Assembly: GCF_021533835.1 (NCBI RefSeq)
Contig: NZ_JAKFYQ010000001.1
Coordinates: 1,150,079 to 1,214,078, forward strand
Source: Synechococcus sp. Nb3U1
GTDB taxonomy: Bacteria; Cyanobacteriota; Cyanobacteriia; Thermostichales; Thermostichaceae
DNA: 64,000 bases
Direction: 5' to 3'
The notes below the pieces were generated by a model, which searched no databases, was not told where the DNA came from, and was given only the letters and a program-made list of their open reading frames with translations. Below are positions 1 to 64,000 of the stretch, piece by piece; within the stretch, counting starts at the first letter, position 1, and each line of letters begins with the position of its first letter. The position numbers and the translations under genes are program-made.

Positions 1-232
1 AGAGCGCATCCGCGGATCCCGCCCCCCGCTCAATTGTCACATTCAAGCCATTTTCCTGGAAATAGCCCCGATCCATGGCTAGCGTAAAAGGAGAATCCGG
101 CCCGGCAGGTAACCAACCATTGGTGATCAAAATATCTTTGTTTTGCCCCATCGCCCGCTGCATGCCTAGGGCAGCGAAGGGCAGGCTGAACATCAACGTT
201 GAAGCCAAACGTCTGGATAGCTTACGTGTCAT
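1..232 (-). CDS. ABC transporter substrate-binding protein, N-terminal part
   Basis: The first 77 residues of a periplasmic binding protein are visible; the rest lies beyond the left edge. The start at 232 follows a GGAG motif. The protein opens with a basic N-terminus containing RR and a hydrophobic stretch ending near residue 30, which fits an export signal. It is followed by a segment with GWLP, SPFTLAMDRGYF and GLNVTIE, typical of the NMT1/THI5/TauA/SsuA family. Members bind nitrate, sulfonates, pyrimidines or related small molecules for import. The substrate cannot be told from this fragment. It lies 192 bases downstream of the Rieske oxygenase on the same strand, so the two may be co-transcribed. 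Confidence 0.75.
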   Translation of the reverse strand, partial: MTRKLSRRLASTLMFSLPFAALGMQRAMGQNKDILITNGWLPAGPDSPFTLAMDRGYFQENGLNVTIERGAGSADAL

Positions 233-424
233 GGGGGTTGCTCCAGTTGAAGAAAATGAGGAAAAATCTTGCGGAAAATAGCCGAAAGCTTAAGCTGACT
301 TAGAATCAGGAATGAACAGCTTTGTTTTAGTGATATTAGAGTCAAACATTCCAAGAGCTTCTGTATAGGCAGCAACCAATTCTTGGAATTTGGCATCTTT
401 TTTTTCAGGCTTGACTGATTTGGT

Positions 425-1444
425 TCACACTTTGCTCGCAAGGGATCCCCGCTCGCTCTCTCGCAAAAGAGCCATCAGTTTACGACGCATCAGAATGCTG
501 GGCTTATCGGAGAGCATGTGTTGCTCGGTTTCTATCCCCAAGGGACGATCCGCCGGGATGGTTTCTAGAATCGCCTGATCTTCGTCCATCACCTGCCGGT
601 TAAAGGCGATGATGTTGGCGGCTGGGGCATCTTCTTCGCGGTCGTTGCGGATCCAGAAATGGGCCATCTGGGAGGTGTAATCGTCGATGGGGGTCATGGC
701 CACGAACAGGATCGCCTCTAGGCCATTTGGGTAAACGATCTTGCCCCGGTGTAGGAAGGGCATAAACCAATCGCCACAGGTGCGGCGCAGGGTGCGGTCT
801 TCGCTCATGCCCAAGTTGCTTTTTTGCAGGTCGTTGTTCACCGCTGGGATTTCAGCATAGGTGTGAAAGCCGTAGTCGGTTTCGTGAATCTCAGAAAGAG
901 CCGGGATTGGGTTGCTGGTATCCCCAAAGGTGCGGGTGTGGACGATGCTGAAATGAGAATTATCAAAGACATTTTCCATAAAGCTGAAGGCGCTGCACCG
1001 CCAAGACTCATAAAAGTCGTGAATCACTCGATAACGGGGATCCTCCGCCTCGGGAAAGTCGGGAATGGGCAGCAAGGGATCCGGCTCCAGGCATACCCAG
1101 GCATAGTCGTAGCGGATTTGGGTTTGAAACGCCTTGACCTTGTAGCTGACCGGGATCCCTTCATCGGCCTGTAGCTGGGGCACCTTAACACAAGCGCCCG
1201 TCGCATCAAACTGCCAGCCGTGGTAGGGGCACTGAATGCTCCCCTCCACCACACAGCCGCGGGAGAGCTGAGCCGTGCGATGACAACAGCGATCTTCCAC
1301 CGCTGCCACGGTTCCTTCTGGAGTTAGCCAGAGTACGATCCGCTGGCCCAACAGTTGAAAGGGTTTCGGTGCCTCCTGCAAATGGGAAAGGGGCATAATC
1401 GGATACCAAAAACGCCGGAAAACAGGGTGTTGGGTAACCAGCAT
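425..1444 (-). CDS. Rieske [2Fe-2S] non-heme iron oxygenase
   Basis: This looks like the terminal oxygenase component of a Rieske-type mono- or dioxygenase. Numbering from the chosen start, the Rieske cluster ligands are C53 and H55 (motif CCHR) and C72 and H75 (CPYHGW). The mononuclear iron site follows as ENVFDNSH with H164 and H169. A frame-compatible ATG lies 69 bases upstream at 1513, but homologues usually begin close to the phrase HPVFRRFWYPI, so I prefer 1444. The sequence resembles the pheophorbide/chlorophyllide/vanillate group of cyanobacterial Rieske proteins, without enough detail to name a substrate. No reductase gene is adjacent. A binding-protein gene follows on the same strand. 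Confidence 0.8.
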   Translation of the reverse strand: MLVTQHPVFRRFWYPIMPLSHLQEAPKPFQLLGQRIVLWLTPEGTVAAVEDRCCHRTAQLSRGCVVEGSIQCPYHGWQFDATGACVKVPQLQADEGIPVSYKVKAFQTQIRYDYAWVCLEPDPLLPIPDFPEAEDPRYRVIHDFYESWRCSAFSFMENVFDNSHFSIVHTRTFGDTSNPIPALSEIHETDYGFHTYAEIPAVNNDLQKSNLGMSEDRTLRRTCGDWFMPFLHRGKIVYPNGLEAILFVAMTPIDDYTSQMAHFWIRNDREEDAPAANIIAFNRQVMDEDQAILETIPADRPLGIETEQHMLSDKPSILMRRKLMALLRESERGSLASKV

Positions 1445-1668
1445 GGGCAAAAGCCTCGGTTGAGTGCAAGGGATCCACCCGATTGCAAGCAATTCGTGAA
1501 TCTCTGTTTGCATGGTAAGGAGGGATCTTCAGTGGATTCCGTATCCGTCAACACGAGTTGGGCAACGAAGTGTATGGGAAATGGACCGGGGGGAGCTTGG
1601 TCTGGTTGAGGTGGAAGATTGTCGTTAATGCTTTGTAAAATCAAACTCTCAAGATACTCCCCCTTCCC

Positions 1669-2577
1669 ATGACCTCCTATGCTCTGGCGTGGAACCCCAT
1701 TCAAACTCAAACCCTCATGGGCCACAGTGGGGCCATTTCCGTGTTGACAGTAGCTGGGGAGCTGTTGATCAGCGGCAGTACGGATCGCACCGTGCGGATC
1801 TGGCATTGGGGATCCGGTGAATTGCGCCATTGTCTACGCGGGCATGGAGGGGCGATTCGCGGCTTGGGACTGACCCGCTGGCGGGGACAGGAGCTCCTGG
1901 TGAGTGGGTGTCGCTTTGGGGAGGTACGCTTCTGGGATCCCCTCACAGGCGAGTCGTTGGGACAGTTGACCACAGAGTTGGGATCGTTGCAGGCACTGGT
2001 GGTCAGCAGCGATGGATCCCGGTTGGTGCTGGCGGGGGGATCCGATGCGGTGATTCAGGTGTGGGACTTGCAGAGCCGACAACCCTACCTGCGGTTGTGG
2101 GGACATGCGGATCGCATTCATGCCTTGAATCTCAGTCAAGGAGGGGTGTTTCTGGCCAGTGTCAGCGATGACGAAACCGTTTGGGTCTGGGATCTGGTGG
2201 CCGGAGAAGGGATTCGGCGGATCCCGTCCATTGGCCCCCTCAATGCGGCGGCCCTTACCCCCGATGGTCGGCAACTGGTGGGGGGCGGAGTGGACTACGC
2301 TCTGAAACGCTGGGATCCCCTCACCGGCGAGCTGCTAGGAGTTCATCCCGAACACGACAACTGGATTAGAGCGGTGGCCATCGACCCAACCGGACGGTGG
2401 TTGGCCACCGGAGGAGATGACTACAGCATCTGGCTACATCAACTGCCTCGATGTGCTCCTTTGAGGGTGTACCGGGATCCCGCCGCCTGCATCAGTGCCC
2501 TTACCTTTAGTGCCGATGGCCAAACTTTGATCAGTGGCAATCGCTCCGGCGGCATCCGCCTCTGGTCGGTGAATTAG
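1669..2577 (+). CDS. WD40-repeat beta-propeller protein
   Basis: This 302-residue protein consists almost entirely of WD40 blades. Repeated units carry the GH near the start and the WD-type dipeptide at the end, for example VRIWHWGSGE, VRFWDPLTGE, IQVWDLQSRQ, VWVWDLVAG, LKRWDPLTGE and IRLWSVN. That is enough for about one seven-bladed propeller. No signal peptide, kinase or NACHT domain is attached, so this is a free-standing scaffold whose partner is unknown. The stop codon overlaps that of the convergent ndhF gene by four bases. Confidence 0.85.
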   Translation: MTSYALAWNPIQTQTLMGHSGAISVLTVAGELLISGSTDRTVRIWHWGSGELRHCLRGHGGAIRGLGLTRWRGQELLVSGCRFGEVRFWDPLTGESLGQLTTELGSLQALVVSSDGSRLVLAGGSDAVIQVWDLQSRQPYLRLWGHADRIHALNLSQGGVFLASVSDDETVWVWDLVAGEGIRRIPSIGPLNAAALTPDGRQLVGGGVDYALKRWDPLTGELLGVHPEHDNWIRAVAIDPTGRWLATGGDDYSIWLHQLPRCAPLRVYRDPAACISALTFSADGQTLISGNRSGGIRLWSVN

Positions 2578-4727
2578 AACCCTACCCCCGACAGCACCAC
2601 CATCACCACCACTGCCGCAAAGATGATCAGGGCGTAAAACTGCGCCTTGCCACTCTCCAGGTATTTCATCACCTCGCCGCTCACCATTGTCACCAGACCA
2701 GCCAGGTTGACCATGCCATCAACAATGCGGCTATCCACCTCCAGCGCTTCCCGGGCAACAAAACGGGTGCCCTGCACAAAAACGCGGTTGTAGAGGTCAT
2801 CGAAATACCACTTGTTCAAAGAGAAGTAGTAGAGCGGCTGCAAACTTTGGGGGAAAGTGCTGGGATCGATGCGCTTGGAGAAATAGATCAAGCTGGCCAG
2901 GGTAATGCCAAGCAAGCCAATCCCAACAGAGCTGCCCGCCATGATCAGGAACTCCGACCACTCAAAATGTCCCGCCAACACCTCGGCCCATTCTTCGGCC
3001 ACGACTGGCAAAATCGAACCCACTTCCGCCAAATGTTCAGCCGGTGGATGAATGAAGGCTTCAAAGTAGTTGGCAAAGGGCGTACCCACCAGACCAATCA
3101 AAACAGAAGGCACCGCCAAAGCCAAGAGCGGGAAGGTCATGGACCAAGGAGACTCATGCGGCTCAGAAGCGTGGTGATGCTCATCGTGGGCTTCTGCCGC
3201 AGCTTCGGGATGGCTGCTAGGCTGCGGCTTTTCTTGAATGTTCATGGCACCGGGGCCAAAGGCGGGCTTACCGGCAAAAGCATAGGCAAAGGCTGGCACC
3301 GGGCGGCCCTCGCTAACCGCCACTTCTTTTTGCAGAGTAATGTTGGTACCGCGAAATTCTCCTTCAAAAGTGAGAAAATACATGCGGAACATGTAAAAAG
3401 CCGTGATCCCAGCCGTTAGAAAGCCCACTCCCCACAGGGCCGGGTTGTGCTCGAAAACGGATCCCAAGATTTCATCTTTCGACCAAAATCCAGCAAAGGG
3501 CGGGATCCCACAAATGGCTAGGGTTCCGATCAAGAAGGTGCTAGCCGTGATGGGCATATACTTGCGCAAGCCCCCCATGAGGCGCATATCCTGAGCCAGA
3601 GCTGGGTTGTGCCCCACCACTGCTTCCATGCCGTGAATGACTGAGCCGGATCCCAAAAAGAGCATCGCCTTAAAGTAAGCATGGGTCATCAGGTGAAACA
3701 GACCCGCCCCGTAGGCACCAGATCCCATGGCCATGATCATGTAGCCCAACTGGGAAATGGTGGAGTAGGCCAAGCCCTTCTTGATATCGTTTTGGGTAAT
3801 GGCGATGCTGGCTCCCAAGAAGGCAGTGCCGGCCCCTGTCCAGGCGATGATGTCCATCACCACCGGGATCCCTTCAAACACAGGGAACATGCGGGCCACC
3901 AGAAAGACCCCTGCCGCCACCATCGTTGCCGCATGGATCAAGGCCGAGATCGGGGTAGGGCCTTCCATCGCATCCGGCAGCCACACATGCAATGGAAACT
4001 GGGCCGACTTGGCCACCGGCCCCAAGAAGACCAACACCGCAAACAAGGCGATCAAGGTAGCGCTCACCGAGCCAGACGCCAACATCTCCTGTAGATTGCG
4101 CCCGATCTCGTTGAACTCGAAGGTGCCAGAAATCCAGTACAGGCTAAGCATACCGAGCAAGAGGCCAAAGTCGCCGACCCGATTGACCACAAACGCCTTT
4201 TGAGCTGCCTCTGCTGCCGCCCGCCGATCGTGCCAGAAGCCGATGAGCAGGTAAGAGCACATCCCCACCAGCTCCCAAAAAATATAGATCTGCACCAGGT
4301 TGGGGCTGACCACCAAACCCAGCATGGAGGAACTAAACAGGCTCAGGTAAGCGTAGAAGCGCACATAGCCCGCGTCGTGGGCCATATAGCCATCGGAGTA
4401 GATCTGCACCAAAAAGGCCACGGTGGTCACCACCACCAGCATCATCGCCGTCAGGTGATCCACCACAAAGCCCATTTCCACCGAGAAGGATCCCGCCTGC
4501 GCCCAGGTAATGGTTTTGAGGAAGGTTTCGTGCCCCTGCACTTGGGTGACCAGAATGGCAAAGGCATGTACCATCGCCGTCCCGATCAAAAACACACTCA
4601 AGAAAGCCGCCAGGGAGCGGTTGGCTCTTGTCCAAGTGTTGAACATCAGGATGCCCAGGCCGAGCAGGAAGGCCGCCACCAAGGGGTAAACCGGGATTAA
4701 CCAGGCGTATGCGTAGATAAATTCCAT
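2574..4727 (-). CDS. ndhF: NAD(P)H-quinone oxidoreductase subunit 5 (NdhF)
   Basis: NdhF is a proton-pumping membrane subunit of the thylakoid NDH-1 complex, which takes electrons from reduced ferredoxin to plastoquinone in respiration and cyclic flow. The 717-residue product has the expected length and many hydrophobic helices. It shows the conserved NuoL/NdhF core, including VDHLTAMMLVVV, FWELVGMCSYLLIGFWHDR, AAQKAFVVNRVGDFG, FPLHVWLPDAMEGPTPISALIHAATMVAAG and THAYFKAMLFLGSGSVIH. The region after residue 470 contains the His-rich loop and lateral helix typical of NdhF. It reads like the NdhF1 respiratory type, but I could not compare it with NdhF3/F4. It is monocistronic here. Confidence 0.95.
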   Translation of the reverse strand: MEFIYAYAWLIPVYPLVAAFLLGLGILMFNTWTRANRSLAAFLSVFLIGTAMVHAFAILVTQVQGHETFLKTITWAQAGSFSVEMGFVVDHLTAMMLVVVTTVAFLVQIYSDGYMAHDAGYVRFYAYLSLFSSSMLGLVVSPNLVQIYIFWELVGMCSYLLIGFWHDRRAAAEAAQKAFVVNRVGDFGLLLGMLSLYWISGTFEFNEIGRNLQEMLASGSVSATLIALFAVLVFLGPVAKSAQFPLHVWLPDAMEGPTPISALIHAATMVAAGVFLVARMFPVFEGIPVVMDIIAWTGAGTAFLGASIAITQNDIKKGLAYSTISQLGYMIMAMGSGAYGAGLFHLMTHAYFKAMLFLGSGSVIHGMEAVVGHNPALAQDMRLMGGLRKYMPITASTFLIGTLAICGIPPFAGFWSKDEILGSVFEHNPALWGVGFLTAGITAFYMFRMYFLTFEGEFRGTNITLQKEVAVSEGRPVPAFAYAFAGKPAFGPGAMNIQEKPQPSSHPEAAAEAHDEHHHASEPHESPWSMTFPLLALAVPSVLIGLVGTPFANYFEAFIHPPAEHLAEVGSILPVVAEEWAEVLAGHFEWSEFLIMAGSSVGIGLLGITLASLIYFSKRIDPSTFPQSLQPLYYFSLNKWYFDDLYNRVFVQGTRFVAREALEVDSRIVDGMVNLAGLVTMVSGEVMKYLESGKAQFYALIIFAAVVVMVVLSGVGF

Positions 4728-5055
4728 AGGAAATGCTTCTGAATGCGTCCTCTTGCGGTGAATGAACCCGTTCTGCTAGCCCTGTGACTGGGAAAGATAA
4801 AGTTGTCCGGTGGGCTGGCGGCTGTTTGACTCCTTCTGTCATTGTAAACTTTTGCGACAGAATCGGATCCGGTATTCCGAGCATCGAATCCATCACAGCA
4901 GAGTTTTTTTCTCGAGATCAACCGGGATTCCCGCACTTTGATCGGGAGAGATCCTAAAAATTCCCGTAAATCTGGGGTACAAGCGGGCTTGGATGACAGG
5001 GATCCCCCTCAAACGCTACAACAAAAGCTGTACTGCCGGTCTGGAGAAGATACCT

Positions 5056-5412
5056 ATGAGCCTGAATCTGGTCACCCTTGTGGGGCGAGCCGGTATGGAT
5101 CCGGAGCTGCGCTTCTTCGAGTCGGGCAAGGTGGTGTGTACCTTCAGTCTGGCGGTGAATCGCCTCCGCAAAAATGATGACAAACCCGATTGGTTCAACC
5201 TGGAGCTGTGGGGCCGTACTGCTGAGATTGCCGGGGAATACGTGCGCAAGGGTAGTCTGATCGGGGTGACGGGCAGCCTTAAGTTCGACCGTTGGAAAGA
5301 CAAATCTACTGGCGAAGACCGCCAGAAACCGATCATCGCCGTGGATCGGCTGGAATTGCTGGGATCCCGTCAAGACCGCGACAGCAACATGCCCTCGGAA
5401 GAACCGTTTTGA
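5056..5412 (+). CDS. ssb: Single-stranded DNA-binding protein
   Basis: This 118-residue protein is an OB-fold SSB, which coats single-stranded DNA in replication and repair. It begins MSLNLVTLVGRAG and carries the conserved FSLAVNR and WFNLELWGRTAEIAGEYVRKGS segments. The tail ends EEPF, resembling the acidic C-terminal tip through which SSB recruits partner proteins. The start at 5056 is preceded by GGAG at 5043-5046. A longer reading frame begins at 4993, but the added residues are not SSB-like. The protein is short, with almost no disordered linker before the tip, as in several cyanobacterial SSBs. Confidence 0.93.
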   Translation: MSLNLVTLVGRAGMDPELRFFESGKVVCTFSLAVNRLRKNDDKPDWFNLELWGRTAEIAGEYVRKGSLIGVTGSLKFDRWKDKSTGEDRQKPIIAVDRLELLGSRQDRDSNMPSEEPF

Positions 5413-5461
5413 TCAGCGCGACTTGAACTGAGCCACCTCAGAGAACCTTACCACTTAGAAT

Positions 5462-5568
5462 TACAGCCTTTTCTAGCCTTATCTGATACAACAGGTTGAG
5501 GCCAATCCCTTTCTCCATCAGGTTTTTTGCCTAGCTCAAGGGCCTGTGTGAAGTCGGAAAAGGCTGTG
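5462..5568 (+). mobile_element. Small inverted-repeat element, copy 1 (MITE-like)
   Basis: This 107-base intergenic element lies between ssb and the acetyltransferase gene. Its left end is TACAGCCTTTTC and its right end GAAAAGGCTGT, which are inverted complements. It aligns without gaps over its whole length to the element at 49649-49755, at about 85-90 percent identity by eye, and shares its ends with a third element at 42362-42480. It has no coding capacity. The terminal TA would suit an element of the IS630/Tc1 type that inserts at TA, but that is inference. Confidence 0.8.
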
Positions 5569-5711
5569 TTAGAATTGCTAGAATCATTGTCAGAATTATC
5601 GATAACTCGACAACAAGTACTGACTCTCTTGTGACAAGTTTGACAGGAGCCAAAGTGGATCTGGCTTCATGTCCATGGCTCACCGAGAGAAAAGATGCAG
5701 AGAAAATATCA

Positions 5712-6203
5712 ATGCCACACTCCTACCTCATTCAGCACCTCACTCCAGAGGACGAAGCTTTGATGGATGCCCTGCTGGTTACTTTCGGCAAGGCATTTAA
5801 TGAGATCGAGACCTATCTGGAAAAACGGCCTAGTGCTGAATATATGCGGCGGCTATTGGGGAGTGACAACTTCATTGCTCTTGCGGCTGTGCAGGATGGG
5901 GATGTGGTGGGAGGAATCGCCGCCTATGAATTGAAGAAATTTGAGCAGGAGCGGAGTGAGATTTACCTTTACGATTTGGCGGTAGCTAAAGAGCACAGAC
6001 GCCAGGGCATCGCCACAGCCTTGATTCAGAAGTTGAAGAAATTAGCAGCTGCCCGAGGAGCTTATGTCATCTTCGTCCAAGCGGATACTGGCCCTGAAGA
6101 TGAAGCGGCAATTGCCTTGTATAGCAAACTAGGGAAAAGAGAAAATGTCCTGCATTTCGATATTCCGGTAGAGGGTGATAAAAACACCATCAACTCTGCA
6201 TAA
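5712..6203 (+). CDS. GNAT acetyltransferase, AAC(3)-I-like
   Basis: The product is a GCN5-related N-acetyltransferase of about 163 residues. The acetyl-CoA-binding segment is visible as LAVAKEHRRQGIATALIQKL, followed by the C-terminal ALYSKLGKRE strand-helix. Its overall wording (HLTPEDEALMDALLVTFGKAF near the start, VIFVQADTGPEDEAAIALY near the end) resembles the aminoglycoside 3-N-acetyltransferase I family. Whether it acts on aminoglycosides cannot be judged. The start at 5712 matches the family N-terminus; a frame-compatible start at 5631 would add 27 residues without family resemblance. No GGATCC occurs for about 900 bases around it, and a mobile element lies just upstream, so transfer is possible. 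It ends 14 bases inside the convergent hydrolase gene. Confidence 0.8.
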   Translation: MPHSYLIQHLTPEDEALMDALLVTFGKAFNEIETYLEKRPSAEYMRRLLGSDNFIALAAVQDGDVVGGIAAYELKKFEQERSEIYLYDLAVAKEHRRQGIATALIQKLKKLAAARGAYVIFVQADTGPEDEAAIALYSKLGKRENVLHFDIPVEGDKNTINSA

Positions 6204-7194
6204 GATCTTGTATGGCATCTCGAATAAACGCTTCATCCATCGGATTTTGATACGGGTTCCCCGCCCGATGTCCCCAGATAGAAGGGATCCCTTGGTAGAG
6301 GGCATTCGGGATCTGCTCGGCTTCTGCCTGACAGTCGGCTGGGGTGAAGTAAAGATCCGTCAGGCTGGGCATAACCAGGGTGCGGGCCCGAATGGATCTC
6401 AAAGCGGCTGTGTAGTTGCCGTTGTGAACCGGGTTATCGCTGATGTCACAACGGATCCAGGTCTCGATCATCGACAGCAGATTATGGGGATCCCGGCGGC
6501 GATAACTGGCCTCCCAGGCTTGGGTCAAATAGTCTTCCAAAGTGGCATAGCCTAGCCCTACGTAGAGCTTTTGATTAAAGAACGGTTGGGATGCCGCCCA
6601 ACTGGCATAAATATGGGCAAAGGCTCGAAACCCCCGGTCGGGCACCCCCAAAAATCGCCGACCATCCCAGGTGGGATCCGCCGTCAGGGCCGAGCGCAAA
6701 CTTTCCAGAAACACCCGGTTGTGAACCGTGGTTTTGGCGGTGCCACAGAGGGCCGCGATTCGCTCCACCCGATCAGGGAACAGGGATCCCCAGTGATAGG
6801 CTTGCTGTGCCCCCATCGACCAGCCGTAGATCAAGCGGATCCGCTCGACGCCAAAGTGGTGGGTGAGCAGGCTCTCCTGCAGACGCACATTGTCCCAGTG
6901 GCTGAACCAAAAGCCATCCTCCTGCAGGCCACAGGCGGGATCGTTGCTAGGGGAAGTCGAAAGGCCATTGCCCAGCATGTTGGGGATGACAATGAACCAG
7001 CGTTCGGGGTTGAGAATGCCGTCGGGACGAATCAGCCAGTCCAGGTCAGGGTGCTGCGCTCCGTAGGAGGTGGGGTAGAGGATCAGGTTGTCTTTCTGGG
7101 GGGAAAGTTCCCCATAGGTGGCATAAGCAAGGGTGATTTGGGGCAGTCGGATCCCGCAGTGCAGTTCAAAATCCGTCTGGATCCAGTAGGTCAT
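6190..7194 (-). CDS. Alpha/beta-fold acyltransferase/hydrolase, MetX-like
   Basis: This is an alpha/beta-hydrolase of 334 residues related to homoserine O-acetyltransferase (MetX). The nucleophile elbow GWSMGAQ places the serine at residue 126. Later motifs supply the rest of the triad: SLTDLYF for aspartate and WGHRAG for histidine. MetX-typical phrases also occur, such as LAYATYGEL and VIPNMLGNGLSTSP. Many MetX-like proteins in bacteria are not methionine enzymes, and this one is shorter than canonical MetX (about 370 residues), so the substrate is open. Its start overlaps the stop of the upstream desaturase by four bases, implying translational coupling. Confidence 0.8.
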   Translation of the reverse strand: MTYWIQTDFELHCGIRLPQITLAYATYGELSPQKDNLILYPTSYGAQHPDLDWLIRPDGILNPERWFIVIPNMLGNGLSTSPSNDPACGLQEDGFWFSHWDNVRLQESLLTHHFGVERIRLIYGWSMGAQQAYHWGSLFPDRVERIAALCGTAKTTVHNRVFLESLRSALTADPTWDGRRFLGVPDRGFRAFAHIYASWAASQPFFNQKLYVGLGYATLEDYLTQAWEASYRRRDPHNLLSMIETWIRCDISDNPVHNGNYTAALRSIRARTLVMPSLTDLYFTPADCQAEAEQIPNALYQGIPSIWGHRAGNPYQNPMDEAFIRDAIQDLMQS

Positions 7195-8123
7195 ACCTGG
7201 AAGTGTCCCACCACCTGTTGATGCACCCGCAGATACCCCTGTTCCAAATGGGCGAGATGGGGCTGAAGATGCTCGTGGGCCTTGGCTAGGGCGTGAAAAG
7301 GAATCGACGGGTAGAGGTGGTGCTCAGCGTGATAGGGCATATTCCACATCAAAAATCGGATTGGCCACAGGGTAAGCGTGGTGCGGGTATTGGCGAGGGG
7401 ATCCTCATCCTGGCTACAGCCTGTGTGTTCTGCCAGCAAAATAAAGCGCAAAATCGGCTGCCCTACCGCCAGGGGCAACAGCCACAACCAAACGATCCAA
7501 GGATCCCTCAACAAAAAAGAAGCCAAGATCCCAAGGCCATACACCGCCAGTTGCAGCCGCACCGAACGGGTCACCTCCTCCCGGGCGGACTCGGGAATGT
7601 AAGGGTAGCCCTCTAACCGCCCGCTGGCCATGCGGAAATAGCCCTTCACTTTGCCGATCCACCAAGTGATGCCGCTCAGCTCGATCAGATACTCCCGCCA
7701 GCTTTGGGGTTTGGCATCCTCCAGCTCCGGATCCTGGCCTGGAATCTGGGTGTAGCGGTGGTGCCATTTGTGATAGCGGCGATAAAAAGTGCTGTTGTAA
7801 AACGACAGCAGGCCCGCCAACCAAGCGACGGCATCATTGAGCTTAGGACTGGCAAAGGCGGTGCGGTGTACACATTCATGCAGAGCGGCAAACATCATCG
7901 CCAAACTGGCCCCATAGATCACCAGTGCCGGCAGCGCAATCCACCCATGGGATCCCATCTGAGTCAACCACAGGCTGCCGCTCACCCCCATCACCGCCAG
8001 ATGGCCCGCCAGTTGCAAAAGTCCGGCCTGGTTGGAGCGGATATTGAGCTGCTTGAGGCGCTCGACCGGGATCAAGCGCTGAGGATTGAGGTCTCTATCA
8101 ACCGGAGTTGCCCTGACCGACAT
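7191..8123 (-). CDS. Fatty-acid-desaturase-family membrane protein
   Basis: This is an integral-membrane diiron desaturase/hydroxylase of 310 residues. All three histidine clusters are present: HECVH at 82-86, HKWHH at 118-122 and HAEHH at 265-269. Hydrophobic segments lie before and between them. The HECVH and HAEHHLYPSIPFH forms place it with soluble-substrate or acyl-lipid desaturases of the general FA_desaturase family rather than with DesC acyl-ACP types. Carotenoid hydroxylases share similar boxes, so the substrate is uncertain. It is the first gene of a two-gene operon, overlapping the MetX-like gene by four bases. Confidence 0.8.
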   Translation of the reverse strand: MSVRATPVDRDLNPQRLIPVERLKQLNIRSNQAGLLQLAGHLAVMGVSGSLWLTQMGSHGWIALPALVIYGASLAMMFAALHECVHRTAFASPKLNDAVAWLAGLLSFYNSTFYRRYHKWHHRYTQIPGQDPELEDAKPQSWREYLIELSGITWWIGKVKGYFRMASGRLEGYPYIPESAREEVTRSVRLQLAVYGLGILASFLLRDPWIVWLWLLPLAVGQPILRFILLAEHTGCSQDEDPLANTRTTLTLWPIRFLMWNMPYHAEHHLYPSIPFHALAKAHEHLQPHLAHLEQGYLRVHQQVVGHFQV

Positions 8124-8222
8124 GGGTGGCTCTCGTGAGCTGAGATGAATGAATGGGATCCTATCAAATCAAAAGTCAACGGCTGGTTGCCAGAGCTACC
8201 GAGCAACCCGGAATGGAAGTTC

Positions 8223-8759
8223 TTACCCATGACTACGGGGATCTGGTTGCTCGATCAGGACAGGAGAATTGCGATCCAACCCGGAAACAGGGCCACTGCC
8301 CGCCAAATCCAAGGGCTCTCCTGTGGCCAGGGCCAGCAGATTGGCACGTAACACCGATTCCGGCTGCTCCCCAATCGCAGAGCCCAGCAGCTCCCCTTCC
8401 TGATCCAAAAACAGGAAATGCGGGATCCCGTTCACCCGATAGCGGCTCAGTTCCGGCAACCATTTCGGGTTATCCACATTCAGCATGACAAAGTTAACCT
8501 GTTGGGCAAACTCCTCTTTCAGACTGGCCAGCACCGGCGCCATCGACCGACAACTGGTACACCAATCGGCGTAAAACTCCACCAAAGAAGGCTTGGCATT
8601 GGTCTGAGCTTGTTCTAAGGGGACGGCCCTTTGCGCCAGAGCCTCCAAGCTGGTACCGGCGCTCCGACTTTGGTTAGCCAAAAATAATCCCGTTGCCAGA
8701 ATCACTGCTGCTAGAGCAATTAGCCCATTGCGCAGCCGTTTTGCCCAGCTTTCGCTCAT
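8223..8759 (-). CDS. txlA: Membrane-anchored thioredoxin-like protein (TxlA/HCF164 type)
   Basis: The 178-residue protein has one N-terminal transmembrane helix (about residues 11-29) followed by a thioredoxin domain. The active site is WCTSC, with cysteines at 67 and 70, in the context EFYADWCTSCRSMAPV. The cis-proline loop reads GIPHFLFLD. TxlA of cyanobacteria and HCF164 of plants are thylakoid-anchored, lumen-facing thioredoxins that pass reductant for cytochrome assembly, and the length and layout fit that family. The gene stands alone. Confidence 0.8.
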   Translation of the reverse strand: MSESWAKRLRNGLIALAAVILATGLFLANQSRSAGTSLEALAQRAVPLEQAQTNAKPSLVEFYADWCTSCRSMAPVLASLKEEFAQQVNFVMLNVDNPKWLPELSRYRVNGIPHFLFLDQEGELLGSAIGEQPESVLRANLLALATGEPLDLAGSGPVSGLDRNSPVLIEQPDPRSHG

Positions 8760-8988
8760 GCCCAGTCCCTCTTGTGATTGATAGCTTGCAATTTACAGGT
8801 ATCGTTCCAAAGGTCAACTTCCCATCAAAACCAGGGATCCCTCACCTTTATCCCTCAACCTTCACCGTTCTAGCACTCAACTCAACCCTCCCCAGTCCGC
8901 GGTACTCCAGAATCCAGACAGGCTGCATCTTGACGCCAGTTTTGTTACAATCAAATTGTACGAATAAAAACTTCTTAAAATCAAACAG

Positions 8989-9836
8989 ATGAGTGTCTTA
9001 CCCAGTCTGTTTATCTCTCACGGGGCCCCACTCTGCCCCTAGAATCCGGCCCTGTGGTGCAGTTCCTCCGAGAGTTGGGATCCCTTCTGCCCAACCCCCG
9101 TGCTCTTTTGGTCATTTCCGCTCACTGGGAAACGCCAGTACCTACGGTGAGTGCCGCTGCCCACCCCGCCACCCTCCACGACTTTTACGGATTTCCCCCA
9201 CAGCTTTATCAACTGCGTTATCCCGCCCCAGGAGATCCGGCTCTAGCTGCCCGCGTGAAAGATCTCCTGGATTCAGCCGGGATCCCGACCCAACTTGACC
9301 CAGCACGAGGATTGGATCATGGGGCATGGAACCCACTCCTCTTGACTTATCCCGAAGCCCAGCTCCCGGTGCTGCAGTTGTCGATTCAGCCACAACAGGA
9401 TCCCGCATACCACTACCATCTGGGACAAGCCCTGCAACCTTTACGAGAAGAGGGGGTGCTCATTTTGGCCAGTGGCGGTGCCACCCACAACCTACAGGAA
9501 CTGATCGCGCCTACGTGGCGGAGGCATCTTCCAACAGCCGGTTGGGGAGAACAAGAAGCCGAGTTTGCCACCCAACCCCCCGCTTGGGTAAAAACCTTTG
9601 ACCAATGGCTTGCCGACACCATTACCACTGGACAGGTGGAAAATCTGCTCAACTACCGAACCCTGGCCCCAGAAGCAGTGCGGAACCATCCCCGCGATGA
9701 ACATTTACTGCCCCTCTTTGTGGCGGCTGGAGCCGGAGGCTCTCCCAACTGTTGGGCACAACTTTTTCAGGGCTATACCTATGGAGTGCTGAGCATGGCC
9801 GCCTTTCGCTTTGGAAACATGGATTCTGTTGGGTAG
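8989..9836 (+). pseudogene. DODA-type extradiol dioxygenase gene, frameshifted near the 5' end
   Basis: A LigB/YgiD-type 4,5-DOPA extradiol dioxygenase is encoded in two frames. From ATG 8989 the peptide reads MSVLPSLFISHGAP and then hits TAG within a few codons. The long frame, open upstream of a GTG at 9054, continues through VVQFLRELG and SAHWETP to the end at 9836. Adding one base in the run GGGGCCCC (9022-9029) would restore SHGAPTLPLESGPVVQF, exactly the family sequence. The N-terminal SHGAP histidine is a zinc ligand in this family, so a protein started at 9054 would lack it. The cause could be a sequencing error in a homopolymer or a true one-base deletion. The remainder of the gene is intact. 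Confidence 0.8.
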
Positions 9837-9904
9837 GGATCCAGTCTGGGGGAGAGGGCCTTGTAAGCGATAATGGGTGCGGCGTTTGCACCAATGGCTC
9901 AGCG

Positions 9905-12412
9905 ATGCGCATCTCCTTGAAGTGGCTGCGGGAACTGGTAGACTTCGAGCTTACCCCGGAAGAATTAGGGGAAGCCCTAACCCTGGCAGGGTTTGAAGTG
10001 GAAGATATTGAAGATCGCCGCACCTGGGCAGATGGGGTGGTGCTGGGCAAGATTCTCAAAACAGAGCCTCACCCCAATGCCGACAAGCTACAGGTTTGCC
10101 AAGTAGATCTGGGGGTCAAGCCGCCTTCCACCATCGTCTGTGGAGCAGCCAACGCCCGTGCCGGGATCCTCGTTGCCGTTGCCCCCCCCGGTACCCACTT
10201 GCCCGCCCTCAACCTCACCATCGAAAAAGCCGAGAAACGGGGGGTGACCTCCGCCGGCATGATTTGTTCTCTGGCGGAACTGGGGCTGGAGAAAACTTCT
10301 GAAGGGATCCACGAATTTCCAACCGATTTAGATCTGAAAACCCATCCCCTTGGCTCGGACGTGCGCCCCCTCTTGGGCCTGGATGATGTGGTGCTGGATC
10401 TCACTTCAACCGCCAACCGTGCCGATGCTTTGAGCATGGTCGGCATTGCCCGTGAAGTAGCTGCCCTCACCCGCAACCCCCTGCACCTGCCCTCTATCAC
10501 GGATCTCAAGGCCAAACCTATCGCCGGCCTCAACTTGCAGATTGCCGATGCCAAAGCTTGCCCCGCCTACAGTGGCGTGTTGATTGAGGGGGTGAAAATC
10601 GGCCCTTCCCCCAACTGGCTGAAACACCGTTTGGCGGCGGCTGGCACTCGCTCCATCAATAATGTGGTGGATATCACCAACTTGATCCTTTTGGAATGGG
10701 GGCAACCGCTGCATGCCTTCGATTGGGATCGCCTGCTGGGGGTGATGGGCAAACCGAAAAAGCTTGCTCTCGGAGTCCGCCTTGCCCAAGCCGGAGAAAC
10801 CCTGAAAACCCTGGATGGCCAAACCCGCACTCTGCAGGCCGAGAGCCATCTGATCACCGCTGCTGACAAACCCGTAGCCCTAGCGGGGGTGATGGGGGGT
10901 GAAGAAACCGAGGTCAACCCGGAAACCAGCTCCATTTTTCTAGAAGCAGCCCTGTTCGACCCTGTGGTGACGCGGCGTTCTGCTCGTTCTCAGTCCCTGC
11001 GCACCGAGGCTTCCGCTCGCTATGAACGGGGGGTCAATTTTGCCAGCCTGGATCAGGCGCGGGATCGGGCGGTGCAGCTGATCCTGGAATTGGCCGGAGG
11101 AAAAGTCGTTGGCCTTACCACCTTTGACCAACGGCCCTCCTTGGAGCGCACTCTGGAACTGCGACTGGCGCGATTGATCGACGTATTGGGGGATGATGTG
11201 CGGACAGCGGATGTGGAAGAGATCTTGCCTGCTTTGGGCTTTCAGCTGTCCCCCTGTATCCCCAAGGCGGTCACCAAACCCGGTGCGAAACCCGCTGCTC
11301 CCGAAACTGAAACGGCGGCGGTGGCCCGTTGTGTCTGGCAGGTTCAAGTTCCTCCCTATCGTCTGCGGGATATTGAACGGGAGATCGACCTCATCGAAGA
11401 ATTTGCCCGCCTTTACGGCTACGACCGCTTCTCAGAAACCCTCCCCCCGGAGCCTCAGGTGGGATCCCTTTCTCCACGGGAATCGTTCACTCGCCAAATC
11501 CGAGAAGTGCTGCGCGCCATCGGCCTGACGGAGCTTTACCACCTCTCTTTGTGCCCGGCTGAGGCTGAAGAGAAGGGCTCCAAGAACACCCTAGTGAAAA
11601 TCGCCAACCCCCTCTCGCCGGAATATTCCGCCGTACGGAATGCTCTCCTGCCCGGTTTGGTAGAAGCCTTCCGCTTCAATTGGGATCAGGGCAATGGCCC
11701 ACTGCAAGCCTTTGAAATCGGACGGGTCTTTGCCCACGCTCTTCCCCCTAGCCCCCACCCTTACCAAGAAGCCGATCACATTGGCGGCATTTTGGGCGGG
11801 GATCCCAACCCCAACGACTGGCAGCACCATAATCGACCGATGGATTGGTTCGAGGCCAAGGGGCTACTGGTCTCAGCCTTAGAACGGTTGGGGTTCCACC
11901 CCGAGTTTCGGCTGGATTCGCCCTCTGAGCAATTCCCAGAGCTGCATCCCGGTCGTCAGGCTAGCCTGTGGATTGAGGGATCCCGCATGGGTCTATTGGG
12001 TCAGTTGCACCCCCGCCTTTGTCAAGAAAAAGGCCTGCCGGATCAGGTGTATGTGTTCGAGTTGGAGCTGGATCCCTTGCTGGAAATCCTCGAGAAACGG
12101 GGTATTGTGCAATTTTCCCCCTTCTCGCCTTTTCCTGCTTCGGATCGGGATATCGCCTTTTTTGCCCCAGTTAGGCTTTCTGTGGGGGAACTGGAACAGG
12201 CTATTCGCCAAGCTGGGGGAGAGCTACTCCAGTTGGTGCAATTGTTTGATGAGTACCGTGGCCAGGGAGTACCTGAGGGTCAACGTAGCCTTGCGTTTCG
12301 TTTGGTGTATCGTGCCCCCGATCGCACCCTCACCGACGCCGAAGTAGAGGCTGCCCAAAGCCGGGTAAGAACCCAATTACAAAAACAATTCCAGGTCTCC
12401 TTGCGAAGTTGA
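9905..12412 (+). CDS. pheT: Phenylalanine-tRNA ligase beta subunit
   Basis: PheT is the beta subunit of the (alpha-beta)2 synthetase that charges tRNA-Phe. The 835-residue product starts MRISLKWLRELVDFELTPEELGEALTLAGFEVE. It then carries the tRNA-binding domain (VVLGKILKTEPHPNADKLQVCQVD, residues about 40-150), the B3/B4 editing region with DITNLILLEWGQPLHAFDWD and GVMGGEETEV, B5, the catalytic-like core, and a C-terminal FDX-ACB domain (FSPFPASDRDIAFFAP to the end). A frame-compatible start at 9752 would overlap the dioxygenase and adds unrelated residues. The alpha subunit gene pheS is not in the window, as is common in cyanobacteria. Confidence 0.95.
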   Translation: MRISLKWLRELVDFELTPEELGEALTLAGFEVEDIEDRRTWADGVVLGKILKTEPHPNADKLQVCQVDLGVKPPSTIVCGAANARAGILVAVAPPGTHLPALNLTIEKAEKRGVTSAGMICSLAELGLEKTSEGIHEFPTDLDLKTHPLGSDVRPLLGLDDVVLDLTSTANRADALSMVGIAREVAALTRNPLHLPSITDLKAKPIAGLNLQIADAKACPAYSGVLIEGVKIGPSPNWLKHRLAAAGTRSINNVVDITNLILLEWGQPLHAFDWDRLLGVMGKPKKLALGVRLAQAGETLKTLDGQTRTLQAESHLITAADKPVALAGVMGGEETEVNPETSSIFLEAALFDPVVTRRSARSQSLRTEASARYERGVNFASLDQARDRAVQLILELAGGKVVGLTTFDQRPSLERTLELRLARLIDVLGDDVRTADVEEILPALGFQLSPCIPKAVTKPGAKPAAPETETAAVARCVWQVQVPPYRLRDIEREIDLIEEFARLYGYDRFSETLPPEPQVGSLSPRESFTRQIREVLRAIGLTELYHLSLCPAEAEEKGSKNTLVKIANPLSPEYSAVRNALLPGLVEAFRFNWDQGNGPLQAFEIGRVFAHALPPSPHPYQEADHIGGILGGDPNPNDWQHHNRPMDWFEAKGLLVSALERLGFHPEFRLDSPSEQFPELHPGRQASLWIEGSRMGLLGQLHPRLCQEKGLPDQVYVFELELDPLLEILEKRGIVQFSPFSPFPASDRDIAFFAPVRLSVGELEQAIRQAGGELLQLVQLFDEYRGQGVPEGQRSLAFRLVYRAPDRTLTDAEVEAAQSRVRTQLQKQFQVSLRS

Positions 12413-12463
12413 TTTCCCTGAGTTTGGTAAAGGATCCCTTGCCATAGTGTTTTGGAGAGATGA

Positions 12464-12493
12464 GTTGAGATGTGATGTGAATTACATCTCAAC
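12464..12493 (+). promoter_or_regulatory. Perfect 10-bp inverted repeat between pheT and the peptide gene
   Basis: GTTGAGATGT (12464-12473) and ACATCTCAAC (12484-12493) are perfect inverted complements around a 10-base loop. The hairpin could end the pheT transcript, but no T-run follows. The right arm plus flank (12481-12490) can also pair over 10 positions, including one G-U, with 12582-12591, the stretch beside the ribosome-binding site of the downstream peptide gene. This would give two mutually exclusive structures. Confidence 0.55.
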
Positions 12494-12592
12494 CTTGATC
12501 CGTATCACTTCAATTCTTTTCTGCTGTTTCTATCGTAAGGACATGCGCTACTAAAAGGCGCACTTCCCCCACAACTTCAAGGAGATGTGATC

Positions 12593-12796
12593 ATGGCTAA
12601 CCATAAAAAGGCTTGGGATTCTGCTGATGAATTGACCGATGATGAACTGGAAACCGTGGCCGGGGGCTGGTGTGGGAATGACCTCCGTCCTCGTTTCCCG
12701 ATTCCTCTGCCTGGCCCTGTGGATCCCTTGCGTGGGGTATCTTTGGGTAACGGACTCCTTTTGCCCGCAGTTCAGAAAATCAACCAAGGATTCTAA
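12593..12796 (+). CDS. Small double-glycine leader peptide (RiPP/bacteriocin-like precursor)
   Basis: The 67-residue product has a 25-residue acidic leader containing ELTDDELETVAGG, the classic double-glycine cleavage motif of bacteriocin and RiPP precursors. A 42-residue core beginning WCGNDL follows. The core is rich in proline and glycine (RPRFPIPLPGPVDP) with a hydrophobic C-terminal half, and has only one cysteine, so lanthipeptide rings are unlikely. Such leaders are normally removed by a C39-peptidase ABC transporter during export. No such transporter or modification enzyme is in this window. The start at 12593 is set by AAGGAG at 12579-12584; a GTG at 12587 is too close to that site. 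Function unknown. Confidence 0.72.
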   Translation: MANHKKAWDSADELTDDELETVAGGWCGNDLRPRFPIPLPGPVDPLRGVSLGNGLLLPAVQKINQGF

Positions 12797-12798
12797 TC

Positions 12799-12823
12799 CC
12801 AACTGTCAGGGATCCCTAGTTGG
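12799..12823 (+). terminator. Hairpin after the double-glycine peptide gene
   Basis: CCAACT (12799-12804) pairs with AGTTGG (12818-12823), enclosing the self-complementary AGGGATCCCT. It begins three bases after the peptide stop codon. No clear T-run follows, so termination is only suggested by position. Confidence 0.4.
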
Positions 12824-12888
12824 TGCATCCTAGCAGTCCCGGATTTTTATTTGTGGAATAATCTGGATCCCTAACTTAATACAATCTG

Positions 12889-12914
12889 CCCACCCTCTCA
12901 CTACAAGGGGTGGG
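12889..12914. other. GC-rich hairpin between convergent genes
   Basis: CCCACCC (12889-12895) pairs with GGGTGGG (12908-12914) around a 12-base loop, followed on the plus strand by ACTTCCTTTT. It lies between the convergent peptide and envelope-protein genes and may be a shared terminator. Hairpins of this kind also occur at IS200/IS605 ends, but no transposase remnant is visible. Confidence 0.4.
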
Positions 12915-12956
12915 ACTTCCTTTTAGGGTTTGCTCTCTACTGGGTTAGATCTTCAA

Positions 12957-14465
12957 TCAAGGGAAAGAGAACGTAAATCGACTCGCCGATCCAGTCGCAG
13001 TGGCCGTCCCATTGAACGTTTGCACAATGTTTCCACTCTTCCGTAGCGTCACAGTAAAGGGAATAGGAGCAGTTGATTGGGAACACCGTCTGAACAACAC
13101 CACCTCAATGAGATATCTCCCTGTGGGAGGAGTAGAGGCCCAAAACACATTCTCAACAGGATTCGTCGTCACTCCAGCACAATTGGAATTGGCATCCACA
13201 TCCAGGCGTCCGCCAGAAGGAATACTCGGATTTCCAAAAAATACCGTTTGCTCCCCAGGATCTGTGACATACAGATCCAAATCATCAATCGTGTTCCAAG
13301 TAAGGGTGATCTGAATCGGGCCAGTCCCTAGAGGCGGAGTTGGGGTGGATGTCGGAGTTGGGGTGGAGGCCCCCCCACCGATGGTCTGAGCAAAGTTCCC
13401 TTGGAAGCCATTATTCGCCAGGTAAGTTGCCACCACAGATGCCGGGGTGCCAGGAGCCACCTGAATCGCTACCCCGGTGCCATTACCCCTAGCAAGAAAA
13501 GTATTCCCAGCAATGGTACGGGCTTGAATCCCTTGCAAAATGCGAATGCCAAAACTCCCGGCTATCCCACCCACACCAATCGTATTGGACTGAATTGCCG
13601 GTACAGAACCCGCTCCATCCAGTTGAATGCCAGTAGTACCACTGGTACCTGTTTGCCGCGCCTGAAGCGCTAAGCTAGCCGTGGCTGGATCCCCTTCGAT
13701 TTGATTGTTGCGGAACACCCCACCCGAGCTATCGCTGAAGCGGGCTGCCAAAGCTCCTAATGCCTGCAAAAGAATCCTGTTGTTTTCAATCGTGGGATTG
13801 CTCCCCGGCGCCGTGCCTATGCCCACCCCACCTGTTTTGCTGACAATCGGCGAGACCCGGCTGACCCGGCCATCCCCGGAGATTTGCACACAGGGATCCA
13901 AAAATTGTTGGCACAAAATCTGCGCCAGTTGGCCTAAGGCTCCTTCCAGGACGGCGGCATTGCCATTGACCACAATATTGGAGCGGGGATCATTAAGAGT
14001 GACTTTGCTGGGTTGAAAGGTGCCATTGTTCACCTGGACTCGTCCCCCCCCCAGCACCACCTCTACTCCTTGCAGGCTGGTTTGGCTGGCCACGATCAAG
14101 TCAAAGAGCCCGGTTAAAATCTCATAGGTGACAGAGCTGGTGATGCGAATGCGTCCACCATTGGTGCCATCGCCGCCATCCAGGGCCAGGTTGCTTTGTA
14201 GGGTTTCGCTGCCTGCCCCCAAAATTTCGATGACTACCTCCAGACCTGCCGTGGCATTTTGTAACCGTTGGGCTTCTGCGGTGGCATCTACCAGCTTGGT
14301 GAAGGGGCCATTCACGGGATCCACTCGCAGGGTGACCGATCCAGCTGGAGGCAGAGAAGGGGGGCCACCTGTGCCACCGCCACCACAACTGAGGGCAATC
14401 CCCGCCATTAACGGCAACAGGATGGCACGGATCCCCGTTCGAACTTGAGATGCCTGGCCAGCCAT
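12957..14465 (-). CDS. Secreted envelope protein: beta-helix region plus YfaP/DUF2135-like domain
   Basis: The 502-residue product begins with a basic N-terminus and a hydrophobic segment ending ALSC at about residue 25, followed by a glycine run. This suggests a lipoprotein or secreted protein, although the lipobox is not canonical. The middle (about 80-370) has the imperfect repeats of a right-handed beta-helix, such as NPTIENNRILLQ, GVFRNNQIEGD and VPAIQSNTIGVGG. A PTPTSTPTPP linker leads to a C-terminal domain with TWNTIDDLDLYVTDP, FFGNPSIPSGGRLDVDAN and PTGRYLIEV, which resembles the DUF2135/YfaP fold. The start at 14465 has AAAGGA upstream; an earlier in-frame ATG at 14546 gives an unlikely extension. 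Its role is probably at the cell surface; substrate unknown. Confidence 0.7.
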   Translation of the reverse strand: MAGQASQVRTGIRAILLPLMAGIALSCGGGGTGGPPSLPPAGSVTLRVDPVNGPFTKLVDATAEAQRLQNATAGLEVVIEILGAGSETLQSNLALDGGDGTNGGRIRITSSVTYEILTGLFDLIVASQTSLQGVEVVLGGGRVQVNNGTFQPSKVTLNDPRSNIVVNGNAAVLEGALGQLAQILCQQFLDPCVQISGDGRVSRVSPIVSKTGGVGIGTAPGSNPTIENNRILLQALGALAARFSDSSGGVFRNNQIEGDPATASLALQARQTGTSGTTGIQLDGAGSVPAIQSNTIGVGGIAGSFGIRILQGIQARTIAGNTFLARGNGTGVAIQVAPGTPASVVATYLANNGFQGNFAQTIGGGASTPTPTSTPTPPLGTGPIQITLTWNTIDDLDLYVTDPGEQTVFFGNPSIPSGGRLDVDANSNCAGVTTNPVENVFWASTPPTGRYLIEVVLFRRCSQSTAPIPFTVTLRKSGNIVQTFNGTATATGSASRFTFSFP

Positions 14466-14709
14466 AGGTGGAAAGTCCTTTGTAAGAGCTTGCGGGTAGA
14501 GGTATACCAAGGCAGCTAACAACCACGGCAAAGTACAGGTAGCCAAGCAGAATTGAATACCTTACTGCAAAGTCATCATCGAATCGGATTCCCTCAAAAG
14601 TCAAGCCTTTGCAAGGGATCCGCAATCGAACGGCAACAAATTTTAATTTTAAGAGGTCTTCCCTGAGCGGATGGATCTATCTCCAAACCGTGACTAAGAG
14701 GTGCCAGAT

Positions 14710-15846
14710 TTATCGCTCTTCCGGCACTTCAAGGGTTCCGGCGATGATCTCCTGCTTCACGGCTTCTACAGCAGCCACCAAATCCGCAGGGATCAAGGCC
14801 TCGTTGTACTCATCCAGGGCGTACCCCACCCCATCGTTCTCTAAGCCAAAGTCTTGAATGCCGCCGACAAAATTACCTTCGACAACGCTACGAATGACCT
14901 CATAGGTGGCAACATCCACCCGCTTCAGCATCGAGGTGAGGCCGTGGTTGAGGGTAGCAGGGTCGTTGTCGGTATCTCCCAAGTAGTTTTGGTTGGCATC
15001 TACCCCAATAAAGAACATCGGGCGGGTATCGCCACTGCAGGCACTGGCATAATCGGCAGGCTTGGGCACATCGACAAAGGGATCCCGAATGAAGCTCACC
15101 CCACTGGGCAGATCAGCGGCTTTGAGGCACTTTTCTTGCTTAACAAAGTCGATTAATCCCAGGCCGGATCCCCCGGCAGCGGCGTAGATAATGTCAACTC
15201 CTTGCGCTTTTTGGGCCGCTGAGATCTCCTTGGCCTTGGCTGGATCATTCCAGGCAGCCGGGGTCGTCCCGACATAGTTGGCGATAACGCGACAGGTGAT
15301 ACCTTCTTCAGCGCAGGCGTATTCCACCCCAGCCCGATAGCCCGCTTCAAACTTGTGGATCAAAGGGATATCCATGCCTCCCAAGAAACCAACCACCCCC
15401 GTCTGGGTTCGCTTGCCTGCCAGGTAGCCCACGAGGAAGGATCCCTCGTGTTCACGGAAGAGCAGGCTAGCCACATTATCTTCTTCTGGAGAGACAGAAT
15501 CCACCAAGCCAAATTTCACATCTTTGAACTCAGCAGCGCTGGCGGTGACAGCCGGTTCCAAGGCAAAACCTACACCTACCACCACATCAAAGCCTTCTTC
15601 GGCAAACTTGCGTACCCCAGGCCCTAGTTGGGAGGGATCCGTCGGTTCAAAATCAAACACCTGTACGCCAAAATCTTGCTTGGCGCGTTCCGCCCCTTCC
15701 GCAGCCGATTGGTTAAAACTGCGGTCGTTTTTGCCCCCTTCGCCAAAGGCAATGCCCACCCGCACCGACTGAGCTTGAGCAGCACTGCCAAGGGCAAACA
15801 GCCCTGCCAACACCAAAGAGATCCCCACTGTTTTGCGCATTATCAT
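14710..15846 (-). CDS. BMP-family nucleoside-binding lipoprotein/ABC substrate-binding protein
   Basis: This is a periplasmic binding protein of the BmpA/Med/PnrA family, which binds purine and other nucleosides for ABC import. A signal peptide ends near AQAQ (about residue 26), without a lipobox cysteine. Family hallmarks are the early GGKNDRSFNQSAAEGAERA, then VVGVGFALEPAV, FLGGMDIPLIHKFEAGYRAGVEYA and IYAAAGGSGLGLIDFV. It sits five bases downstream of the nucleoside hydrolase on the same strand, which supports nucleosides as ligands. The permease and ATPase subunits are not in the window. Confidence 0.88.
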   Translation of the reverse strand: MIMRKTVGISLVLAGLFALGSAAQAQSVRVGIAFGEGGKNDRSFNQSAAEGAERAKQDFGVQVFDFEPTDPSQLGPGVRKFAEEGFDVVVGVGFALEPAVTASAAEFKDVKFGLVDSVSPEEDNVASLLFREHEGSFLVGYLAGKRTQTGVVGFLGGMDIPLIHKFEAGYRAGVEYACAEEGITCRVIANYVGTTPAAWNDPAKAKEISAAQKAQGVDIIYAAAGGSGLGLIDFVKQEKCLKAADLPSGVSFIRDPFVDVPKPADYASACSGDTRPMFFIGVDANQNYLGDTDNDPATLNHGLTSMLKRVDVATYEVIRSVVEGNFVGGIQDFGLENDGVGYALDEYNEALIPADLVAAVEAVKQEIIAGTLEVPEER

Positions 15847-15851
15847 GATTC

Positions 15852-16799
15852 CTATCGCCCCAGTAGCTTAATTAACATTTCCCGAAAGGCCAATTTGTCC
15901 GCTCTGAGCACAACCTCGGCATTGGCAGGCCGACCCATGATCCCCAGGCGATCCACCAAACTGTAGCCGCGGGTTAGCTCCCCACGACATTCAACGTCCA
16001 CGTAGTGACGACGACTCTCTTGAATCAGTTCCGGCTGTAAAGCCATGGCTATCGTCAGAGAATCGGGATGGGTAATGCCATCGAGACTGCCCCCTTCCGG
16101 ATGGGATCGGTTGAACTCCCAGGCAACCCGGTTCACAGCCAAGTAGAACTGGCTGAGGGGGGTATCGAGGGATAGGATCGGTTCTAACTCTTCTTGCGTC
16201 AGCAGGCCATCCCTAACCGACAAATCCCAGGGGGACAAGACCACGTCAAACCCAGCGTGCAGAACCGTCCGAGCTGCCTCAGGATCAACATAAAAATTGA
16301 ACTCAGCCGCTGGGGTAATGTTACCGAGAGCATTATTGGTACCGCCCATCACCCAAAGCTTTTTCACCTTTTGCGACAGGGTGGGGTCTTGGGTCAGGGC
16401 CAGCGCTAGGTTGGTCAGGGGGGCTTGAGCGATAATTTGCAGCTCTCCGGCCCAGCGGTTGGCCAGTTTGACAATAGCAGTCGGGGCAAACAGAGGTTCC
16501 GGGCGCTGCTTGGCCTTTGGGAAGAAAGAATTGCCCATGCCATCTTCTCCATGCACATAGGCGGCAGTCACCAGCTTGCCCAGCAACGGCCCAGTCGCTC
16601 CGGGATATACCGGGATCCCACTTTTTCCAGCCACTTCCAGAGTGTAGAGGGCATTTTCGGTGCATTGCTCTAGGCCCAGGTTGCCCGCACAAATAGTGAT
16701 GGCTTCGATAACGCTATCGGGCCAGAGCAGCCCAAAGAGCAGGGAAGTAACATCGTCTCCGGCAGTATCCGTGTCGATCAAAAAGCGCTGCAAAGCCAT
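15852..16799 (-). CDS. Inosine-uridine-preferring nucleoside hydrolase
   Basis: The 315-residue enzyme would split nucleosides into ribose and base. The calcium-binding aspartate cluster DTDTAGDD is at residues 9-16. Other family motifs are VHGEDGMGN, IIAQAPLTNLALAL, LWVMGG, PAAEFNFYVDPEAARTVL and a C-terminal THPDSLTIAMAL region. Length matches the family. It is the first gene of a pair with the nucleoside-binding protein, so uptake and breakdown of external nucleosides appear to be coupled. Confidence 0.9.
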   Translation of the reverse strand: MALQRFLIDTDTAGDDVTSLLFGLLWPDSVIEAITICAGNLGLEQCTENALYTLEVAGKSGIPVYPGATGPLLGKLVTAAYVHGEDGMGNSFFPKAKQRPEPLFAPTAIVKLANRWAGELQIIAQAPLTNLALALTQDPTLSQKVKKLWVMGGTNNALGNITPAAEFNFYVDPEAARTVLHAGFDVVLSPWDLSVRDGLLTQEELEPILSLDTPLSQFYLAVNRVAWEFNRSHPEGGSLDGITHPDSLTIAMALQPELIQESRRHYVDVECRGELTRGYSLVDRLGIMGRPANAEVVLRADKLAFREMLIKLLGR

Positions 16800-16883
16800 A
16801 TCCAGACACCATCCAAATAAGGTGCCATCCTATCGATAGAAAGTCGTCTGAGAACAAAAATTTACGCCAGCTTTAACTTGAGG

Positions 16884-16898
16884 CTAGAGGGGCTCTAG
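16884..16898. promoter_or_regulatory. Palindrome upstream of rhodanese gene
   Basis: CTAGAG-GGG-CTCTAG is a perfect 6-bp inverted repeat in the divergent region between the nucleoside hydrolase and rhodanese genes. It could be an operator for either side. Nothing else recognisable lies in this 153-base gap. Confidence 0.3.
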
Positions 16899-16952
16899 GG
16901 TATGGGCGGTTTATCTTGAGAAAAGCCGTTACTTCTGTCGAATCGAGCCTTT

Positions 16953-17306
16953 ATGTCCGCCTCCATCCGCTCCATTACCCCTCAACAGATGGCCGAACGG
17001 TTACGGGATCTCAGTGCTGGCCCTCTGCAACTGATCGATGTGCGGGAACCCGCAGAGCTGGAGATTGTGAATTTGAATGCTGTGGGCTTTCGTAACTATC
17101 CCCTCAGCCAGTACGAGGAGTGGAGCGAACGGATCCTTGTAGAGCTAGATTCAGAGCAGCCAACCTTTGTCCTCTGTCACCATGGGGTACGCTCAGCGCA
17201 AATGAGCTATTGGCTACAGGTCAACGGGTTTACCCAGGTTCACAATATCAGCGGCGGCATCCATGCCTGGGCTTGTGAGGTGGATCCGTCATTGCCCATC
17301 TATTGA
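16953..17306 (+). CDS. Single-domain rhodanese-like protein
   Basis: The 117-residue protein is one rhodanese domain. It shows LIDVREPAELEI near residue 30 and the active loop CHHGVRS with the catalytic cysteine at 75, then NISGGIHAWA near the end. Such proteins transfer sulfane sulfur, or relay it in cofactor and tRNA thiolation. It has no signal peptide, so it is cytoplasmic. The C45 family gene follows after 26 bases on the same strand. Confidence 0.9.
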   Translation: MSASIRSITPQQMAERLRDLSAGPLQLIDVREPAELEIVNLNAVGFRNYPLSQYEEWSERILVELDSEQPTFVLCHHGVRSAQMSYWLQVNGFTQVHNISGGIHAWACEVDPSLPIY

Positions 17307-17332
17307 AAGTTTTTCTAAAGAGCTTTTCTAAC

Positions 17333-18541
17333 ATGTTCCCCATCCTCCATTTGCACGGGGATCCGCAGCAGCGGGGCCAACAGTATGGATCCCAGGCGGC
17401 CCCACTCATTCGCCACAGCATTGCCAGCTATGCCCGCCAGTTTGCCTATCGCTGTGGTCTCACCTGGCAACAGGCCCAAACCCAAGCACAGGGATCCCTG
17501 CCCCGTTTGGAACGCCACACCCCTCACCTACTAGAGGAAATGCAGGGTATGGCCACCGGCAGCGGTTTCACATTCTCCGAGATCCTGGCCCTCAATCTGC
17601 GCACCGAGATCCTGGCGGGGTCGGTCTCCAGGGGATCCCATCCTGACTACAAGGCCGCTATAGCCGCAAACCGTCGCCTTGGCGTTCCAGAGCATCTGTC
17701 TGAAGGGGATCTGGATCCCGTCCATTCAAAAAATGCAACTCCAGATTGGGGGGAGTGCACCACCTTGGCCGCTCTCCCTCAGGCTACCTCCACCCGCCAC
17801 ACCTACCTAGCCCAGACCTGGGATTGGATCGGGGATCAGCGCCAAGCCTGTGTACTGTTGCGCGTTCAATCGGATGAGCACCCCAACTACCTCACCCTGA
17901 CCGAAGCCGGGATCCTGGCCAAAATCGGCCTCAACCAAGCGGGGCTGGCCGTTGCCCTCAACCTATTGCGCTCCCAGCAGGATGGCCAAACCCAGTCTGA
18001 GGGAATGCCCGTCCATCTGCTGCTGCGGCTGCTATTGCAGTGTGAAGATGATCAGCAGGCCCTGGAAAGGGTGAAATCTTTCACCTACACAGCCTCCTCT
18101 TGCGTGAGCGTGGCCAGTGCCACCGGACAGGTGATCAGTTTCGAACTCAGCCCACAGGGAATCGGCCTGCATCTAGCCCAAGAGGGGATCCTCGCCCATA
18201 CCAATCATGTTCTGGATCCGGCCCTGCAAAAGGATGAAATACCTCCTTATGTGGGATCCTCGACAACACAACGGCTGGAACGGGCCTATCATCTCCTGAG
18301 ACAGAGCGCCCAAAGGGGATCCCTAAACGAAGTCACGCTACAAAAAATACTGCAAGATCGAACCGGTGCTCCCCGCTGCATTTGTCGCCATCCGGATCCC
18401 AATCTACCTGCGGTGGATCGCACTGAAAGCGTGGCGGCGGTGGTGATGGATTTGACCCAGCAGATTTTGTACGTGGCCCCCGGTCTTCCCGATCAGGTAG
18501 AGTTTGTGCCAATTTCCACCCGCGAGAACGACGTGGATTGA
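17333..18541 (+). CDS. C45-family peptidase/acyl-CoA:6-APA acyltransferase-like protein
   Basis: The product resembles the autoproteolytic Ntn-hydrolase family that includes isopenicillin-N acyltransferase. N-terminal motifs are LHGDPQQRGQQYG and LLEEMQGMATGSGFTFSEILALNLRTEI. The likely self-cleavage site is DWGE-CTT, placing the new N-terminal nucleophile at C142. The beta part includes the TWDWIGD, GILAKIGLNQAGLAVALN and HTNHVLDPAL segments. A TTG at 17303 would add ten residues overlapping the rhodanese stop; the ATG at 17333 fits the family start better. The natural substrate in cyanobacteria is unknown; penicillin synthesis is not implied. Confidence 0.8.
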   Translation: MFPILHLHGDPQQRGQQYGSQAAPLIRHSIASYARQFAYRCGLTWQQAQTQAQGSLPRLERHTPHLLEEMQGMATGSGFTFSEILALNLRTEILAGSVSRGSHPDYKAAIAANRRLGVPEHLSEGDLDPVHSKNATPDWGECTTLAALPQATSTRHTYLAQTWDWIGDQRQACVLLRVQSDEHPNYLTLTEAGILAKIGLNQAGLAVALNLLRSQQDGQTQSEGMPVHLLLRLLLQCEDDQQALERVKSFTYTASSCVSVASATGQVISFELSPQGIGLHLAQEGILAHTNHVLDPALQKDEIPPYVGSSTTQRLERAYHLLRQSAQRGSLNEVTLQKILQDRTGAPRCICRHPDPNLPAVDRTESVAAVVMDLTQQILYVAPGLPDQVEFVPISTRENDVD

Positions 18542-18615
18542 TATATTCCCCGACTACACTGGGCGCAACAAAGCTCCTGACAACCAGAAGGCACTAGCTT
18601 TGGTGATTCTTGTGA

Positions 18616-19023
18616 TCAGGGACTTGGGTCAGGTTCTGGCAGAACATAAATGGACTCCACCTGTCGCCCCGCCACCGGAACGGCTTGGATCGTGCCTTGG
18701 TCGATGCGGTAGATCACCTTCTCTGCTTGCAGTTGATTGTCCCCTTGACTGATAGTGACCTGGCCCTCCAGTTCAATCCGCTGCTCCTGGCTGTAGTAGA
18801 CCGCTTTTTGGGCACGAGCGCTCAAGCGTTCGGCGGGAAAATTGAGGGTGACGTTGCCCATAGCGGTAAACACCCCCGTATTGGCGTTGGCCTCCTGAGA
18901 ATCGGCGTTGATGCTGATAGCACGTGGGTTCTGACCCCAAGCCGGGATCCCAGATCCCAACAATAGGCCCAATGCCAGTAGCCCGCCCAGAGAGTTCCGA
19001 TAGCGGTTTCTTTCTAACTTCAT
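18616..19023 (-). CDS. LptA/OstA-like periplasmic lipopolysaccharide transport protein
   Basis: The protein of about 135 residues has an N-terminal signal peptide ending near AWGQ, then one OstA-N (LptA) domain. Visible motifs are ISINADSQEANANTGVFTAMGNVTLNF, LSARAQKAVYYSQEQRIELEGQVTISQGDNQLQAEKVIYRID. LptA bridges the periplasm and carries lipopolysaccharide toward the outer membrane. It is on the same strand as the gas-vesicle genes and follows gvpJ after 36 bases, but a functional link is unlikely. I chose the ATG at 19023 over one six codons upstream. Confidence 0.82.
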   Translation of the reverse strand: MKLERNRYRNSLGGLLALGLLLGSGIPAWGQNPRAISINADSQEANANTGVFTAMGNVTLNFPAERLSARAQKAVYYSQEQRIELEGQVTISQGDNQLQAEKVIYRIDQGTIQAVPVAGRQVESIYVLPEPDPSP

Positions 19024-19059
19024 GCCACACCACCCAACCAAACCACCACAGCAGCCAGT

Positions 19060-19407
19060 CTAGCTTGTGGCTCCCGAGTTGGTTCCATTTCCCCCTTTGG
19101 GCAAGACTTGGGCCAACTGGCCCTCTAGGTAGGCCACCCGTTGCATCAGTTCCCGGTTGGTCTGCAACAGTTCCCGCGCTTGGCTATTCAAGTAGGGATC
19201 CGATTCCCACCAGTTAATGCCGATCTCTTTGGCTTTATCTACCGAGGAAATCAGCAGGCGGATCCGCACATTCAGCAACTCCACATTGCCCACAGAAACG
19301 GTAATGTCTCCCGCAATCACAATGCCCTTATCCAGCACCCGCTCTAACACATCGGCCAAAGAGGAGCCGTGCGTGGCTGTGGTTAAGGGTTGAGAGGAAA
19401 TAGGCAC
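19060..19407 (-). CDS. gvpJ: Gas vesicle protein GvpJ
   Basis: GvpJ is a minor GvpA-like protein needed for gas-vesicle assembly. The GvpA-type core SSLADVLERVLDKGIVIAGDITVSVGNVELLNVRIRLLISSVDKA is at about residues 15-60, followed by a longer hydrophilic tail with NREL repeats that separates GvpJ from GvpA. Length (115) fits. The start is GTG. It follows gvpN by 43 bases on the same strand. Confidence 0.88.
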   Translation of the reverse strand: MPISSQPLTTATHGSSLADVLERVLDKGIVIAGDITVSVGNVELLNVRIRLLISSVDKAKEIGINWWESDPYLNSQARELLQTNRELMQRVAYLEGQLAQVLPKGGNGTNSGATS

Positions 19408-19450
19408 AGGGTGGATGACTCTCCAGGACTTGCAAACAGGGGGCCAGGAA

Positions 19451-20335
19451 TTAGCCAGGCAGTTGATCTAGCAAATGATTAAGCAGTTGGGATCCCTCAT
19501 CTTGGCGTTTGCCAGCGCGAGCCAACAGCACATCCCCACAGAGGGCACGAAAATCGACATTCTCTTTGCTGACGGACAGCTCGTGTTCCTTGACAATACG
19601 GCCAATCATCAGGCAACTGCGCAGGCTGGGATGTTGGGTCAGATCCAACTTGCGGCGGAAGGCCCGCACCACATGCACGATCTTAAGGGCATCCGGCGCG
19701 GATAAGCCCAACCGTGAAATGAGGATTTCTTTTTCGGTTTCGATGTCCGGCTCTCCCATATCGATGGTGATCATCCGGTCGAGCAGCGCATCTTGGGCTT
19801 TGTGAACTCCCGTGTACTCCTCCGGGTTGGAGGTAAAAATAGCGCGAAACTGAGGATGCACCCGCAGATATTCCGACCGGTTGCTATCGGGCGGCATCAC
19901 CAATAGCTTTTCTTCCAAAGCACTGAGCAAAGCATTATTGGCCTCAGGGCGGGAGCGATTGAATTCGTCGTAGATGAGGGTAAACCCTTCCCGACAGGCC
20001 AAGGTCAGGCGGGCATCCACCCAGCGTTGCTGCAGATCCTCTTCTGTCTTCACCACTGAGTGAATGTAGTTATCCACCACCCGCCGATGGGTGAATCCGG
20101 TGCGTCCCCCGATCAGATCGGAGGAGTCAAAACGGTCATCCCCGTAGATCAACATGATCGGGCGGCCCATCAGACTGGCCAAGTGCATGGCCAAGGTGGT
20201 TTTGCCCGTACCGGAAGGCCCCCGCAGATGTACCGCAAAGCCCGATTGCAAATAACGCAAGGCCCGACGGACGATCCGCTCCGTATAGGTAGTGTTCACA
20301 AACTGGCGTGGACGCGCCTGCAAAACGGTGGCCAT
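19451..20335 (-). CDS. gvpN: Gas vesicle protein GvpN (AAA+ ATPase)
   Basis: GvpN is a MoxR-like AAA+ ATPase needed for full growth of gas vesicles. Walker A reads GPSGTGKT at residues 39-46, Walker B LIYDEFNR at about 115, and sensor-type segments include FTSNPEEYTGVHKAQDALLDRM. The start phrase MATVLQARPRQFVNT matches GvpN. A TTG four codons upstream is the alternative start. The gene lies between gvpC and gvpJ, the usual cyanobacterial order. Confidence 0.93.
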   Translation of the reverse strand: MATVLQARPRQFVNTTYTERIVRRALRYLQSGFAVHLRGPSGTGKTTLAMHLASLMGRPIMLIYGDDRFDSSDLIGGRTGFTHRRVVDNYIHSVVKTEEDLQQRWVDARLTLACREGFTLIYDEFNRSRPEANNALLSALEEKLLVMPPDSNRSEYLRVHPQFRAIFTSNPEEYTGVHKAQDALLDRMITIDMGEPDIETEKEILISRLGLSAPDALKIVHVVRAFRRKLDLTQHPSLRSCLMIGRIVKEHELSVSKENVDFRALCGDVLLARAGKRQDEGSQLLNHLLDQLPG

Positions 20336-20400
20336 GGGAGTACTCAACCTCTTTTGCCTTGACTATAGCTGGGATCCTTATTTGGGGGCTGTAACCCGAC

Positions 20401-21456
20401 TTAAACTGCGACCGTTTCCGAAACCATACGTCGCAAGGTGGTCAGGATCTCCGAGGGATCCACCCCCAAATCCACCGCCCCCCGGGCCAGCAGATCCCGC
20501 ACCTGTTCCCGATTGCCAATCACCTGCAACAGGGTCAAGTCGGGGTTTTGCGCCTGTAGGGCATCTACGTATTCATTCACATAGGTGAGAATACGGCCTG
20601 GCTCTTCAGCTTCGGTTACAGGAGCAGGCGGAATCACGGGAATGGCGGGCGAAGCCACTGGTGGTTGGGGTTGAGGTTCTGGGTTAGGAGCAACCGGAAT
20701 CGCGGCCTCAACTGAGGTTGTGCTGCTACCCACAAACATGGGGTCGGGGACAAGCTCTGGAGTTTCATCAGAACTTTCAGGAGGAGCAACTGAAACAGGA
20801 ACCTCAGGTTGGGCCTCTAGCTTGACTTCGGGTTCTGGGGTGAGAAAAGGGATCCCATTGCCCCACACCTGTTCATGCAGCTCGATTCGGAAAGCCGCCA
20901 GCTCACTGTGCAGTGCTTGAGCTATAACCTGCCGTTCCTGGGCCATCTGGGCCAGTTCCTGCTGAGCCACTTGCTGTAGAGTTTGGACTTGCCGTTGAAG
21001 ATCCGCACAAAAGGCCTGCCGCGCTTGCTGGGTGACATCGGCCATGGTTTGCCGCGCTTGGCTATAGGATCCCAGTAGACCCTCCACATCCAAGGTCAGA
21101 TTGGCCCGAAAAGCCTGCAGTTCTTGCTGGATGGCCTCAGACTGAGCGGCTCGCTCTTGTCCCAAACTGGAGAGAAGGTCTGCCACCGATTTGGCCCGTT
21201 GTGTGGCAGTTTCTGTCCGTGAATATTCGTCTAAGGCACGCTGTACCGCCCGATCTTGCTCCAGCTTGCGCAGGTGGCTGCGGGTTTGCTCCGTCCGCTG
21301 CCGCCTAGCCTGCTGCTGTTGTTGCCGTTGTTGGCTTAACTCAGCCATCAGGGCTTGGTGACGCTCAAGGCGCTGCTGACGGGATTGACCTAATAAACTT
21401 TGGTTTTGAGCTGCCCGTTGAGCTCGGGCCATGGCCCACTGTTCCTGCAAACTCAT
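20401..21456 (-). CDS. gvpC: Gas vesicle outer-surface protein GvpC, extended form
   Basis: GvpC stiffens gas vesicles by binding their outer surface. Residues 1 to about 205 are a highly charged, Gln- and Arg-rich helical region with loosely repeated units like those of GvpC (for example QELQAFRANL and LHSELAAFRIEL). A proline-rich linker follows at about 210-285. Then comes a compact C-terminal segment of about 65 residues starting GRILTYVNEYVDALQ and ending MVSETVAV. The assignment rests mainly on gene order directly after gvpA and on the helical repeats; sequence drift in GvpC is large. The proline linker and C-terminal domain make it much longer than Anabaena GvpC. Confidence 0.75.
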   Translation of the reverse strand: MSLQEQWAMARAQRAAQNQSLLGQSRQQRLERHQALMAELSQQRQQQQQARRQRTEQTRSHLRKLEQDRAVQRALDEYSRTETATQRAKSVADLLSSLGQERAAQSEAIQQELQAFRANLTLDVEGLLGSYSQARQTMADVTQQARQAFCADLQRQVQTLQQVAQQELAQMAQERQVIAQALHSELAAFRIELHEQVWGNGIPFLTPEPEVKLEAQPEVPVSVAPPESSDETPELVPDPMFVGSSTTSVEAAIPVAPNPEPQPQPPVASPAIPVIPPAPVTEAEEPGRILTYVNEYVDALQAQNPDLTLLQVIGNREQVRDLLARGAVDLGVDPSEILTTLRRMVSETVAV

Positions 21457-21511
21457 GCTGTCCAATCCCTTACGTTCGTTCTAAATGTGAGGGCCTAATG
21501 TGAGTGCATGG

Positions 21512-21527
21512 ATCGGGCAAGCCCGAT
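21512..21527 (-). terminator. Hairpin between gvpA and gvpC
   Basis: ATCGGGC-AA-GCCCGAT forms a tight hairpin in the 293-base gap between gvpA and gvpC. In cyanobacteria much gvpA message ends before gvpC, so a partial terminator here is plausible. No T-run is attached. The rest of the gap holds no gene. Confidence 0.35.
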
Positions 21528-21749
21528 GTCCCAGCAACTGGCCAATGGATAAATCACCGAAAACAAAATGGCTGTATCGACTGGATTGGCGGGATCGAGG
21601 AAAGTAAGGCAGAAGCCCAAACAGACCCCTGCCTGATTCCACGAGAGCCTTTACTACACAGTTGCACCGGCTCCTCAATCCAAAACCCATGAATACTCAT
21701 GATTTTGAGGAGTGATGAATCGATGCAGCCTTTGAAAAGAACCTCTAAC

Positions 21750-21968
21750 TTAGGTAGCGGGGGCAGCCGCAGTAGCCGTCAGGCCCACAGCCTCAGCGTA
21801 TTTCAAGTAGGTTTCCACAGAGGCCACGACAACCCGGGCCTCAATCGCCAACAGCTCGATACCAACCAAAGAAACGCGCACCCAGGCATCGACAACGATG
21901 CCTTTATCCAAGATGCGATCAATCACTTCGGCCAAGCTCGAGGAAGAGTTTACTTTCTCAACTGCCAT
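21750..21968 (-). CDS. gvpA: Gas vesicle structural protein GvpA
   Basis: GvpA polymerises into the ribs that form the gas-vesicle wall. The 72-residue protein reads nearly as the cyanobacterial consensus: [63 protein letters not shown]. It ends with a short alanine-rich tail. AGGAG lies before the ATG. It is the first gene of the minus-strand block gvpA-gvpC-gvpN-gvpJ. Only one gvpA copy is present. Confidence 0.97.
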
Positions 21969-22360
21969 GACAATTACTCCTGCATTGATGATGCTAGTTC
22001 AGAGGGACAAACCAAGGGGCGGCCAAAATCCTTCAGAAGGGATCCAAAATCAAATCCACTCCCACCGAGGCGACGAACCGCACTTCCCATCGCTCTAAAC
22101 CTCATTTTGATACTTTTTTCCACCCAGAACACCCGTAGATCCGCTGAAATCAAGTGGGATTTTTCAGCGATTTGTCGCTTTTTGTGAAAGATTATCTGTA
22201 CAGCCGTAATCTTTCTTAATAGAGAAAAACTGGTGAAATGTTCTCCTAGGCTAAAGCGGCAAGAGGGGGAGTCCATTTGCAGGGATCCCTATATACTAAG
22301 ATATTGTGTTTGTTCTTGCGTTTGTTTAACCGTGACTTGTTGCCCGCCTGTGGAGCTACT
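21969..22360. promoter_or_regulatory. Divergent control region between gvpA and hfq
   Basis: This 392-base gap must hold the promoters for gvpA (minus) and hfq (plus). The middle is AT-rich. It contains TGTACA near 22198 and one GGGATCC near 22040. No regulator site I recognise is clear. It has no credible gene. Confidence 0.5.
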
Positions 22361-22579
22361 GTGGCTGATTTGAATGCTGGGATCCCGAGTGTGCGCCGCC
22401 TGCAAAAGGGGATCAAAGACCGCGAAATCTTTGAAATCAAACTCAGCACGGGGGATACTTTCGTGGGCCAGTTGCGCTGGCAGGATCCCGATTGCCTCTG
22501 TTTAACAGATGCCGGGGGACAGGAATCGCTGCTGTGGCGCTCCGCTATTGCCTTCATCAAGGTCAAATCTCATCCGTAG
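22361..22579 (+). CDS. hfq: RNA chaperone Hfq, cyanobacterial type
   Basis: The 72-residue protein is a cyanobacterial Hfq with an Sm fold. It matches the family through IPSVRRLQKGIKD, then Sm1-like EIKLSTGDTFVGQLRWQDPDCLCLTD, then Sm2-like SLLWRSAIAFIK. Cyanobacterial Hfq lacks some canonical RNA-binding residues; in Synechocystis it acts with the pilus ATPase PilB in motility. The GTG at 22361 is chosen because GGAG at 22352-22355 is well spaced and the length is typical. A longer in-frame start at 22277 would add 28 non-conserved residues. Confidence 0.85.
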   Translation: MADLNAGIPSVRRLQKGIKDREIFEIKLSTGDTFVGQLRWQDPDCLCLTDAGGQESLLWRSAIAFIKVKSHP

Positions 22580-22730
22580 AACCCCGTAAAAACCTACCCC
22601 CAACCCCACATCCCCTTACAAAAATTCAAAGGATCCATTTCCCCCATTCCATGGGCAATTGACTTCAGGTAAAAGTACCGGAGGAGAAGGGTATGATCAA
22701 AGAGTGTTAAAAACTCTACTCTCTCCTCGC

Positions 22731-23420
22731 ATGACCATGACGGCTACCCCTATCGAGTTGCGCCTTCAGCCTGCTGCCCAGCGGCACAATCACTACAGCC
22801 GCGAAGACTTTTTCTGCTTCGACCGCCCCCAGGGATCCCTTCTGGACTGGACAGGGGGACGCAATATTTTGGTGAGCGAAGATTTCATCCTGGGTCTGCA
22901 GCAGGGCCTAGAAGAGGAAGTAGGAGATGCCTCCGCTTCCTTGATGTACACCATCGGCCAAGAGTGGGGTCGCAGTGATGCCACCCATTTTTCCCAGTGG
23001 TACGAAGAGGAATACCGGCGCAAAACTAAGCAGAGCAACCTGATGTTTCTGCTGGAAACCTGGTGGTGGCCCTTGACTTCTCAGGGATGGGGCCGTTGGG
23101 AAGTCGATACCGAAAACCGGCGACAAGGCTTTATTTTCATCAACCTATTCGACTCAGCTGTAGCACGTACCCTTGGAGATGTGGGTAAGCCCGTTTGTCA
23201 TCTCTATGCTGGGTTGTTTGCTGGATTCTTCAGTGCCATGGTGGAACGGCAACTGAATTGCATTGAGATCCAGTGCTATTCCATGGGGGAGAGCTACTGT
23301 AAGTTTTTGCTCGGCAGCAAGGAGCGCATTGATGCTGCTGCCTTCTGGCTCAACGAAGGGGCTAGTGCCAACGAAATTACCCAAAAGTTGCGTTCAGGTG
23401 AGGGAGTAGCCAAGGCATGA
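22731..23420 (+). CDS. V4R-domain protein (Slr0144-like)
   Basis: The product of about 229 residues carries a 4-vinyl-reductase (V4R) domain, a small-ligand-binding fold. Visible parts are LGLQQGLEEEVGDASASLMYTIGQEWG and the C-terminal VCHLYAGLFAGFFSAMVERQLNCIEIQCYSMGESYCKFLLG. With the next three genes it reproduces the order of Synechocystis slr0144-slr0147, part of an operon reported to aid photosystem II assembly. I assign this from domain content and order. The start could be ATG 22731 or 22737. Its stop overlaps the next start. Confidence 0.75.
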   Translation: MTMTATPIELRLQPAAQRHNHYSREDFFCFDRPQGSLLDWTGGRNILVSEDFILGLQQGLEEEVGDASASLMYTIGQEWGRSDATHFSQWYEEEYRRKTKQSNLMFLLETWWWPLTSQGWGRWEVDTENRRQGFIFINLFDSAVARTLGDVGKPVCHLYAGLFAGFFSAMVERQLNCIEIQCYSMGESYCKFLLGSKERIDAAAFWLNEGASANEITQKLRSGEGVAKA

Positions 23421-23668
23421 CCCTAGAGATTCCTTTAGAAGACTCTGTGCAGGGCTTTTTTGCCCGTTTGAATTGGGATAACCGCCCTCTCCAGGTGCGC
23501 TCGGTGCCCATGCCCTTCCTGCTGCTGCGGGAGCACTTTGGCTCCATCCCTTGGGCCGGGGATCCCTTAGATTTGGCGGCGCGTTCCTTGGGATCCCTGT
23601 CGGCAGTACCGGAACCGGAACCAGAGGAGGAGCAAATCACTCTGGCAGATCTATTCAGCATGTTTTGA
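23417..23668 (+). CDS. Small acidic protein (Slr0145-like position)
   Basis: The 83-residue protein has no domain I can name. It is coupled to the V4R gene upstream through an ATGA overlap. The N-terminal half is mixed (VQGFFARLNWDNRPLQVRSVPMPF) and the C-terminal part is acidic, ending EEEQITLADLFSMF. It occupies the place of slr0145 in the comparable Synechocystis cluster. A role in photosystem II assembly is by context only. Confidence 0.6.
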   Translation: MTLEIPLEDSVQGFFARLNWDNRPLQVRSVPMPFLLLREHFGSIPWAGDPLDLAARSLGSLSAVPEPEPEEEQITLADLFSMF

Positions 23669-23705
23669 CCCCTGCAGCACCCACTGACTACCGGGAGAAG
23701 CGAGA

Positions 23706-24164
23706 ATGTCTAGCGCATTTGAACAGATGCTCATCGAGGCGGAAGCACGCTACCTGAAGCCAGACGAATTGAGCCAGTTGAAATCCCATATTCTCGGTTG
23801 GCCGAAGCGGCAGCACGTCTACCGGATTCTGCGGGAACGAGAGGGCCAGATGGTGGGCCGCACTTTGAATGCCCTCAAACAGGAAATGCCCAGTCTTTCG
23901 GGACAAGTACTGGAGCTATGTCAGCGGCATCTGCTGTTGTTGTTGCGCCACAGTGCCATGGCCATGTTGCTTCAGGATGAAGAGCTTTTGAAAGAACGGC
24001 TGATCGAGTGGATGGAAGAAGAGGTGCGACTGTACGGGCTACAGAGCGTTTACGAAATTGCCTATCGGATCTTTCAGCAGGAACTCAAAGATCACCTTGC
24101 TCCTGGCGAGCTGGAGTTCATTCGCCCCCTGATTACTCAGGTTCAGGTGGCTTTGCTGTTTTAA
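23706..24164 (+). CDS. Helical protein, phycobilisome-like fold suspected (Slr0146-like position)
   Basis: The 152-residue protein is predicted to be all-helical. It begins SSAFEQMLIEAEARYLKPDELSQLKSHILGWPKR, reminiscent of the start of phycobiliprotein-like proteins, but has no chromophore cysteine in a recognisable setting. A good ribosome-binding site, GGGAGAAG, precedes the ATG. It lies between the small acidic protein and the second V4R gene, as slr0146 does. The fold assignment is tentative. Confidence 0.6.
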   Translation: MSSAFEQMLIEAEARYLKPDELSQLKSHILGWPKRQHVYRILREREGQMVGRTLNALKQEMPSLSGQVLELCQRHLLLLLRHSAMAMLLQDEELLKERLIEWMEEEVRLYGLQSVYEIAYRIFQQELKDHLAPGELEFIRPLITQVQVALLF

Positions 24165-24268
24165 GGTGCTACTGGCTGCTTTAGAACTTTACAGGATTCT
24201 TTCAGAATCTTGATCGCGCTCCCCATCCATCCTTTAACACCATCAACAACAACTCACAAAGGCTCCCT

Positions 24269-24964
24269 ATGGTCACCACTGCCTCCAGCCCCAATAGCTC
24301 GGCCAGCTTCGACCCCTACACCCCAGTTTTGGCCAATTACTACACCCCCACTGCCTATCTGCAAAGTGATTTGGAATCGGGCCTATTGGAAAGTCGGCGT
24401 GGGGATCGTCTTTTGGCCCTTCCCGAAGCGCTGCTGCGGGGGATCTACAGTGGCTTGGAATACGAGACCGGCCAGGCAGCCCGTCTGGTTTTGCGCAACT
24501 GTGGTCGGATGTGGGGGAAGGAGTTTTTTCGCCGCTTTGCGCTAGAGCTTTCGGACTACTACCAAAAGCCTCTGGCGGAACTGGAGATGGGCCTTTTCTT
24601 GCAAAATCTGAGGCAAGCCTGGAAGACCCATGGTTGGGGATTGATCGAGATCGACTGGACCTACAAAGATCAAGGGGTTTTGGTGGTGTCCATTCGCAAT
24701 TCTCCTTTTGCTGCGCTCACGCCGGCCCATTTCACTCGTCCGATGGGCTTTTTGGAGGCGGGGTTGCTGGGTACTTGGTTTAGTCAGTTGACCGGACAGG
24801 ATTTGCTCTGTGTGCAGACCACCAGTGAGGCCTTGGGGGCAAAAAGCAATTTGTTCGTCCTCTCCACCGCCACCCGCCTCAAGGAAGGGGAAGCCTGGGT
24901 GGACTCCGGCCTCAGCCACGACCAAGTCCTAGAGAAGTTGTTGCAACCGACCCAAACGGTATGA
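24269..24964 (+). CDS. Second V4R-domain protein (Slr0147-like)
   Basis: The 231-residue protein has a V4R-like arrangement: RLLALPEALLRGIYSGLEYETGQAARLVLRNCGRMWGKEF in the first half, and MGFLEAGLLGTWFSQLTGQDLLCVQTTSEALGAKSNLFVLSTATRL in the second. It is distinct from the V4R protein at 22731. It is the fourth gene of the cluster and completes the slr0144-slr0147-like order. The next genes of the Synechocystis operon (ferredoxins and others) are absent; chorismate mutase follows instead. Confidence 0.7.
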   Translation: MVTTASSPNSSASFDPYTPVLANYYTPTAYLQSDLESGLLESRRGDRLLALPEALLRGIYSGLEYETGQAARLVLRNCGRMWGKEFFRRFALELSDYYQKPLAELEMGLFLQNLRQAWKTHGWGLIEIDWTYKDQGVLVVSIRNSPFAALTPAHFTRPMGFLEAGLLGTWFSQLTGQDLLCVQTTSEALGAKSNLFVLSTATRLKEGEAWVDSGLSHDQVLEKLLQPTQTV

Positions 24965-25061
24965 TCATTTCGCCTGTAGAAGTGGGATCCCACAAAGAGG
25001 GGGATGAGTCTGTATAATCTTCTGAAAGCCGGACGAACTCAAGCGAACGAGGTTGTGGTCA

Positions 25062-25436
25062 TTGGGGTGGCGTGTCAGAGCAATTCGCGGAGCCATAACC
25101 GTTCCCTGCAACAGTGCCGAGGCGATCTGCACAGCGGTAACAGAGCTGCTAGATACCCTGGAACATCGCAATGCTCTTGACCCGGCGGAGTTGGTCAGTG
25201 TTGTGTTTTCTGTCACGCCCGATTTGAATGCTGCTTTTCCGGCCCAATTTGCCCGCCGCCGTCCTGGTTGGGAGTTGGTGCCCCTGCTGGATGTCCAACA
25301 AATGGAAGTGATCGGTGCCTTGCCCCGGTGTATTCGGGTGTTGATCCAATTAAATACGCCTTTGAGTCAGGCCGATATTCAGCATGTTTACTTGGGAGGA
25401 GCACAGGAATTGAGACCGGATCTCAGCCCAGTTTGA
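25062..25436 (+). CDS. aroH: Chorismate mutase, AroH type
   Basis: This monofunctional chorismate mutase converts chorismate to prephenate on the way to phenylalanine and tyrosine. The protein of about 124 residues matches the trimeric Bacillus AroH family: VRAIRGAITVP at the start, SVTPDLNAAFPAQFARR, GWELVPLLDVQQMEV, CIRVLIQLNT and the final HVYLGGAQELRPDL. Arginines expected in the active site (R in RGA, R in CIRV) are present. No ATG is available; TTG 25062 has GAGG nine bases upstream, while TTG 25053 is an alternative. Confidence 0.88.
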   Translation: MGWRVRAIRGAITVPCNSAEAICTAVTELLDTLEHRNALDPAELVSVVFSVTPDLNAAFPAQFARRRPGWELVPLLDVQQMEVIGALPRCIRVLIQLNTPLSQADIQHVYLGGAQELRPDLSPV

Positions 25437-25537
25437 TGGAGCAGTTTGGTTTGCTTGGCTTCATGAGGGGTTAAACTCTAGACTCTAGATCTGTTGTCCT
25501 CAGGGCAGGGATCCCAACTCAAATGGGCAGATCCTGC

Positions 25538-25939
25538 TTACGGGGGTTCCTTTTGTCGCAGGTTGATTTCCCATTGCTCCAATTGATCTTGACGGGCGGC
25601 GACTTCCGCTTCCCGTCGGCTGAGTTCCTGACTTTGCCGGGTTAAAGATTGCCGCCAGCTTTCAATTTCAGACAAATCCATCAGGCTGCCCGTCTGGGAT
25701 AAGCTATGGAGCATTTCTACCAGTTTCATGGCCGCTTCTTCCACCCGCTGCACCCGGCGCTCCTCCGAAACTTCCACCAGAAGCAACACCCCAACGTTGT
25801 AGGCGCTAGCATCGCTGGAGGTGACGATTTCCGGCTTGCGAACCGCAGACCAAACCCGATCCGGAGTCTGTTGTGCCAACAATTGCAGCTCTGCGTGGCC
25901 GAACAACCCTTTCTTGTGCACCCGTGCCAGATACAGCAT
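25538..25939 (-). CDS. Short HmpF-like protein (pilus motility/taxis)
   Basis: The 133-residue protein resembles the N-terminal domain of HmpF, a protein of filamentous-cyanobacterial type IV pilus motility. Shared wording includes MLYLARVHKKG, AELQLLAQQTPDRVWSAV, VLLLVEVSEERRVQRVEEA and a helix with SWRQSLTRQSQELSRREAEVAARQDQLEQW. Full HmpF proteins are several times longer and continue as coiled coil; here the gene stops just after the coiled coil begins. There is no sign of a broken downstream part, so it may be a natural short form. Confidence 0.65.
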   Translation of the reverse strand: MLYLARVHKKGLFGHAELQLLAQQTPDRVWSAVRKPEIVTSSDASAYNVGVLLLVEVSEERRVQRVEEAAMKLVEMLHSLSQTGSLMDLSEIESWRQSLTRQSQELSRREAEVAARQDQLEQWEINLRQKEPP

Positions 25940-26072
25940 GAAGATGGTTGGAGGAGCAGTGTGATTTTAGCACCGATCCTTTCGGTTCAAGGGATCCTAT
26001 CGCTGCACCTTTGCCTAATCCTCGGGTATCGCCCGTGTTGCCGAGGGGATCAGTGTTAGGATCGGCTTTGAA

Positions 26073-26936
26073 ATGGGCAATGACAAACTCTCTCCCATTT
26101 TCATCGTTGTAGGGATCCCTGGCATGTTTCTCACCCAAAGCCCCTATTTCTTGATGGCAGCGCTGGTGGCTATTGCCAGTGGAGCTATCTTCGCGGTTCG
26201 GTTCATCAAGCGAGAAGCTTCCGCTGAGTACGATGTCATTTTCGCCACGATGGGCCTGATTTATTCCGTCTGCCTGTTGTTGGAAGGCCAACGCCTGATT
26301 CCGTTGCTGTTTTTTGCCCAAGTGCTCTTGGCGGTGATGGCCGGTTGGTTTGCGATCGAAACCTTCCGCTTGCGCATTCTCCTCAGCGAAAAGGCACGAC
26401 AAGTGGGCGGGGCTCGTCCGACTGCCCGTCGTCAAGGCTTTACCCGTACCTATCAACCGGACAGCTATGGGGCAGGGCGCACCGTTTCCACCCGTGCTGG
26501 GGGATCCCGTATCCGCGATACCTCCTCCTATGGCCGTTCCATTGCTGGGCGGAGTGAAGACCCTGGCCCCGGATCTAGCCGCCGCTCGAGGCCCCAATTG
26601 ACTAGCGATACCCGTGTGCGGCCCCGCCGTCGACCGGAAGCGGATGAGTATTACGACGAACCGGAACCCCGTTCTCGCCAGGGCTCTGACTATGATGAGC
26701 CCGCCCCACCTCCACCGGAAAACCGCCGCCCCCGTCGTCCTGCTGCTGGTTACCCTGAAGATGAACCCCAAGACCGCGGCACTAGCACCGCCACCCGCCG
26801 CCGTCCCCCGCGTCTACCGGAAGAGGAGGGCTACGTGGATGAAGTGCCGCCCCGTCCTCCCCGTCGGGTTGTAGAGGTGGAATCGGTGGAGGTGGAGGAA
26901 GTGGATCCGGACGAGTACGAAGATGATTTGTTGTAA
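26073..26936 (+). CDS. ycf66: Ycf66-family membrane protein
   Basis: The 287-residue protein has an N-terminal membrane domain of about 110 residues with hydrophobic helices (FLMAALVAIASGAIFAVRF, VIFATMGLIYSVCLLLEG, LIPLLFFAQVLLAVMAGWFAIETFRLR). This matches the Ycf66 family of cyanobacteria and plastids, of unknown function. The remainder is a long charged, low-complexity tail rich in Arg, Pro, Asp, Glu and Tyr, ending in an acidic cluster. An inner ATG at 26124 would remove 17 residues. Confidence 0.8.
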   Translation: MGNDKLSPIFIVVGIPGMFLTQSPYFLMAALVAIASGAIFAVRFIKREASAEYDVIFATMGLIYSVCLLLEGQRLIPLLFFAQVLLAVMAGWFAIETFRLRILLSEKARQVGGARPTARRQGFTRTYQPDSYGAGRTVSTRAGGSRIRDTSSYGRSIAGRSEDPGPGSSRRSRPQLTSDTRVRPRRRPEADEYYDEPEPRSRQGSDYDEPAPPPPENRRPRRPAAGYPEDEPQDRGTSTATRRRPPRLPEEEGYVDEVPPRPPRRVVEVESVEVEEVDPDEYEDDLL

Positions 26937-26969
26937 CTGGGGTGGAGTCCTACTGGACTAGCTCCTAGC

Positions 26970-29906
26970 TCAGCCCGTGTTGCGCATCCCGGCGGCAATA
27001 CCGTTGATGGTGAGCATCGCCCCCCGCAATAGTTCGGCCCGACTGTAGCGAGTCCGGCCAGTTCGGGATCCCTGATTTTCCCGCAGCCGCTTCAAGAGAG
27101 AGACCTGAATAAAGCCCAGAGGCACAATCGAGCGATTGCGCAGCTGCACAGAGCGCTTTAGGTAGGGGTCATTTTCCAGCAGCTCGCTGTGCTCCGTAAT
27201 TTGCAGCACCATCTCTCGGGTGCGGTACATTTCCTCGGCGATGCGCTCAAACAATTCCATTGCCCGCTCTAGGTTCTCTGGGGAGCTCATCTCCCGCACA
27301 TAATGGCGAGCAATTTGTAGATCCACCTTAGAGAGGGTCATCTCCACCTTGGAGATCACCATGCGGAAGAAGGGCCACTCGTGGTACAGATGTTGTAGGT
27401 GCTTGAGGTTGTGATCCCCCTTAGCCACGTACTCCTGCAGGGCGGTGCCTACCCCATACCAAGCGGGTAACAGAAAGCGGCTTTGGGTCCAGCTAAACAC
27501 CCAGGGGATGGCCCGCAGGGATCCGATATCCTTCTGGCTGCCGCTGCGGCGAGCCGGACGGGAACTGATCTGCAACTGACTGATCTCTTCGATGGGGGTG
27601 ACCTCGTGGAAAAACTCCACAAAGCCCTCCTGCTCGTAAACCAAGCCGCGATAGACTTGCCGGGAACGATCCGCTAAAGATTCCATCAGGCGCGACCACT
27701 CGTGTAAATCATTGGGGTAGGTGCGCAATAGACTGGCCTGGATCACGGCACTGGTGACGGTTTCTAGGTTAAAAATGGCCAGATCCTGGAGGGAATACTT
27801 AGAGGCCAACACCTCTCCCTGCTCAGTAATTTTGATCCGTCCGCCCACACTGCGCCCCGGCTGGGCCAAGATCGCCTCGTAAGCTGGGCCACCCCCACGA
27901 CCGACCGATCCGCCCCGACCATGGAAGATCTGCAATTTCACCCCATAGGACTCCGCCACCAGTTGCAACATCTGCTGGGCTTTGTAGATTTCCCAGTTGC
28001 TGCTCAAAAAGCCAGAATCTTTGTTGCTGTCGGAATACCCCAGCATCACCTCCTGCAGATCCCCCTGCTGACTCAAATACTGCCGATAAAAGGGGATCTC
28101 CAACAGCCCCTTCAAGACTTCCGGGGCCCGCTTCAGGTCTTCTACAGTTTCAAACAGGGGTACCACTGCCAGGGATCCCTGGCCGCTGATGGGGTCGTAG
28201 AGGCCGACTTCTTTGGCCATGAGCAGCACCTCCAACAGATCACTGATCTGCCGGCTCATGCTGATCACATAAGTTTGGCAGATGGGCAGGCCAAATTCCT
28301 GCTGTAGGCGGCGCAGGGTACGGAAGGTGGCGATCAACTCTGCGGTTTTATCAGAGAAAGGGATCTCCAGGGGTAAGAGGGGCCGCCGCGTTTGCAGCTC
28401 CTGGAGTAAGAAAGCCGTTTTTTCCTCCTCCGCCATTTCGATATAGGGGCGGGGCAAAATGCGCAAATACTCAAAGATTTCGGTTAGGGCGGCTTCGTGG
28501 TAGCTGCTGTCTTGGCGGATGTCTAGGTGAGCTAGGTGAAAACCAAACACCTCCACCTGCTGGATCAGGTGGCTCAGTTGCCGACAGGCTAACCCGCTGC
28601 TTTTCAGGCTTTTTTGAATCAGTTGTAGATCCGCCAAAAACTCCTCGGCATTGGCGTAGGCGTTGGCCAGGGGTGGGGGGGCGGGCAGGTTGGCGGAATC
28701 TGCCAGCTGACGGTTGCGCTCCCGGGTCAGTTCCAGTCGTCGCTGAATGTAGCTGAGCTTGAGGCGGTAGGGTTCTTGGCGAAATTGTAGGGAATAGGAC
28801 TCGTACACTTCCGGCAGCAGGCGGTGATCCTGCTCGAGGGCATCCAGCAGTTGGCTATCCACATCCCCCCAGTGCAGGGAGATGCTCAGGGTTTTGGTGA
28901 GGGCTTTCACCGATTCGATGTATTTGCCCAGGATCAAATTGCGTTGATAACGAGCCGTTTGCCAGGTTACATCTGCCGTTACAGAAGGGTTGCCATCCCG
29001 GTCGGATCCCACCCAGGAGCCGAAGTTGCAAAAGCTGGCCGCCGGGGGCTCCAGGTGAGGGAAGGAATTTTTCAGGCTGCGGCTTAGGTATTCGTGCAGC
29101 AGAGGAATGGCCTGGAACAACACCTCTTCAAAGTAGTGCAGGGTGTAGTCCACCTCGTTGAGCACCGTCGGCTTGGCCTGGTGCAATTCGTCGGTGCGCC
29201 ACCAAAGCAAGACTTCCTCGGCCAGTTGTTCTTTGAGAATGGAAGCCTGTACAGGAGAAGACTGCTCGGCCCAGTCCAGTTGGCTGAGCAGATGGGAGAA
29301 AGCCCGCTGCTTTTCGCGGATGGTGTGGCGGACGATCTCAGTGGGGTGGGCGGTAAAGACCATGCGAATGTGCAATTGATCCAGCAACCGGCGCAATAGG
29401 CCCGGTGGCACCCCCTGGGCACGCAGATGGGGAAATAATCGCTCAAATTTTTCGTTTTCTCGTACGGTTCGTTGCTGGCTATCCACCATGCGCATATCCG
29501 AGGCTTCTGCGCGTTCGTAGTGCTGTTCGACAATGTTGATCAATTGAAAAAACAGGGCAAAGGCGCGGGCGGTTTGGATGGCGGCATCGAGACTGAGATA
29601 TTCAACAATCTGCAGCACCTCCGGCACCGGATACTCCAGGGCCTGCCCTTCCGGAGAACACATGGAGCGCAGCCGTTGCAGCAAATCCACCAGCGACTGG
29701 CCACATTCCTGGAGCAGTACCGACTCCCACAGTTCTTCCACCAGTCGCAGCCGCCGACCCAAAAGGCCATCTGCCCCCTCCAGGCTGGGGGCTTTACCCA
29801 GCTCTATCGGCTGAGCCAAGGGATCCCGTTCCACAAAGGTCTCCTCCAGCCCGTTGACAGGACTGACAGTCCATTCTGCGGTAGTCAGGCGGGGAGAAGA
29901 GGTCAT
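26970..29906 (-). CDS. ppc: Phosphoenolpyruvate carboxylase
   Basis: PEP carboxylase fixes bicarbonate onto phosphoenolpyruvate to give oxaloacetate, refilling the TCA cycle and feeding amino-acid synthesis. The product of 978 residues holds the catalytic His motif VFTAHPTEI, then [14 protein letters not shown], the [22 protein letters not shown] segment, and [14 protein letters not shown]. It ends MRNTG, the usual PPC C-terminus. The start at 29906 is supported by AGGAG upstream; the earlier start at 29930 lacks that spacing. Its promoter region is shared with the divergent amidohydrolase operon. Confidence 0.96.
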
Positions 29907-30012
29907 GAAGGCGGCTCCTGGAACAACCATCCCAATATTAGAGCCTGTTCGTCGGAACGGCAGATGTAGCGGGCATCACGCTCAGATTGCGGGCCTGTCG
30001 GTCTAGGATTCT

Positions 30013-30054
30013 GTAGCTGGGTCTACAGTTTGCAAGAAAAAAGTGCTTTATCCT
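30013..30054 (+). promoter_or_regulatory. NtcA-activated type promoter
   Basis: GTA (30013-30015), eight bases, TAC (30024-30026) forms a perfect NtcA box inside a larger palindrome CTGTAG-CTGGGT-CTACAG. Exactly 22 bases later TATCCT (30049-30054) fits the TAN3T -10 form. The start point would be near 30061, which places the box centre at -41.5, as in NtcA-activated promoters. It faces the amidohydrolase gene. Confidence 0.75.
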
Positions 30055-30094
30055 GCGTAAGCATAGGTTAAGTGCTTTGCTGGACGGAGTTATA

Positions 30095-31318
30095 GTGGCT
30101 GCCACCCTCTTTATCAATGCGCATCTACTGGATCCCGCTCAGGGGTTGGATGAAATCGGGCAACTGCGGGTGGAAGAGGGAAAGATTGCTGCGATCGGAC
30201 GCCATTTGCCTGTGGCTGGGGCAGAGGTGATCGATCTGCAAGGGCAACTGCTCACTCCCGGCTGGATCGACATTCATACCCATGTCTTCACGTCAGTAGG
30301 GGACTTTTGTCTGCCTGCGGATGAGGTGGGGATCCGCTCCGGTGTCACCACCGTGGTGGATGCGGGCACGTCTGGCACCCTGACGTTTCCGGCCTTTCGG
30401 GAAACTGTGGCCCAGACGGCTCGAACACGGGTGTACGGGCTGATCGATCCCTCTTTGCTCTACATTGCCACTTCAGATTTCATTGCCCACCGCTTGGGCT
30501 TTGCGGTGGATCCGAAAAATCAAGATTTGGATCGGGCCCGGCAGGTGATCGAGGAGCAGCGGGAGATCATCGTCGGGTTTAAGGCTCGCCCCACCGTCAA
30601 GATCGGAGAAACCGAATCCCCTACCCTTACTTCCGCCCTTATCCTGGCGGAGGAATATCGCCTGCCGATCATGATTCATCTGGGGCGCTTCCCGATGGAT
30701 GGGGTGTTGGATCCGTCGGATTTGTTGGATCGCCTGCGTCCGGGGGATATTGTCACCCATACCTATCAGCCGCGTTTTGGCCTCTTTGATGCGGAGGGAT
30801 CCCTGTTACCGGTGGCACGGCGGGCCTTGGAACGGGGTGTATTGCTGGATGTGGGCCACAGTGGCAGCGACTTTTCCTTTAATACGGCGCGCTTGGGCTT
30901 GGATCAGGGGATCCGTCCCCACACAATTTCCACTGATCTGAACATTTTCAACACCGAGATCGTGGTGGATTTGGCCACCACGATGAGCAAGTTTTTGGCC
31001 TTAGGCATGACCCTGCCGGAGGTAATCCAGGCGGTCACGAGTGCAGCGGCACGGGCGATTCAGAAAAGTGATCAACTGGGATCCCTGCAGGTGGGCCGTG
31101 AGGCGGATCTGACGGTGGCGGAGCAGGTGGAAGAAGAGGCAGAATTGGTCGATGGTCGAGGGGGCACGCTATTGGTGAGTCAACTGCTGAAGGTGCGGGG
31201 GGTTTGTCGGGCCGGTCGGTTCCAGAAGATCGACCATACCCCCTATGCTTTGCCCACTTCAGAGGTGCGCCAACTGGCCTGGGTCGGTGCAGAAACTGTG
31301 AATGAGGAGATCCCCTAA
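30095..31318 (+). CDS. Amidohydrolase/deacetylase-family metalloenzyme
   Basis: The enzyme belongs to the amidohydrolase superfamily, near dihydroorotase and the EF_0837-type amidohydrolase/deacetylase group. Metal-binding motifs follow in order: IDIHTHVF (H61, H63), a probable carbamylated lysine in VGFKARPTVK, MIHLGR, IVTHTYQ and the final ISTDLN aspartate. The substrate is unknown; cleavage of a C-N bond in a ring amide or acyl-amino compound is typical. GTG 30095 is chosen for GGAG at 30086-30089; a TTG at 30077 is less likely. It is the first gene behind an NtcA-type promoter, which suggests nitrogen scavenging. Its stop overlaps the next start (TAATG). Confidence 0.82.
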   Translation: MAATLFINAHLLDPAQGLDEIGQLRVEEGKIAAIGRHLPVAGAEVIDLQGQLLTPGWIDIHTHVFTSVGDFCLPADEVGIRSGVTTVVDAGTSGTLTFPAFRETVAQTARTRVYGLIDPSLLYIATSDFIAHRLGFAVDPKNQDLDRARQVIEEQREIIVGFKARPTVKIGETESPTLTSALILAEEYRLPIMIHLGRFPMDGVLDPSDLLDRLRPGDIVTHTYQPRFGLFDAEGSLLPVARRALERGVLLDVGHSGSDFSFNTARLGLDQGIRPHTISTDLNIFNTEIVVDLATTMSKFLALGMTLPEVIQAVTSAAARAIQKSDQLGSLQVGREADLTVAEQVEEEAELVDGRGGTLLVSQLLKVRGVCRAGRFQKIDHTPYALPTSEVRQLAWVGAETVNEEIP

Positions 31319-32025
31319 TGACTGCAACTTTATCTCCAGAGGATGTGGCTACTGCCTACAACTGGGCGGCCTTTGTGCAAGAAATTGAGGTGGAAATTGA
31401 AGCCCATCGGGATCGCGCCTTCACGGAAGCTCGGGAAGAGGCCTTTGCTCCCCCCGAAACGGAGATCAAGCCCTGGCCGAGAGAGCGGTTGATCGAATGG
31501 CTCAGCTTTCAAACCTACTACGAGTATCAGGCGATTTTGTTCATTAGCAAATGGCTGCAGGATACGCCGGAAACCGATGCGCTGGTGCTGCTCTGCCATC
31601 AGATCGAGGACGAGAGCAACCATTTTCGCTGGCTGAACCGTCATTTGGAAGCTCTGGGGGCTTCTTTGCAAGAGTGGGAGCCAATCCCAGAGATCAAAGC
31701 CTGGGTGGAAACTTTCTATGGATCCCTGACGGATACCATTTCCCGTTTGGCCGCCCACAATCTGGCCGGAGAATCGGGCGCTTGCCGTAGCTTTGAGAGC
31801 ATTCTGCCCCATTTGCCACTTGATCTACAGAAGACGATGCGCAAGATCATGCCGGATGAGCAGTTTCACCTCAACTTAGGCCGTCAGATTTTGAGTCGCT
31901 ACTGCACAACGGAAGAACAAAAGGCTCGTGCCCGTCACTACGCCCTTCAGGTGGCGGAGCTGGAATCAAAGGCGATTGCGGCCTTTAATCGCAAATTGGC
32001 GATCCTATCAGAGCCCTCAAGCTAA
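31318..32025 (+). CDS. Ferritin-like diiron protein
   Basis: The 235-residue helical protein has a ferritin-like four-helix layout with two ExxH motifs: E99-x2-H102 in QIEDESNHF and E181-x2-H184 in MPDEQFH. Single glutamates E69 (YYEYQ) and E152 (AGESG) complete a plausible diiron site. It might be an oxygenase, a ferroxidase or an iron-handling protein; it is longer than bacterioferritin. It is the second gene of a three-gene operon, overlapping the amidohydrolase stop by one base, and is followed by a BFD-like [2Fe-2S] protein. Confidence 0.72.
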   Translation: MTATLSPEDVATAYNWAAFVQEIEVEIEAHRDRAFTEAREEAFAPPETEIKPWPRERLIEWLSFQTYYEYQAILFISKWLQDTPETDALVLLCHQIEDESNHFRWLNRHLEALGASLQEWEPIPEIKAWVETFYGSLTDTISRLAAHNLAGESGACRSFESILPHLPLDLQKTMRKIMPDEQFHLNLGRQILSRYCTTEEQKARARHYALQVAELESKAIAAFNRKLAILSEPSS

Positions 32026-32039
32026 CCAATTGCCCGCCT

Positions 32040-32264
32040 ATGACCCTCTCTGTTCCTCGTCGCCCTCGCCGCCCCGCCTACTGCTACTGCAGCGAAACCG
32101 AACACGCCGAAATTCTCAGCCGCCAGCAGCGGGATCCCTTGCCTTTTGAGGAGGCGATGCGGGTTCATTGTCAGTCTGGGATCCGCTGTGGCCATTGCCT
32201 CTGGCCTTTGGAGCAGTTGTTTCGTCAGCAGGGTTGTTATGTGGCCAGCCCCGGAACTGAATAG
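32040..32264 (+). CDS. Small BFD-like [2Fe-2S] protein
   Basis: The 74-residue protein has four cysteines in the bacterioferritin-associated-ferredoxin pattern: C15-x-C17 and C50-x2-C53. The spacing of about 32 residues fits BFD, and the CYC...RCGHC wording matches. In other bacteria Bfd passes electrons to bacterioferritin to release stored iron. Its position 14 bases after a ferritin-like gene supports an electron-donor role here, by inference. An extra cysteine is at 44. The start is an ATG right after the preceding stop. Confidence 0.6.
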   Translation: MTLSVPRRPRRPAYCYCSETEHAEILSRQQRDPLPFEEAMRVHCQSGIRCGHCLWPLEQLFRQQGCYVASPGTE

Positions 32265-32331
32265 AGTAGCTACGTGAATGGGGATCCCCTGCTGCTAAAG
32301 TCATGGGTATACCCCAAACACTCGGGTTGAC

Positions 32332-33174
32332 TCACTCCGGCAGCCGCCCCAACCTCACACCCCGGTAGTAATAGGCCAAAATTTGTTGATAAGTCCAGCC
32401 TTGGCGGGCCAGTTCCTGTGCACCCCACTGACTCATACCGATGCCATGCCCATGCTTGGGATAGGGGCTGACATCCGACAAGCTCATCAAATAAGGGATC
32501 CCGATCACGCCGACTGTTTGGCCGCCGCTACTGGCACTATACATGGCATTGACGAACTGGCCCCCGTACACCATTACCACCCCGCGTGTGGCCCGCGTGG
32601 CTTCTAGAGCTGCCACCGACCGCTGCGATAGGCCCCGATACACCTGAGAGCGAGTATCACTAAATACGTCAAACCAGCCGCGTGAATTGCGGTGATAAAG
32701 CACATAACTGCGGGCTGCTACTGCCTGCGCCTTCAGAGCCTCAGGGGAGAAACTAGCCCCCATTTCCGCATCCACCACGCTGGCCACGTAGTCTTCTAAA
32801 TCAACATAATTGATGGCCATGAGCAGGTTATGGCCGGTTAGAAGTACCTCGCCAGAGTACCAGCGGCCATTCACCGCCACCAACCCACCCTCTTGGGGCT
32901 TAACGAACAGCACCGGAGAAACCACCCCCTGCAGACGCACCCCTTGTGGGCTCGGTTGGGCCATAAACCCTTGCATGGGGGGCAACTCGGCCAGGATCTC
33001 GCCGCGGCTATCGGTCAATTGTGCAGGCACAGAAACCCCCACTGTCAGAGGGGTACGGGTATTGGCCAGTTCCACCCGCACCGTTACCCCTGCCCAGGCC
33101 GCCTCCATCCACCCCAGCAGAACCCCCGCAACCAGGGATCCCGTTAGCCCACCCCAATGCCGCCATGCCTTCAT
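32332..33174 (-). CDS. SpoIID/LytB-domain secreted protein
   Basis: The 280-residue protein has an N-terminal signal peptide ending near AWAG (about 29) and a SpoIID domain. Key segments are INYVDLEDYVASVVDAEMGASFSPEALKAQAVAARSYVLYH, TRSQVYRG, FVNAMYSASSGGQT and GHGIGMSQWGAQELARQG. In Bacillus the domain has peptidoglycan lytic-transglycosylase activity, acting on stem-peptide-free glycan. In cyanobacteria it is probably a cell-wall-remodelling enzyme. It is transcribed toward the ferritin operon from the opposite strand. Confidence 0.88.
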   Translation of the reverse strand: MKAWRHWGGLTGSLVAGVLLGWMEAAWAGVTVRVELANTRTPLTVGVSVPAQLTDSRGEILAELPPMQGFMAQPSPQGVRLQGVVSPVLFVKPQEGGLVAVNGRWYSGEVLLTGHNLLMAINYVDLEDYVASVVDAEMGASFSPEALKAQAVAARSYVLYHRNSRGWFDVFSDTRSQVYRGLSQRSVAALEATRATRGVVMVYGGQFVNAMYSASSGGQTVGVIGIPYLMSLSDVSPYPKHGHGIGMSQWGAQELARQGWTYQQILAYYYRGVRLGRLPE

Positions 33175-33305
33175 GTACCGTGCCCAGAGTTATTTTTTGC
33201 ACATTACCCAGCTAAGAATAGTGCAAGTTTAGGGAAATGGGCAGCCTTAAGAGGGGATCCCGCCTTGAACACAACACAAATTTATTTACTTAGAGTATTG
33301 GAGAG

Positions 33306-34610
33306 TCAAAGCCTGCTACTACGAACTTTAGGGGGGCAGGCGAGTTCTGGCGGCCTTTCATCGACAACACTTTCATCGACAACACCTTCCCTTTGACTCA
33401 ACTCATCAGGCCCCAGTCCCAGGGCAAAGCGCAGCGATGCACCCCGGCCAGGATTGGAAAAGGCCAGAAAATAGATCAGAGAGGCCAAAGAGAGCAGTGC
33501 TGCATAGCCAAACATGGCTCGATAGCCGGCTCCCACCGCGAGGGTACCCAAAATCGGCCCCGCCAAACCAATACCCAGATCAAACCCGCACATGACCAGA
33601 CTAAACAAGCGCCCCCGATCGATTGGGCTAGAGCGATCGGCAATCAGGGCGGAAATGAGCGGAATCAAAGTCCCAAAACCGGATCCCACCACTACTCCAG
33701 CCACCAAAAAAGCCCCAATGCTGTGGGCACCAAACAAAATCAGCATGGCTAGAGCATAGGTGGCCAAACTGATGGAGATAAACGGCCCTCGTCCAAACCG
33801 ATCCGACGCCCGACCTGCCAACAGGCGCACCCCAAAGCTGGCAAAAGCCACCGCCGTGTAGAATAGGCCCGCATTCATGGGTACTGCGGTTTCCTGGATC
33901 AACAGGGCGACAAAAGTCGTTTGGGTGCCAAAGGCCAAGCCCACCAAGAACATCACCAGAGTCAGCGAGCGCACCTTCGGGCTACTCAGAAGGCTCCAGA
34001 AGGGCAAATCCGCCGACAGGGATCCCCTCTGTTCAGGACGCTGTTCCTGTACTGCCCGCGTACACACAAACCCCGCCAACCCCAACAGCGCAGAGAACAA
34101 AAACAGAGGTGAGTAACCGGCGAACTCCTGCAAAGAACCTCCCAAAGCAGGGCCAATCGCCGCCCCAATCGGGTTGACCAGGCTCATATAGCCCAGGATC
34201 TCACCGCGTTTTTCTGCCGGGGCAAAATCGACCACTAGGGTCACATAGCCAGTGGCAAAAGCAGCGATGCTAATGCCATGAAAGGCCCGCACTAAGGCAA
34301 TCCAAGGGATCCAATCAGAAAGCAGGTACCCCAGGGGAGCTAACCCCACCACTCCCATGCCGATGAGCAGCACGATCTGCCGACTGCGCCGATCTGCCAA
34401 ACGCCCTAACCAAGAGCGAGAGGCCAGCAACCCAATCGAAAAGGCCCCCATCACCAACCCAATCTGCTGACTGGTACCGCCAGCATCGCTGACATAAAGG
34501 GGTAGGGTGGGCAACAGGGAGGATAAACTGGCCCAGAAAAACAGCCCGGCCACAAATAAAATACTCAAGTTGCGTCGCTGCGCAGGCTGCAGTTGCCGAA
34601 ATACCCTCAC
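33306..34610 (-). CDS. Major facilitator superfamily transporter
   Basis: The 434-residue protein has about twelve hydrophobic helices and the MFS motif-A region between TM2 and TM3 (GLLASRSWLGRLADRRSRQ), repeated in the second half as LAGRASDRFGRGP. The N-terminus is short and basic. It resembles drug- or sugar-efflux MFS members (DHA1 group), but the substrate is unknown. The C-terminal 50 residues are polar and contain repeated VVDES. It lies alone; a 234-base gap separates it from the divergent yidD. Confidence 0.85.
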   Translation of the reverse strand: MRVFRQLQPAQRRNLSILFVAGLFFWASLSSLLPTLPLYVSDAGGTSQQIGLVMGAFSIGLLASRSWLGRLADRRSRQIVLLIGMGVVGLAPLGYLLSDWIPWIALVRAFHGISIAAFATGYVTLVVDFAPAEKRGEILGYMSLVNPIGAAIGPALGGSLQEFAGYSPLFLFSALLGLAGFVCTRAVQEQRPEQRGSLSADLPFWSLLSSPKVRSLTLVMFLVGLAFGTQTTFVALLIQETAVPMNAGLFYTAVAFASFGVRLLAGRASDRFGRGPFISISLATYALAMLILFGAHSIGAFLVAGVVVGSGFGTLIPLISALIADRSSPIDRGRLFSLVMCGFDLGIGLAGPILGTLAVGAGYRAMFGYAALLSLASLIYFLAFSNPGRGASLRFALGLGPDELSQREGVVDESVVDERPPELACPPKVRSSRL

Positions 34611-34844
34611 GAAAACGCCTCACGCCAATGGAACTCAGAATATGCCGTTAGAACCCATCGGGGGATCCAGAAAACACACACACTCCACCAGATCTCTAGG
34701 CCCAAAATAATTTGGGTGCTAACCTTCTTGATTGTAACTGTATTGTGGGGAGCCGGGAATCCCTCTAGATCGACCTTGATGAAGTTGGCATGACAGGGCA
34801 GAAGTTGCGAGGTTACCCTGAAGGCAAGCTCCTCTGTCCTCCTT

Positions 34845-35108
34845 ATGTCTGAACGATCGGATCTGTTGACCCGCAGCTTCATTGCCTTGATTCGGGGCTA
34901 TCAGGTCGGCATTTCACCACTGTTTCCTCCCGCTTGCCGCTACTCCCCCACTTGTTCGCACTACACCCTAGAAGCCGTGCGCCGCTACGGAGCTTTGCGG
35001 GGAGGCTGGCTGGGGATCCGTCGCATTTGTCGTTGTCATCCCTGGCATCCGGGGGGCTACGATCCAGTCCCAGATTTACTGGGATCCTTGCCCAACCGGC
35101 GAGAATAG
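34845..35108 (+). CDS. yidD: Membrane protein insertion efficiency factor YidD
   Basis: YidD is a small amphipathic protein that helps YidC insert membrane proteins. The 87-residue product has the family's signature [63 protein letters not shown] with its conserved cysteines. In many bacteria it neighbours rnpA and yidC, but not here. Confidence 0.94.
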
Positions 35109-35259
35109 CCCAAACTTAGGTTGGATCCCGATGAAACTCCACATTGACAGTACGACAGCAGGAGCCACACTTTCACCCCAATTCTTTCCAACTATTCTTT
35201 ACCCACAAGACAGCATCCCCACCCAACGAACCCGACCGAAGCAGCAGAACTTCTCTTTA

Positions 35260-36114
35260 TTAGTAAACTTTGGCTGAAGGTGTTGAAGGGATCCCCCAAT
35301 CCTGAGCCCTTAACCACTGGCGCAAATCCTGCCCCACTTGAGCTGGGATCTCCCAGGGAAAAAGGTGGGCGGTATTAGGATAAGCAATCCAAGTACATTG
35401 CGGTAGGGCCTGGGCAGTGGCGGCACTACTGCCTAGGGTAATATGGCGATCTTGCTCGGCAGCCATGAGTAAGACTGGGATGCGAATTTGATGCAATGCT
35501 CCCTCGCGGTTATACCCCTGTCGGAGAGCGGTGCCCAGAGCCTGGCTGGCGTGGTGGGAAGTCTGTAGATAAGCGGGTAGAGCCGCCTGGGCCAAGTACC
35601 GATAGGCGGTGGGAGTGTGCTGCTGCAGCAAGTAGCGGTAGAGGGAGCGGCGGCCAAAGGTGTCGATATTCCATTCCCAGCCTGGCCAAGCCCAGTTGAT
35701 CAAGGAGGCAATGCCGGTATTGACCTGATCCCAAATATCAGTGGGGGGATGATCACTGCGGGGGCAGGCGGCGGTGGCCACCAGAACCAACCCTTTCACC
35801 CGTTCCGGCAGGCGGAGGGCTAGCTCCAGAGCCAGGATCCCCCCTAAAGACCAGCCCAATACCAGACAGTCCTGCCAGCCCAACTCATCCAGAAGGAGCT
35901 GCAAGTCCTCCAAGTGAGCACTCATCCCAAAGGGATCCGTCACCTGCGAACGCCCATAGCCGCGCAGATCCGGTGCCACACAAGGGTGCAGGCCCGCCAC
36001 CGCCTCAGCGAACACCGTCATACAGTCGGCATCACCGGGATGCCCATGTAGCATCAGGATCGGCAGAGAAGGGATCCCAGCACCCCAGGCGCGATAGTGC
36101 AGCCGCAAGCCCAT
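35260..36114 (-). CDS. Alpha/beta hydrolase
   Basis: This is an alpha/beta-fold hydrolase of about 284 residues. The oxyanion HGHPG motif comes first, the nucleophile elbow GWSLGG places serine at about 89, and the aspartate and histidine lie in AAEQDRHI and NTAHLFPWE. The substrate is unknown; dehalogenases, epoxide hydrolases and carboxyl esterases share this layout. An in-frame start at 36183 would overlap the Crp-family gene, so 36114 is chosen, 11 bases after it. The two genes are probably one transcript. Confidence 0.8.
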   Translation of the reverse strand: MGLRLHYRAWGAGIPSLPILMLHGHPGDADCMTVFAEAVAGLHPCVAPDLRGYGRSQVTDPFGMSAHLEDLQLLLDELGWQDCLVLGWSLGGILALELALRLPERVKGLVLVATAACPRSDHPPTDIWDQVNTGIASLINWAWPGWEWNIDTFGRRSLYRYLLQQHTPTAYRYLAQAALPAYLQTSHHASQALGTALRQGYNREGALHQIRIPVLLMAAEQDRHITLGSSAATAQALPQCTWIAYPNTAHLFPWEIPAQVGQDLRQWLRAQDWGIPSTPSAKVY

Positions 36115-36125
36115 GGACACAAAGG

Positions 36126-36791
36126 CTAGGCGTTGGCCACTTTCTTCGGGGTAGGTTGTAGCTTCACCCCATTGGGAATACAAATTAAGTTTTGATCTAG
36201 CACCTGCACAAACCCTTTCGAGCGCAGGGATCCCAGCAGACGAGTCACCGTCACCCGGGTGGCTCCAATGGCATCCCCGATCTGCGCGTGGGTGAGCGTC
36301 CAGGGCAGATACATCCCTTGCTCACAGGGCTGACCATGCTCATCGATCAACAGGGTCAAGAAACCCTTCAAACGGTCGATGGCGCGCCGTTGACCAAGGT
36401 TACCCAACCAAAGCAGCTTCCGTTGCAATTGATGGCGGAAATTCTCTTGAACCTTTTGGTGCAGGTAGGGCCACTGCTCTAGGTCTTGCCAGTAGAACCA
36501 CATCACTGTCGTGCGCTCGGCATGGGTGCAGGCTTTCAGCTCAAAGCGCTCTTGGTTGCTCAGTTCAAAGGGCAGACCTGCCGTGATAAACCCGACAAAA
36601 ACTTCCCGTCGTTCCGGAGTTTGACTGACCAACCGCACCACTCCCTCTTGGGTGATGTACACCAAGCCCGGACGGGTGGGAATGCGCACATCTTTCGGGA
36701 AGGTACGACAACGATAGTGCTCATCGGCCCACTGGCAGAGCTCGCGCCATTCCTGAGCCTCTGTTGCCGACACCATAGAAATGAGTGACAT
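36126..36791 (-). CDS. Crp/Fnr-family transcription regulator
   Basis: The 221-residue protein has an effector-binding domain followed by a helix-turn-helix (LTHAQIGDAIGATRVTVTRLLGSL, about residues 166-190). The recognition helix closely resembles that of NtcA and other cyanobacterial Crp-family members. The N-terminal half does not match NtcA, so I do not call it ntcA. No Fnr-type cysteine cluster is evident. The start at 36791 has AGGAAG upstream. GTCGC-CTAA-GCGAC, a 5-N4-5 palindrome at 36806-36819 just upstream, could be an autoregulatory site. Confidence 0.75.
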   Translation of the reverse strand: MSLISMVSATEAQEWRELCQWADEHYRCRTFPKDVRIPTRPGLVYITQEGVVRLVSQTPERREVFVGFITAGLPFELSNQERFELKACTHAERTTVMWFYWQDLEQWPYLHQKVQENFRHQLQRKLLWLGNLGQRRAIDRLKGFLTLLIDEHGQPCEQGMYLPWTLTHAQIGDAIGATRVTVTRLLGSLRSKGFVQVLDQNLICIPNGVKLQPTPKKVANA

Positions 36792-37126
36792 GTAGTGAAC
36801 TTCCTGTCGCCTAAGCGACCTGATGGGTTTTCAGATCCCACAGCCCAACTCGAAGGAAGAGGGCGCTAACGGGAAAAACAGCGGATTGGAAATGCAGGGA
36901 CGAAACAGAGAGGAAGGGAACCACACAAAAGCTACTTTACCTTAGCTTCATAATGACATCTAGCTTCCTAAGCCGACATCGTACCACTACTGATATTGTT
37001 CCGAAAGCTACGTCCAATATTAACCTACGGAAGCCGTAGATCTTCAGGGTTAAACCTTGATCTCAGATGCCAGGCGGATCCTGAGCGAATCATTTATGAT
37101 GCAGGGGCTGGTGTGGGGTGCCAACA
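36792..37126. promoter_or_regulatory. Divergent control region between Crp-family gene and surE
   Basis: This 335-base gap holds no credible gene. Near the Crp-family start is the palindrome GTCGC-CTAA-GCGAC (36806-36819). A second hairpin, CTACGG-AAG-CCGTAG, is at 37025-37039. The intervening sequence is AT-rich. No perfect GTAN8TAC site was found. Confidence 0.45.
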
Positions 37127-37906
37127 ATGAACATTTTGCTCAGCAACGACGACGGCATCCAGGCGCTGGGGGTGCGCTGTTTAGCTGCGACCCTGGCCCA
37201 AATGGGTGGACACCGGATCACCGTAGTCTGTCCCGATCGAGAGCGTTCCGCCACCGGTCATGCCCTGACCTTGCACAAACCCCTACGGGCGGATCCGGTG
37301 TTGGAGGGATTTCCTTCAGAAGTGCGGGCTTGGGCCTGTTCCGGTACCCCCTCTGATTGTGTGAAGTTGGGCTTGGATGGGTTGTTGGATTATCCTCCCG
37401 ATTGGGTGATTTCCGGCATCAACCAGGGATCCAATCTCGGCACAGATGTGCTCTACTCCGGCACGGTTTCAGCGGCCATGGAAGGCTTGTTGGAAGGGAT
37501 CCCCAGTTTGGCGGTGAGCCTGGCCAGCTTTACAACCCAAGATTTTCAGCCGGCAGCTAATGTGGTGCTGGCTTTGCTGGAGAAATTGAGCCTGAAACCT
37601 TTGGCTGAGCCGATGTTGTTGAATGTGAATGTTCCAGCGGTGCCTGCGCAGGAAATTCGCGGCATGGTCTTAGCTCCTTTGGGTTGGCGCAAGTACACGG
37701 ATATTTACGAGAAGCGAGTGGATCCGCGCGGCAAAACCTACTATTGGCTGGCGGGAGAAGTGGTGGAAGATGGGGTGGATCCCCGTTCGGATGTGCAAGC
37801 GGTGCTGGATCGCTATGTCTCCATTACACCTCTGCAACCGGATTTGACCGCCCGTGCCGCCTTCGAAAGCCTGCAGCAGTGGGGCTTTCCCAGGTTTGGT
37901 ATCTAA
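37127..37906 (+). CDS. surE: 5'-nucleotidase SurE
   Basis: SurE removes phosphate from nucleoside 5'- and 3'-monophosphates, using a divalent metal. The 259-residue protein starts [11 protein letters not shown] with the metal-binding D8-D9, then [55 protein letters not shown] and LLNVNVP. An in-frame GTG at 37118 adds only three residues; the ATG matches the family. It is monocistronic. Confidence 0.95.
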
Positions 37907-37964
37907 TTGGTCTCTAAACTTTCGGTGAGATAATGATGGAGCTTCAACTACACATCTCTAAGCT

Positions 37965-38984
37965 TCAGGAAGTTGCATCAGGGGCAGCGCCAAACAATTT
38001 CAACCCCTCCAGTTCTGGATCAAAATCGATAGGGAAGCGGGTGTTGGAGCTGTAGATCGCCCCTTCCAGAAAGGCGCCGTTCAGGCTAGCCAAAGAGAGG
38101 TTGGCCCCGCTCAAGTCTGCCCCTGTTAAGTCGGCCCCACTCAAGTCCGTACCCCGCAAATTGGCCCCACTCAGGTTGGCCTCGCTCAAGGCGGATCCCA
38201 TCAAATCGGCCTCGCGGATATCGGCAAAGGTGAGATCACAACGGCTCAGGTCAGCCGTCCAAAGGTTGGCACCACTGAGGCTAGCCCCCCGCAAGTTGGC
38301 ATCCGCAAGCTGACAGGCCCGCAGTTTCGCCCCCCACAACTTCGCATCTTGGAGGTTGGATCCCTCTAGCCGTGCCTGCTCCATCATCACACCGCTAAGG
38401 CGAGACCCTTCTAGGTTGGCCCCCGTCAAATCTGCCCGGATCAAGACCGATTCCCAGAGGTTAGCCTCTCGCAGATTAGCCTCGATCAGCTCTGCCTCCA
38501 TCAGGTCTGCCCCGCGCAACTTGGCCCAGCTCAGGTTGGCCCCGGAGAGCTTAGCCCGGATTAGGTTGGCCCCGCTCAAATTGGCTTCTTGCAGGTTGGC
38601 CCCACTCAGGTTGGCCCCGCTCAGGTTGGCCCCGCTTAGGTCGGATCCCTGCATCAGTGCCCTGATCAGGTTTGTCCCCCGCAGGTCGGCTTTGCTGAAG
38701 TTGCTGGCGTAGAGATTGGCCTCGCTCAGATTGGCCCCACTCAAGTTGGCGAAGCTGAAATAGGCAGCCAGGAGATCGGCTCCACTGAGGTCGGCATCTT
38801 TCAGGTTGGATTTGCTGCAGTTGGCCCCACTCAGACGGGCTTGGCCCAGATCGATACCGATTAGATTGGCCTCCACTAGGTTGGTTCCAGAGAGATCAAC
38901 GCTGCGAAAATAGCGATCTCCCGCCGCGTAACGGCTGAGCAGCTCGGCTGCCTCCATGGATTCCCCAGAGTTAGCTAGTGGCAT
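37965..38984 (-). CDS. Pentapeptide-repeat protein
   Basis: The 339-residue protein is almost wholly A(N/D)LxX pentapeptide repeats, with SGANL occurring many times in tandem. These fold as a right-handed quadrilateral beta-helix. The start is ambiguous; ATG 38984 gives MPLANSGESMEAAELLSRYAAGDRYF, and an upstream start at 39029 is possible. The last 50 residues depart from the repeat (DFDPELEGLKLFGAAPDATS). Cyanobacteria have dozens of such proteins, mostly of unknown function. There is no signal peptide. Confidence 0.88.
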   Translation of the reverse strand: MPLANSGESMEAAELLSRYAAGDRYFRSVDLSGTNLVEANLIGIDLGQARLSGANCSKSNLKDADLSGADLLAAYFSFANLSGANLSEANLYASNFSKADLRGTNLIRALMQGSDLSGANLSGANLSGANLQEANLSGANLIRAKLSGANLSWAKLRGADLMEAELIEANLREANLWESVLIRADLTGANLEGSRLSGVMMEQARLEGSNLQDAKLWGAKLRACQLADANLRGASLSGANLWTADLSRCDLTFADIREADLMGSALSEANLSGANLRGTDLSGADLTGADLSGANLSLASLNGAFLEGAIYSSNTRFPIDFDPELEGLKLFGAAPDATS

Positions 38985-39068
38985 AGTCAACCGCTCTGCG
39001 CAAGCATCAAACGCGAAAGTAGATTTCAAAGGCTTGACAGGACTTGGCCTATCCCCATCATCATCACA

Positions 39069-39539
39069 TCATAGAGGTTGGGGGGAAACTGTCGTTAGCG
39101 CCAGCACCTGTTCTGCTACGGCTGGAGCAACCGGCATCACCGAAAGTCGTGTGCCCCGCCGCACCACTTCCAGTTCCTCAGGGGTAAAAGTATCCCGTAG
39201 CTCTGGCAAAGTGAGAAATCGTTCAAAAGCCGCCACAAATCGCACCCGCACCGTGTGCCAACGGGGATCCTCGCGGCTGGATTTGGGATCGTAGTAGGGG
39301 CTGGCTGTGTCAAATTGGCTGGGATCCACCACCTGGGTTTCCAGGATCTCCATCAAACCGGCAATTCCGGGTGGATCGGCATTGGAATGGTAGAAGAAAG
39401 CACAATCCCCTAGCTGCATCGCTTTTAGGTAGTTGCGGGCTTGATAGTTGCGTACCCCGTCCCAAAGGGTTTGTCCTTGCCGTTGCAGATCCCAGATGCT
39501 GTAGACGCTTGGCTCGGATTTCATCAGCCAGTAGTTCAT
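39069..39539 (-). CDS. EVE-domain protein
   Basis: The 156-residue protein is an EVE-domain protein (PUA-like fold, thought to bind modified bases or nucleic acid). It starts MNYWLMKSEPSVYSIWDLQRQG and has DGVRNYQARNYLKAMQLGDCAFFYHSNADPPGIAGLMEI, the family's hallmark. It lies seven bases after hisH on the same strand and may be translated from its message. A longer in-frame start overlaps hisH and adds unrelated residues. Confidence 0.9.
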   Translation of the reverse strand: MNYWLMKSEPSVYSIWDLQRQGQTLWDGVRNYQARNYLKAMQLGDCAFFYHSNADPPGIAGLMEILETQVVDPSQFDTASPYYDPKSSREDPRWHTVRVRFVAAFERFLTLPELRDTFTPEELEVVRRGTRLSVMPVAPAVAEQVLALTTVSPQPL

Positions 39540-39546
39540 GAGCAAT

Positions 39547-40215
39547 TCAGGCGCTTTGGACAGAGATAAGACTGGGGAAGGGATCCCGTTGGGCGACAAA
39601 TGTAACAAAGTTTTGCAGCATCTTCAGCCCGTGGGGGCCAGACTTTTCTGGGTGAAATTGGGTGGCCCAGAGGGTTCCGCGCGCGATGGCCGCCACAACG
39701 GTTTGCGTGCCATGTTGGACGGTCGCCGCCACCCAGCTCGGATCGCTGGGCACACCGTGATAGGAATGCACAAAATAGGCCCAAGCTCCATCAGGGATCC
39801 CTGACCATAGGGGGGAGTTGGCCTGGGTGAATTGCAATTGGTTCCAGCCCATGTGGGGAATGCGCAGGCCCATTTCTGAACGAAAGCGCCGCACTCGACC
39901 GGGCACAATCCTCAACCCCGGTTCCACCCCTTCTTCGCTGCCCTCAAACAACACCTGCAAGCCAATGCAAATGCCCAAAAACGGCTGACCTCGCTGTACG
40001 GCTTCTCGAATGGGCTCGCTAAAGCCCCGTTCTTGCAACTGCTGCATGGCAGGGTCAAAGGCTCCATCCCCCGGCAACACCACGCCATCAAATTTCTCTA
40101 GTCCCGCCGGACTTTCGATCAGATGCACTTCTGCCCCAGCGTGTTCTAGCCCTTTGCAGGCAGAGTGCAGGTTTCCAGCATCGTAGTCGATCACCGCCAG
40201 TCGCACGGCTCCCAT
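39547..40215 (-). CDS. hisH: Imidazole glycerol phosphate synthase glutaminase subunit
   Basis: HisH supplies ammonia from glutamine to HisF in histidine synthesis. The 222-residue glutamine amidotransferase begins MGAVRLAVIDYDAGNLHS. The catalytic cysteine is C83 in GICIGLQ, and the His-Glu pair is in TQFHPEKSG. Oxyanion glycines appear in LPGDGAFD. The start at 40215 is preceded by AAGGAGG. An upstream ATG at 40260 is less well supported. hisF is not here. Confidence 0.94.
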   Translation of the reverse strand: MGAVRLAVIDYDAGNLHSACKGLEHAGAEVHLIESPAGLEKFDGVVLPGDGAFDPAMQQLQERGFSEPIREAVQRGQPFLGICIGLQVLFEGSEEGVEPGLRIVPGRVRRFRSEMGLRIPHMGWNQLQFTQANSPLWSGIPDGAWAYFVHSYHGVPSDPSWVAATVQHGTQTVVAAIARGTLWATQFHPEKSGPHGLKMLQNFVTFVAQRDPFPSLISVQSA

Positions 40216-40396
40216 CGGATCCCTCCTTGGGTCAGCTCTACCAGTGTACTGGAGGGGCAATCCTCGGCAGCATCGGAGGCCAGATAGATCCCTTCTCCTG
40301 TTTCGGCCCGGAGAAGGATCCCAGCCTCAACCCAAGCTATCCTGCCAACTGCTAGGCTGTGGTTTTGGCTGATTCAGACTCTTGCCCTCTAACTCT

Positions 40397-41590
40397 ATGG
40401 CTGTCGCAGCGGCTCCCAAAAACCCAATGTTACCCACTCAGCTTGGCTGGCCGGAAGCGGCTTACTTGCACATTCCGTTTTGTCGTCAGCGCTGCCACTA
40501 CTGCGATTTTGCAACCGGCTTAGGCACCCAAGAGCTGATCGAAACCTATGTGCAAATGCTCTGTCGGGAGATCGGCAGCCCCTGCCGCTACCGCCACTTA
40601 CCTGGGGATCCCAGCCCCCTAACCAGCATTTTTTTCGGGGGTGGCACACCCTCTCTTCTCACAGCGGAGCAACTGGGGCGAATTTTGAACAAGCTGAGGG
40701 AGAGGATCCCATTTCATCCTGAGTGCGAAATTTCTTTGGAGGCCAATCCCGGTACCCTAACCCCAGAGCAACTGTCAGGTTATCGAGCTTTAGGTGTCAA
40801 CCGCGTCAGCTTGGGGGTGCAAGCCTTTCAAGCGGAGTTGTTAGCTGCTTGTGGTCGCTTGCATGGCGTAGAAGAAGTTTATGAAGCCGTTCACAACCTG
40901 CGGACTGTAGGGATCAATCATTTCAATCTGGATTTAATCTTTGGCCTGCCCCATCAAACATTGGAACACTGGCAGCAATCCTTGCAAGCCCTGATTGCAA
41001 TTTCTCCTCCCCATGTCTCTATTTATGATTTAACCATTGAATCTGGTACCAAGTTTGGCAGGCTATATCGACCAGGAGATGCACCTTTACCTCCTGAGGA
41101 AGCTACCGTTGAAATGTACCTAATGGCGCGAGAACTACTCACCCAGGCGGGTTATATTCACTATGAAATTTCCAACTTCGCTCGCCCCGGATTTCAATGT
41201 CGGCATAATCGTGTCTATTGGGAAAATCGACTTTACTTCGGCTTTGGCATGGGATCCGTTGGCTACGAAGGAAGACGGCGCATCCAACAGCCCAAAACCC
41301 TTTACGACTACTTTGAGCAGGTGAAAGCTGGGATTCACCCCATGTCCCCTGAAACTGCCTTAGAGGAAGCCTGGATGGATACTTTAATGTTGGGGTTAAG
41401 ACTCCAGGAAGGGCTGGATCTAGCACATTTACAAGCGAGTTTTGGTGATGGGAAGGTCAAGCAAGCCTTGGATAGACTGGATCCCTATTTCAGGAAGGGT
41501 TGGGCCAGTTGCGATGGAGGTCGGTTACGACTGATCCCACCCAATGGATGGCTATTTTCCAATGAGATCCTCAAGGATTTGTTCGAGTAA
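40397..41590 (+). CDS. hemW: Radical SAM protein HemW (coproporphyrinogen dehydrogenase-like)
   Basis: The 397-residue protein has the radical-SAM cluster CRQRCHYC (C29, C33, C36), then FFGGGTPSLL, VSLGVQAF, NLDLIFGLPHQT and ISNFARPGFQCRHN. The length and the missing HemN-specific N-terminal extension place it in HemW, a heme-binding chaperone for respiratory enzymes, rather than true HemN. The older annotation would be oxygen-independent coproporphyrinogen III oxidase. The start at 40397 is the second in-frame ATG. No GGATCC occurs in its middle 550 bases. Confidence 0.88.
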   Translation: MAVAAAPKNPMLPTQLGWPEAAYLHIPFCRQRCHYCDFATGLGTQELIETYVQMLCREIGSPCRYRHLPGDPSPLTSIFFGGGTPSLLTAEQLGRILNKLRERIPFHPECEISLEANPGTLTPEQLSGYRALGVNRVSLGVQAFQAELLAACGRLHGVEEVYEAVHNLRTVGINHFNLDLIFGLPHQTLEHWQQSLQALIAISPPHVSIYDLTIESGTKFGRLYRPGDAPLPPEEATVEMYLMARELLTQAGYIHYEISNFARPGFQCRHNRVYWENRLYFGFGMGSVGYEGRRRIQQPKTLYDYFEQVKAGIHPMSPETALEEAWMDTLMLGLRLQEGLDLAHLQASFGDGKVKQALDRLDPYFRKGWASCDGGRLRLIPPNGWLFSNEILKDLFE

Positions 41591-41617
41591 ATTCAGAGTT
41601 ATCTCAGAGCTATCGAC

Positions 41618-42280
41618 TCACCTTTTTAAGGCCAGCGTTAAGCCGTCCCCAATCGGCAGCATCGCCACCGTAACCCGGGGATCCTGTTGCACTTTCTGAT
41701 TGAAGAGCCGGAGCGCTTCTGTGTCTGGGCTGGTATCCTCTGGGTCAATCACCCGGCCAGACCACAATACATTATCAATGGCCACCAGCCCGCCCGGTCG
41801 CAGCAACTGCAAAGTCCGCTCGAAGTAGCCCCAGTAATTGCCCTTATCAGCATCAATAAAAGCAAAATCGAAGGTTCCAGCCTGGTCAGTCTCCAACAGG
41901 CGATCCAAGGTTTCTAAAGCTGGGGCAATGTGCAGTTGAATTTTATCTGCTACCCCGGCAGCATGCCAGTAACGGCGGGCCACTTGGGTATAGTCCTCGC
42001 TGATATCGCAGGCTACAACTTTGCCATCTGCAGGTAGGGCCAGAGCCACGGACAGGGAGCTATAGCCAGTAAACACCCCCACTTCCAGGGTCTTCTTGGC
42101 CCCCATCAGCTGAATCAGCAGAGCCATGAAACGGCCTTGTTCAGGGCAAATTTGCATCCGCCCTTGAGGATGTTGGGCGGTTTCTTCCCGCAATTGGGTT
42201 AGCAGTTCCGGTTCAGGGGCTGTTACCGACAGCAGATATTGGCGCAACTCTTCTCCTAGACCCATGGATCGAGTAGACAT
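41618..42280 (-). CDS. SAM-dependent O-methyltransferase (caffeoyl-CoA OMT type)
   Basis: The 220-residue enzyme belongs to the metal-dependent class of O-methyltransferases. SAM-binding motif I is LEVGVFTGYSSLSVALALP, followed by VACDISEDY. Metal and catechol motifs include FIDADKGNYWGYFE and GGLVAIDNVLWSGRV. Substrates of cyanobacterial homologues include catechol-containing compounds. It is convergent with hemW, 27 bases away. Confidence 0.88.
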   Translation of the reverse strand: MSTRSMGLGEELRQYLLSVTAPEPELLTQLREETAQHPQGRMQICPEQGRFMALLIQLMGAKKTLEVGVFTGYSSLSVALALPADGKVVACDISEDYTQVARRYWHAAGVADKIQLHIAPALETLDRLLETDQAGTFDFAFIDADKGNYWGYFERTLQLLRPGGLVAIDNVLWSGRVIDPEDTSPDTEALRLFNQKVQQDPRVTVAMLPIGDGLTLALKR

Positions 42281-42361
42281 AGCTCTAGCCAGACAATTGG
42301 CGGTATCTTAACAAGCCGGGATCCCTTGCGCTACCCAGAATAGGATCCCAAAACCAGCATA

Positions 42362-42480
42362 TACAGCCTTTTCCGACTTCAGGTGCGACACAAGGTCAAG
42401 AAGAAATTCTTGTTGGACAAAGGGTTGGACAAAGGGTTGGCCTGCATCGACTGTAGTATGTATCGCTGGAAAAGACTGTA
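42362..42480 (-). mobile_element. Small inverted-repeat element, copy 3 (reverse orientation, divergent centre)
   Basis: This 119-base element starts TACAGCCTTTTCCGACTTC, the reverse complement of the right end of copies 1 and 2, so it lies in the opposite orientation. It ends GGAAAAGACTGTA. The interior differs and contains a tandem duplication of TTGGACAAAGGG. It ends immediately next to the yajQ stop codon. There is no reading frame of note. Confidence 0.75.
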
Positions 42481-42972
42481 TCATCGGTAATTGATAAATT
42501 GCAGCGCCACCGGGTAGTCTTCCTGCTTGAGCATCTGGATCACCGCTTGCAGATCATCTTTATCTTTGGCGGAAACCCGTACTAGATCCCCTTGAATAGA
42601 AGGCTGCACTTTCTTGAAAGTATCGCGGATTTGCTTAGAGATCTGTTTGGCGAGTGTGGCATCAATGCCTTTCTTAAGCTGAACCACCTGGCGAACTCGG
42701 TTGCCGCTGACGCTTTCTGGGGTTTGAAAATCGAAAATCTTCAGAGATAAACCCCGCTTGGCCGCCTTGGTGGAGAGAATATCTTGAATCGAGCTGAGGG
42801 CCATATCGCTGGCAGTGGTAATGGTCAGGGATCCCTCCCCAAGCTCAATTTCTGTCTGAGTATCCTTCAGGTCGTAGCGCTGTTTGATCTCCCGCTGGGC
42901 CTGATCCACAGCATTGACCAACTCCTGCCGATCAAAATCGCTGACGATATCGAATGAGTAGGTGGAGGCCAT
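42481..42972 (-). CDS. yajQ: YajQ-family nucleotide-binding protein
   Basis: The 163-residue protein matches YajQ throughout: [72 protein letters not shown] and [19 protein letters not shown]. YajQ proteins bind nucleotides, and some bind cyclic di-GMP and act with transcription factors. It is cytoplasmic. The stop codon abuts an inverted-repeat element. Confidence 0.94.
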
Positions 42973-43090
42973 AAAACGGATCTTGACTGCCGTTCAGTAT
43001 CATAAGCCCTAGCCCCGATAAAGGGATCCCTTGCTTCCCGAAAGGTTAGAACAGAAAGAAAAACTTGCGACAAACTTGCGGAGAAAAGTC

Positions 43091-43930
43091 ATGGCCGATG
43101 TTGTTTTAATTACGGGAGCTTCTGAGGGCATCGGCAGAGCCACTGCCTTTACCTTTGCTCGTGGAGGCTGCCGCTTGGCCTTGGCCGCCCGTACCCCTGA
43201 AACTCTGAACCAGACCGCCATCGATCTAGAGCAAAGCCTGAATGCAGAAGTGTTGGCTATTCCCACCGATGTTGCGCAACCCGAGCAGGTACAAACCCTG
43301 GTGGAAAGAACCCTCGAGCGCTATGGCCGCATCGATTGCCTGATCAACAACGCCGGCATCTGCATGAGTGGCCCTTTCTTGCAAACCACTCCAGACCATT
43401 GGCAGCAACTGATGGCGGTCAACTTTTTGGGCTACATCCACACGATTCGGGCCGTGCTCCCCGATATGCTGAAGCGCAAGCAAGGACAGATTGTGAATGT
43501 GGGATCCATTGGCGGCAAAATGCCCTTGCCACACATGAGTGCCTACTGCGCCAGCAAATATGCGGTCACGGGACTGACGGAGGCCTTACGCCTAGAACTG
43601 AAATCTCAAGGGATCCAAGTGATCGGTGTGCATCCGGGCATCGTCAACAGCGATTTTCTCAAACGCGCCATTTTCCTGGATGAGCCGCAACCCACAGCCT
43701 CCGCCAATGGCCATGATGCCCCCACTGCTGGTGGCCTAGCCCGAGAGCGAATGGAACAGGCGCTGGAGAGTTTCCTGGTCAGTCAGCCAGAGGAAGTGGC
43801 CGAGGCCATTTGGGAGGCCGTTCGAGAGTCTAAGTCAGAGGTGGTGGTGGGCATGGCACAATGGGCAGTAGGAGCCTACACCCTCTTTCCTGGCTTGGTT
43901 GGCCCGATGCTTCAGGATGCACCGAGATGA
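43091..43930 (+). CDS. Short-chain dehydrogenase/reductase
   Basis: The 279-residue oxidoreductase has the SDR cofactor motif TGASEGIG near residue 10, NNAG at about 85 (LINNAGIC), a catalytic serine in VGSIGG and YCASK for Tyr and Lys. The length and the C-terminal extension of about 30 residues (EAVRESKSEVVVGMAQW) suggest a membrane-associated SDR such as those acting on lipids or retinol-like compounds. The start at 43091 follows GGAG; the earlier TTG at 43031 is unlikely. Substrate unknown. Confidence 0.88.
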   Translation: MADVVLITGASEGIGRATAFTFARGGCRLALAARTPETLNQTAIDLEQSLNAEVLAIPTDVAQPEQVQTLVERTLERYGRIDCLINNAGICMSGPFLQTTPDHWQQLMAVNFLGYIHTIRAVLPDMLKRKQGQIVNVGSIGGKMPLPHMSAYCASKYAVTGLTEALRLELKSQGIQVIGVHPGIVNSDFLKRAIFLDEPQPTASANGHDAPTAGGLARERMEQALESFLVSQPEEVAEAIWEAVRESKSEVVVGMAQWAVGAYTLFPGLVGPMLQDAPR

Positions 43931-44146
43931 GTTTTAGTCCATTGGGGGGCATTGTCCGTAATTCTGCAGGCGCAGCGGTGCTAAATGTGAGGCTAAAGTT
44001 AGGTATAGTGTGCTGCATGGATGGATGGCTACATCTAAGATGGTCTACAGGCTCAAGGGGGTTCGCTTCTCGATTCAGATTCACTTTTGAACTGTTGTCC
44101 CGTTTCTTGTTTTAGATTTTTAGATATTGGCACTTGCAACGGAATT

Positions 44147-44512
44147 ATGGTCGATTCTGTGCCTTCTTCCTCCAGCCCTCACCAGCACATCTTGGTCGTC
44201 GAAGACCGGGATGGTCGCCGTAACCAAGTATTGGGCTCCTCGAAATACTTCATCGGTCGGGATCTGGCCAACGACATTTGCCTCAACTCCCAGTTTGCCT
44301 CTCGCTACCATGCCATGCTGTTGCGAGTGCCTGCTGATCAAGAGGGGGAATACTGCTACCGCATTTTAGATGGGGATTTGGAGGGCAAGCCCAGCACCAA
44401 TGGCTTATTGATCAATGGACAAAAGCTGACTGCCCACCAGCTCAAGCCAGGGGATGTGATCACTTTCGGCCCCGATGCCAAAGCAACCTACAAAATCGCG
44501 AAAGCCCCCTAG
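44147..44512 (+). CDS. FHA-domain protein
   Basis: The 121-residue protein is essentially one forkhead-associated domain. The phosphothreonine-binding core is FIGRDLANDICLNSQFASRYHAMLLRV, followed by KPSTNGLLINGQKL and LKPGDVITFG. The start is ATG 44147. It overlaps the convergent flippase gene by 53 bases at the 3' end. Single FHA proteins bind phosphorylated partners of Ser/Thr kinases; no kinase is nearby. Confidence 0.85.
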   Translation: MVDSVPSSSSPHQHILVVEDRDGRRNQVLGSSKYFIGRDLANDICLNSQFASRYHAMLLRVPADQEGEYCYRILDGDLEGKPSTNGLLINGQKLTAHQLKPGDVITFGPDAKATYKIAKAP

Positions 44513-45854
44513 GTTCGGATCTCTCACCAGAAGGCCATTGTCTGCAAATCAGCAGCAGCAAAGCTAGCACCAAAGCCACCTCCGATAGCAACGTGGCTGA
44601 GGCTGCCCCCCGCCAACCCCACATCGGGATCCAAACCCCGTTCAAAAGCCCGTTCAGCCCTAGAGCTAGCAATTGCAGGCGGCTACGGGGTTTCTGCAAA
44701 CCTACCCCCGTCAGCACTTGGGAAAGCAAGAGGTGGATCCCTTCTAGCAAAATCACTGGACTGAGCCAGCGCAGGATCTGGGCCGTTTCCTGGTAAGCGG
44801 ATCCCAGTACCCAAGGGATCCCGTAGGATGCCAACGCCAACCCCAGCGTCGCCAAACTGCCGTACCCCACCACCCAAGGGGCAAGTTGCCAGGCATAGCT
44901 CCAGCCATAACGTAGCCCTTTTCGCCCTTGCCGACAGATCTCCGCAAAATGGCTGGTGAGCAAGGCAATCATCGGTGTTTGGGAGAAATTAATCACCCGA
45001 TAGGCAGCACCGTAGAGACCTGCCGCCGTTGCAGAGGCCAACCGGGGCAACAGCAACTTATCCAAATCGGTGAAGGTCTTGACCGCCGCCAACCCCACCG
45101 CAAAATCCCAACCCGCCGTCAACCGCTCTCGCAGATCTCGCCAGCTTAGAGCCCCGGGCAGGCTGACCGCCTCCTTAGCCCAGCGCCCCATGCCCCAAGC
45201 CGTGAGCAGTAGCACAGCCAACACCATCAACCCGTACAACACAGACCATTGCGCCAGGGATCCCCACCCCAAGCCCGCCGCCAGCAACACAGCACTGACT
45301 CGGCCCAAAGCCATACCTGTATCGATCAAAGCCACCCCGCCTATGTGTTCCTGCCCGATCAACTGACCCTTTTGCACCTCCTGCAAACCGATGAAGAACA
45401 GGTCGCTCGTCAGCAGCAACCCCACCACCAGCACCGGAATCCCTGCTAGCCAAAAGCTCAAGAGAGGCCACAACAGCAGCGCCATCGCTCCACAGCCCAA
45501 GCTTGCCAGCCATAAACTGGGGCCAGCCGCCTCCACCGCGGGAGGGAAAATCCTGCCCTCAGATGCGTGGGATCCGAGCGGATCAGAGCCCCGCTGGCTC
45601 AAACGCTGAATCAACAGCTCCGATTGCCCGAAATAGCCAAAGGGGGCGGCCAGATTACTACAGGCCAAGATGGCGGAGAGTACCCCAAAGGCTTCTGGCC
45701 CCAACAGCCGCGCCAGCAAAATGAAATAAACCCCCGACAGGCCCAGACGTAGGCCATTGCCCAACATCAGCCAAGAGGCTTGCTGTAGCCGTCGTTGTGG
45801 CCCGGCCCGATCCTCCTCCAGCTTCTGCGACACCGGATCAGTCCGCCGATCCAT
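44460..45854 (-). CDS. Polysaccharide flippase/Wzx-like membrane protein
   Basis: The 464-residue protein has roughly twelve hydrophobic helices and begins, after a basic leader, with LQQASWLMLGNGLRLGLSGVYFILLARLLGPEAFGVLSAI, the usual opening of polysaccharide-export flippases (MOP superfamily). The middle includes FAVGLAAVKTFTDLDKLLLPRLASATAAGLYGAAYRVI. It probably moves lipid-linked sugar units across the membrane. The start at 45854 has AGAGG upstream. No glycosyltransferase genes are adjacent, which is unusual for Wzx. Confidence 0.8.
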   Translation of the reverse strand: MDRRTDPVSQKLEEDRAGPQRRLQQASWLMLGNGLRLGLSGVYFILLARLLGPEAFGVLSAILACSNLAAPFGYFGQSELLIQRLSQRGSDPLGSHASEGRIFPPAVEAAGPSLWLASLGCGAMALLLWPLLSFWLAGIPVLVVGLLLTSDLFFIGLQEVQKGQLIGQEHIGGVALIDTGMALGRVSAVLLAAGLGWGSLAQWSVLYGLMVLAVLLLTAWGMGRWAKEAVSLPGALSWRDLRERLTAGWDFAVGLAAVKTFTDLDKLLLPRLASATAAGLYGAAYRVINFSQTPMIALLTSHFAEICRQGRKGLRYGWSYAWQLAPWVVGYGSLATLGLALASYGIPWVLGSAYQETAQILRWLSPVILLEGIHLLLSQVLTGVGLQKPRSRLQLLALGLNGLLNGVWIPMWGWRGAASATLLSEVALVLALLLLICRQWPSGERSEPRGLSRFCRLLWHRGRK

Positions 45855-45952
45855 AGCACCTCTGGACGACCCAACCGAGAGCAACGATACTGAGACTACC
45901 CGCCCGGGGATCCGGTGCTGTTTGTGTATGGTTGTGCAGTTTGCAAGTTCTC

Positions 45953-47818
45953 ATGGCCAAACTTTACCCCGTCGGCAACCCAAAAACCTTGTTCTCCCCC
46001 CATTCCAGCCCTCGTACCCCGCGCCGCGTCCTCCCTCCCCCACAACTGGACACCGGCAGCTCTCGTTGGATGGGATCCCCGCAGACCAAAACCGTCGGGC
46101 AGAGCTATCGGGCCATCGTCTTGCTGCTGTTGGCGAGCCTGTTGATCCTGGCCGGACTGGGATCCCGTTTGGCCTACATTCAACTGGTGCAAACCCAGTA
46201 TTACCGCCAGTTGGCCGATACCAACCGCATCCGGTTGTTGCCTCAACCGCCGGAGCGAGGCCGTATTGTAGATCGCAACGGGGTGCTGCTGGCGGGTAGC
46301 CAATTGTCCCACTCAGTCTTTCTCTGGCCGCTGGTGCAGTCACGGCAACGCTGGCAGGAGATGATCCCCACCTTGGCGCAGTACCTACAAATCGCCCCGG
46401 AGGAAATTGAACAAAAGCTGGAGCAAGCCGGATATCGCTCTCCCTTTCCCGTTCGCATCCTGCGCAACGCCAGCCCCCAGGTGGTGATTCAACTGGAGGA
46501 GATGAGCCGCGAGCTGCCGGGGGTGATGGTGGAAGCCGAGACCATACGGCTTTATCCCAATGGCGACTTAGCGGCCCACCTGCTTGGCTATACCGGCGAG
46601 ATCCCCCAAGAAAAACTACAGGCGAACCCTGACTACCGCCTAGGGGATATCGTCGGCCTGATGGGAGCAGAGGAATTGTTTGAGGCCCATCTGCGCGGCC
46701 AGTGGGGGGGGCGACAGGTGGAAGTTGACGCGATGGGGGAAGTGTTGCGGGTGTTGGGGGAGCAAGCGCCCCAACCGGGGAAAACCCTACAACTGACCCT
46801 GGATGTGCGTCTTCAGCAGGTGGCGGAGCAAGCTCTGGCCAATCGCAAAGGGGCGGTTATTGCTATGGATCCCCGCGATGGGTCGATCCTGGCCATGGCC
46901 AGTTATCCCACCTTTGATCCCAACCTGTTTTCCAGTCGTATCACCCAAGCCCAGTGGGATACTCTGCAGCAGCAGGAATTTCCCTTCCTCAACCGAGGTA
47001 TGCGGGCCTATGCCCCTGCTAGCACCTATAAGATTATCACCACTGCCGCTGGGATCGAGTCGGGCGCTTTTCCTCCGGGTACCGTGCTGCAAACCGCCCC
47101 CTATGTACAGGTGGGGGGCTGGCGCTTCTGGGATTGGAACCGTGTCGGATTTGGGCGGCTCAACTACCGACAGGCGATGGCATGGAGTAGCGATACTTTC
47201 TTCTATCAAATTGCCCTCGGTACCAAAGTCGGCCCACTACAGGAATGGTCGCGCCGGTTTGGGCTGGGTCAGCCGACGGGGATCGGCTTGAAGGGGGAAG
47301 CTTTAGGGTTAGTTCCTGATGCCGATTGGAAGCAACGGCACTGGCGTGAACCCTGGTATGTGGGCGATACGGTGAACATGTCTATTGGCCAGGGATTTAT
47401 CACCGCCACCCCTCTACAAATGGCGGTGGTAACCGCGGCAGTGGCCAATGGGGGCTGGCGGGTGCGCCCCTTACTCTCCCAGCAGGTGATCCCCGAAAAC
47501 CCGGTGCCGATGCGCCAATCGGTGGGCATGTCTGGCGCAACGCTGCAAATTTTGCAGCAGGGACTGCGGGATGTGGTGGTCTTCGGCACCGGCGGCAACG
47601 CCAATCTAGGGCCAGGATTCCCCCCAACAGCAGGCAAAACCGGCACGGCAGAGGATCCCCCCCGGCGCTCCCACGCTTGGTATGTTGGCTATGCCCCCTA
47701 TGACCAGCCCGAACTCGTGGTGGTGGTGTTTCTGGAAAACAGCGGCGGTGGCGGCGGTGCTCAGGCGGCTCCGGTCTTTCGAGAGGTGATGCGGGCTTAT
47801 TTCCAGCCAGAGTCGTGA
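45953..47818 (+). CDS. mrdA: Penicillin-binding protein 2 (elongation transpeptidase)
   Basis: PBP2 cross-links peptidoglycan during lateral wall growth. The product of 621 residues has one N-terminal transmembrane helix (IVLLLLASLLILAGLGSRLAYIQLV), a dimerisation domain starting RIRLLPQPPERGRIVDRNGVLLA, and a transpeptidase domain. Active-site motifs are STYK in APASTYKII, SSD in MAWSSDTFF, and KTG in AGKTGTAE. It carries a proline-rich cytoplasmic N-terminal stretch of about 45 residues. Partner rodA is not in view. Confidence 0.93.
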   Translation: MAKLYPVGNPKTLFSPHSSPRTPRRVLPPPQLDTGSSRWMGSPQTKTVGQSYRAIVLLLLASLLILAGLGSRLAYIQLVQTQYYRQLADTNRIRLLPQPPERGRIVDRNGVLLAGSQLSHSVFLWPLVQSRQRWQEMIPTLAQYLQIAPEEIEQKLEQAGYRSPFPVRILRNASPQVVIQLEEMSRELPGVMVEAETIRLYPNGDLAAHLLGYTGEIPQEKLQANPDYRLGDIVGLMGAEELFEAHLRGQWGGRQVEVDAMGEVLRVLGEQAPQPGKTLQLTLDVRLQQVAEQALANRKGAVIAMDPRDGSILAMASYPTFDPNLFSSRITQAQWDTLQQQEFPFLNRGMRAYAPASTYKIITTAAGIESGAFPPGTVLQTAPYVQVGGWRFWDWNRVGFGRLNYRQAMAWSSDTFFYQIALGTKVGPLQEWSRRFGLGQPTGIGLKGEALGLVPDADWKQRHWREPWYVGDTVNMSIGQGFITATPLQMAVVTAAVANGGWRVRPLLSQQVIPENPVPMRQSVGMSGATLQILQQGLRDVVVFGTGGNANLGPGFPPTAGKTGTAEDPPRRSHAWYVGYAPYDQPELVVVVFLENSGGGGGAQAAPVFREVMRAYFQPES

Positions 47819-47913
47819 TCCCCGCTTTTTCTATGGGATCTGAGCTGATTGGGTATAAAAAACGTCAACTGATGTCTCTTTTTCGACCAAATTCACATTA
47901 AGATCCTCGAAAA

Positions 47914-47929
47914 CCCCTTCTCCAAGGGG
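47914..47929 (+). terminator. Hairpin after mrdA
   Basis: CCCCTT-CTCC-AAGGGG is a 6-bp stem with a 4-base loop, about 95 bases after the mrdA stop. It is followed by CTTCTG, a weak T-tract. Confidence 0.4.
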
Positions 47930-48089
47930 CTTCTGCCCTAAGTTGGCTGTAGAATATGTCAGTGATTTGGAGCCAAACTGCCACAATCCTGCCACTTGCA
48001 GGGCAGGAACCGCTCCCACAGACCGATGACGCTCTGCGTCGTTCGGAGGACGATCCAACCCTAATTGCCTAACTCATGAGGAGATCAGG

Positions 48090-48395
48090 ATGAACAAGGC
48101 AGAGCTTGTTGATGCCGTCGCTCATCGCGCCAATGTGACCAAGAAGGAAGCTGATGCTGTCATTTCGGCGGCACTGGAAATCATCGTCGAAGAGGTCGCG
48201 TCCCGCGATGAAAGCGGCGAGCCCAAGGGAAAGGTGACCCTGGTGGGCTTCGGCTCCTTTGAGGCCCGCAAGCGCAAAGAACGGGAGGGCCGTAACCCGA
48301 AGACCAACCAGAAGATGTTGATCCCAGAAAGTATTGTCCCTGCCTTTACTGCGGGTAAATCTTTCCGCGATGCGGTGGCGGGCGAGAAGTCTTGA
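48090..48395 (+). CDS. hup: DNA-binding protein HU
   Basis: HU is a small histone-like protein that bends DNA and shapes the nucleoid. The 101-residue product begins MNKAELVDAVAHRANVTKKEADAVISAALEIIVEEV, then KVTLVGFGSFEARKRKEREGRNPKTNQKMLIPES and PAFTAGKSFRDAV. The insertion of about eight residues (ASRDESGEPKG) before the beta-arm suits cyanobacterial HU. A strong GAGGAG lies before the ATG. A GACG-CTCTG-CGTC hairpin lies in its upstream region near 48028. Confidence 0.96.
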   Translation: MNKAELVDAVAHRANVTKKEADAVISAALEIIVEEVASRDESGEPKGKVTLVGFGSFEARKRKEREGRNPKTNQKMLIPESIVPAFTAGKSFRDAVAGEKS

Positions 48396-48398
48396 TCC

Positions 48399-48421
48399 GA
48401 CTCCGCGCAACCTGGGGAGTC
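48399..48421 (+). terminator. Hairpin after HU gene
   Basis: GACTCC (48399-48404) pairs with GGAGTC (48416-48421), just after the HU stop. Only a short T-containing stretch follows, so the terminator role is provisional. Confidence 0.4.
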
Positions 48422-48474
48422 ATCCTTGTGTTGCGGGGCAAACCTAGATCTGGGCAGGGATCCCTTCTCAAGGC

Positions 48475-49641
48475 ATGTCTTGGCCTCAGCATGGTGGCAA
48501 TCGCGCTTGGGGAGCAGCTATTGCTGGCTGTTCTCCAGCGGAGATCCTCGATTTTTCCGCTAGCCTAAATCCCCTTGGCCCGCCGGAGTCGGTCTTGCAA
48601 GCCCTGGGCAAAGCCTTAGCTGAGCCCGATCCAGTTGCCATCAGCCGCTATCCTGATCCTGAGTATTTGCAGCTACGCACCCGGCTGGCTGAACATTGGG
48701 CCATAGACCCAGATTGGGTCTTTGTGGGTAATGGGGCAGCAGAGTTGCTCACTTGGGCAGCTCGGGATGCACAGGGGCGGGAGGTGTGGTTACCCAAGCC
48801 TGCCTTTGGGGATTATGAGCGGGCCCTCCGTGGGGCAGGAGCGGTGATCAAGCCCTTTGGGTACCCTTTTCCAGATGAACAGGGATCCCTTGCCTTGGCA
48901 AAGGTGCTTCAGCAATGCAGCAGTGGCCCTACAGGGCGGATACTGTGGCTGAACAACCCCCATAATCCCAGCGGTGGGTTGAGATCCCGACCCGAAATTC
49001 TGGAGCTGCTGCCCCAGTTTCAACAGGTGATGGTGGATGAAGCCTTCATGGACTTTCTGTCGGGGGATGTGCCTGGTGTTACATGCAACCCAGAGCCCCC
49101 ACGGGATCCTGTGGATCCCCACACTGCAGCAGCGCCCCGGAGCCAAACGCTGATCCCCGACTTGGCTGCTCATCCGAATACAGTGGTGATTCGTTCCTTG
49201 ACCAAGTTTTACACCCTGCCGGGATTGCGCATTGGCTTTGCGGTGGGGCACCCTGACCACTGGCGGCGCTGGCAACTTTGGCGGGATCCCTGGAGTGTCA
49301 ATGGCTTAGCATCGGTGGCGGTGGAGGCAGCCCTGGCAGATGAATCGTTTCGTCAGCGCACATTGGCCTGGCTACCGGTTGCCCGAGAACACCTACGCAA
49401 AGGGCTACAAGCGCTGCCGGGTTGGGATCCCTGGCCCAGTCAGACCAATTTTGTGCTGGTGCGCTGTCCTAGTTCGGCAACGCAAATCCAACGGGCCCTG
49501 CTACAACGGCATCGAATATTGGTGCGGGACTGCCGGAGTTTCCCGGAGTTGGGGGATTGGTATCTGCGCATCGGCCTGCGTACCCTACCTGAGCAAGAAC
49601 AGTTGCTATCCGCCTGTCGGGAAATACTAGAGAATGGCTAG
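48475..49641 (+). CDS. PLP-dependent aminotransferase, CobD/threonine-phosphate decarboxylase-like
   Basis: The 388-residue fold-type I PLP enzyme starts SWPQHGGNRAWGAA and has DFSASLNPLGPPESVLQAL, the typical opening of threonine-phosphate decarboxylase (CobD/CobC), which makes aminopropanol phosphate for cobamide. Further motifs are WVFVGNGAAELL, WLNNPHNPSGG, VDEAFMDF, and the PLP lysine in RSLTKFYTLPGLRIGF. HisC-type histidinol-phosphate aminotransferase is a close relative; the HGG near the N-terminus favours CobD. No cobalamin genes are adjacent. A long insertion of about 25 residues lies before the PLP-lysine segment. Confidence 0.8.
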   Translation: MSWPQHGGNRAWGAAIAGCSPAEILDFSASLNPLGPPESVLQALGKALAEPDPVAISRYPDPEYLQLRTRLAEHWAIDPDWVFVGNGAAELLTWAARDAQGREVWLPKPAFGDYERALRGAGAVIKPFGYPFPDEQGSLALAKVLQQCSSGPTGRILWLNNPHNPSGGLRSRPEILELLPQFQQVMVDEAFMDFLSGDVPGVTCNPEPPRDPVDPHTAAAPRSQTLIPDLAAHPNTVVIRSLTKFYTLPGLRIGFAVGHPDHWRRWQLWRDPWSVNGLASVAVEAALADESFRQRTLAWLPVAREHLRKGLQALPGWDPWPSQTNFVLVRCPSSATQIQRALLQRHRILVRDCRSFPELGDWYLRIGLRTLPEQEQLLSACREILENG

Positions 49642-49648
49642 AGGTATT

Positions 49649-49755
49649 TACAGCCTTTTCCAGCGTTATCTGATATGGCAGATTCAGGTCAATCCCTTGC
49701 TCCATTAGGTTTTTTGCCTAGCTCAAGGGCCTGTGTGAAGTCAGAAAAGGCTGTA
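49649..49755 (+). mobile_element. Small inverted-repeat element, copy 2 (MITE-like)
   Basis: This 107-base element has perfect 12-bp ends TACAGCCTTTTC and GAAAAGGCTGTA. Its central block GGTTTTTTGCCTAGCTCAAG and the next 15 bases are identical to copy 1 at 5462-5568. It fills most of the gap between the cobD-like gene and the sigma-like gene. It contains no gene. Confidence 0.85.
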
Positions 49756-49784
49756 GCCCCAAACCTCCTCAGCAAGGGATCCCG

Positions 49785-50420
49785 ATGAGTGAAGCGGTAG
49801 CTGTCTGGCCTGAATGTGGGGCCTCAATCGTGCGAGGAGTGGCCCATCACAACGATCTGGACTTGCTCAGAGCCTTTCAGCAGCAGCCGGAGGTGGCCCG
49901 CTACTTCATCTGCCTTTTTTGCCGCTACTGCACCTGGGTGGATGGAATAATCGCGGAGCAGGTGTCGCCGCAGCAGTGGGCCGCTTGTCGAGAGCAGGTG
50001 TGGCTGCGGCTCTATCCACGACTACAACGTCTGGATGCCAACAGCCTCTCGAGTGGGGGTGGGGGGGAAGCGGATCCCGTGCTCAAGCTCTGGCTGGCGG
50101 AGCAAACCCGAGAATTGGCGCAATCTTTTGTCGGCTTGACTTTGGAGGAAGCGCCTGAGCAGATCCAACCCTATCTCTCCCCCGCCTTAGCCTGTTACTT
50201 AACCACTGGGCTGGAAACCTTGCCGGGAGATATGCGCTTCATTCTACTTTTGCGGGATCGGTTTGGCTGGTCACCCGCCCGTATTGCCACCCAGCTCAAA
50301 GCCGATGGATACTACCTAGCCCCAGAAGAGGTGGATGCTATCGTAGTTTCTGCCCGCCAGATCCTGTTTCAGTACTTGCCAGCGGATGTACGCGCCCTCT
50401 ACCTTACGGCAAAGCCCTAG
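49785..50420 (+). CDS. Sigma-70-like protein, divergent (possible ECF-type)
   Basis: The 211-residue protein shows weak likeness to small sigma factors found in cyanobacteria. The region LLRAFQQQPEVARYFICLFCRYCTWVDGIIAEQV resembles region 2, and LPGDMRFILLLRDRFGWSPARIATQLKADGYYLAPEEVDAIVVSARQILFQYLP resembles a region-4 helix-turn-helix. The spacer includes a poly-glycine run, SSGGGG. The cysteine pair CLFCRYC is not typical. No anti-sigma gene follows. Treat this as a hypothesis; it may be a different helical protein. Confidence 0.45.
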   Translation: MSEAVAVWPECGASIVRGVAHHNDLDLLRAFQQQPEVARYFICLFCRYCTWVDGIIAEQVSPQQWAACREQVWLRLYPRLQRLDANSLSSGGGGEADPVLKLWLAEQTRELAQSFVGLTLEEAPEQIQPYLSPALACYLTTGLETLPGDMRFILLLRDRFGWSPARIATQLKADGYYLAPEEVDAIVVSARQILFQYLPADVRALYLTAKP

Positions 50421-50566
50421 AAGAGGAATGGCAGTCTGTGGCATGGTGATGTAACGGTTCGCTGTTGGTGGACTCTCCTGCTAAGCTATTTCCGGCTGCA
50501 TTTGAAGACTGAGCACAGATTGCTGACTCCTACTGCTTCAATCTATCTATCGAGTATGGGCTGTTT

Positions 50567-51619
50567 ATGAGTCCTTTCTCTTCCCCCTCAGACGCTACCC
50601 GACCCCTCAGCCGATCGGATCTTAGTTCGCTTTCACCTGGGCAGCAGGCGCAACCTATGCTTCACCTCACGCTTCAACAAGCCCTAGGTCAGATGCATTT
50701 GGATGTGTTGCAGGAATTAGAGCGATTTCGCCTCTGGCAGCGTCTGCAGCGAACGGCCACTTCTCCTTCTCTGAATGCGATGTCTCCTCAGATCACACCT
50801 GACCCGAACGGATTTCAGCGCTCCGGACAGTCCAAGCAACAGGGCGCCTCGGTACAGCGTTCTTCACCCGTGCTGATTCAAGAGGTTGTCGAGGATCTGG
50901 AGGTCGAGGAGACGCAACGGTTCGGCGGAGTTTTTTCTCCCTGGATGGTGTTGTTCCTGTGGGCTCTCTCGTGTGCTGGGATCGGGTTTGGGGTGCGGTG
51001 GCTGATTTGGCCGGAAGAACTGTCTCTACCCCAGACCAGCAACTTACCCACCTCTGAGCCAGGGATCCCCACCGAGGTCAATTTGGCCCAGTTGCCCCTC
51101 ATCCCGTTGGGGCCGGTGGAAACCCCAGTGGGGGAAGAGTTCTATTCCGGCAATTGGGATCCCAGTCGGTTGGCGCTGGGGTTGTCTACCCCTCCAGACT
51201 TGGGAAATCTACAGATCGCTCCCCTAGACGACACACCCAACCTGTTGGATAGTCTGCAAACGGATTTGGTCTTGTTAGAGGCAACTCCCCCTCCCAGTCT
51301 GAGAACAGTCGAGCAATTGGCAGCTAGTCTAGAGCGCCCCTCTCAGCCTACGGAATCCTTGATTGCCCCACCGGCCAGCACCAGTAACTTAGATTCTCTG
51401 GGGCCGAATCAGGGTGAGGGAACCTTCTTGGTCTTGACCACCTATTTGGGCGATGAGAGCTTGGCGCGGGCTCGGCAAGTTGCTGATGGGGCCTTTGTGA
51501 AAGATGTGGACGGCCAGAAGTTTGTGCAGTTGGCGGCTTTTGAGCAACTGGAATACGCCCGTTACCACGCCGAAACTCTTAAAAGTCAGGGCTTCAATGT
51601 CACCATTACTGAGCAGTAG
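50567..51619 (+). CDS. Single-pass membrane protein with SPOR-like C-terminus
   Basis: The 350-residue protein has a cytoplasmic N-terminus of about 125 residues (Ser- and Gln-rich, with a helix LTLQQALGQMHLDVLQELERFRLWQRLQR), one transmembrane helix (WMVLFLWALSCAGIGFGVRWLIW), a long proline- and leucine-rich outer linker, and a C-terminal 65 residues that look like a SPOR-type sporulation-related repeat (TFLVLTTYLGDESLARARQVADGAFVKDV...YHAETLKSQGFNVTI). SPOR domains bind denuded glycan at division sites. The match is partial. Confidence 0.55.
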   Translation: MSPFSSPSDATRPLSRSDLSSLSPGQQAQPMLHLTLQQALGQMHLDVLQELERFRLWQRLQRTATSPSLNAMSPQITPDPNGFQRSGQSKQQGASVQRSSPVLIQEVVEDLEVEETQRFGGVFSPWMVLFLWALSCAGIGFGVRWLIWPEELSLPQTSNLPTSEPGIPTEVNLAQLPLIPLGPVETPVGEEFYSGNWDPSRLALGLSTPPDLGNLQIAPLDDTPNLLDSLQTDLVLLEATPPPSLRTVEQLAASLERPSQPTESLIAPPASTSNLDSLGPNQGEGTFLVLTTYLGDESLARARQVADGAFVKDVDGQKFVQLAAFEQLEYARYHAETLKSQGFNVTITEQ

Positions 51620-51727
51620 ATCCTGAGCAGATTTCGATTTGCCCGTCGATTTGCCCGCTTGTGTCTGTCTTCGGGATCCCTCCCACCCGGAGGGCTGGAG
51701 CCCGAACAAGTTAAGGGATCCCCAGCG

Positions 51728-51741
51728 AAAGGGATCCCTTT
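51728..51741. repeat. Extended 14-bp palindrome around GGGATCCC
   Basis: AAAGGGATCCCTTT is a perfect palindrome in the gap between two convergent genes, next to another GGGATCC. It could form a hairpin for shared termination, or may just be an extended copy of the iterated octamer. Confidence 0.4.
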
Positions 51742-51771
51742 AGCGCTAGCCTGGCGATGCGGACAAACTGC

Positions 51772-52854
51772 TCAGGCAGTGTAGTAGGCGGTGCCCTTAT
51801 TCACAAAGTCCAGGGTGTAGGCCGCCTGGTAGTTGATGGTTGGCTCAAACACCCCGGCCACCGTCATGCTGTCAAAGAAGTCTTGCCAGCGCTCATCGGT
51901 CATGGCGCCAATGCCCTTCTCCAGCGCATCGCCAGACTTGATGATGCCGTACTCCTGCAACTTCTCGAAGCTGTAGGCCAATTGAGCATCGGTCATTTCC
52001 GGGTTATCCCGTTTGATCAGGGTATAGGCTGGGCGAGGATCCTCCAGGAAGCTGTACCAGCCCTTGATAGAAGCATCCACAAAGCGCTCCACCAAGTCGG
52101 GGTTGGTTTCCACCAGTTGGTGACGAGTTTCGATGGTGGTGGAGTAAGGACTGTAGCCCAAATCCGCCAACAAGAAGACCACGGGCTCAAACCCCCCTTC
52201 CCGCTGAATGGCAAAGGGCTCAGAAGTGAGGTAACCCTGTTGGGCAGAGGTGGGATCCGCCAAGAAGGGGCCGGGATTGAAGTTGTAAGGGCGGGTTTGC
52301 TCGTCGGTAAAACCAAACCGAGATTTGAGGTAGGGCCAATAACCGGCGAAGGCCCCCCGCGAGACGAAAATCGGTCGGCCCTTGAGATCCTCAAACCGCT
52401 CGGTGCCGGGATGGGCCATGATGATCTGCGGATCTTTCTGGAACATGGCCGCCACACATACCAAAGGGATCCCCTCCTTGACGGCGTTGATCACCCCAGC
52501 GCTCCCACCCATGGCGAAGTCAGCTGCGCCGCCCGCCAAAATCTGGGTGATGTTGATGCCAGGGCCGCCCATTTGTACCGTCACATCCAACCCGTGCTCC
52601 CGGTAGATGCCGGTGGCCACCGCCTGATAAAAGCCGCCATGTTCCGCTTGGGCATACCAGTTGGTAGCATAGCTCACCCGATCCAGCCCGGATCCCTGCG
52701 CCACAAGCAAGGTGGGGGAAGATTTGCGTTGAGCTTGAGCGCCACCAGCGGCCAACAGGCTACCACCCAAGGCTGCTGCCCCCACTTTCAGGAGCTGACG
52801 ACGGCTCAAAGCGCTGGTGGTTGGTGACAATTCAGATGGACGAGATGGAACCAT
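51772..52854 (-). CDS. ABC transporter substrate-binding protein, NMT1/THI5/TauA type, Tat-exported
   Basis: The 360-residue protein has a twin-arginine signal, SRRQLLKVGAAALGGSLLAAGGAQAQ, followed by an NMT1-family binding domain with YATNWYAQAEHGGFYQAVATGIYREHGLDVTVQMGGPGINITQILAGGAADFAMG. The ligand may be a pyrimidine, an amine or a sulfonate. The permease and ATPase are not in this window, so it is an orphan or works with distant subunits. A good AAGGAG is before the ATG. A GTAN8TAC site lies about 80 bases upstream, which suggests nitrogen control. Confidence 0.85.
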   Translation of the reverse strand: MVPSRPSELSPTTSALSRRQLLKVGAAALGGSLLAAGGAQAQRKSSPTLLVAQGSGLDRVSYATNWYAQAEHGGFYQAVATGIYREHGLDVTVQMGGPGINITQILAGGAADFAMGGSAGVINAVKEGIPLVCVAAMFQKDPQIIMAHPGTERFEDLKGRPIFVSRGAFAGYWPYLKSRFGFTDEQTRPYNFNPGPFLADPTSAQQGYLTSEPFAIQREGGFEPVVFLLADLGYSPYSTTIETRHQLVETNPDLVERFVDASIKGWYSFLEDPRPAYTLIKRDNPEMTDAQLAYSFEKLQEYGIIKSGDALEKGIGAMTDERWQDFFDSMTVAGVFEPTINYQAAYTLDFVNKGTAYYTA

Positions 52855-52905
52855 GACAAACTCTCCTTAACCTATGCAAACTGTGAAGCAGCCACAGGCA
52901 ACACC

Positions 52906-52947
52906 ATCAAACCGGAGATTCCCGAGGAAAGCGGTATCTGCTGTTAC
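52906..52947 (-). promoter_or_regulatory. NtcA-like promoter for the substrate-binding protein gene
   Basis: On the minus strand, GTAACAGCAGATAC (52947-52934) fits GTAN8TAC exactly. Twenty-two bases downstream, TTTGAT (52911-52906) could be the -10 element, although the second base departs from TAN3T. The spacing is that of NtcA-activated promoters. The gene starts at 52854, giving a leader of about 45 bases. Confidence 0.55.
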
Positions 52948-53102
52948 TAACTGTTGCAGACGGCCACTGGCCTCATCCAGTTCCACCAGACAGGGTCAGT
53001 CCACGGTTTGGGATCTCTGTTGAGGGAACTCCACATGGGGTGGATCCTAGGGTGGTCAAGGTATCGTATTAAGGTGCGGTCGTGCCCACGAGTATCTTAA
53101 CC

Positions 53103-54116
53103 ATGAGCCAATCTGCCACCACTGCTGCTCCCTATGTGCTTTTAAAAGAGCCGGATGGCGGCCAGAGGAAACACATTTTGGCTGGGGCTACGGCTTGGAC
53201 GTTGGGCCGGGATGAAGATAATGCCATTGTACTGAGGGATCCCAGCGTTTCTCGCCAACATGCTCTACTGCAGTACCTAGACGACAACAGCATCTATCTC
53301 ATCGATCTGGGCAGCCGTAACGGATCTTTTGTCAACAACCGCCGTGTTAGCATTCCCACCCTCCTTCAAGACGGGGATCAACTTACCCTCGGGCAATCGG
53401 AGATCGAGTTTCGCGGCGGATCCCTGGTCAGTCCAGAACCCAGCCCACTGGTGGGATCCAAGCAATCCGACACCCTAGTCTTACAAACCCGCTGGCTGAT
53501 CTCGGTGGCGGTGGTGGATGTGCGGGGCTATGGACAACTGACCCAACAGCTAGACGAACGGCTGCTTTCTCAAGTGATGGGGGATTGGTTCCGGCGCGGG
53601 GGCGACATCATCCAACAGTATGGGGGTACCGTCGATAAATACATTGGTGATGCGATTATGGCGGTTTGGTTTCATGCTCCGCAGGCCAATACCGCTCCAT
53701 TTGGGGCTGGACAGCTAGAGGCGCACCCGGATGTGAAGTCCGTGTTGCGGGCGTTGGTAAAGCTTTTTCAGATGACTGAGCAACTCAACCGTGAGTTTCC
53801 GCTGCCTTCCCCAATTCGCCTGGGGGCTGGAGTCAATACCGGTTCGGCGATTGTGCGTCAGGTGGGCAACAACACTCGTCAGGAATACACCGCCCTAGGG
53901 GATACGGTCAATTTGGCCTTTCGCATCGAAAGTTCCACCCGCACCCTCAATGCCGATTTGGCAATTAGCCAGGATAGCTATGCCTGTTTGGTCAAACAAC
54001 TGGGGCAGCCCGCTTCCTGTTTCTTGCAACAGGCGGTGGAGCTGAAGGGGTATGCCGAACATCACCAGGTGTATCACTGCGATATGGGTTCTTTACAGGC
54101 TGTGCTGAGTGCATAA
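53103..54116 (+). CDS. FHA-domain class III nucleotidyl cyclase
   Basis: The 337-residue protein has an N-terminal FHA domain (TLGRDEDNAIVLRDPSVSRQHALLQYL, IDLGSRNGSFVNNRRV, about residues 30-110) followed by a class III cyclase domain. The cyclase metal aspartates are in VVDVRGYGQL and KYIGDAIMAVW, and the transition-state Asn and Arg in ALGDTVNLAFRIES. All expected catalytic residues appear present, so it should make cAMP or cGMP. No membrane segment is present. FHA-cyclase fusions of this type are common in cyanobacteria and may read phosphorylation state. Confidence 0.88.
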   Translation: MSQSATTAAPYVLLKEPDGGQRKHILAGATAWTLGRDEDNAIVLRDPSVSRQHALLQYLDDNSIYLIDLGSRNGSFVNNRRVSIPTLLQDGDQLTLGQSEIEFRGGSLVSPEPSPLVGSKQSDTLVLQTRWLISVAVVDVRGYGQLTQQLDERLLSQVMGDWFRRGGDIIQQYGGTVDKYIGDAIMAVWFHAPQANTAPFGAGQLEAHPDVKSVLRALVKLFQMTEQLNREFPLPSPIRLGAGVNTGSAIVRQVGNNTRQEYTALGDTVNLAFRIESSTRTLNADLAISQDSYACLVKQLGQPASCFLQQAVELKGYAEHHQVYHCDMGSLQAVLSA

Positions 54117-54243
54117 ACCTCAGGGATCCCGGCAAACCCATCTAGACCCAAGGGAGGGATCCCGCTGTTCTCTAGGAACCTTCCACAAAACATCGTCCCC
54201 TTAGGATGACAAGGCTCTTGTTGAAATGTGACGAGTTTGACCT

Positions 54244-54639
54244 ATGACTGTGGTGAATCGTCCCGAGGTGGTGGCAGAGTTAACGGAACTCTATCAGCAG
54301 TACGAAACAGCCCTGACCAGCAATGATGTGCCCGCCATGACCCGTCTGTTTTGGGACGGGCCGCAGGTGGTGCGCTTCGGGGTCGGAGAGAACCTCTACG
54401 GGGGGGAAGAAATCGAGGCTTTTCGCAAACAGCGCCCTGCCATGAATTTAGCCCGTGAAATGCTGCGTTTGCAGGTGGTTACGTTTGGGGAGGATTGTGG
54501 CTCGGTCACCCTAGAATTTCGTCGTCCAGTGAACGGGATCCCGCGTTTGGGCCGCCAAAGCCAGATGTGGTACAAATTTCCCGATATTGGCTGGAAGATT
54601 GTTTCTGCCCATGTTTCTTTTCTGCCCGAGGGATCCTAG
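54244..54639 (+). CDS. AtzH/HpxZ-like (DUF3225) protein
   Basis: The 131-residue protein is a small alpha+beta-barrel of the NTF2-like/SnoaL class. It closely follows AtzH/HpxZ: NRPEVVAELTELYQQYETALTSNDVPAMTRLFWDGPQVVRFGVGENLYGGEEIEAFRKQRP, then RLGRQSQMWYKFPDIGWKIVSAHVSFLP. HpxZ and AtzH belong to oxalurate, biuret and other nitrogen-ring breakdown clusters alongside amidases. No amidase is next to it here, so its role is unknown. The stop overlaps that of the convergent pfkA. Confidence 0.85.
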   Translation: MTVVNRPEVVAELTELYQQYETALTSNDVPAMTRLFWDGPQVVRFGVGENLYGGEEIEAFRKQRPAMNLAREMLRLQVVTFGEDCGSVTLEFRRPVNGIPRLGRQSQMWYKFPDIGWKIVSAHVSFLPEGS

Positions 54640-55751
54640 CTAGGGCCAAGGGTTGGGAAAAAGATTGGGTCCAACTCGCCGACATAAGTATTGAGACCCA
54701 TCGCCGTCGCCACCAAAACGCCATCCACCTCTACGCCTCGATATTGGGCTATCGCCTCCACCAAAGGGACAGCCACCACACGCCGATTTTGCCAGGCCAC
54801 CATGTGGTCAAATTGCCCACGGGCGATCAAATCCACTGCCGCCACCCCAAAGGCTGCCCCCAGCAGCCGATCCAAAGGAGAGGGGGTTCCCCCCCGCTGC
54901 AAATGGCCCAGGATCATCACTCGGGTTTCAATGCCCGTGCGCAGGGCGATCTCATTGCCAATATACTGACCAATGCCACCGTAGAGACACTGCCCCAAGC
55001 TATTGGTATAGGTGACAGGTTCGCCAGATTCAGTTTTAACTGCCTCCGCCACCACCACAATGCTGAAATTATTGCCCCGTTCTTTACGGTCGATGATCTT
55101 TCTACAGACCTTCTCCAAGGTATAAGGAATCTCTGGGATCAAAATGACATGGGCTCCACCAGCAATTCCGGCACTGATAGCAATGTGACCAGCGTCTCGC
55201 CCCATCACCTCCATGACCATGACACGGCTGTGGCTAATGGCGGTATAGGTGAGTTGATCTAGTGCCTCTACAGCCACGCTCAGAGCGGTGTTGAACCCGA
55301 CGGAATACTCTGTAGCGCCGACATCGTTGTCGATGGTTTTGGGTACGCCAACAAAGTTCCAATTCCCCTGTAAAGCCAGTTTGCGCAGGATAGCCAAGCT
55401 ACCATCCCCGCCCACCCCAATTAGCGCATCCAACCCCAGCCGGTGATAGCCCTCGATCACTTCTGCGGAGCGATCCGCCAGGCTACCATCGGGCATGGGA
55501 AAGGCGAAAGGGTTGCCCTTGTTGACGGTACCCAGGATTGTGCCGCCATAGCGCAAAATGCCCGATACCCGCTTTACATCCAGCAGTTCCGCCTCGACTG
55601 GACGAGCCATGAGTCCTGCGGTCGCATCTTTGATGCCGAAAACCTCCATATCATAATCCCGTGCCCGTCGTACCACCGCCCGAGTCACCGCATTGAGGCC
55701 GCCACAGTCGCCGCCGCTGGTGAGGATCCCGATTCGTTTACGCTTTGGCAT
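54636..55751 (-). CDS. pfkA: 6-phosphofructokinase, group III/mixed type
   Basis: This enzyme phosphorylates fructose 6-phosphate in glycolysis. The 371-residue product has GILTSGGDCGGLNAV, IGVGGDGSLAI, VPKTIDNDV, MEVMGRDAGHIA and GHLQRGGTPSPLDR. The residue at the classic position 104 is glycine (GGDGS), which usually means ATP use, while the residue at position 124 is lysine (PKTIDND), usual for pyrophosphate enzymes. This G/K pairing marks the mixed PFK group common in cyanobacteria and actinobacteria, mostly ATP-dependent. It begins at ATG 55751; a start at 55778 is also in frame. Confidence 0.92.
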   Translation of the reverse strand: MPKRKRIGILTSGGDCGGLNAVTRAVVRRARDYDMEVFGIKDATAGLMARPVEAELLDVKRVSGILRYGGTILGTVNKGNPFAFPMPDGSLADRSAEVIEGYHRLGLDALIGVGGDGSLAILRKLALQGNWNFVGVPKTIDNDVGATEYSVGFNTALSVAVEALDQLTYTAISHSRVMVMEVMGRDAGHIAISAGIAGGAHVILIPEIPYTLEKVCRKIIDRKERGNNFSIVVVAEAVKTESGEPVTYTNSLGQCLYGGIGQYIGNEIALRTGIETRVMILGHLQRGGTPSPLDRLLGAAFGVAAVDLIARGQFDHMVAWQNRRVVAVPLVEAIAQYRGVEVDGVLVATAMGLNTYVGELDPIFFPTLGPS

Positions 55752-56415
55752 AGATCTCCAGTTTGGACAAGTCAACACCTAGCCCATGAGAAGGGGAGTA
55801 GGGATGAGTGTCCAACCCAATGTGGGGAAATGGGGAAAATTTAAGACGATCTACAAGATCAGTGCCGGGTATGAGTGCTGGCTTGATTGTCAGGATAGAT
55901 TCAACTCACCCGAACTGGCGCCCACATCCTGCCATTCTGTTCGTGAGTGCTGACCCAATTCATAAAACCCATCAAAAAACTCATCAAAATTCTAAGATGC
56001 TGAGGCAGCCCAGAATCTACATCAGACAGGAGATTGGCCCATGTGAGCCGTAGCTAGGAAAAGACTCCATCCCGCGATGCGCAAGACCTCCGTTTCACCC
56101 ATGCAGTCGTATCGGTGTGCCCCTGTTATAGCGCTGAAAAAAGCTGTAAAACTCATTTTCTTGATGATCCCCAACAAACCAGAACTAATTCTGGAGATTC
56201 CTTCATAGACTTTGACAGAATGGGCTAGCCCTTAAAGCCGCTCTAGAATGGATACATACAGGATAAAGCCGAGGGTAAAAAACAACACGATTGTTGATAA
56301 ATGTTGGCCCAATCGCTGCGAAACTGAATGCAATCTAACCTGCAATCTCAATTGCAATCCCAATGCTCTCGGTTGAATAGATTCTGTCTTTGCACCTAAT
56401 TCTAGGAGAGCAGAT
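55752..56415. promoter_or_regulatory. Control region upstream of pflB
   Basis: This 664-base gap is the longest in the window without a gene, and no GGATCC lies in it. It contains, in order: palindrome CCAGAA-CTAA-TTCTGG (56179-56194), TTGACA (56212-56217) followed by palindrome GGGCTAGCCC (56222-56231), palindrome CAACA-CGAT-TGTTG (56283-56296), and three 12-bp tandem repeats (56329-56364). The palindromes suggest regulated transcription of the fermentation genes. A full -10 element matching TTGACA is not clear. Confidence 0.55.
56329..56364 (+). repeat. Three 12-bp tandem repeats upstream of pflB
   Basis: TGCAATCTAACC, TGCAATCTCAAT and TGCAATCCCAAT follow each other without gaps, ending 51 bases before the pflB start. 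The invariant part is TGCAATC. A near helical-turn spacing of 12 bases suggests side-by-side binding of a regulator; the protein is unknown. Confidence 0.7.
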
Positions 56416-58689
56416 ATGGTTGTCGATGTGTTATCTCGGCCTCAAGGATACGAAATAGTCAGTCAGGTTGCTCCAAAACCTTTTGTAACGGGATCCTGGC
56501 AGCGCTCCATCGATGTGCGGGATTTTATTCAGCGCAATTACAGCCCCTACAGTGGTGATGAAGCCTTCTTGATGGGAGCAACGGAGCGTACCCAGCAGCT
56601 GTGGGCCAAGGTCAAAGACTTGATGGCCCTTGAGCGGGAGCGGGGGGTTTTGGATGCTGATACCGCTGTGCCCTCTACGATCACCAGCCATGCTCCTGGT
56701 TATATCGATCCAGACCTAGAGCAAATTGTGGGGCTGCAAACCGACAAACCTCTGAAGCGGGCCATTATGCCCTTCGGCGGCATTCGTGTTGTGGAAGCTT
56801 CTCTCAAGGCCTACGGCTATGAGTTGGATCCACAAACCAAAGAGATCTTCACCACCTACCGCAAAACCCATAACGATGGGGTCTTCGACGCCTACACCGA
56901 GGAGATGCGCCGTTGTCGCCGCTCCGGGATCATCACTGGCCTACCGGATGCCTATGGACGCGGGCGAGTGATTGGGGATTATCGGCGGGTGGCCCTGTAC
57001 GGGGTGGATCGGCTGATCGAAGACAAACAGGCCCAAAAAGACAGCCTCGATCTGGATACCTTGGACGAAGACACCATCCGCCTGCGGGAAGAACTCTCGG
57101 AGCAGATCAAGGCTCTCCAGGAGCTTAAGGAGCTGGGATCCCGCTACGGGTTTGACCTAGGCCGTCCGGCGGCCAATGCCCGCGAGGCCATCCAATGGCT
57201 GTACTTGGGCTATCTGGCGGCGGTGAAGGAGCAAAACGGGGCGGCCATGTCCTTAGGGCGGGTTTCTACCTTTTTGGATATCTACATCCAGCGGGATCTA
57301 CAAGCCGGGATCCTCACCGAAGCGGAAGCCCAGGAACTCATTGACCACTTCGTGATGAAGCTGCGCATGGTGCGGTTTTTGCGCACCCCCGACTACAACG
57401 AACTCTTCAGCGGGGATCCCACCTGGGTGACGGAGTGCACCGGTGGCATGGGCATTGACGGGCGGCCTCTGGTGACCCAAACCAGCTTCCGCATCCTGCA
57501 CACCCTCACCACCCTAGGCCCTGCTCCCGAACCGAACCTGACGGTGCTGTGGTCGGAGCGGCTGCCGGAGGCCTTCAAGCGCTACTGCGCCAAAGTGTCG
57601 ATCCAGACCAGCTCCATCCAGTACGAGAATGACGACCTAATGCGACCCTACTGGGGTGACGACTACGGCATCGCCTGCTGCGTGTCGGCTATGCGCATCG
57701 GCAAGCAGATGCAATTTTTCGGGGCACGGGTGAACCTGGCCAAGTGCCTACTTTACGCCATCAATGGCGGCAAAGACGAAAAATCTGGGGATCAAGTGGC
57801 CCCTGCCTACGCCCCCATCACCGCTGATGTGCTGGATTACGACGAGGTTTGGCCCCGCATGGTGCAGATGATGGCTTGGTTGGCAAAAACCTACGTCAAC
57901 ACCATGAACATCATTCACTACATGCACGACAAATACTGCTACGAGCGCATCGAGATGGCCTTGCACGACCGGGATATTTTGCGCACGATGGCCTTTGGCA
58001 TGGCCGGTTTGTCGGTGGTAGCAGATTCCCTCTCTGCCATTAAACATGCTCGGGTGCGGGTAATCCGGGATGAGCGGGGTCTAGCGGTGGATTACACCGT
58101 GGATGGGGATTTCCCCAAATACGGCAACAATGATGACCGGGCCGATCAAATTGCTGTGCAACTGGTGCAGACTTTCATGGCAGAGCTGCGCAAGCACAAA
58201 ACCTATCGCAATGCCCTGCCCACCCAGTCGATCTTGACCATCACCTCCAACGTGGTCTATGGCAAAAAGACCGGCAATACCCCCGATGGGCGGCGAGCGG
58301 GGGATCCCTTTGCGCCGGGGGCCAACCCCATGCACGGGCGGGATACCAAGGGGGCAATAGCATCGCTTGCTTCGGTGGCCAAGTTGCCCTACGCCGATGC
58401 TCAGGATGGCATTTCCAACACTTTTTCGATTGTGCCGGGGGCGTTGGGACGGACAGAGGCAGAGCGGGTGGACAACCTGGTGGGGCTACTGGATGGCTAT
58501 GTGCAAGATGGCGGCTTTCACCTGAATGTGAATGTCTTCAGCCGCGAGACCCTGCTAGATGCTATGGATCACCCGGAACTCTATCCACAGCTCACCATTC
58601 GAGTATCGGGTTATGCGGTGAATTTCATCAAGCTCACCCGCGAGCAGCAACTGGATGTCATCAACCGCACCTTCCATCAACACTGTTGA
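56416..58689 (+). CDS. pflB: Formate C-acetyltransferase (pyruvate formate-lyase)
   Basis: PFL converts pyruvate and CoA to formate and acetyl-CoA without oxygen. The 757-residue product carries the catalytic cysteine pair in [12 protein letters not shown] (about residue 418) and the glycyl-radical site RVSGYAVNF near the C-terminus (about 732). Other hallmarks are [19 protein letters not shown] and [24 protein letters not shown]. Length matches E. coli PflB (760). The start follows AGGAG. It is the first gene of a fermentation block with its activase, pflA, two genes downstream. It has a large upstream control region. Confidence 0.97.
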
Positions 58690-58807
58690 GGATCCTGTTG
58701 AGGATCTAGATCTAGTGAGGATCTAGCGGAGCGAGTCGGGATCCCCGTCATTCCCTTCAAGTTGGGTCGAAAGAGGGGATCCCTTATTGAGATATCGAGG
58801 AGGCCCT

Positions 58808-59182
58808 ATGACCATGACTGCCTCTAATGTTGAAGATCTTGTCCGTCACTATGCATCAGGACGACGAGATTTCCAGGAGATTGAACTGCAAGACACTGAT
58901 CTACGCGGGATCCACTTGGCCGGAGCTGATCTGAGCTATGCCGATTTTAGTGGGGCTACCCTGACAGGGGCCAATTTGCGCGGGTGTGATCTCAGTTTTG
59001 CTGATTTCAGCGGGGCTAACTTGTCAGGAGCTGATTTGCGAGGATGTCTGCTATTTGGCAGCAATTTCCAGGGAGCTGTCTTAGAAGAAGCTTTGCTGGA
59101 TCAATCTGATTTCGACACCTATACCCACTTCCCCAAAGAATTTAATCCCAGAGATCATCGTATGCATAACACGTCTATTTAG
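58808..59182 (+). CDS. Small pentapeptide-repeat protein inside the pfl block
   Basis: The 124-residue protein has about ten pentapeptide repeats (LRGIHLAGADLSYADFSGATLTGANLRGC), with an N-terminal helix (VEDLVRHYASGRRDFQEIEL). The N-terminus is like that of the long pentapeptide protein at 37965. It ends with a non-repeat tail, FNPRDHRMHNTSI. A strong GAGGAGG site and ATG 58808 set the start. It lies between pflB and pflA on the same strand, which is unusual, so it may take part in the same process or may just be inserted. Confidence 0.8.
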   Translation: MTMTASNVEDLVRHYASGRRDFQEIELQDTDLRGIHLAGADLSYADFSGATLTGANLRGCDLSFADFSGANLSGADLRGCLLFGSNFQGAVLEEALLDQSDFDTYTHFPKEFNPRDHRMHNTSI

Positions 59183-59204
59183 ATCTCCGTAGAATCTCCG
59201 TAGA
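59183..59204. repeat. 11-bp direct repeat before pflA
   Basis: ATCTCCGTAGA occurs twice in tandem directly after the pentapeptide gene's stop. The rest of the 144-base gap to pflA is AT-rich and has no gene. Confidence 0.5.
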
Positions 59205-59326
59205 ATCAGCGCAATTGCTTTTCTAAAGGAAAACAAAAACCGTATTATATTTAACACAAAAATATCAATTCGAAAGAAAATCTCAAGATCGGTTGATGTT
59301 TTCAAAAAGCAATCCAGGATGAACGT

Positions 59327-60076
59327 ATGGATACTGTGATCAACACCCTTACCCCCATCACGGGACGCATTCACTCCATCGAAACCTGTGGTACTGTTGA
59401 TGGCCCCGGGATTCGCTTTGTGATTTTCACTCAGGGCTGTCCACTGCGCTGTTTGTACTGCCATAACCCCGATTGTCGGGATCCCTATGCAGGGACAGCA
59501 GTAACTGTCGAAGAGCTAATTTCTGAGGTGAAAACGTATCAACCCTATTTACGCAAGGGAGGTGTAACGGTGACGGGGGGTGAGCCTCTGATGCAGCCGG
59601 AGTTTGTGGCAGAGATCTTCCGTCGCTGCCATGAATTAGGGTTACATACAGCCTTGGACACTTCTGGTTATGTCCAGCTTGAAGCGGCAAAACCTGTCCT
59701 AGAACACACCGACTTGGTGTTGCTCGACATCAAATCCTATGAGCCCAATCTCTACCGCAAAGTAACCAGCGTTGCCCTAGAGCCTACCTTGCAGTTTGCT
59801 CGTTATTTAGCTGAGATCGGTAAGCCCGCCTGGATCCGATTTGTCTTGGTGCCAGGGCTGACGGATCCCGAAGAAAATGTGAAAGGTCTGTCTCAATTTG
59901 TAGCCAGTTTATCCAATGTGGAGCGGGTGGAGGTCTTGCCTTTTCACAAGATGGGGGAATACAAATGGCAGCAATTGGGTCTAGCTTATGTCCTAAAAGA
60001 TGTGGATCCGCCTACGCCCGAACAGGTGAACAAGGTTTTACAAACATTTCGGGATCAAGGATTGATAGCGGTCTAA
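59327..60076 (+). CDS. pflA: Pyruvate formate-lyase activating enzyme
   Basis: PflA is a radical-SAM enzyme that installs the glycyl radical on PflB. The 249-residue product has IHSIETCGTVDGPGIRFVIFTQGCPLRCLYCHNPDC with the CxxxCxxC cluster cysteines, then VTVTGGEPLMQPEFV, LDTSGYV, LLDIKS and FVLVPGLTD. Size and motifs match the E. coli enzyme. It is downstream of pflB, with a pentapeptide gene between them. Confidence 0.96.
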   Translation: MDTVINTLTPITGRIHSIETCGTVDGPGIRFVIFTQGCPLRCLYCHNPDCRDPYAGTAVTVEELISEVKTYQPYLRKGGVTVTGGEPLMQPEFVAEIFRRCHELGLHTALDTSGYVQLEAAKPVLEHTDLVLLDIKSYEPNLYRKVTSVALEPTLQFARYLAEIGKPAWIRFVLVPGLTDPEENVKGLSQFVASLSNVERVEVLPFHKMGEYKWQQLGLAYVLKDVDPPTPEQVNKVLQTFRDQGLIAV

Positions 60077-60134
60077 TCCAGTTTCAGCTTGACTTTCTGA
60101 ACTGACCCTGATGGATTAAGGAGAGAGATCCCCA

Positions 60135-60539
60135 ATGGATGTTCGCATTACTTACCAAGACGGTGTTAGGTTTCAAGCAGAGAGCCGAGGGCATCGCATC
60201 CTGAGCGATCAACCTTTGGATAATCATGGCCAAGATGGCGGCATGACCCCACCAGAATGGTTTTTGGCTTCTCTGGGGGCCTGTGTGGGCTTTTACGCGG
60301 TCAAATATCTGGAGGCGCGGCACCTGGATCCCAGTGGCTTAAACGTGGTGGTGACTGCTGATAAAGTCAATAATCCCACCCGCCTCGACAACATTCGCAT
60401 TCAAGTCAAAACTGGGATCCTGTTGGATGAACATCATCAAAAGGGCCTAGAAAAAGCAGTGGATGCCTGCATCATTCACAACACTCTTACCTATCCTCCC
60501 AATCTCATCACTGAAATTCAGGTTCCTGCACCCGTTTAG
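60135..60539 (+). CDS. OsmC-family protein
   Basis: The 134-residue protein is an OsmC/Ohr-fold protein, often a thiol peroxidase. It has DGGMTPPEWFLASLGACVGFYAVKYLEARHLDPSGL, with one cysteine in the usual first position (C in GACVGF), and a second in VDACIIHNTLTYPP. Both redox cysteines expected of the family are present. It lies between pflA and adhE on the same strand and may protect the oxygen-sensitive enzymes, which is inference from position. GGAG is before the start. Confidence 0.85.
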   Translation: MDVRITYQDGVRFQAESRGHRILSDQPLDNHGQDGGMTPPEWFLASLGACVGFYAVKYLEARHLDPSGLNVVVTADKVNNPTRLDNIRIQVKTGILLDEHHQKGLEKAVDACIIHNTLTYPPNLITEIQVPAPV

Positions 60540-60648
60540 GGCTAATGCATTGGTTGTAGCCATCTTATTTTTATTCTCAATTTATTCAATTGTTCCCAAT
60601 TGTTTCTGAATCATTGATGCTCATTGACGAAATTTGGAGGGATCCGTT

Positions 60649-63279
60649 ATGCCAGTCACGAAGCTAGCCGAACTCGAAACCTTGATTCAAGAGGTCAAAG
60701 CCGCTCAGGCTCAATACGCCACCTTCACCCAGGAGCAGGTGGATCAGATTTTCCGCAAAGCAGCCTTGGCCGCCAACAATGAGCGGATCCCGTTGGCCAA
60801 GTTGGCAGTACAAGAAACCGGCATGGGCATCGTGGAAGACAAGGTGATCAAAAATCACTTTGCCTCAGAATACATCTACAACAAATATAAGCACGAAAAG
60901 ACCTGCGGGGTGATCGAACACGACGAAGGCTTTGGCTACGAAAAAATCGCCGAGCCGATTGGGATCCTGGCCGGTATTGTGCCAGTGACCAACCCCACAT
61001 CCACCACGATTTTTAAAGCTCTGATTGCCCTCAAAACCCGCAATGCCATCATTTTTTCGCCGCATCCTCGGGCCAAAGGCTGTAGTATTGCCGCTGCCAA
61101 GATCGTCAAGAAAGCTGCCGAAGCGGCGGGTGCCCCGCCAGGGTTGATTGGCTGGATTGATGAACCCACCGTCGAACTGTCCCAAGCCCTGATGCAGCAC
61201 CCCGAGGTGAAATTGATCCTAGCGACGGGTGGCCCTGGCATGGTGAAAGCGGCTTACTCCTCTGGTCATCCTTCCTTGGGGGTGGGGGCGGGCAATACTC
61301 CGGCGGTGATCGATGCCAGTGCCGATATTCCCATGGCGGTGAGTTCCATTTTGCTGAGCAAAACCTTTGACAACGGCATGATCTGTGCCTCTGAACAATC
61401 GGTCGTGGTGGTAGATACCATTTACGAGCAGGTGAAAGCCGAGTTTCGGAATCGCGGGGCATATATCTTGGATCCGGAACAAACTGCAGCCGTTCGACAA
61501 ATCATCCTCAAAGATGGCCGATTGAATCCAGGTATAGTGGGTCAGCCGGTGGAGACCATCGCTCAATTGGCCGGGATGCAGGTGCCAGAGGGATCTAAAG
61601 TGTTGATTGGGGAAGTGGAAACCGTAGGTGTTGAGGAACCTTTTTCCTATGAAAAATTGGCCCCGGTGCTGGCCCTCTATCGAGCCAAAGATTTTCACAC
61701 GGCTGTAGAGATTGCCTCACAACTGGTCAACTTCGGTGGTAAGGGACACACCTCGGTGCTCTACACGGATCCGGCCAATCGGGATGATATCGCCTACTTT
61801 GAAAATGCTCTGCAAACGGCACGGGTGTTGATCAATACGCCGTCGTCACAGGGAGCGATTGGAGATCTATATAACTTCAAGTTGGATCCTTCGCTGACTT
61901 TGGGCTGTGGTACCTGGGGGGGCAATTCTGTGTCAGAAAATGTTGGGCCTCACCATCTGCTCAACATCAAAACCGTGACCCAACGGCGGGAAAACATGCT
62001 CTGGTTCCGGATCCCGCCCAAGATCTACTTCAAGCCGGGCTGTTTGCCGGTGGCCCTGCGGGAATTGGAGGGCAAAAAGCGGGCTTTTCTCATCACCGAT
62101 AAACCCCTCTTTGATCTGGGCATGTTGCACCTCATCACCCAGGTGTTGGATGAGATCAAGGTGAATTGGGATGTCTATCACGATGTGGAGCCGGATCCCA
62201 CCCTCAGCAATGTCAATCGGGGCCTCGAGCAACTGCGCAACTTCCAGCCGGATGTGATCATCGCCGTCGGCGGGGGATCCCCGATGGATGCGGCCAAGGT
62301 GATGTGGCTGATGTATGAGCAGCCGCAGGTGGAGTTTGAAGGATTGGCCATGCGATTTATGGATATCCGCAAGCGGGTGTACGAGCTGCCAGCTTTAGGA
62401 CAAAAGGCCCAGTTGATTTGCATTCCCACCACCTCCGGCACCGGCTCTGAGGTCACCCCCTTTGCGGTGGTCACCGATGACCGGGTGGGAATTAAGTATC
62501 CCCTGGCGGACTACGCCCTCACCCCCAATATGGCCATTGTGGATCCCGACTTAACGCTGAAAATGCCCAGAAAGCTGACGGCCTACGGCGGCATCGATGC
62601 CCTCACCCATGCCCTTGAGGCTTATGTATCGGTGATGGCCAGTGATTTCACGGATGGTTTGGCTCTACAAGCCATCAAGCTGTTGCTTACCTATTTGCCC
62701 CGTGCTTACGAAAAAGGCGCTGAGGATCCGGAAGCGCGGGAAAAAGTTCACTACGCCGCCACCATAGCCGGGATGGCCTTCGCCAATGCCTTTTTGGGAG
62801 TCTGTCACTCCTTGGCCCACAAGCTGGGATCCACCTTCCATGTGCCCCACGGCTTGGCCAATGCTCTGATGATTAGCCATGTGATCCGTTACAACGCCAC
62901 CGACGCCCCCTTCAAGCAGGCAATTTTCCCGCAATACCGCTATCCCAACGCCAAGCACCGCTATGCCGAGATCGCCGACCATCTACACCTGGGCGGGGCC
63001 AACGATGACGAAAAGGTGATGCGGCTGATCGATGCTATCGAAGATCTCAAGCAAAAAGTTGGGATCCCGATGACCATTCGAGAAACCCTGAGTGAAACCG
63101 AGCAGGAATTTTACGATCATCTGGAAACTATGGCAGAACAAGCCTTTGACGACCAATGCACCGGAGCCAACCCCCGCTACCCGCTGATTCGGGATATGAA
63201 GGAGTTGTACGTCCTGGCCTATCGGGGCTTTAAGGTGGATGCCGCCCTCTACCATCAGGAGGATCCCGTGTTGGCTTAG
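60649..63279 (+). CDS. adhE: Bifunctional acetaldehyde-CoA/alcohol dehydrogenase
   Basis: AdhE reduces acetyl-CoA to acetaldehyde and then ethanol, regenerating two NAD+. The 876-residue product has an N-terminal aldehyde-dehydrogenase domain with the catalytic cysteine in FDNGMICASEQS, and a C-terminal iron-dependent alcohol dehydrogenase with GGGSPMDAAKVMW, PTTSGTGSEVTPFAV and the iron-binding HSLAHKLGSTFHVPHGLANA. GGAGG is nine bases before the ATG at 60649. AdhE multimers (spirosomes) are known in other bacteria. Upstream are two copies of CAATTGTT 10 bases apart (60588-60606), a possible regulatory repeat. This gene completes the fermentation block. Confidence 0.97.
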   Translation: MPVTKLAELETLIQEVKAAQAQYATFTQEQVDQIFRKAALAANNERIPLAKLAVQETGMGIVEDKVIKNHFASEYIYNKYKHEKTCGVIEHDEGFGYEKIAEPIGILAGIVPVTNPTSTTIFKALIALKTRNAIIFSPHPRAKGCSIAAAKIVKKAAEAAGAPPGLIGWIDEPTVELSQALMQHPEVKLILATGGPGMVKAAYSSGHPSLGVGAGNTPAVIDASADIPMAVSSILLSKTFDNGMICASEQSVVVVDTIYEQVKAEFRNRGAYILDPEQTAAVRQIILKDGRLNPGIVGQPVETIAQLAGMQVPEGSKVLIGEVETVGVEEPFSYEKLAPVLALYRAKDFHTAVEIASQLVNFGGKGHTSVLYTDPANRDDIAYFENALQTARVLINTPSSQGAIGDLYNFKLDPSLTLGCGTWGGNSVSENVGPHHLLNIKTVTQRRENMLWFRIPPKIYFKPGCLPVALRELEGKKRAFLITDKPLFDLGMLHLITQVLDEIKVNWDVYHDVEPDPTLSNVNRGLEQLRNFQPDVIIAVGGGSPMDAAKVMWLMYEQPQVEFEGLAMRFMDIRKRVYELPALGQKAQLICIPTTSGTGSEVTPFAVVTDDRVGIKYPLADYALTPNMAIVDPDLTLKMPRKLTAYGGIDALTHALEAYVSVMASDFTDGLALQAIKLLLTYLPRAYEKGAEDPEAREKVHYAATIAGMAFANAFLGVCHSLAHKLGSTFHVPHGLANALMISHVIRYNATDAPFKQAIFPQYRYPNAKHRYAEIADHLHLGGANDDEKVMRLIDAIEDLKQKVGIPMTIRETLSETEQEFYDHLETMAEQAFDDQCTGANPRYPLIRDMKELYVLAYRGFKVDAALYHQEDPVLA

Positions 63280-63376
63280 GGGTTGAAGGCATTAAAAGGG
63301 GAGATTGGGGTCATGCAAATCTAATCCTTTGAGGATACTGATACCCTCTACATTGTTTTCTAAACCCAACTCTCCT

Positions 63377-63673
63377 GTGGAAACCCGCGACTTGGATGAG
63401 AATACTCTGAAAGAAAAAATCTTGTTCTTGGCCCGGCAGCATGGAGCACGATCTATTCGCATGTTTGGAGCTGTAGCTAGGGGGAAAGAAAAATTGGATA
63501 GCGATATCGATTTTCTGGTTAATTTTCCCCCTGGTTATGATCTCTTTTTCCGACGAATTGCTCTTCAGGATTCACTGGCCTAATTGCTAGGAAGATCTGT
63601 TGACCTAATTCCAGAGCATGAGTTAAATCGTCATATTCGAGAACTAGCCCTAAAGGAAGTACTTGAGCTGTGA
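63377..63673 (+). pseudogene. MNT-type antitoxin gene with in-frame stop
   Basis: The reading frame from GTG 63377 gives a minimal nucleotidyltransferase: RSIRMFGAVARGKEKLDSDIDFLVNF. The GSX10DXD motif reads GA...DID (G31, A32, D43, D45), so the serine is replaced by alanine. The frame meets TAA at 63581-63583, yet the same frame continues LLGRSVDLIPEHELNRHIRELALKEVLEL to a stop at 63671-63673, which is the usual end of this family. One base change (probably GAA to TAA) has split it. It overlaps the toxin start by four bases. If expressed, the short form lacks the C-terminal 30 residues. Confidence 0.8.
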
Positions 63674-64000
63674 AGAAGTCTTGGCATGCCCTTCATATCA
63701 TGGACGCGATTGCCAAAATTTGCTGTATTCAGCTTCGAGGAGATCTCATCCAAGATGAGATTCTCTATGATGTAACTTTGCGAAACCTGCAAACCCTTTC
63801 AGAAGCAACTCAACGCTTGCTACTTGAACTAAAGAGGATTTATGCAAAAATACCTTGGCACAACATTAGTGATTTCCGAAATATTTTAGTTCATAACTAT
63901 CTCGGAGATATTGATCCCCAAATAGTAATGAAAGTAATCGAAAACCATCTTGATCCGTTGGAATCCGTTGTCAAAGCCATGTTGGAAACGGATCCCTCGC
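63670..64000 (+). CDS. HepT-like HEPN toxin, right end beyond window
   Basis: The 110 residues visible match the HepT/DUF86 HEPN family. The catalytic motif RX4HXY is intact: R70-N-I-L-V-H75-N-Y77 in DFRNILVHNYLGDI. HepT is an RNase toxin held inactive by AMPylation of that tyrosine by its MNT partner. It starts at GTG 63670, overlapping the antitoxin stop. The module is visibly AT-richer than its neighbours, and GGATCC is rare in it, which suits recent acquisition. The 3' end lies outside the window. Confidence 0.82.
   Translation, partial: MKKSWHALHIMDAIAKICCIQLRGDLIQDEILYDVTLRNLQTLSEATQRLLLELKRIYAKIPWHNISDFRNILVHNYLGDIDPQIVMKVIENHLDPLESVVKAMLETDPS

Follow-up and report, generated by a model that had tools for sequence, protein, structure and literature searches.

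The window analysed here, a 64,000-nucleotide stretch of the Synechococcus sp. Nb3U1 genome, carries a small gene that is best explained, with a probability of roughly 0.6, as a genuine short-leader double-glycine precursor encoded remote from its export machinery, which would be cut after Gly25 and exported by the genome's only C39 cassette, its core probably unmodified. For the peptide itself we infer processing, export, absence of modification and role as follows. The last 13 leader residues would be recognised by the only C39-peptidase ABC exporter in the genome (NHLM type, contig C3), which would cleave after Gly25, and the 42-residue cationic core would pass out of the cell by way of HlyD, the adaptor, and a channel in the outer membrane. 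It would leave without modification, or with nothing beyond dehydration of its one Ser. Its role would most likely be that of a narrow-target, bacteriocin-like or community (biofilm or signal) peptide.

The precursor ORF occupies positions 12593-12796 of the forward strand (67 aa), with its ATG at 12593 and its stop codon at 12794-12796, and is preceded by a strong ribosome-binding site, AAGGAG (12579-12584), placed 8 nt 5' of the ATG and kept in the sister species described below. Translation gives an acidic leader of 25 residues (12593-12667; MANHKKAWDSADELTDDELETVAGG; pI 4.1), conserved in the same species and ending in a consensus double-glycine site with cleavage expected after Gly25, and a cationic core of 42 residues (12668-12796 with the stop codon; WCGNDLRPRFPIPLPGPVDPLRGVSLGNGLLLPAVQKINQGF; pI 9.5) that contains seven Pro, six Gly, seven Leu, one Cys, one Ser and no Thr and would, if unmodified, have an average mass of 4523 Da. 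Translation and composition agree with the initial annotation, which had described a 67-residue precursor with an acidic leader ending at GG and a Pro-rich, 42-residue core with one Cys; its view that the excellent ribosome-binding site made translation likely is borne out by the placing of AAGGAG and by the selection on the leader seen in the sister species.

Upstream lies pheT (phenylalanyl-tRNA synthetase beta; 9752-12412, forward strand; named from sequence, start unrefined), which is outside the system and whose C-terminal part is present in all eight family genomes. Downstream, a terminator-like hairpin (12896-12915, forward strand) is a weak feature, with one found against 0.7 expected by chance, and is followed by a convergent gene (12957-14546, reverse strand) for a putative lipoprotein with beta-helix repeats (a sub-threshold match to Pfam Beta_helix). 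The lipoprotein-like N-terminus of this neighbour, GIALSC, makes its earlier description as an envelope protein plausible, but the adjacency is not conserved; as the neighbour is convergent, and is absent beside the gene in the sister species, its proximity means little, and nothing indicates that it belongs to the peptide system. No immunity-like small gene was recognised beside the precursor gene.

Within ATG-initiated ORFs of 30-160 aa, the strict double-glycine motif, L[ST]xx[EQ]Lxx[VI]xGG, occurs once in the window and not at all in 60 Markov-shuffled windows. When relaxed, the motif turns up 0.72 times per shuffled window, and it must therefore be read strictly. Although the fit to the motif is established, by itself it is good yet inconclusive proof of a gene, and is outweighed by the ortholog with a conserved leader in a sister species. 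The gene is likewise established here, in that a small-peptide gene at 12593-12796 is very probably real.

Among eight genomes of the family, the only other carrier is G007, a species of the same genus and the nearest by PheT identity, in which the gene likewise lies behind pheT; four other species of the genus are without it. The upstream region, ribosome-binding site and leader align closely between the two loci. The 25 leader codons common to both species show six synonymous differences and one nonsynonymous difference (dN 0.017, dS 0.54). The two leaders also differ in length at two places, by 1 and 10 codons, with the frame preserved, and the probability of at most one amino-acid change given seven random substitutions is 0.00065. 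From this excess of synonymous differences it follows that the leader frame is translated and selected. The initial annotation had named the lack of a conserved-leader homologue in related genomes as grounds for rejecting the peptide; the sister species has that leader.

Conservation extends upstream, where a palindrome and a 23-bp block are found in both species with the same spacing in each (48 and 114 nt). The 23-bp block, TTTCTATCGTAAGGACATGCGCT (12527-12549, forward strand), is identical in the alignment of the two loci and may represent a -10 region or transcript start; a sigma-70 consensus scan found no promoter at this position. The palindrome, TGTGATGTGAATTACA (12471-12486, forward strand), is the only match in 64 kb, against 0.10 expected, lies 114 nt before the ATG in both genomes, and is a candidate operator that we take to resemble those of CRP/NtcA. 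A regulon built on it was considered and rejected: the whole genome has seven sites, the reversed control likewise gives seven, and the exporter and precursor loci examined contain none. As its genome-wide frequency equals that of the control, leaving its conserved position to speak for it, the palindrome is treated as a conserved candidate only. Rfam gave no match near threshold for a structured RNA in the upstream region. As a separate observation on the window, GGATCC occurs 222 times against about 19 expected from base composition, GGGATCCC occurring 86 times and GCGATCGC not at all. This GGATCC-based repeat is a highly iterated palindrome like HIP1, the highly iterated palindrome of other cyanobacteria, with a different sequence.

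Similarity to the sister species is lost precisely at the leader/core boundary, marked by the GG codons. The codons that follow GG in that species are TTT TCA TAG, cutting the core to FS-stop, and everything downstream is different, with a porin-like gene (named from sequence only) replacing the putative lipoprotein. Compared statistically, the two downstream sequences show no resemblance, either as DNA or in any reading frame; no copy of the sister species' downstream stretch was found in this genome, and the break is not a contig end (contig 55, 19,703 bases). By our estimate, a rearrangement falling at random in the ORF would have its joint so close to the leader/core boundary, within a few bases, in a few per cent of cases. 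A shifted reading frame of the sister species also gives 42 open codons; this equal length was set aside, since the frameshifted product has no similarity to the core (protein p = 0.64, DNA p = 0.66).

The break may reflect either an exchange of cores, or loss in a species that lacks any sign of the machinery; neither a C39 peptidase or exporter nor a LanM was found in the draft genome of the sister species (99% complete). As that species keeps a selected leader with its core reduced to FS-stop, and neither enzyme is seen there, the gene is dispensable, and perhaps on its way out in the group. Intact Nif11-type precursors (L017, L016) and the short leader persist in that draft, though no C39 peptidase or LanM was found; the precursors of this species have apparently outlived their exporter.

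An improbable account of the same break is that the gene is a relic, once functional, in which only the leader region is intact and the core is an arbitrary sequence captured by rearrangement at the leader/core junction. The end of homology exactly at the GG codons together with the change of flanking gene, the truncated copy in the sister species and the lack of any homologue of the core would all suit such a history, against which stand a core that is open for 42 codons and whose Pro/Gly-rich, cationic composition is that of a typical secreted GG peptide, an exporter that is present in this genome, and a leader with almost no amino-acid change. It is highly improbable that the short leader is itself the object of selection, for example as a regulator of a C39 exporter or an attenuator-type upstream peptide, with a dispensable core: the sister species retains a nearly unchanged leader, ribosome-binding site and upstream region with no core, but with no C39 exporter seen there the leader would have nothing to act on, and the two loci share no downstream gene to regulate. 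A long shot is that the conserved leader serves as a fixed export tag behind which cores are swapped by recombination at the GG junction. In that case the same regulated leader would precede different cores in sister species, or none, and a single promiscuous NHLM exporter would serve unlinked short-leader peptides of unrelated sequence. The two-species comparison is a direct test of core replacement behind a conserved leader, and the leader/core break is the one point worth pursuing.

The initial annotation found no maturation enzyme or exporter nearby, which is true locally, but the genome as a whole has one C39 exporter cassette and a LanM on another contig. The check it proposed, a genome search for a C39-peptidase ABC transporter with an HlyD partner, yielded one such pair on contig C3, where the only C39 peptidase domain of the genome is located (C3:150688-151071, E 1.7e-34), establishing a single exporter cassette. 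This cassette (L011) opens with a two-domain cyclic-nucleotide-binding protein (TIGR03896, 267 bits), followed by HlyD (TIGR03794, 362 bits), the C39-ABC exporter (TIGR03796, 1165 bits) and a second ABC transporter (TIGR03797, 986 bits), with a LanM of 1149 aa beside it in fifth place (L011:15904-19353; TIGR03897, 691 bits); all five scores far exceed their cut-offs. An outer-membrane efflux protein is encoded on the opposite strand a few kb before the cassette. Cassette and LanM together correspond to LanM/NHLM groups IV-V (PMC3140520). With the precursor gene on contig C1 and the exporter on C3, the usual, though not obligatory, adjacency to the exporter is absent; there is precedent in this group for precursors encoded at a distance (PMC2887384).

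Other precursors of this genome are similarly dispersed. About six of Nif11 type are found on C1 (341-343 kb and 1589 kb) and C2 (778-779 kb), all far from the cassette, and a second short-leader double-glycine peptide, MSAQDPSPHSDSLNEADALSDDQLETISGG followed by a 38-aa core, IIIVGGLPSAFSSSLNNVALNPQPLPPRFFRLFNIFRF, is also encoded far from the exporter (L013:4401-4607, reverse strand; C2, about 573.5 kb); this list was built from searches and may be incomplete. Most of the precursors end in nearly the same motif as ELTDDELETVAGG. The Nif11-type genes at 341-343 kb form a row (L012:6410-8310, reverse strand) of near-identical copies and one broken copy, which adjoins a metallo-beta-lactamase-fold gene (L012:8695-10164). 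‘Orphan’ GG precursors in this lineage are thus not without an exporter: one distant cassette probably serves the approximately eight scattered precursors found, two of which have short leaders that Nif11-based searches miss.

For the C39 peptidase LahT150 the last 13 leader residues are sufficient, short-leader precursors are also cut, and V-4, L-7 and L-12 matter according to mutational data (PMC6363468). The leader described here carries A-3, V-4, L-7, E-8, L-12 and GG, as in tested C39 substrates (PMC6363468), and its last 13 residues, ELTDDELETVAGG, are identical at 11 of 13 positions to ELTDEELESVAGG, from one of the genome's own Nif11-type precursors (C2:779k). Because every feature needed by LahT150 is present in the leader, the predicted cleavage of the precursor by the C3 exporter is well supported by analogy. 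The earlier assignment to the C39-exported kind stands, given V-4, L-7, L-12 and GG and the presence of a C39 exporter in this genome.

The LanM beside the exporter has intact dehydratase motifs (SDPHQQG, VYKPK, TDCHFEN, VDGEALF and RST), and the zinc positions of its cyclase are Ala1019, Tyr1064 and Trp1065, as against WCHG in LicM2 and CLCHG in CylM; it is probably a dehydratase only. Cys is absent from the genome's intact Nif11 cores, most of which terminate in KPKW; a weak Nif11 match at C1:1589 kb differs in its atypical, Cys-containing tail. A LanM without zinc ligands is reported together with a Cys-free precursor in Pseudanabaena galeata (PMC11356792), and the LanM and Cys-free, KPKW-ending precursors seen here likely form a dehydration-only system of this ‘cyanotin’ type. 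The leading alternative for the peptide, an unlikely one, is that it is a modified peptide (RiPP), in which the LanM or another unlinked enzyme dehydrates Ser25 or joins Ser25 to Cys2 before cleavage and export. Intact dehydratase motifs in a gene beside the exporter, the frequent action of LanM enzymes on precursors whose genes lie elsewhere (PMC2887384, PMC3140520), and one Ser and one Cys in the core are in its favour, but the zinc ligands of the cyclase are missing, the 25-aa leader is without the Nif11 domain of the genome's other precursors, and a core with one Ser and no Thr is poor LanM material. As the LanM is without the zinc ligands that lanthionine formation requires, and the leader without a Nif11 domain, the core probably leaves the cell without modification, dehydration of its one Ser being the most to be expected.

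Searches for relatives gave little beyond the sister species. No other relative of the full precursor was found at E <= 0.001 in 386 sampled genomes of the phylum, there was no Pfam or NCBIfam match above curated cut-off (including general GG-leader, bacteriocin, microviridin or named RiPP, and CTB models), and the Nif11/NHLP leader models TIGR03798 and TIGR03793 align with only the last 15-17 residues, at 13.5 and 12 bits, below cut-off. Solved structures offered no convincing relative. With one Ser and one Cys in the core, and a sole LanM without zinc-binding cyclase residues, it does not fit class II lanthipeptides. Three further connections were rejected: kinship of the core with the genome's own Pro-rich Nif11 cores is not significant (p 0.06-0.80), a viral origin found no relative in viral contigs or PHROGs, and a metagenome-derived Oscillospiraceae contig matched the leader via its own Nif11-like peptides, a similar kind of leader and not an ortholog. 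Species-specific cores without homologues are usual for such peptides (PMC3140520, PMC4997328). The suggestion that the peptide may be a new class finds no support, because it is normal in such systems for cores to be hypervariable and lack homologues, and for precursors to lie at a distance from the cassette (PMC3140520, PMC2887384); no dedicated modification enzyme was found, and the leader motif is standard and common to the genome's Nif11 precursors. The peptide is a further example of a known, broad kind, the double-glycine peptide exported by a C39 transporter.

Within this kind, the NHLM/Nif11 precursor-export systems of cyanobacteria (TIGR03794/03796/03797; groups IV/V, Wang et al. 2011, PMC3140520) are alike in the GG leader end, the presence of the cassette, scattered precursors and a hypervariable core, but differ in the leader: the one here measures just 25 aa, with neither a Nif11 nor a nitrile-hydratase domain. 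Cyanotin-type LanM systems (Pseudanabaena galeata, PMC11356792) share with this genome a LanM without zinc ligands and Cys-free Nif11 precursors; unlike those substrates the peptide has a Cys and a short leader, and is therefore not the obvious LanM substrate. Class II bacteriocins with a GG leader (Pfam Bacteriocin_IIc, L_biotic_typeA; NCBIfam CTB family) resemble it in their short acidic leader, L-12, L-7, V-4, GG and small cationic core, although all model scores are below the curated cut-off and no immunity gene is seen nearby. In the EbfG1-4/PteB system of Synechococcus elongatus (PMC4997328), a C39 ABC transporter secretes small cyanobacterial proteins that also carry a GG motif; they are similar in having mature parts without homologues elsewhere and Pro-rich stretches in their secreted fragments. 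The ebfG genes, however, are clustered, and the gene described here is single and far from its exporter.
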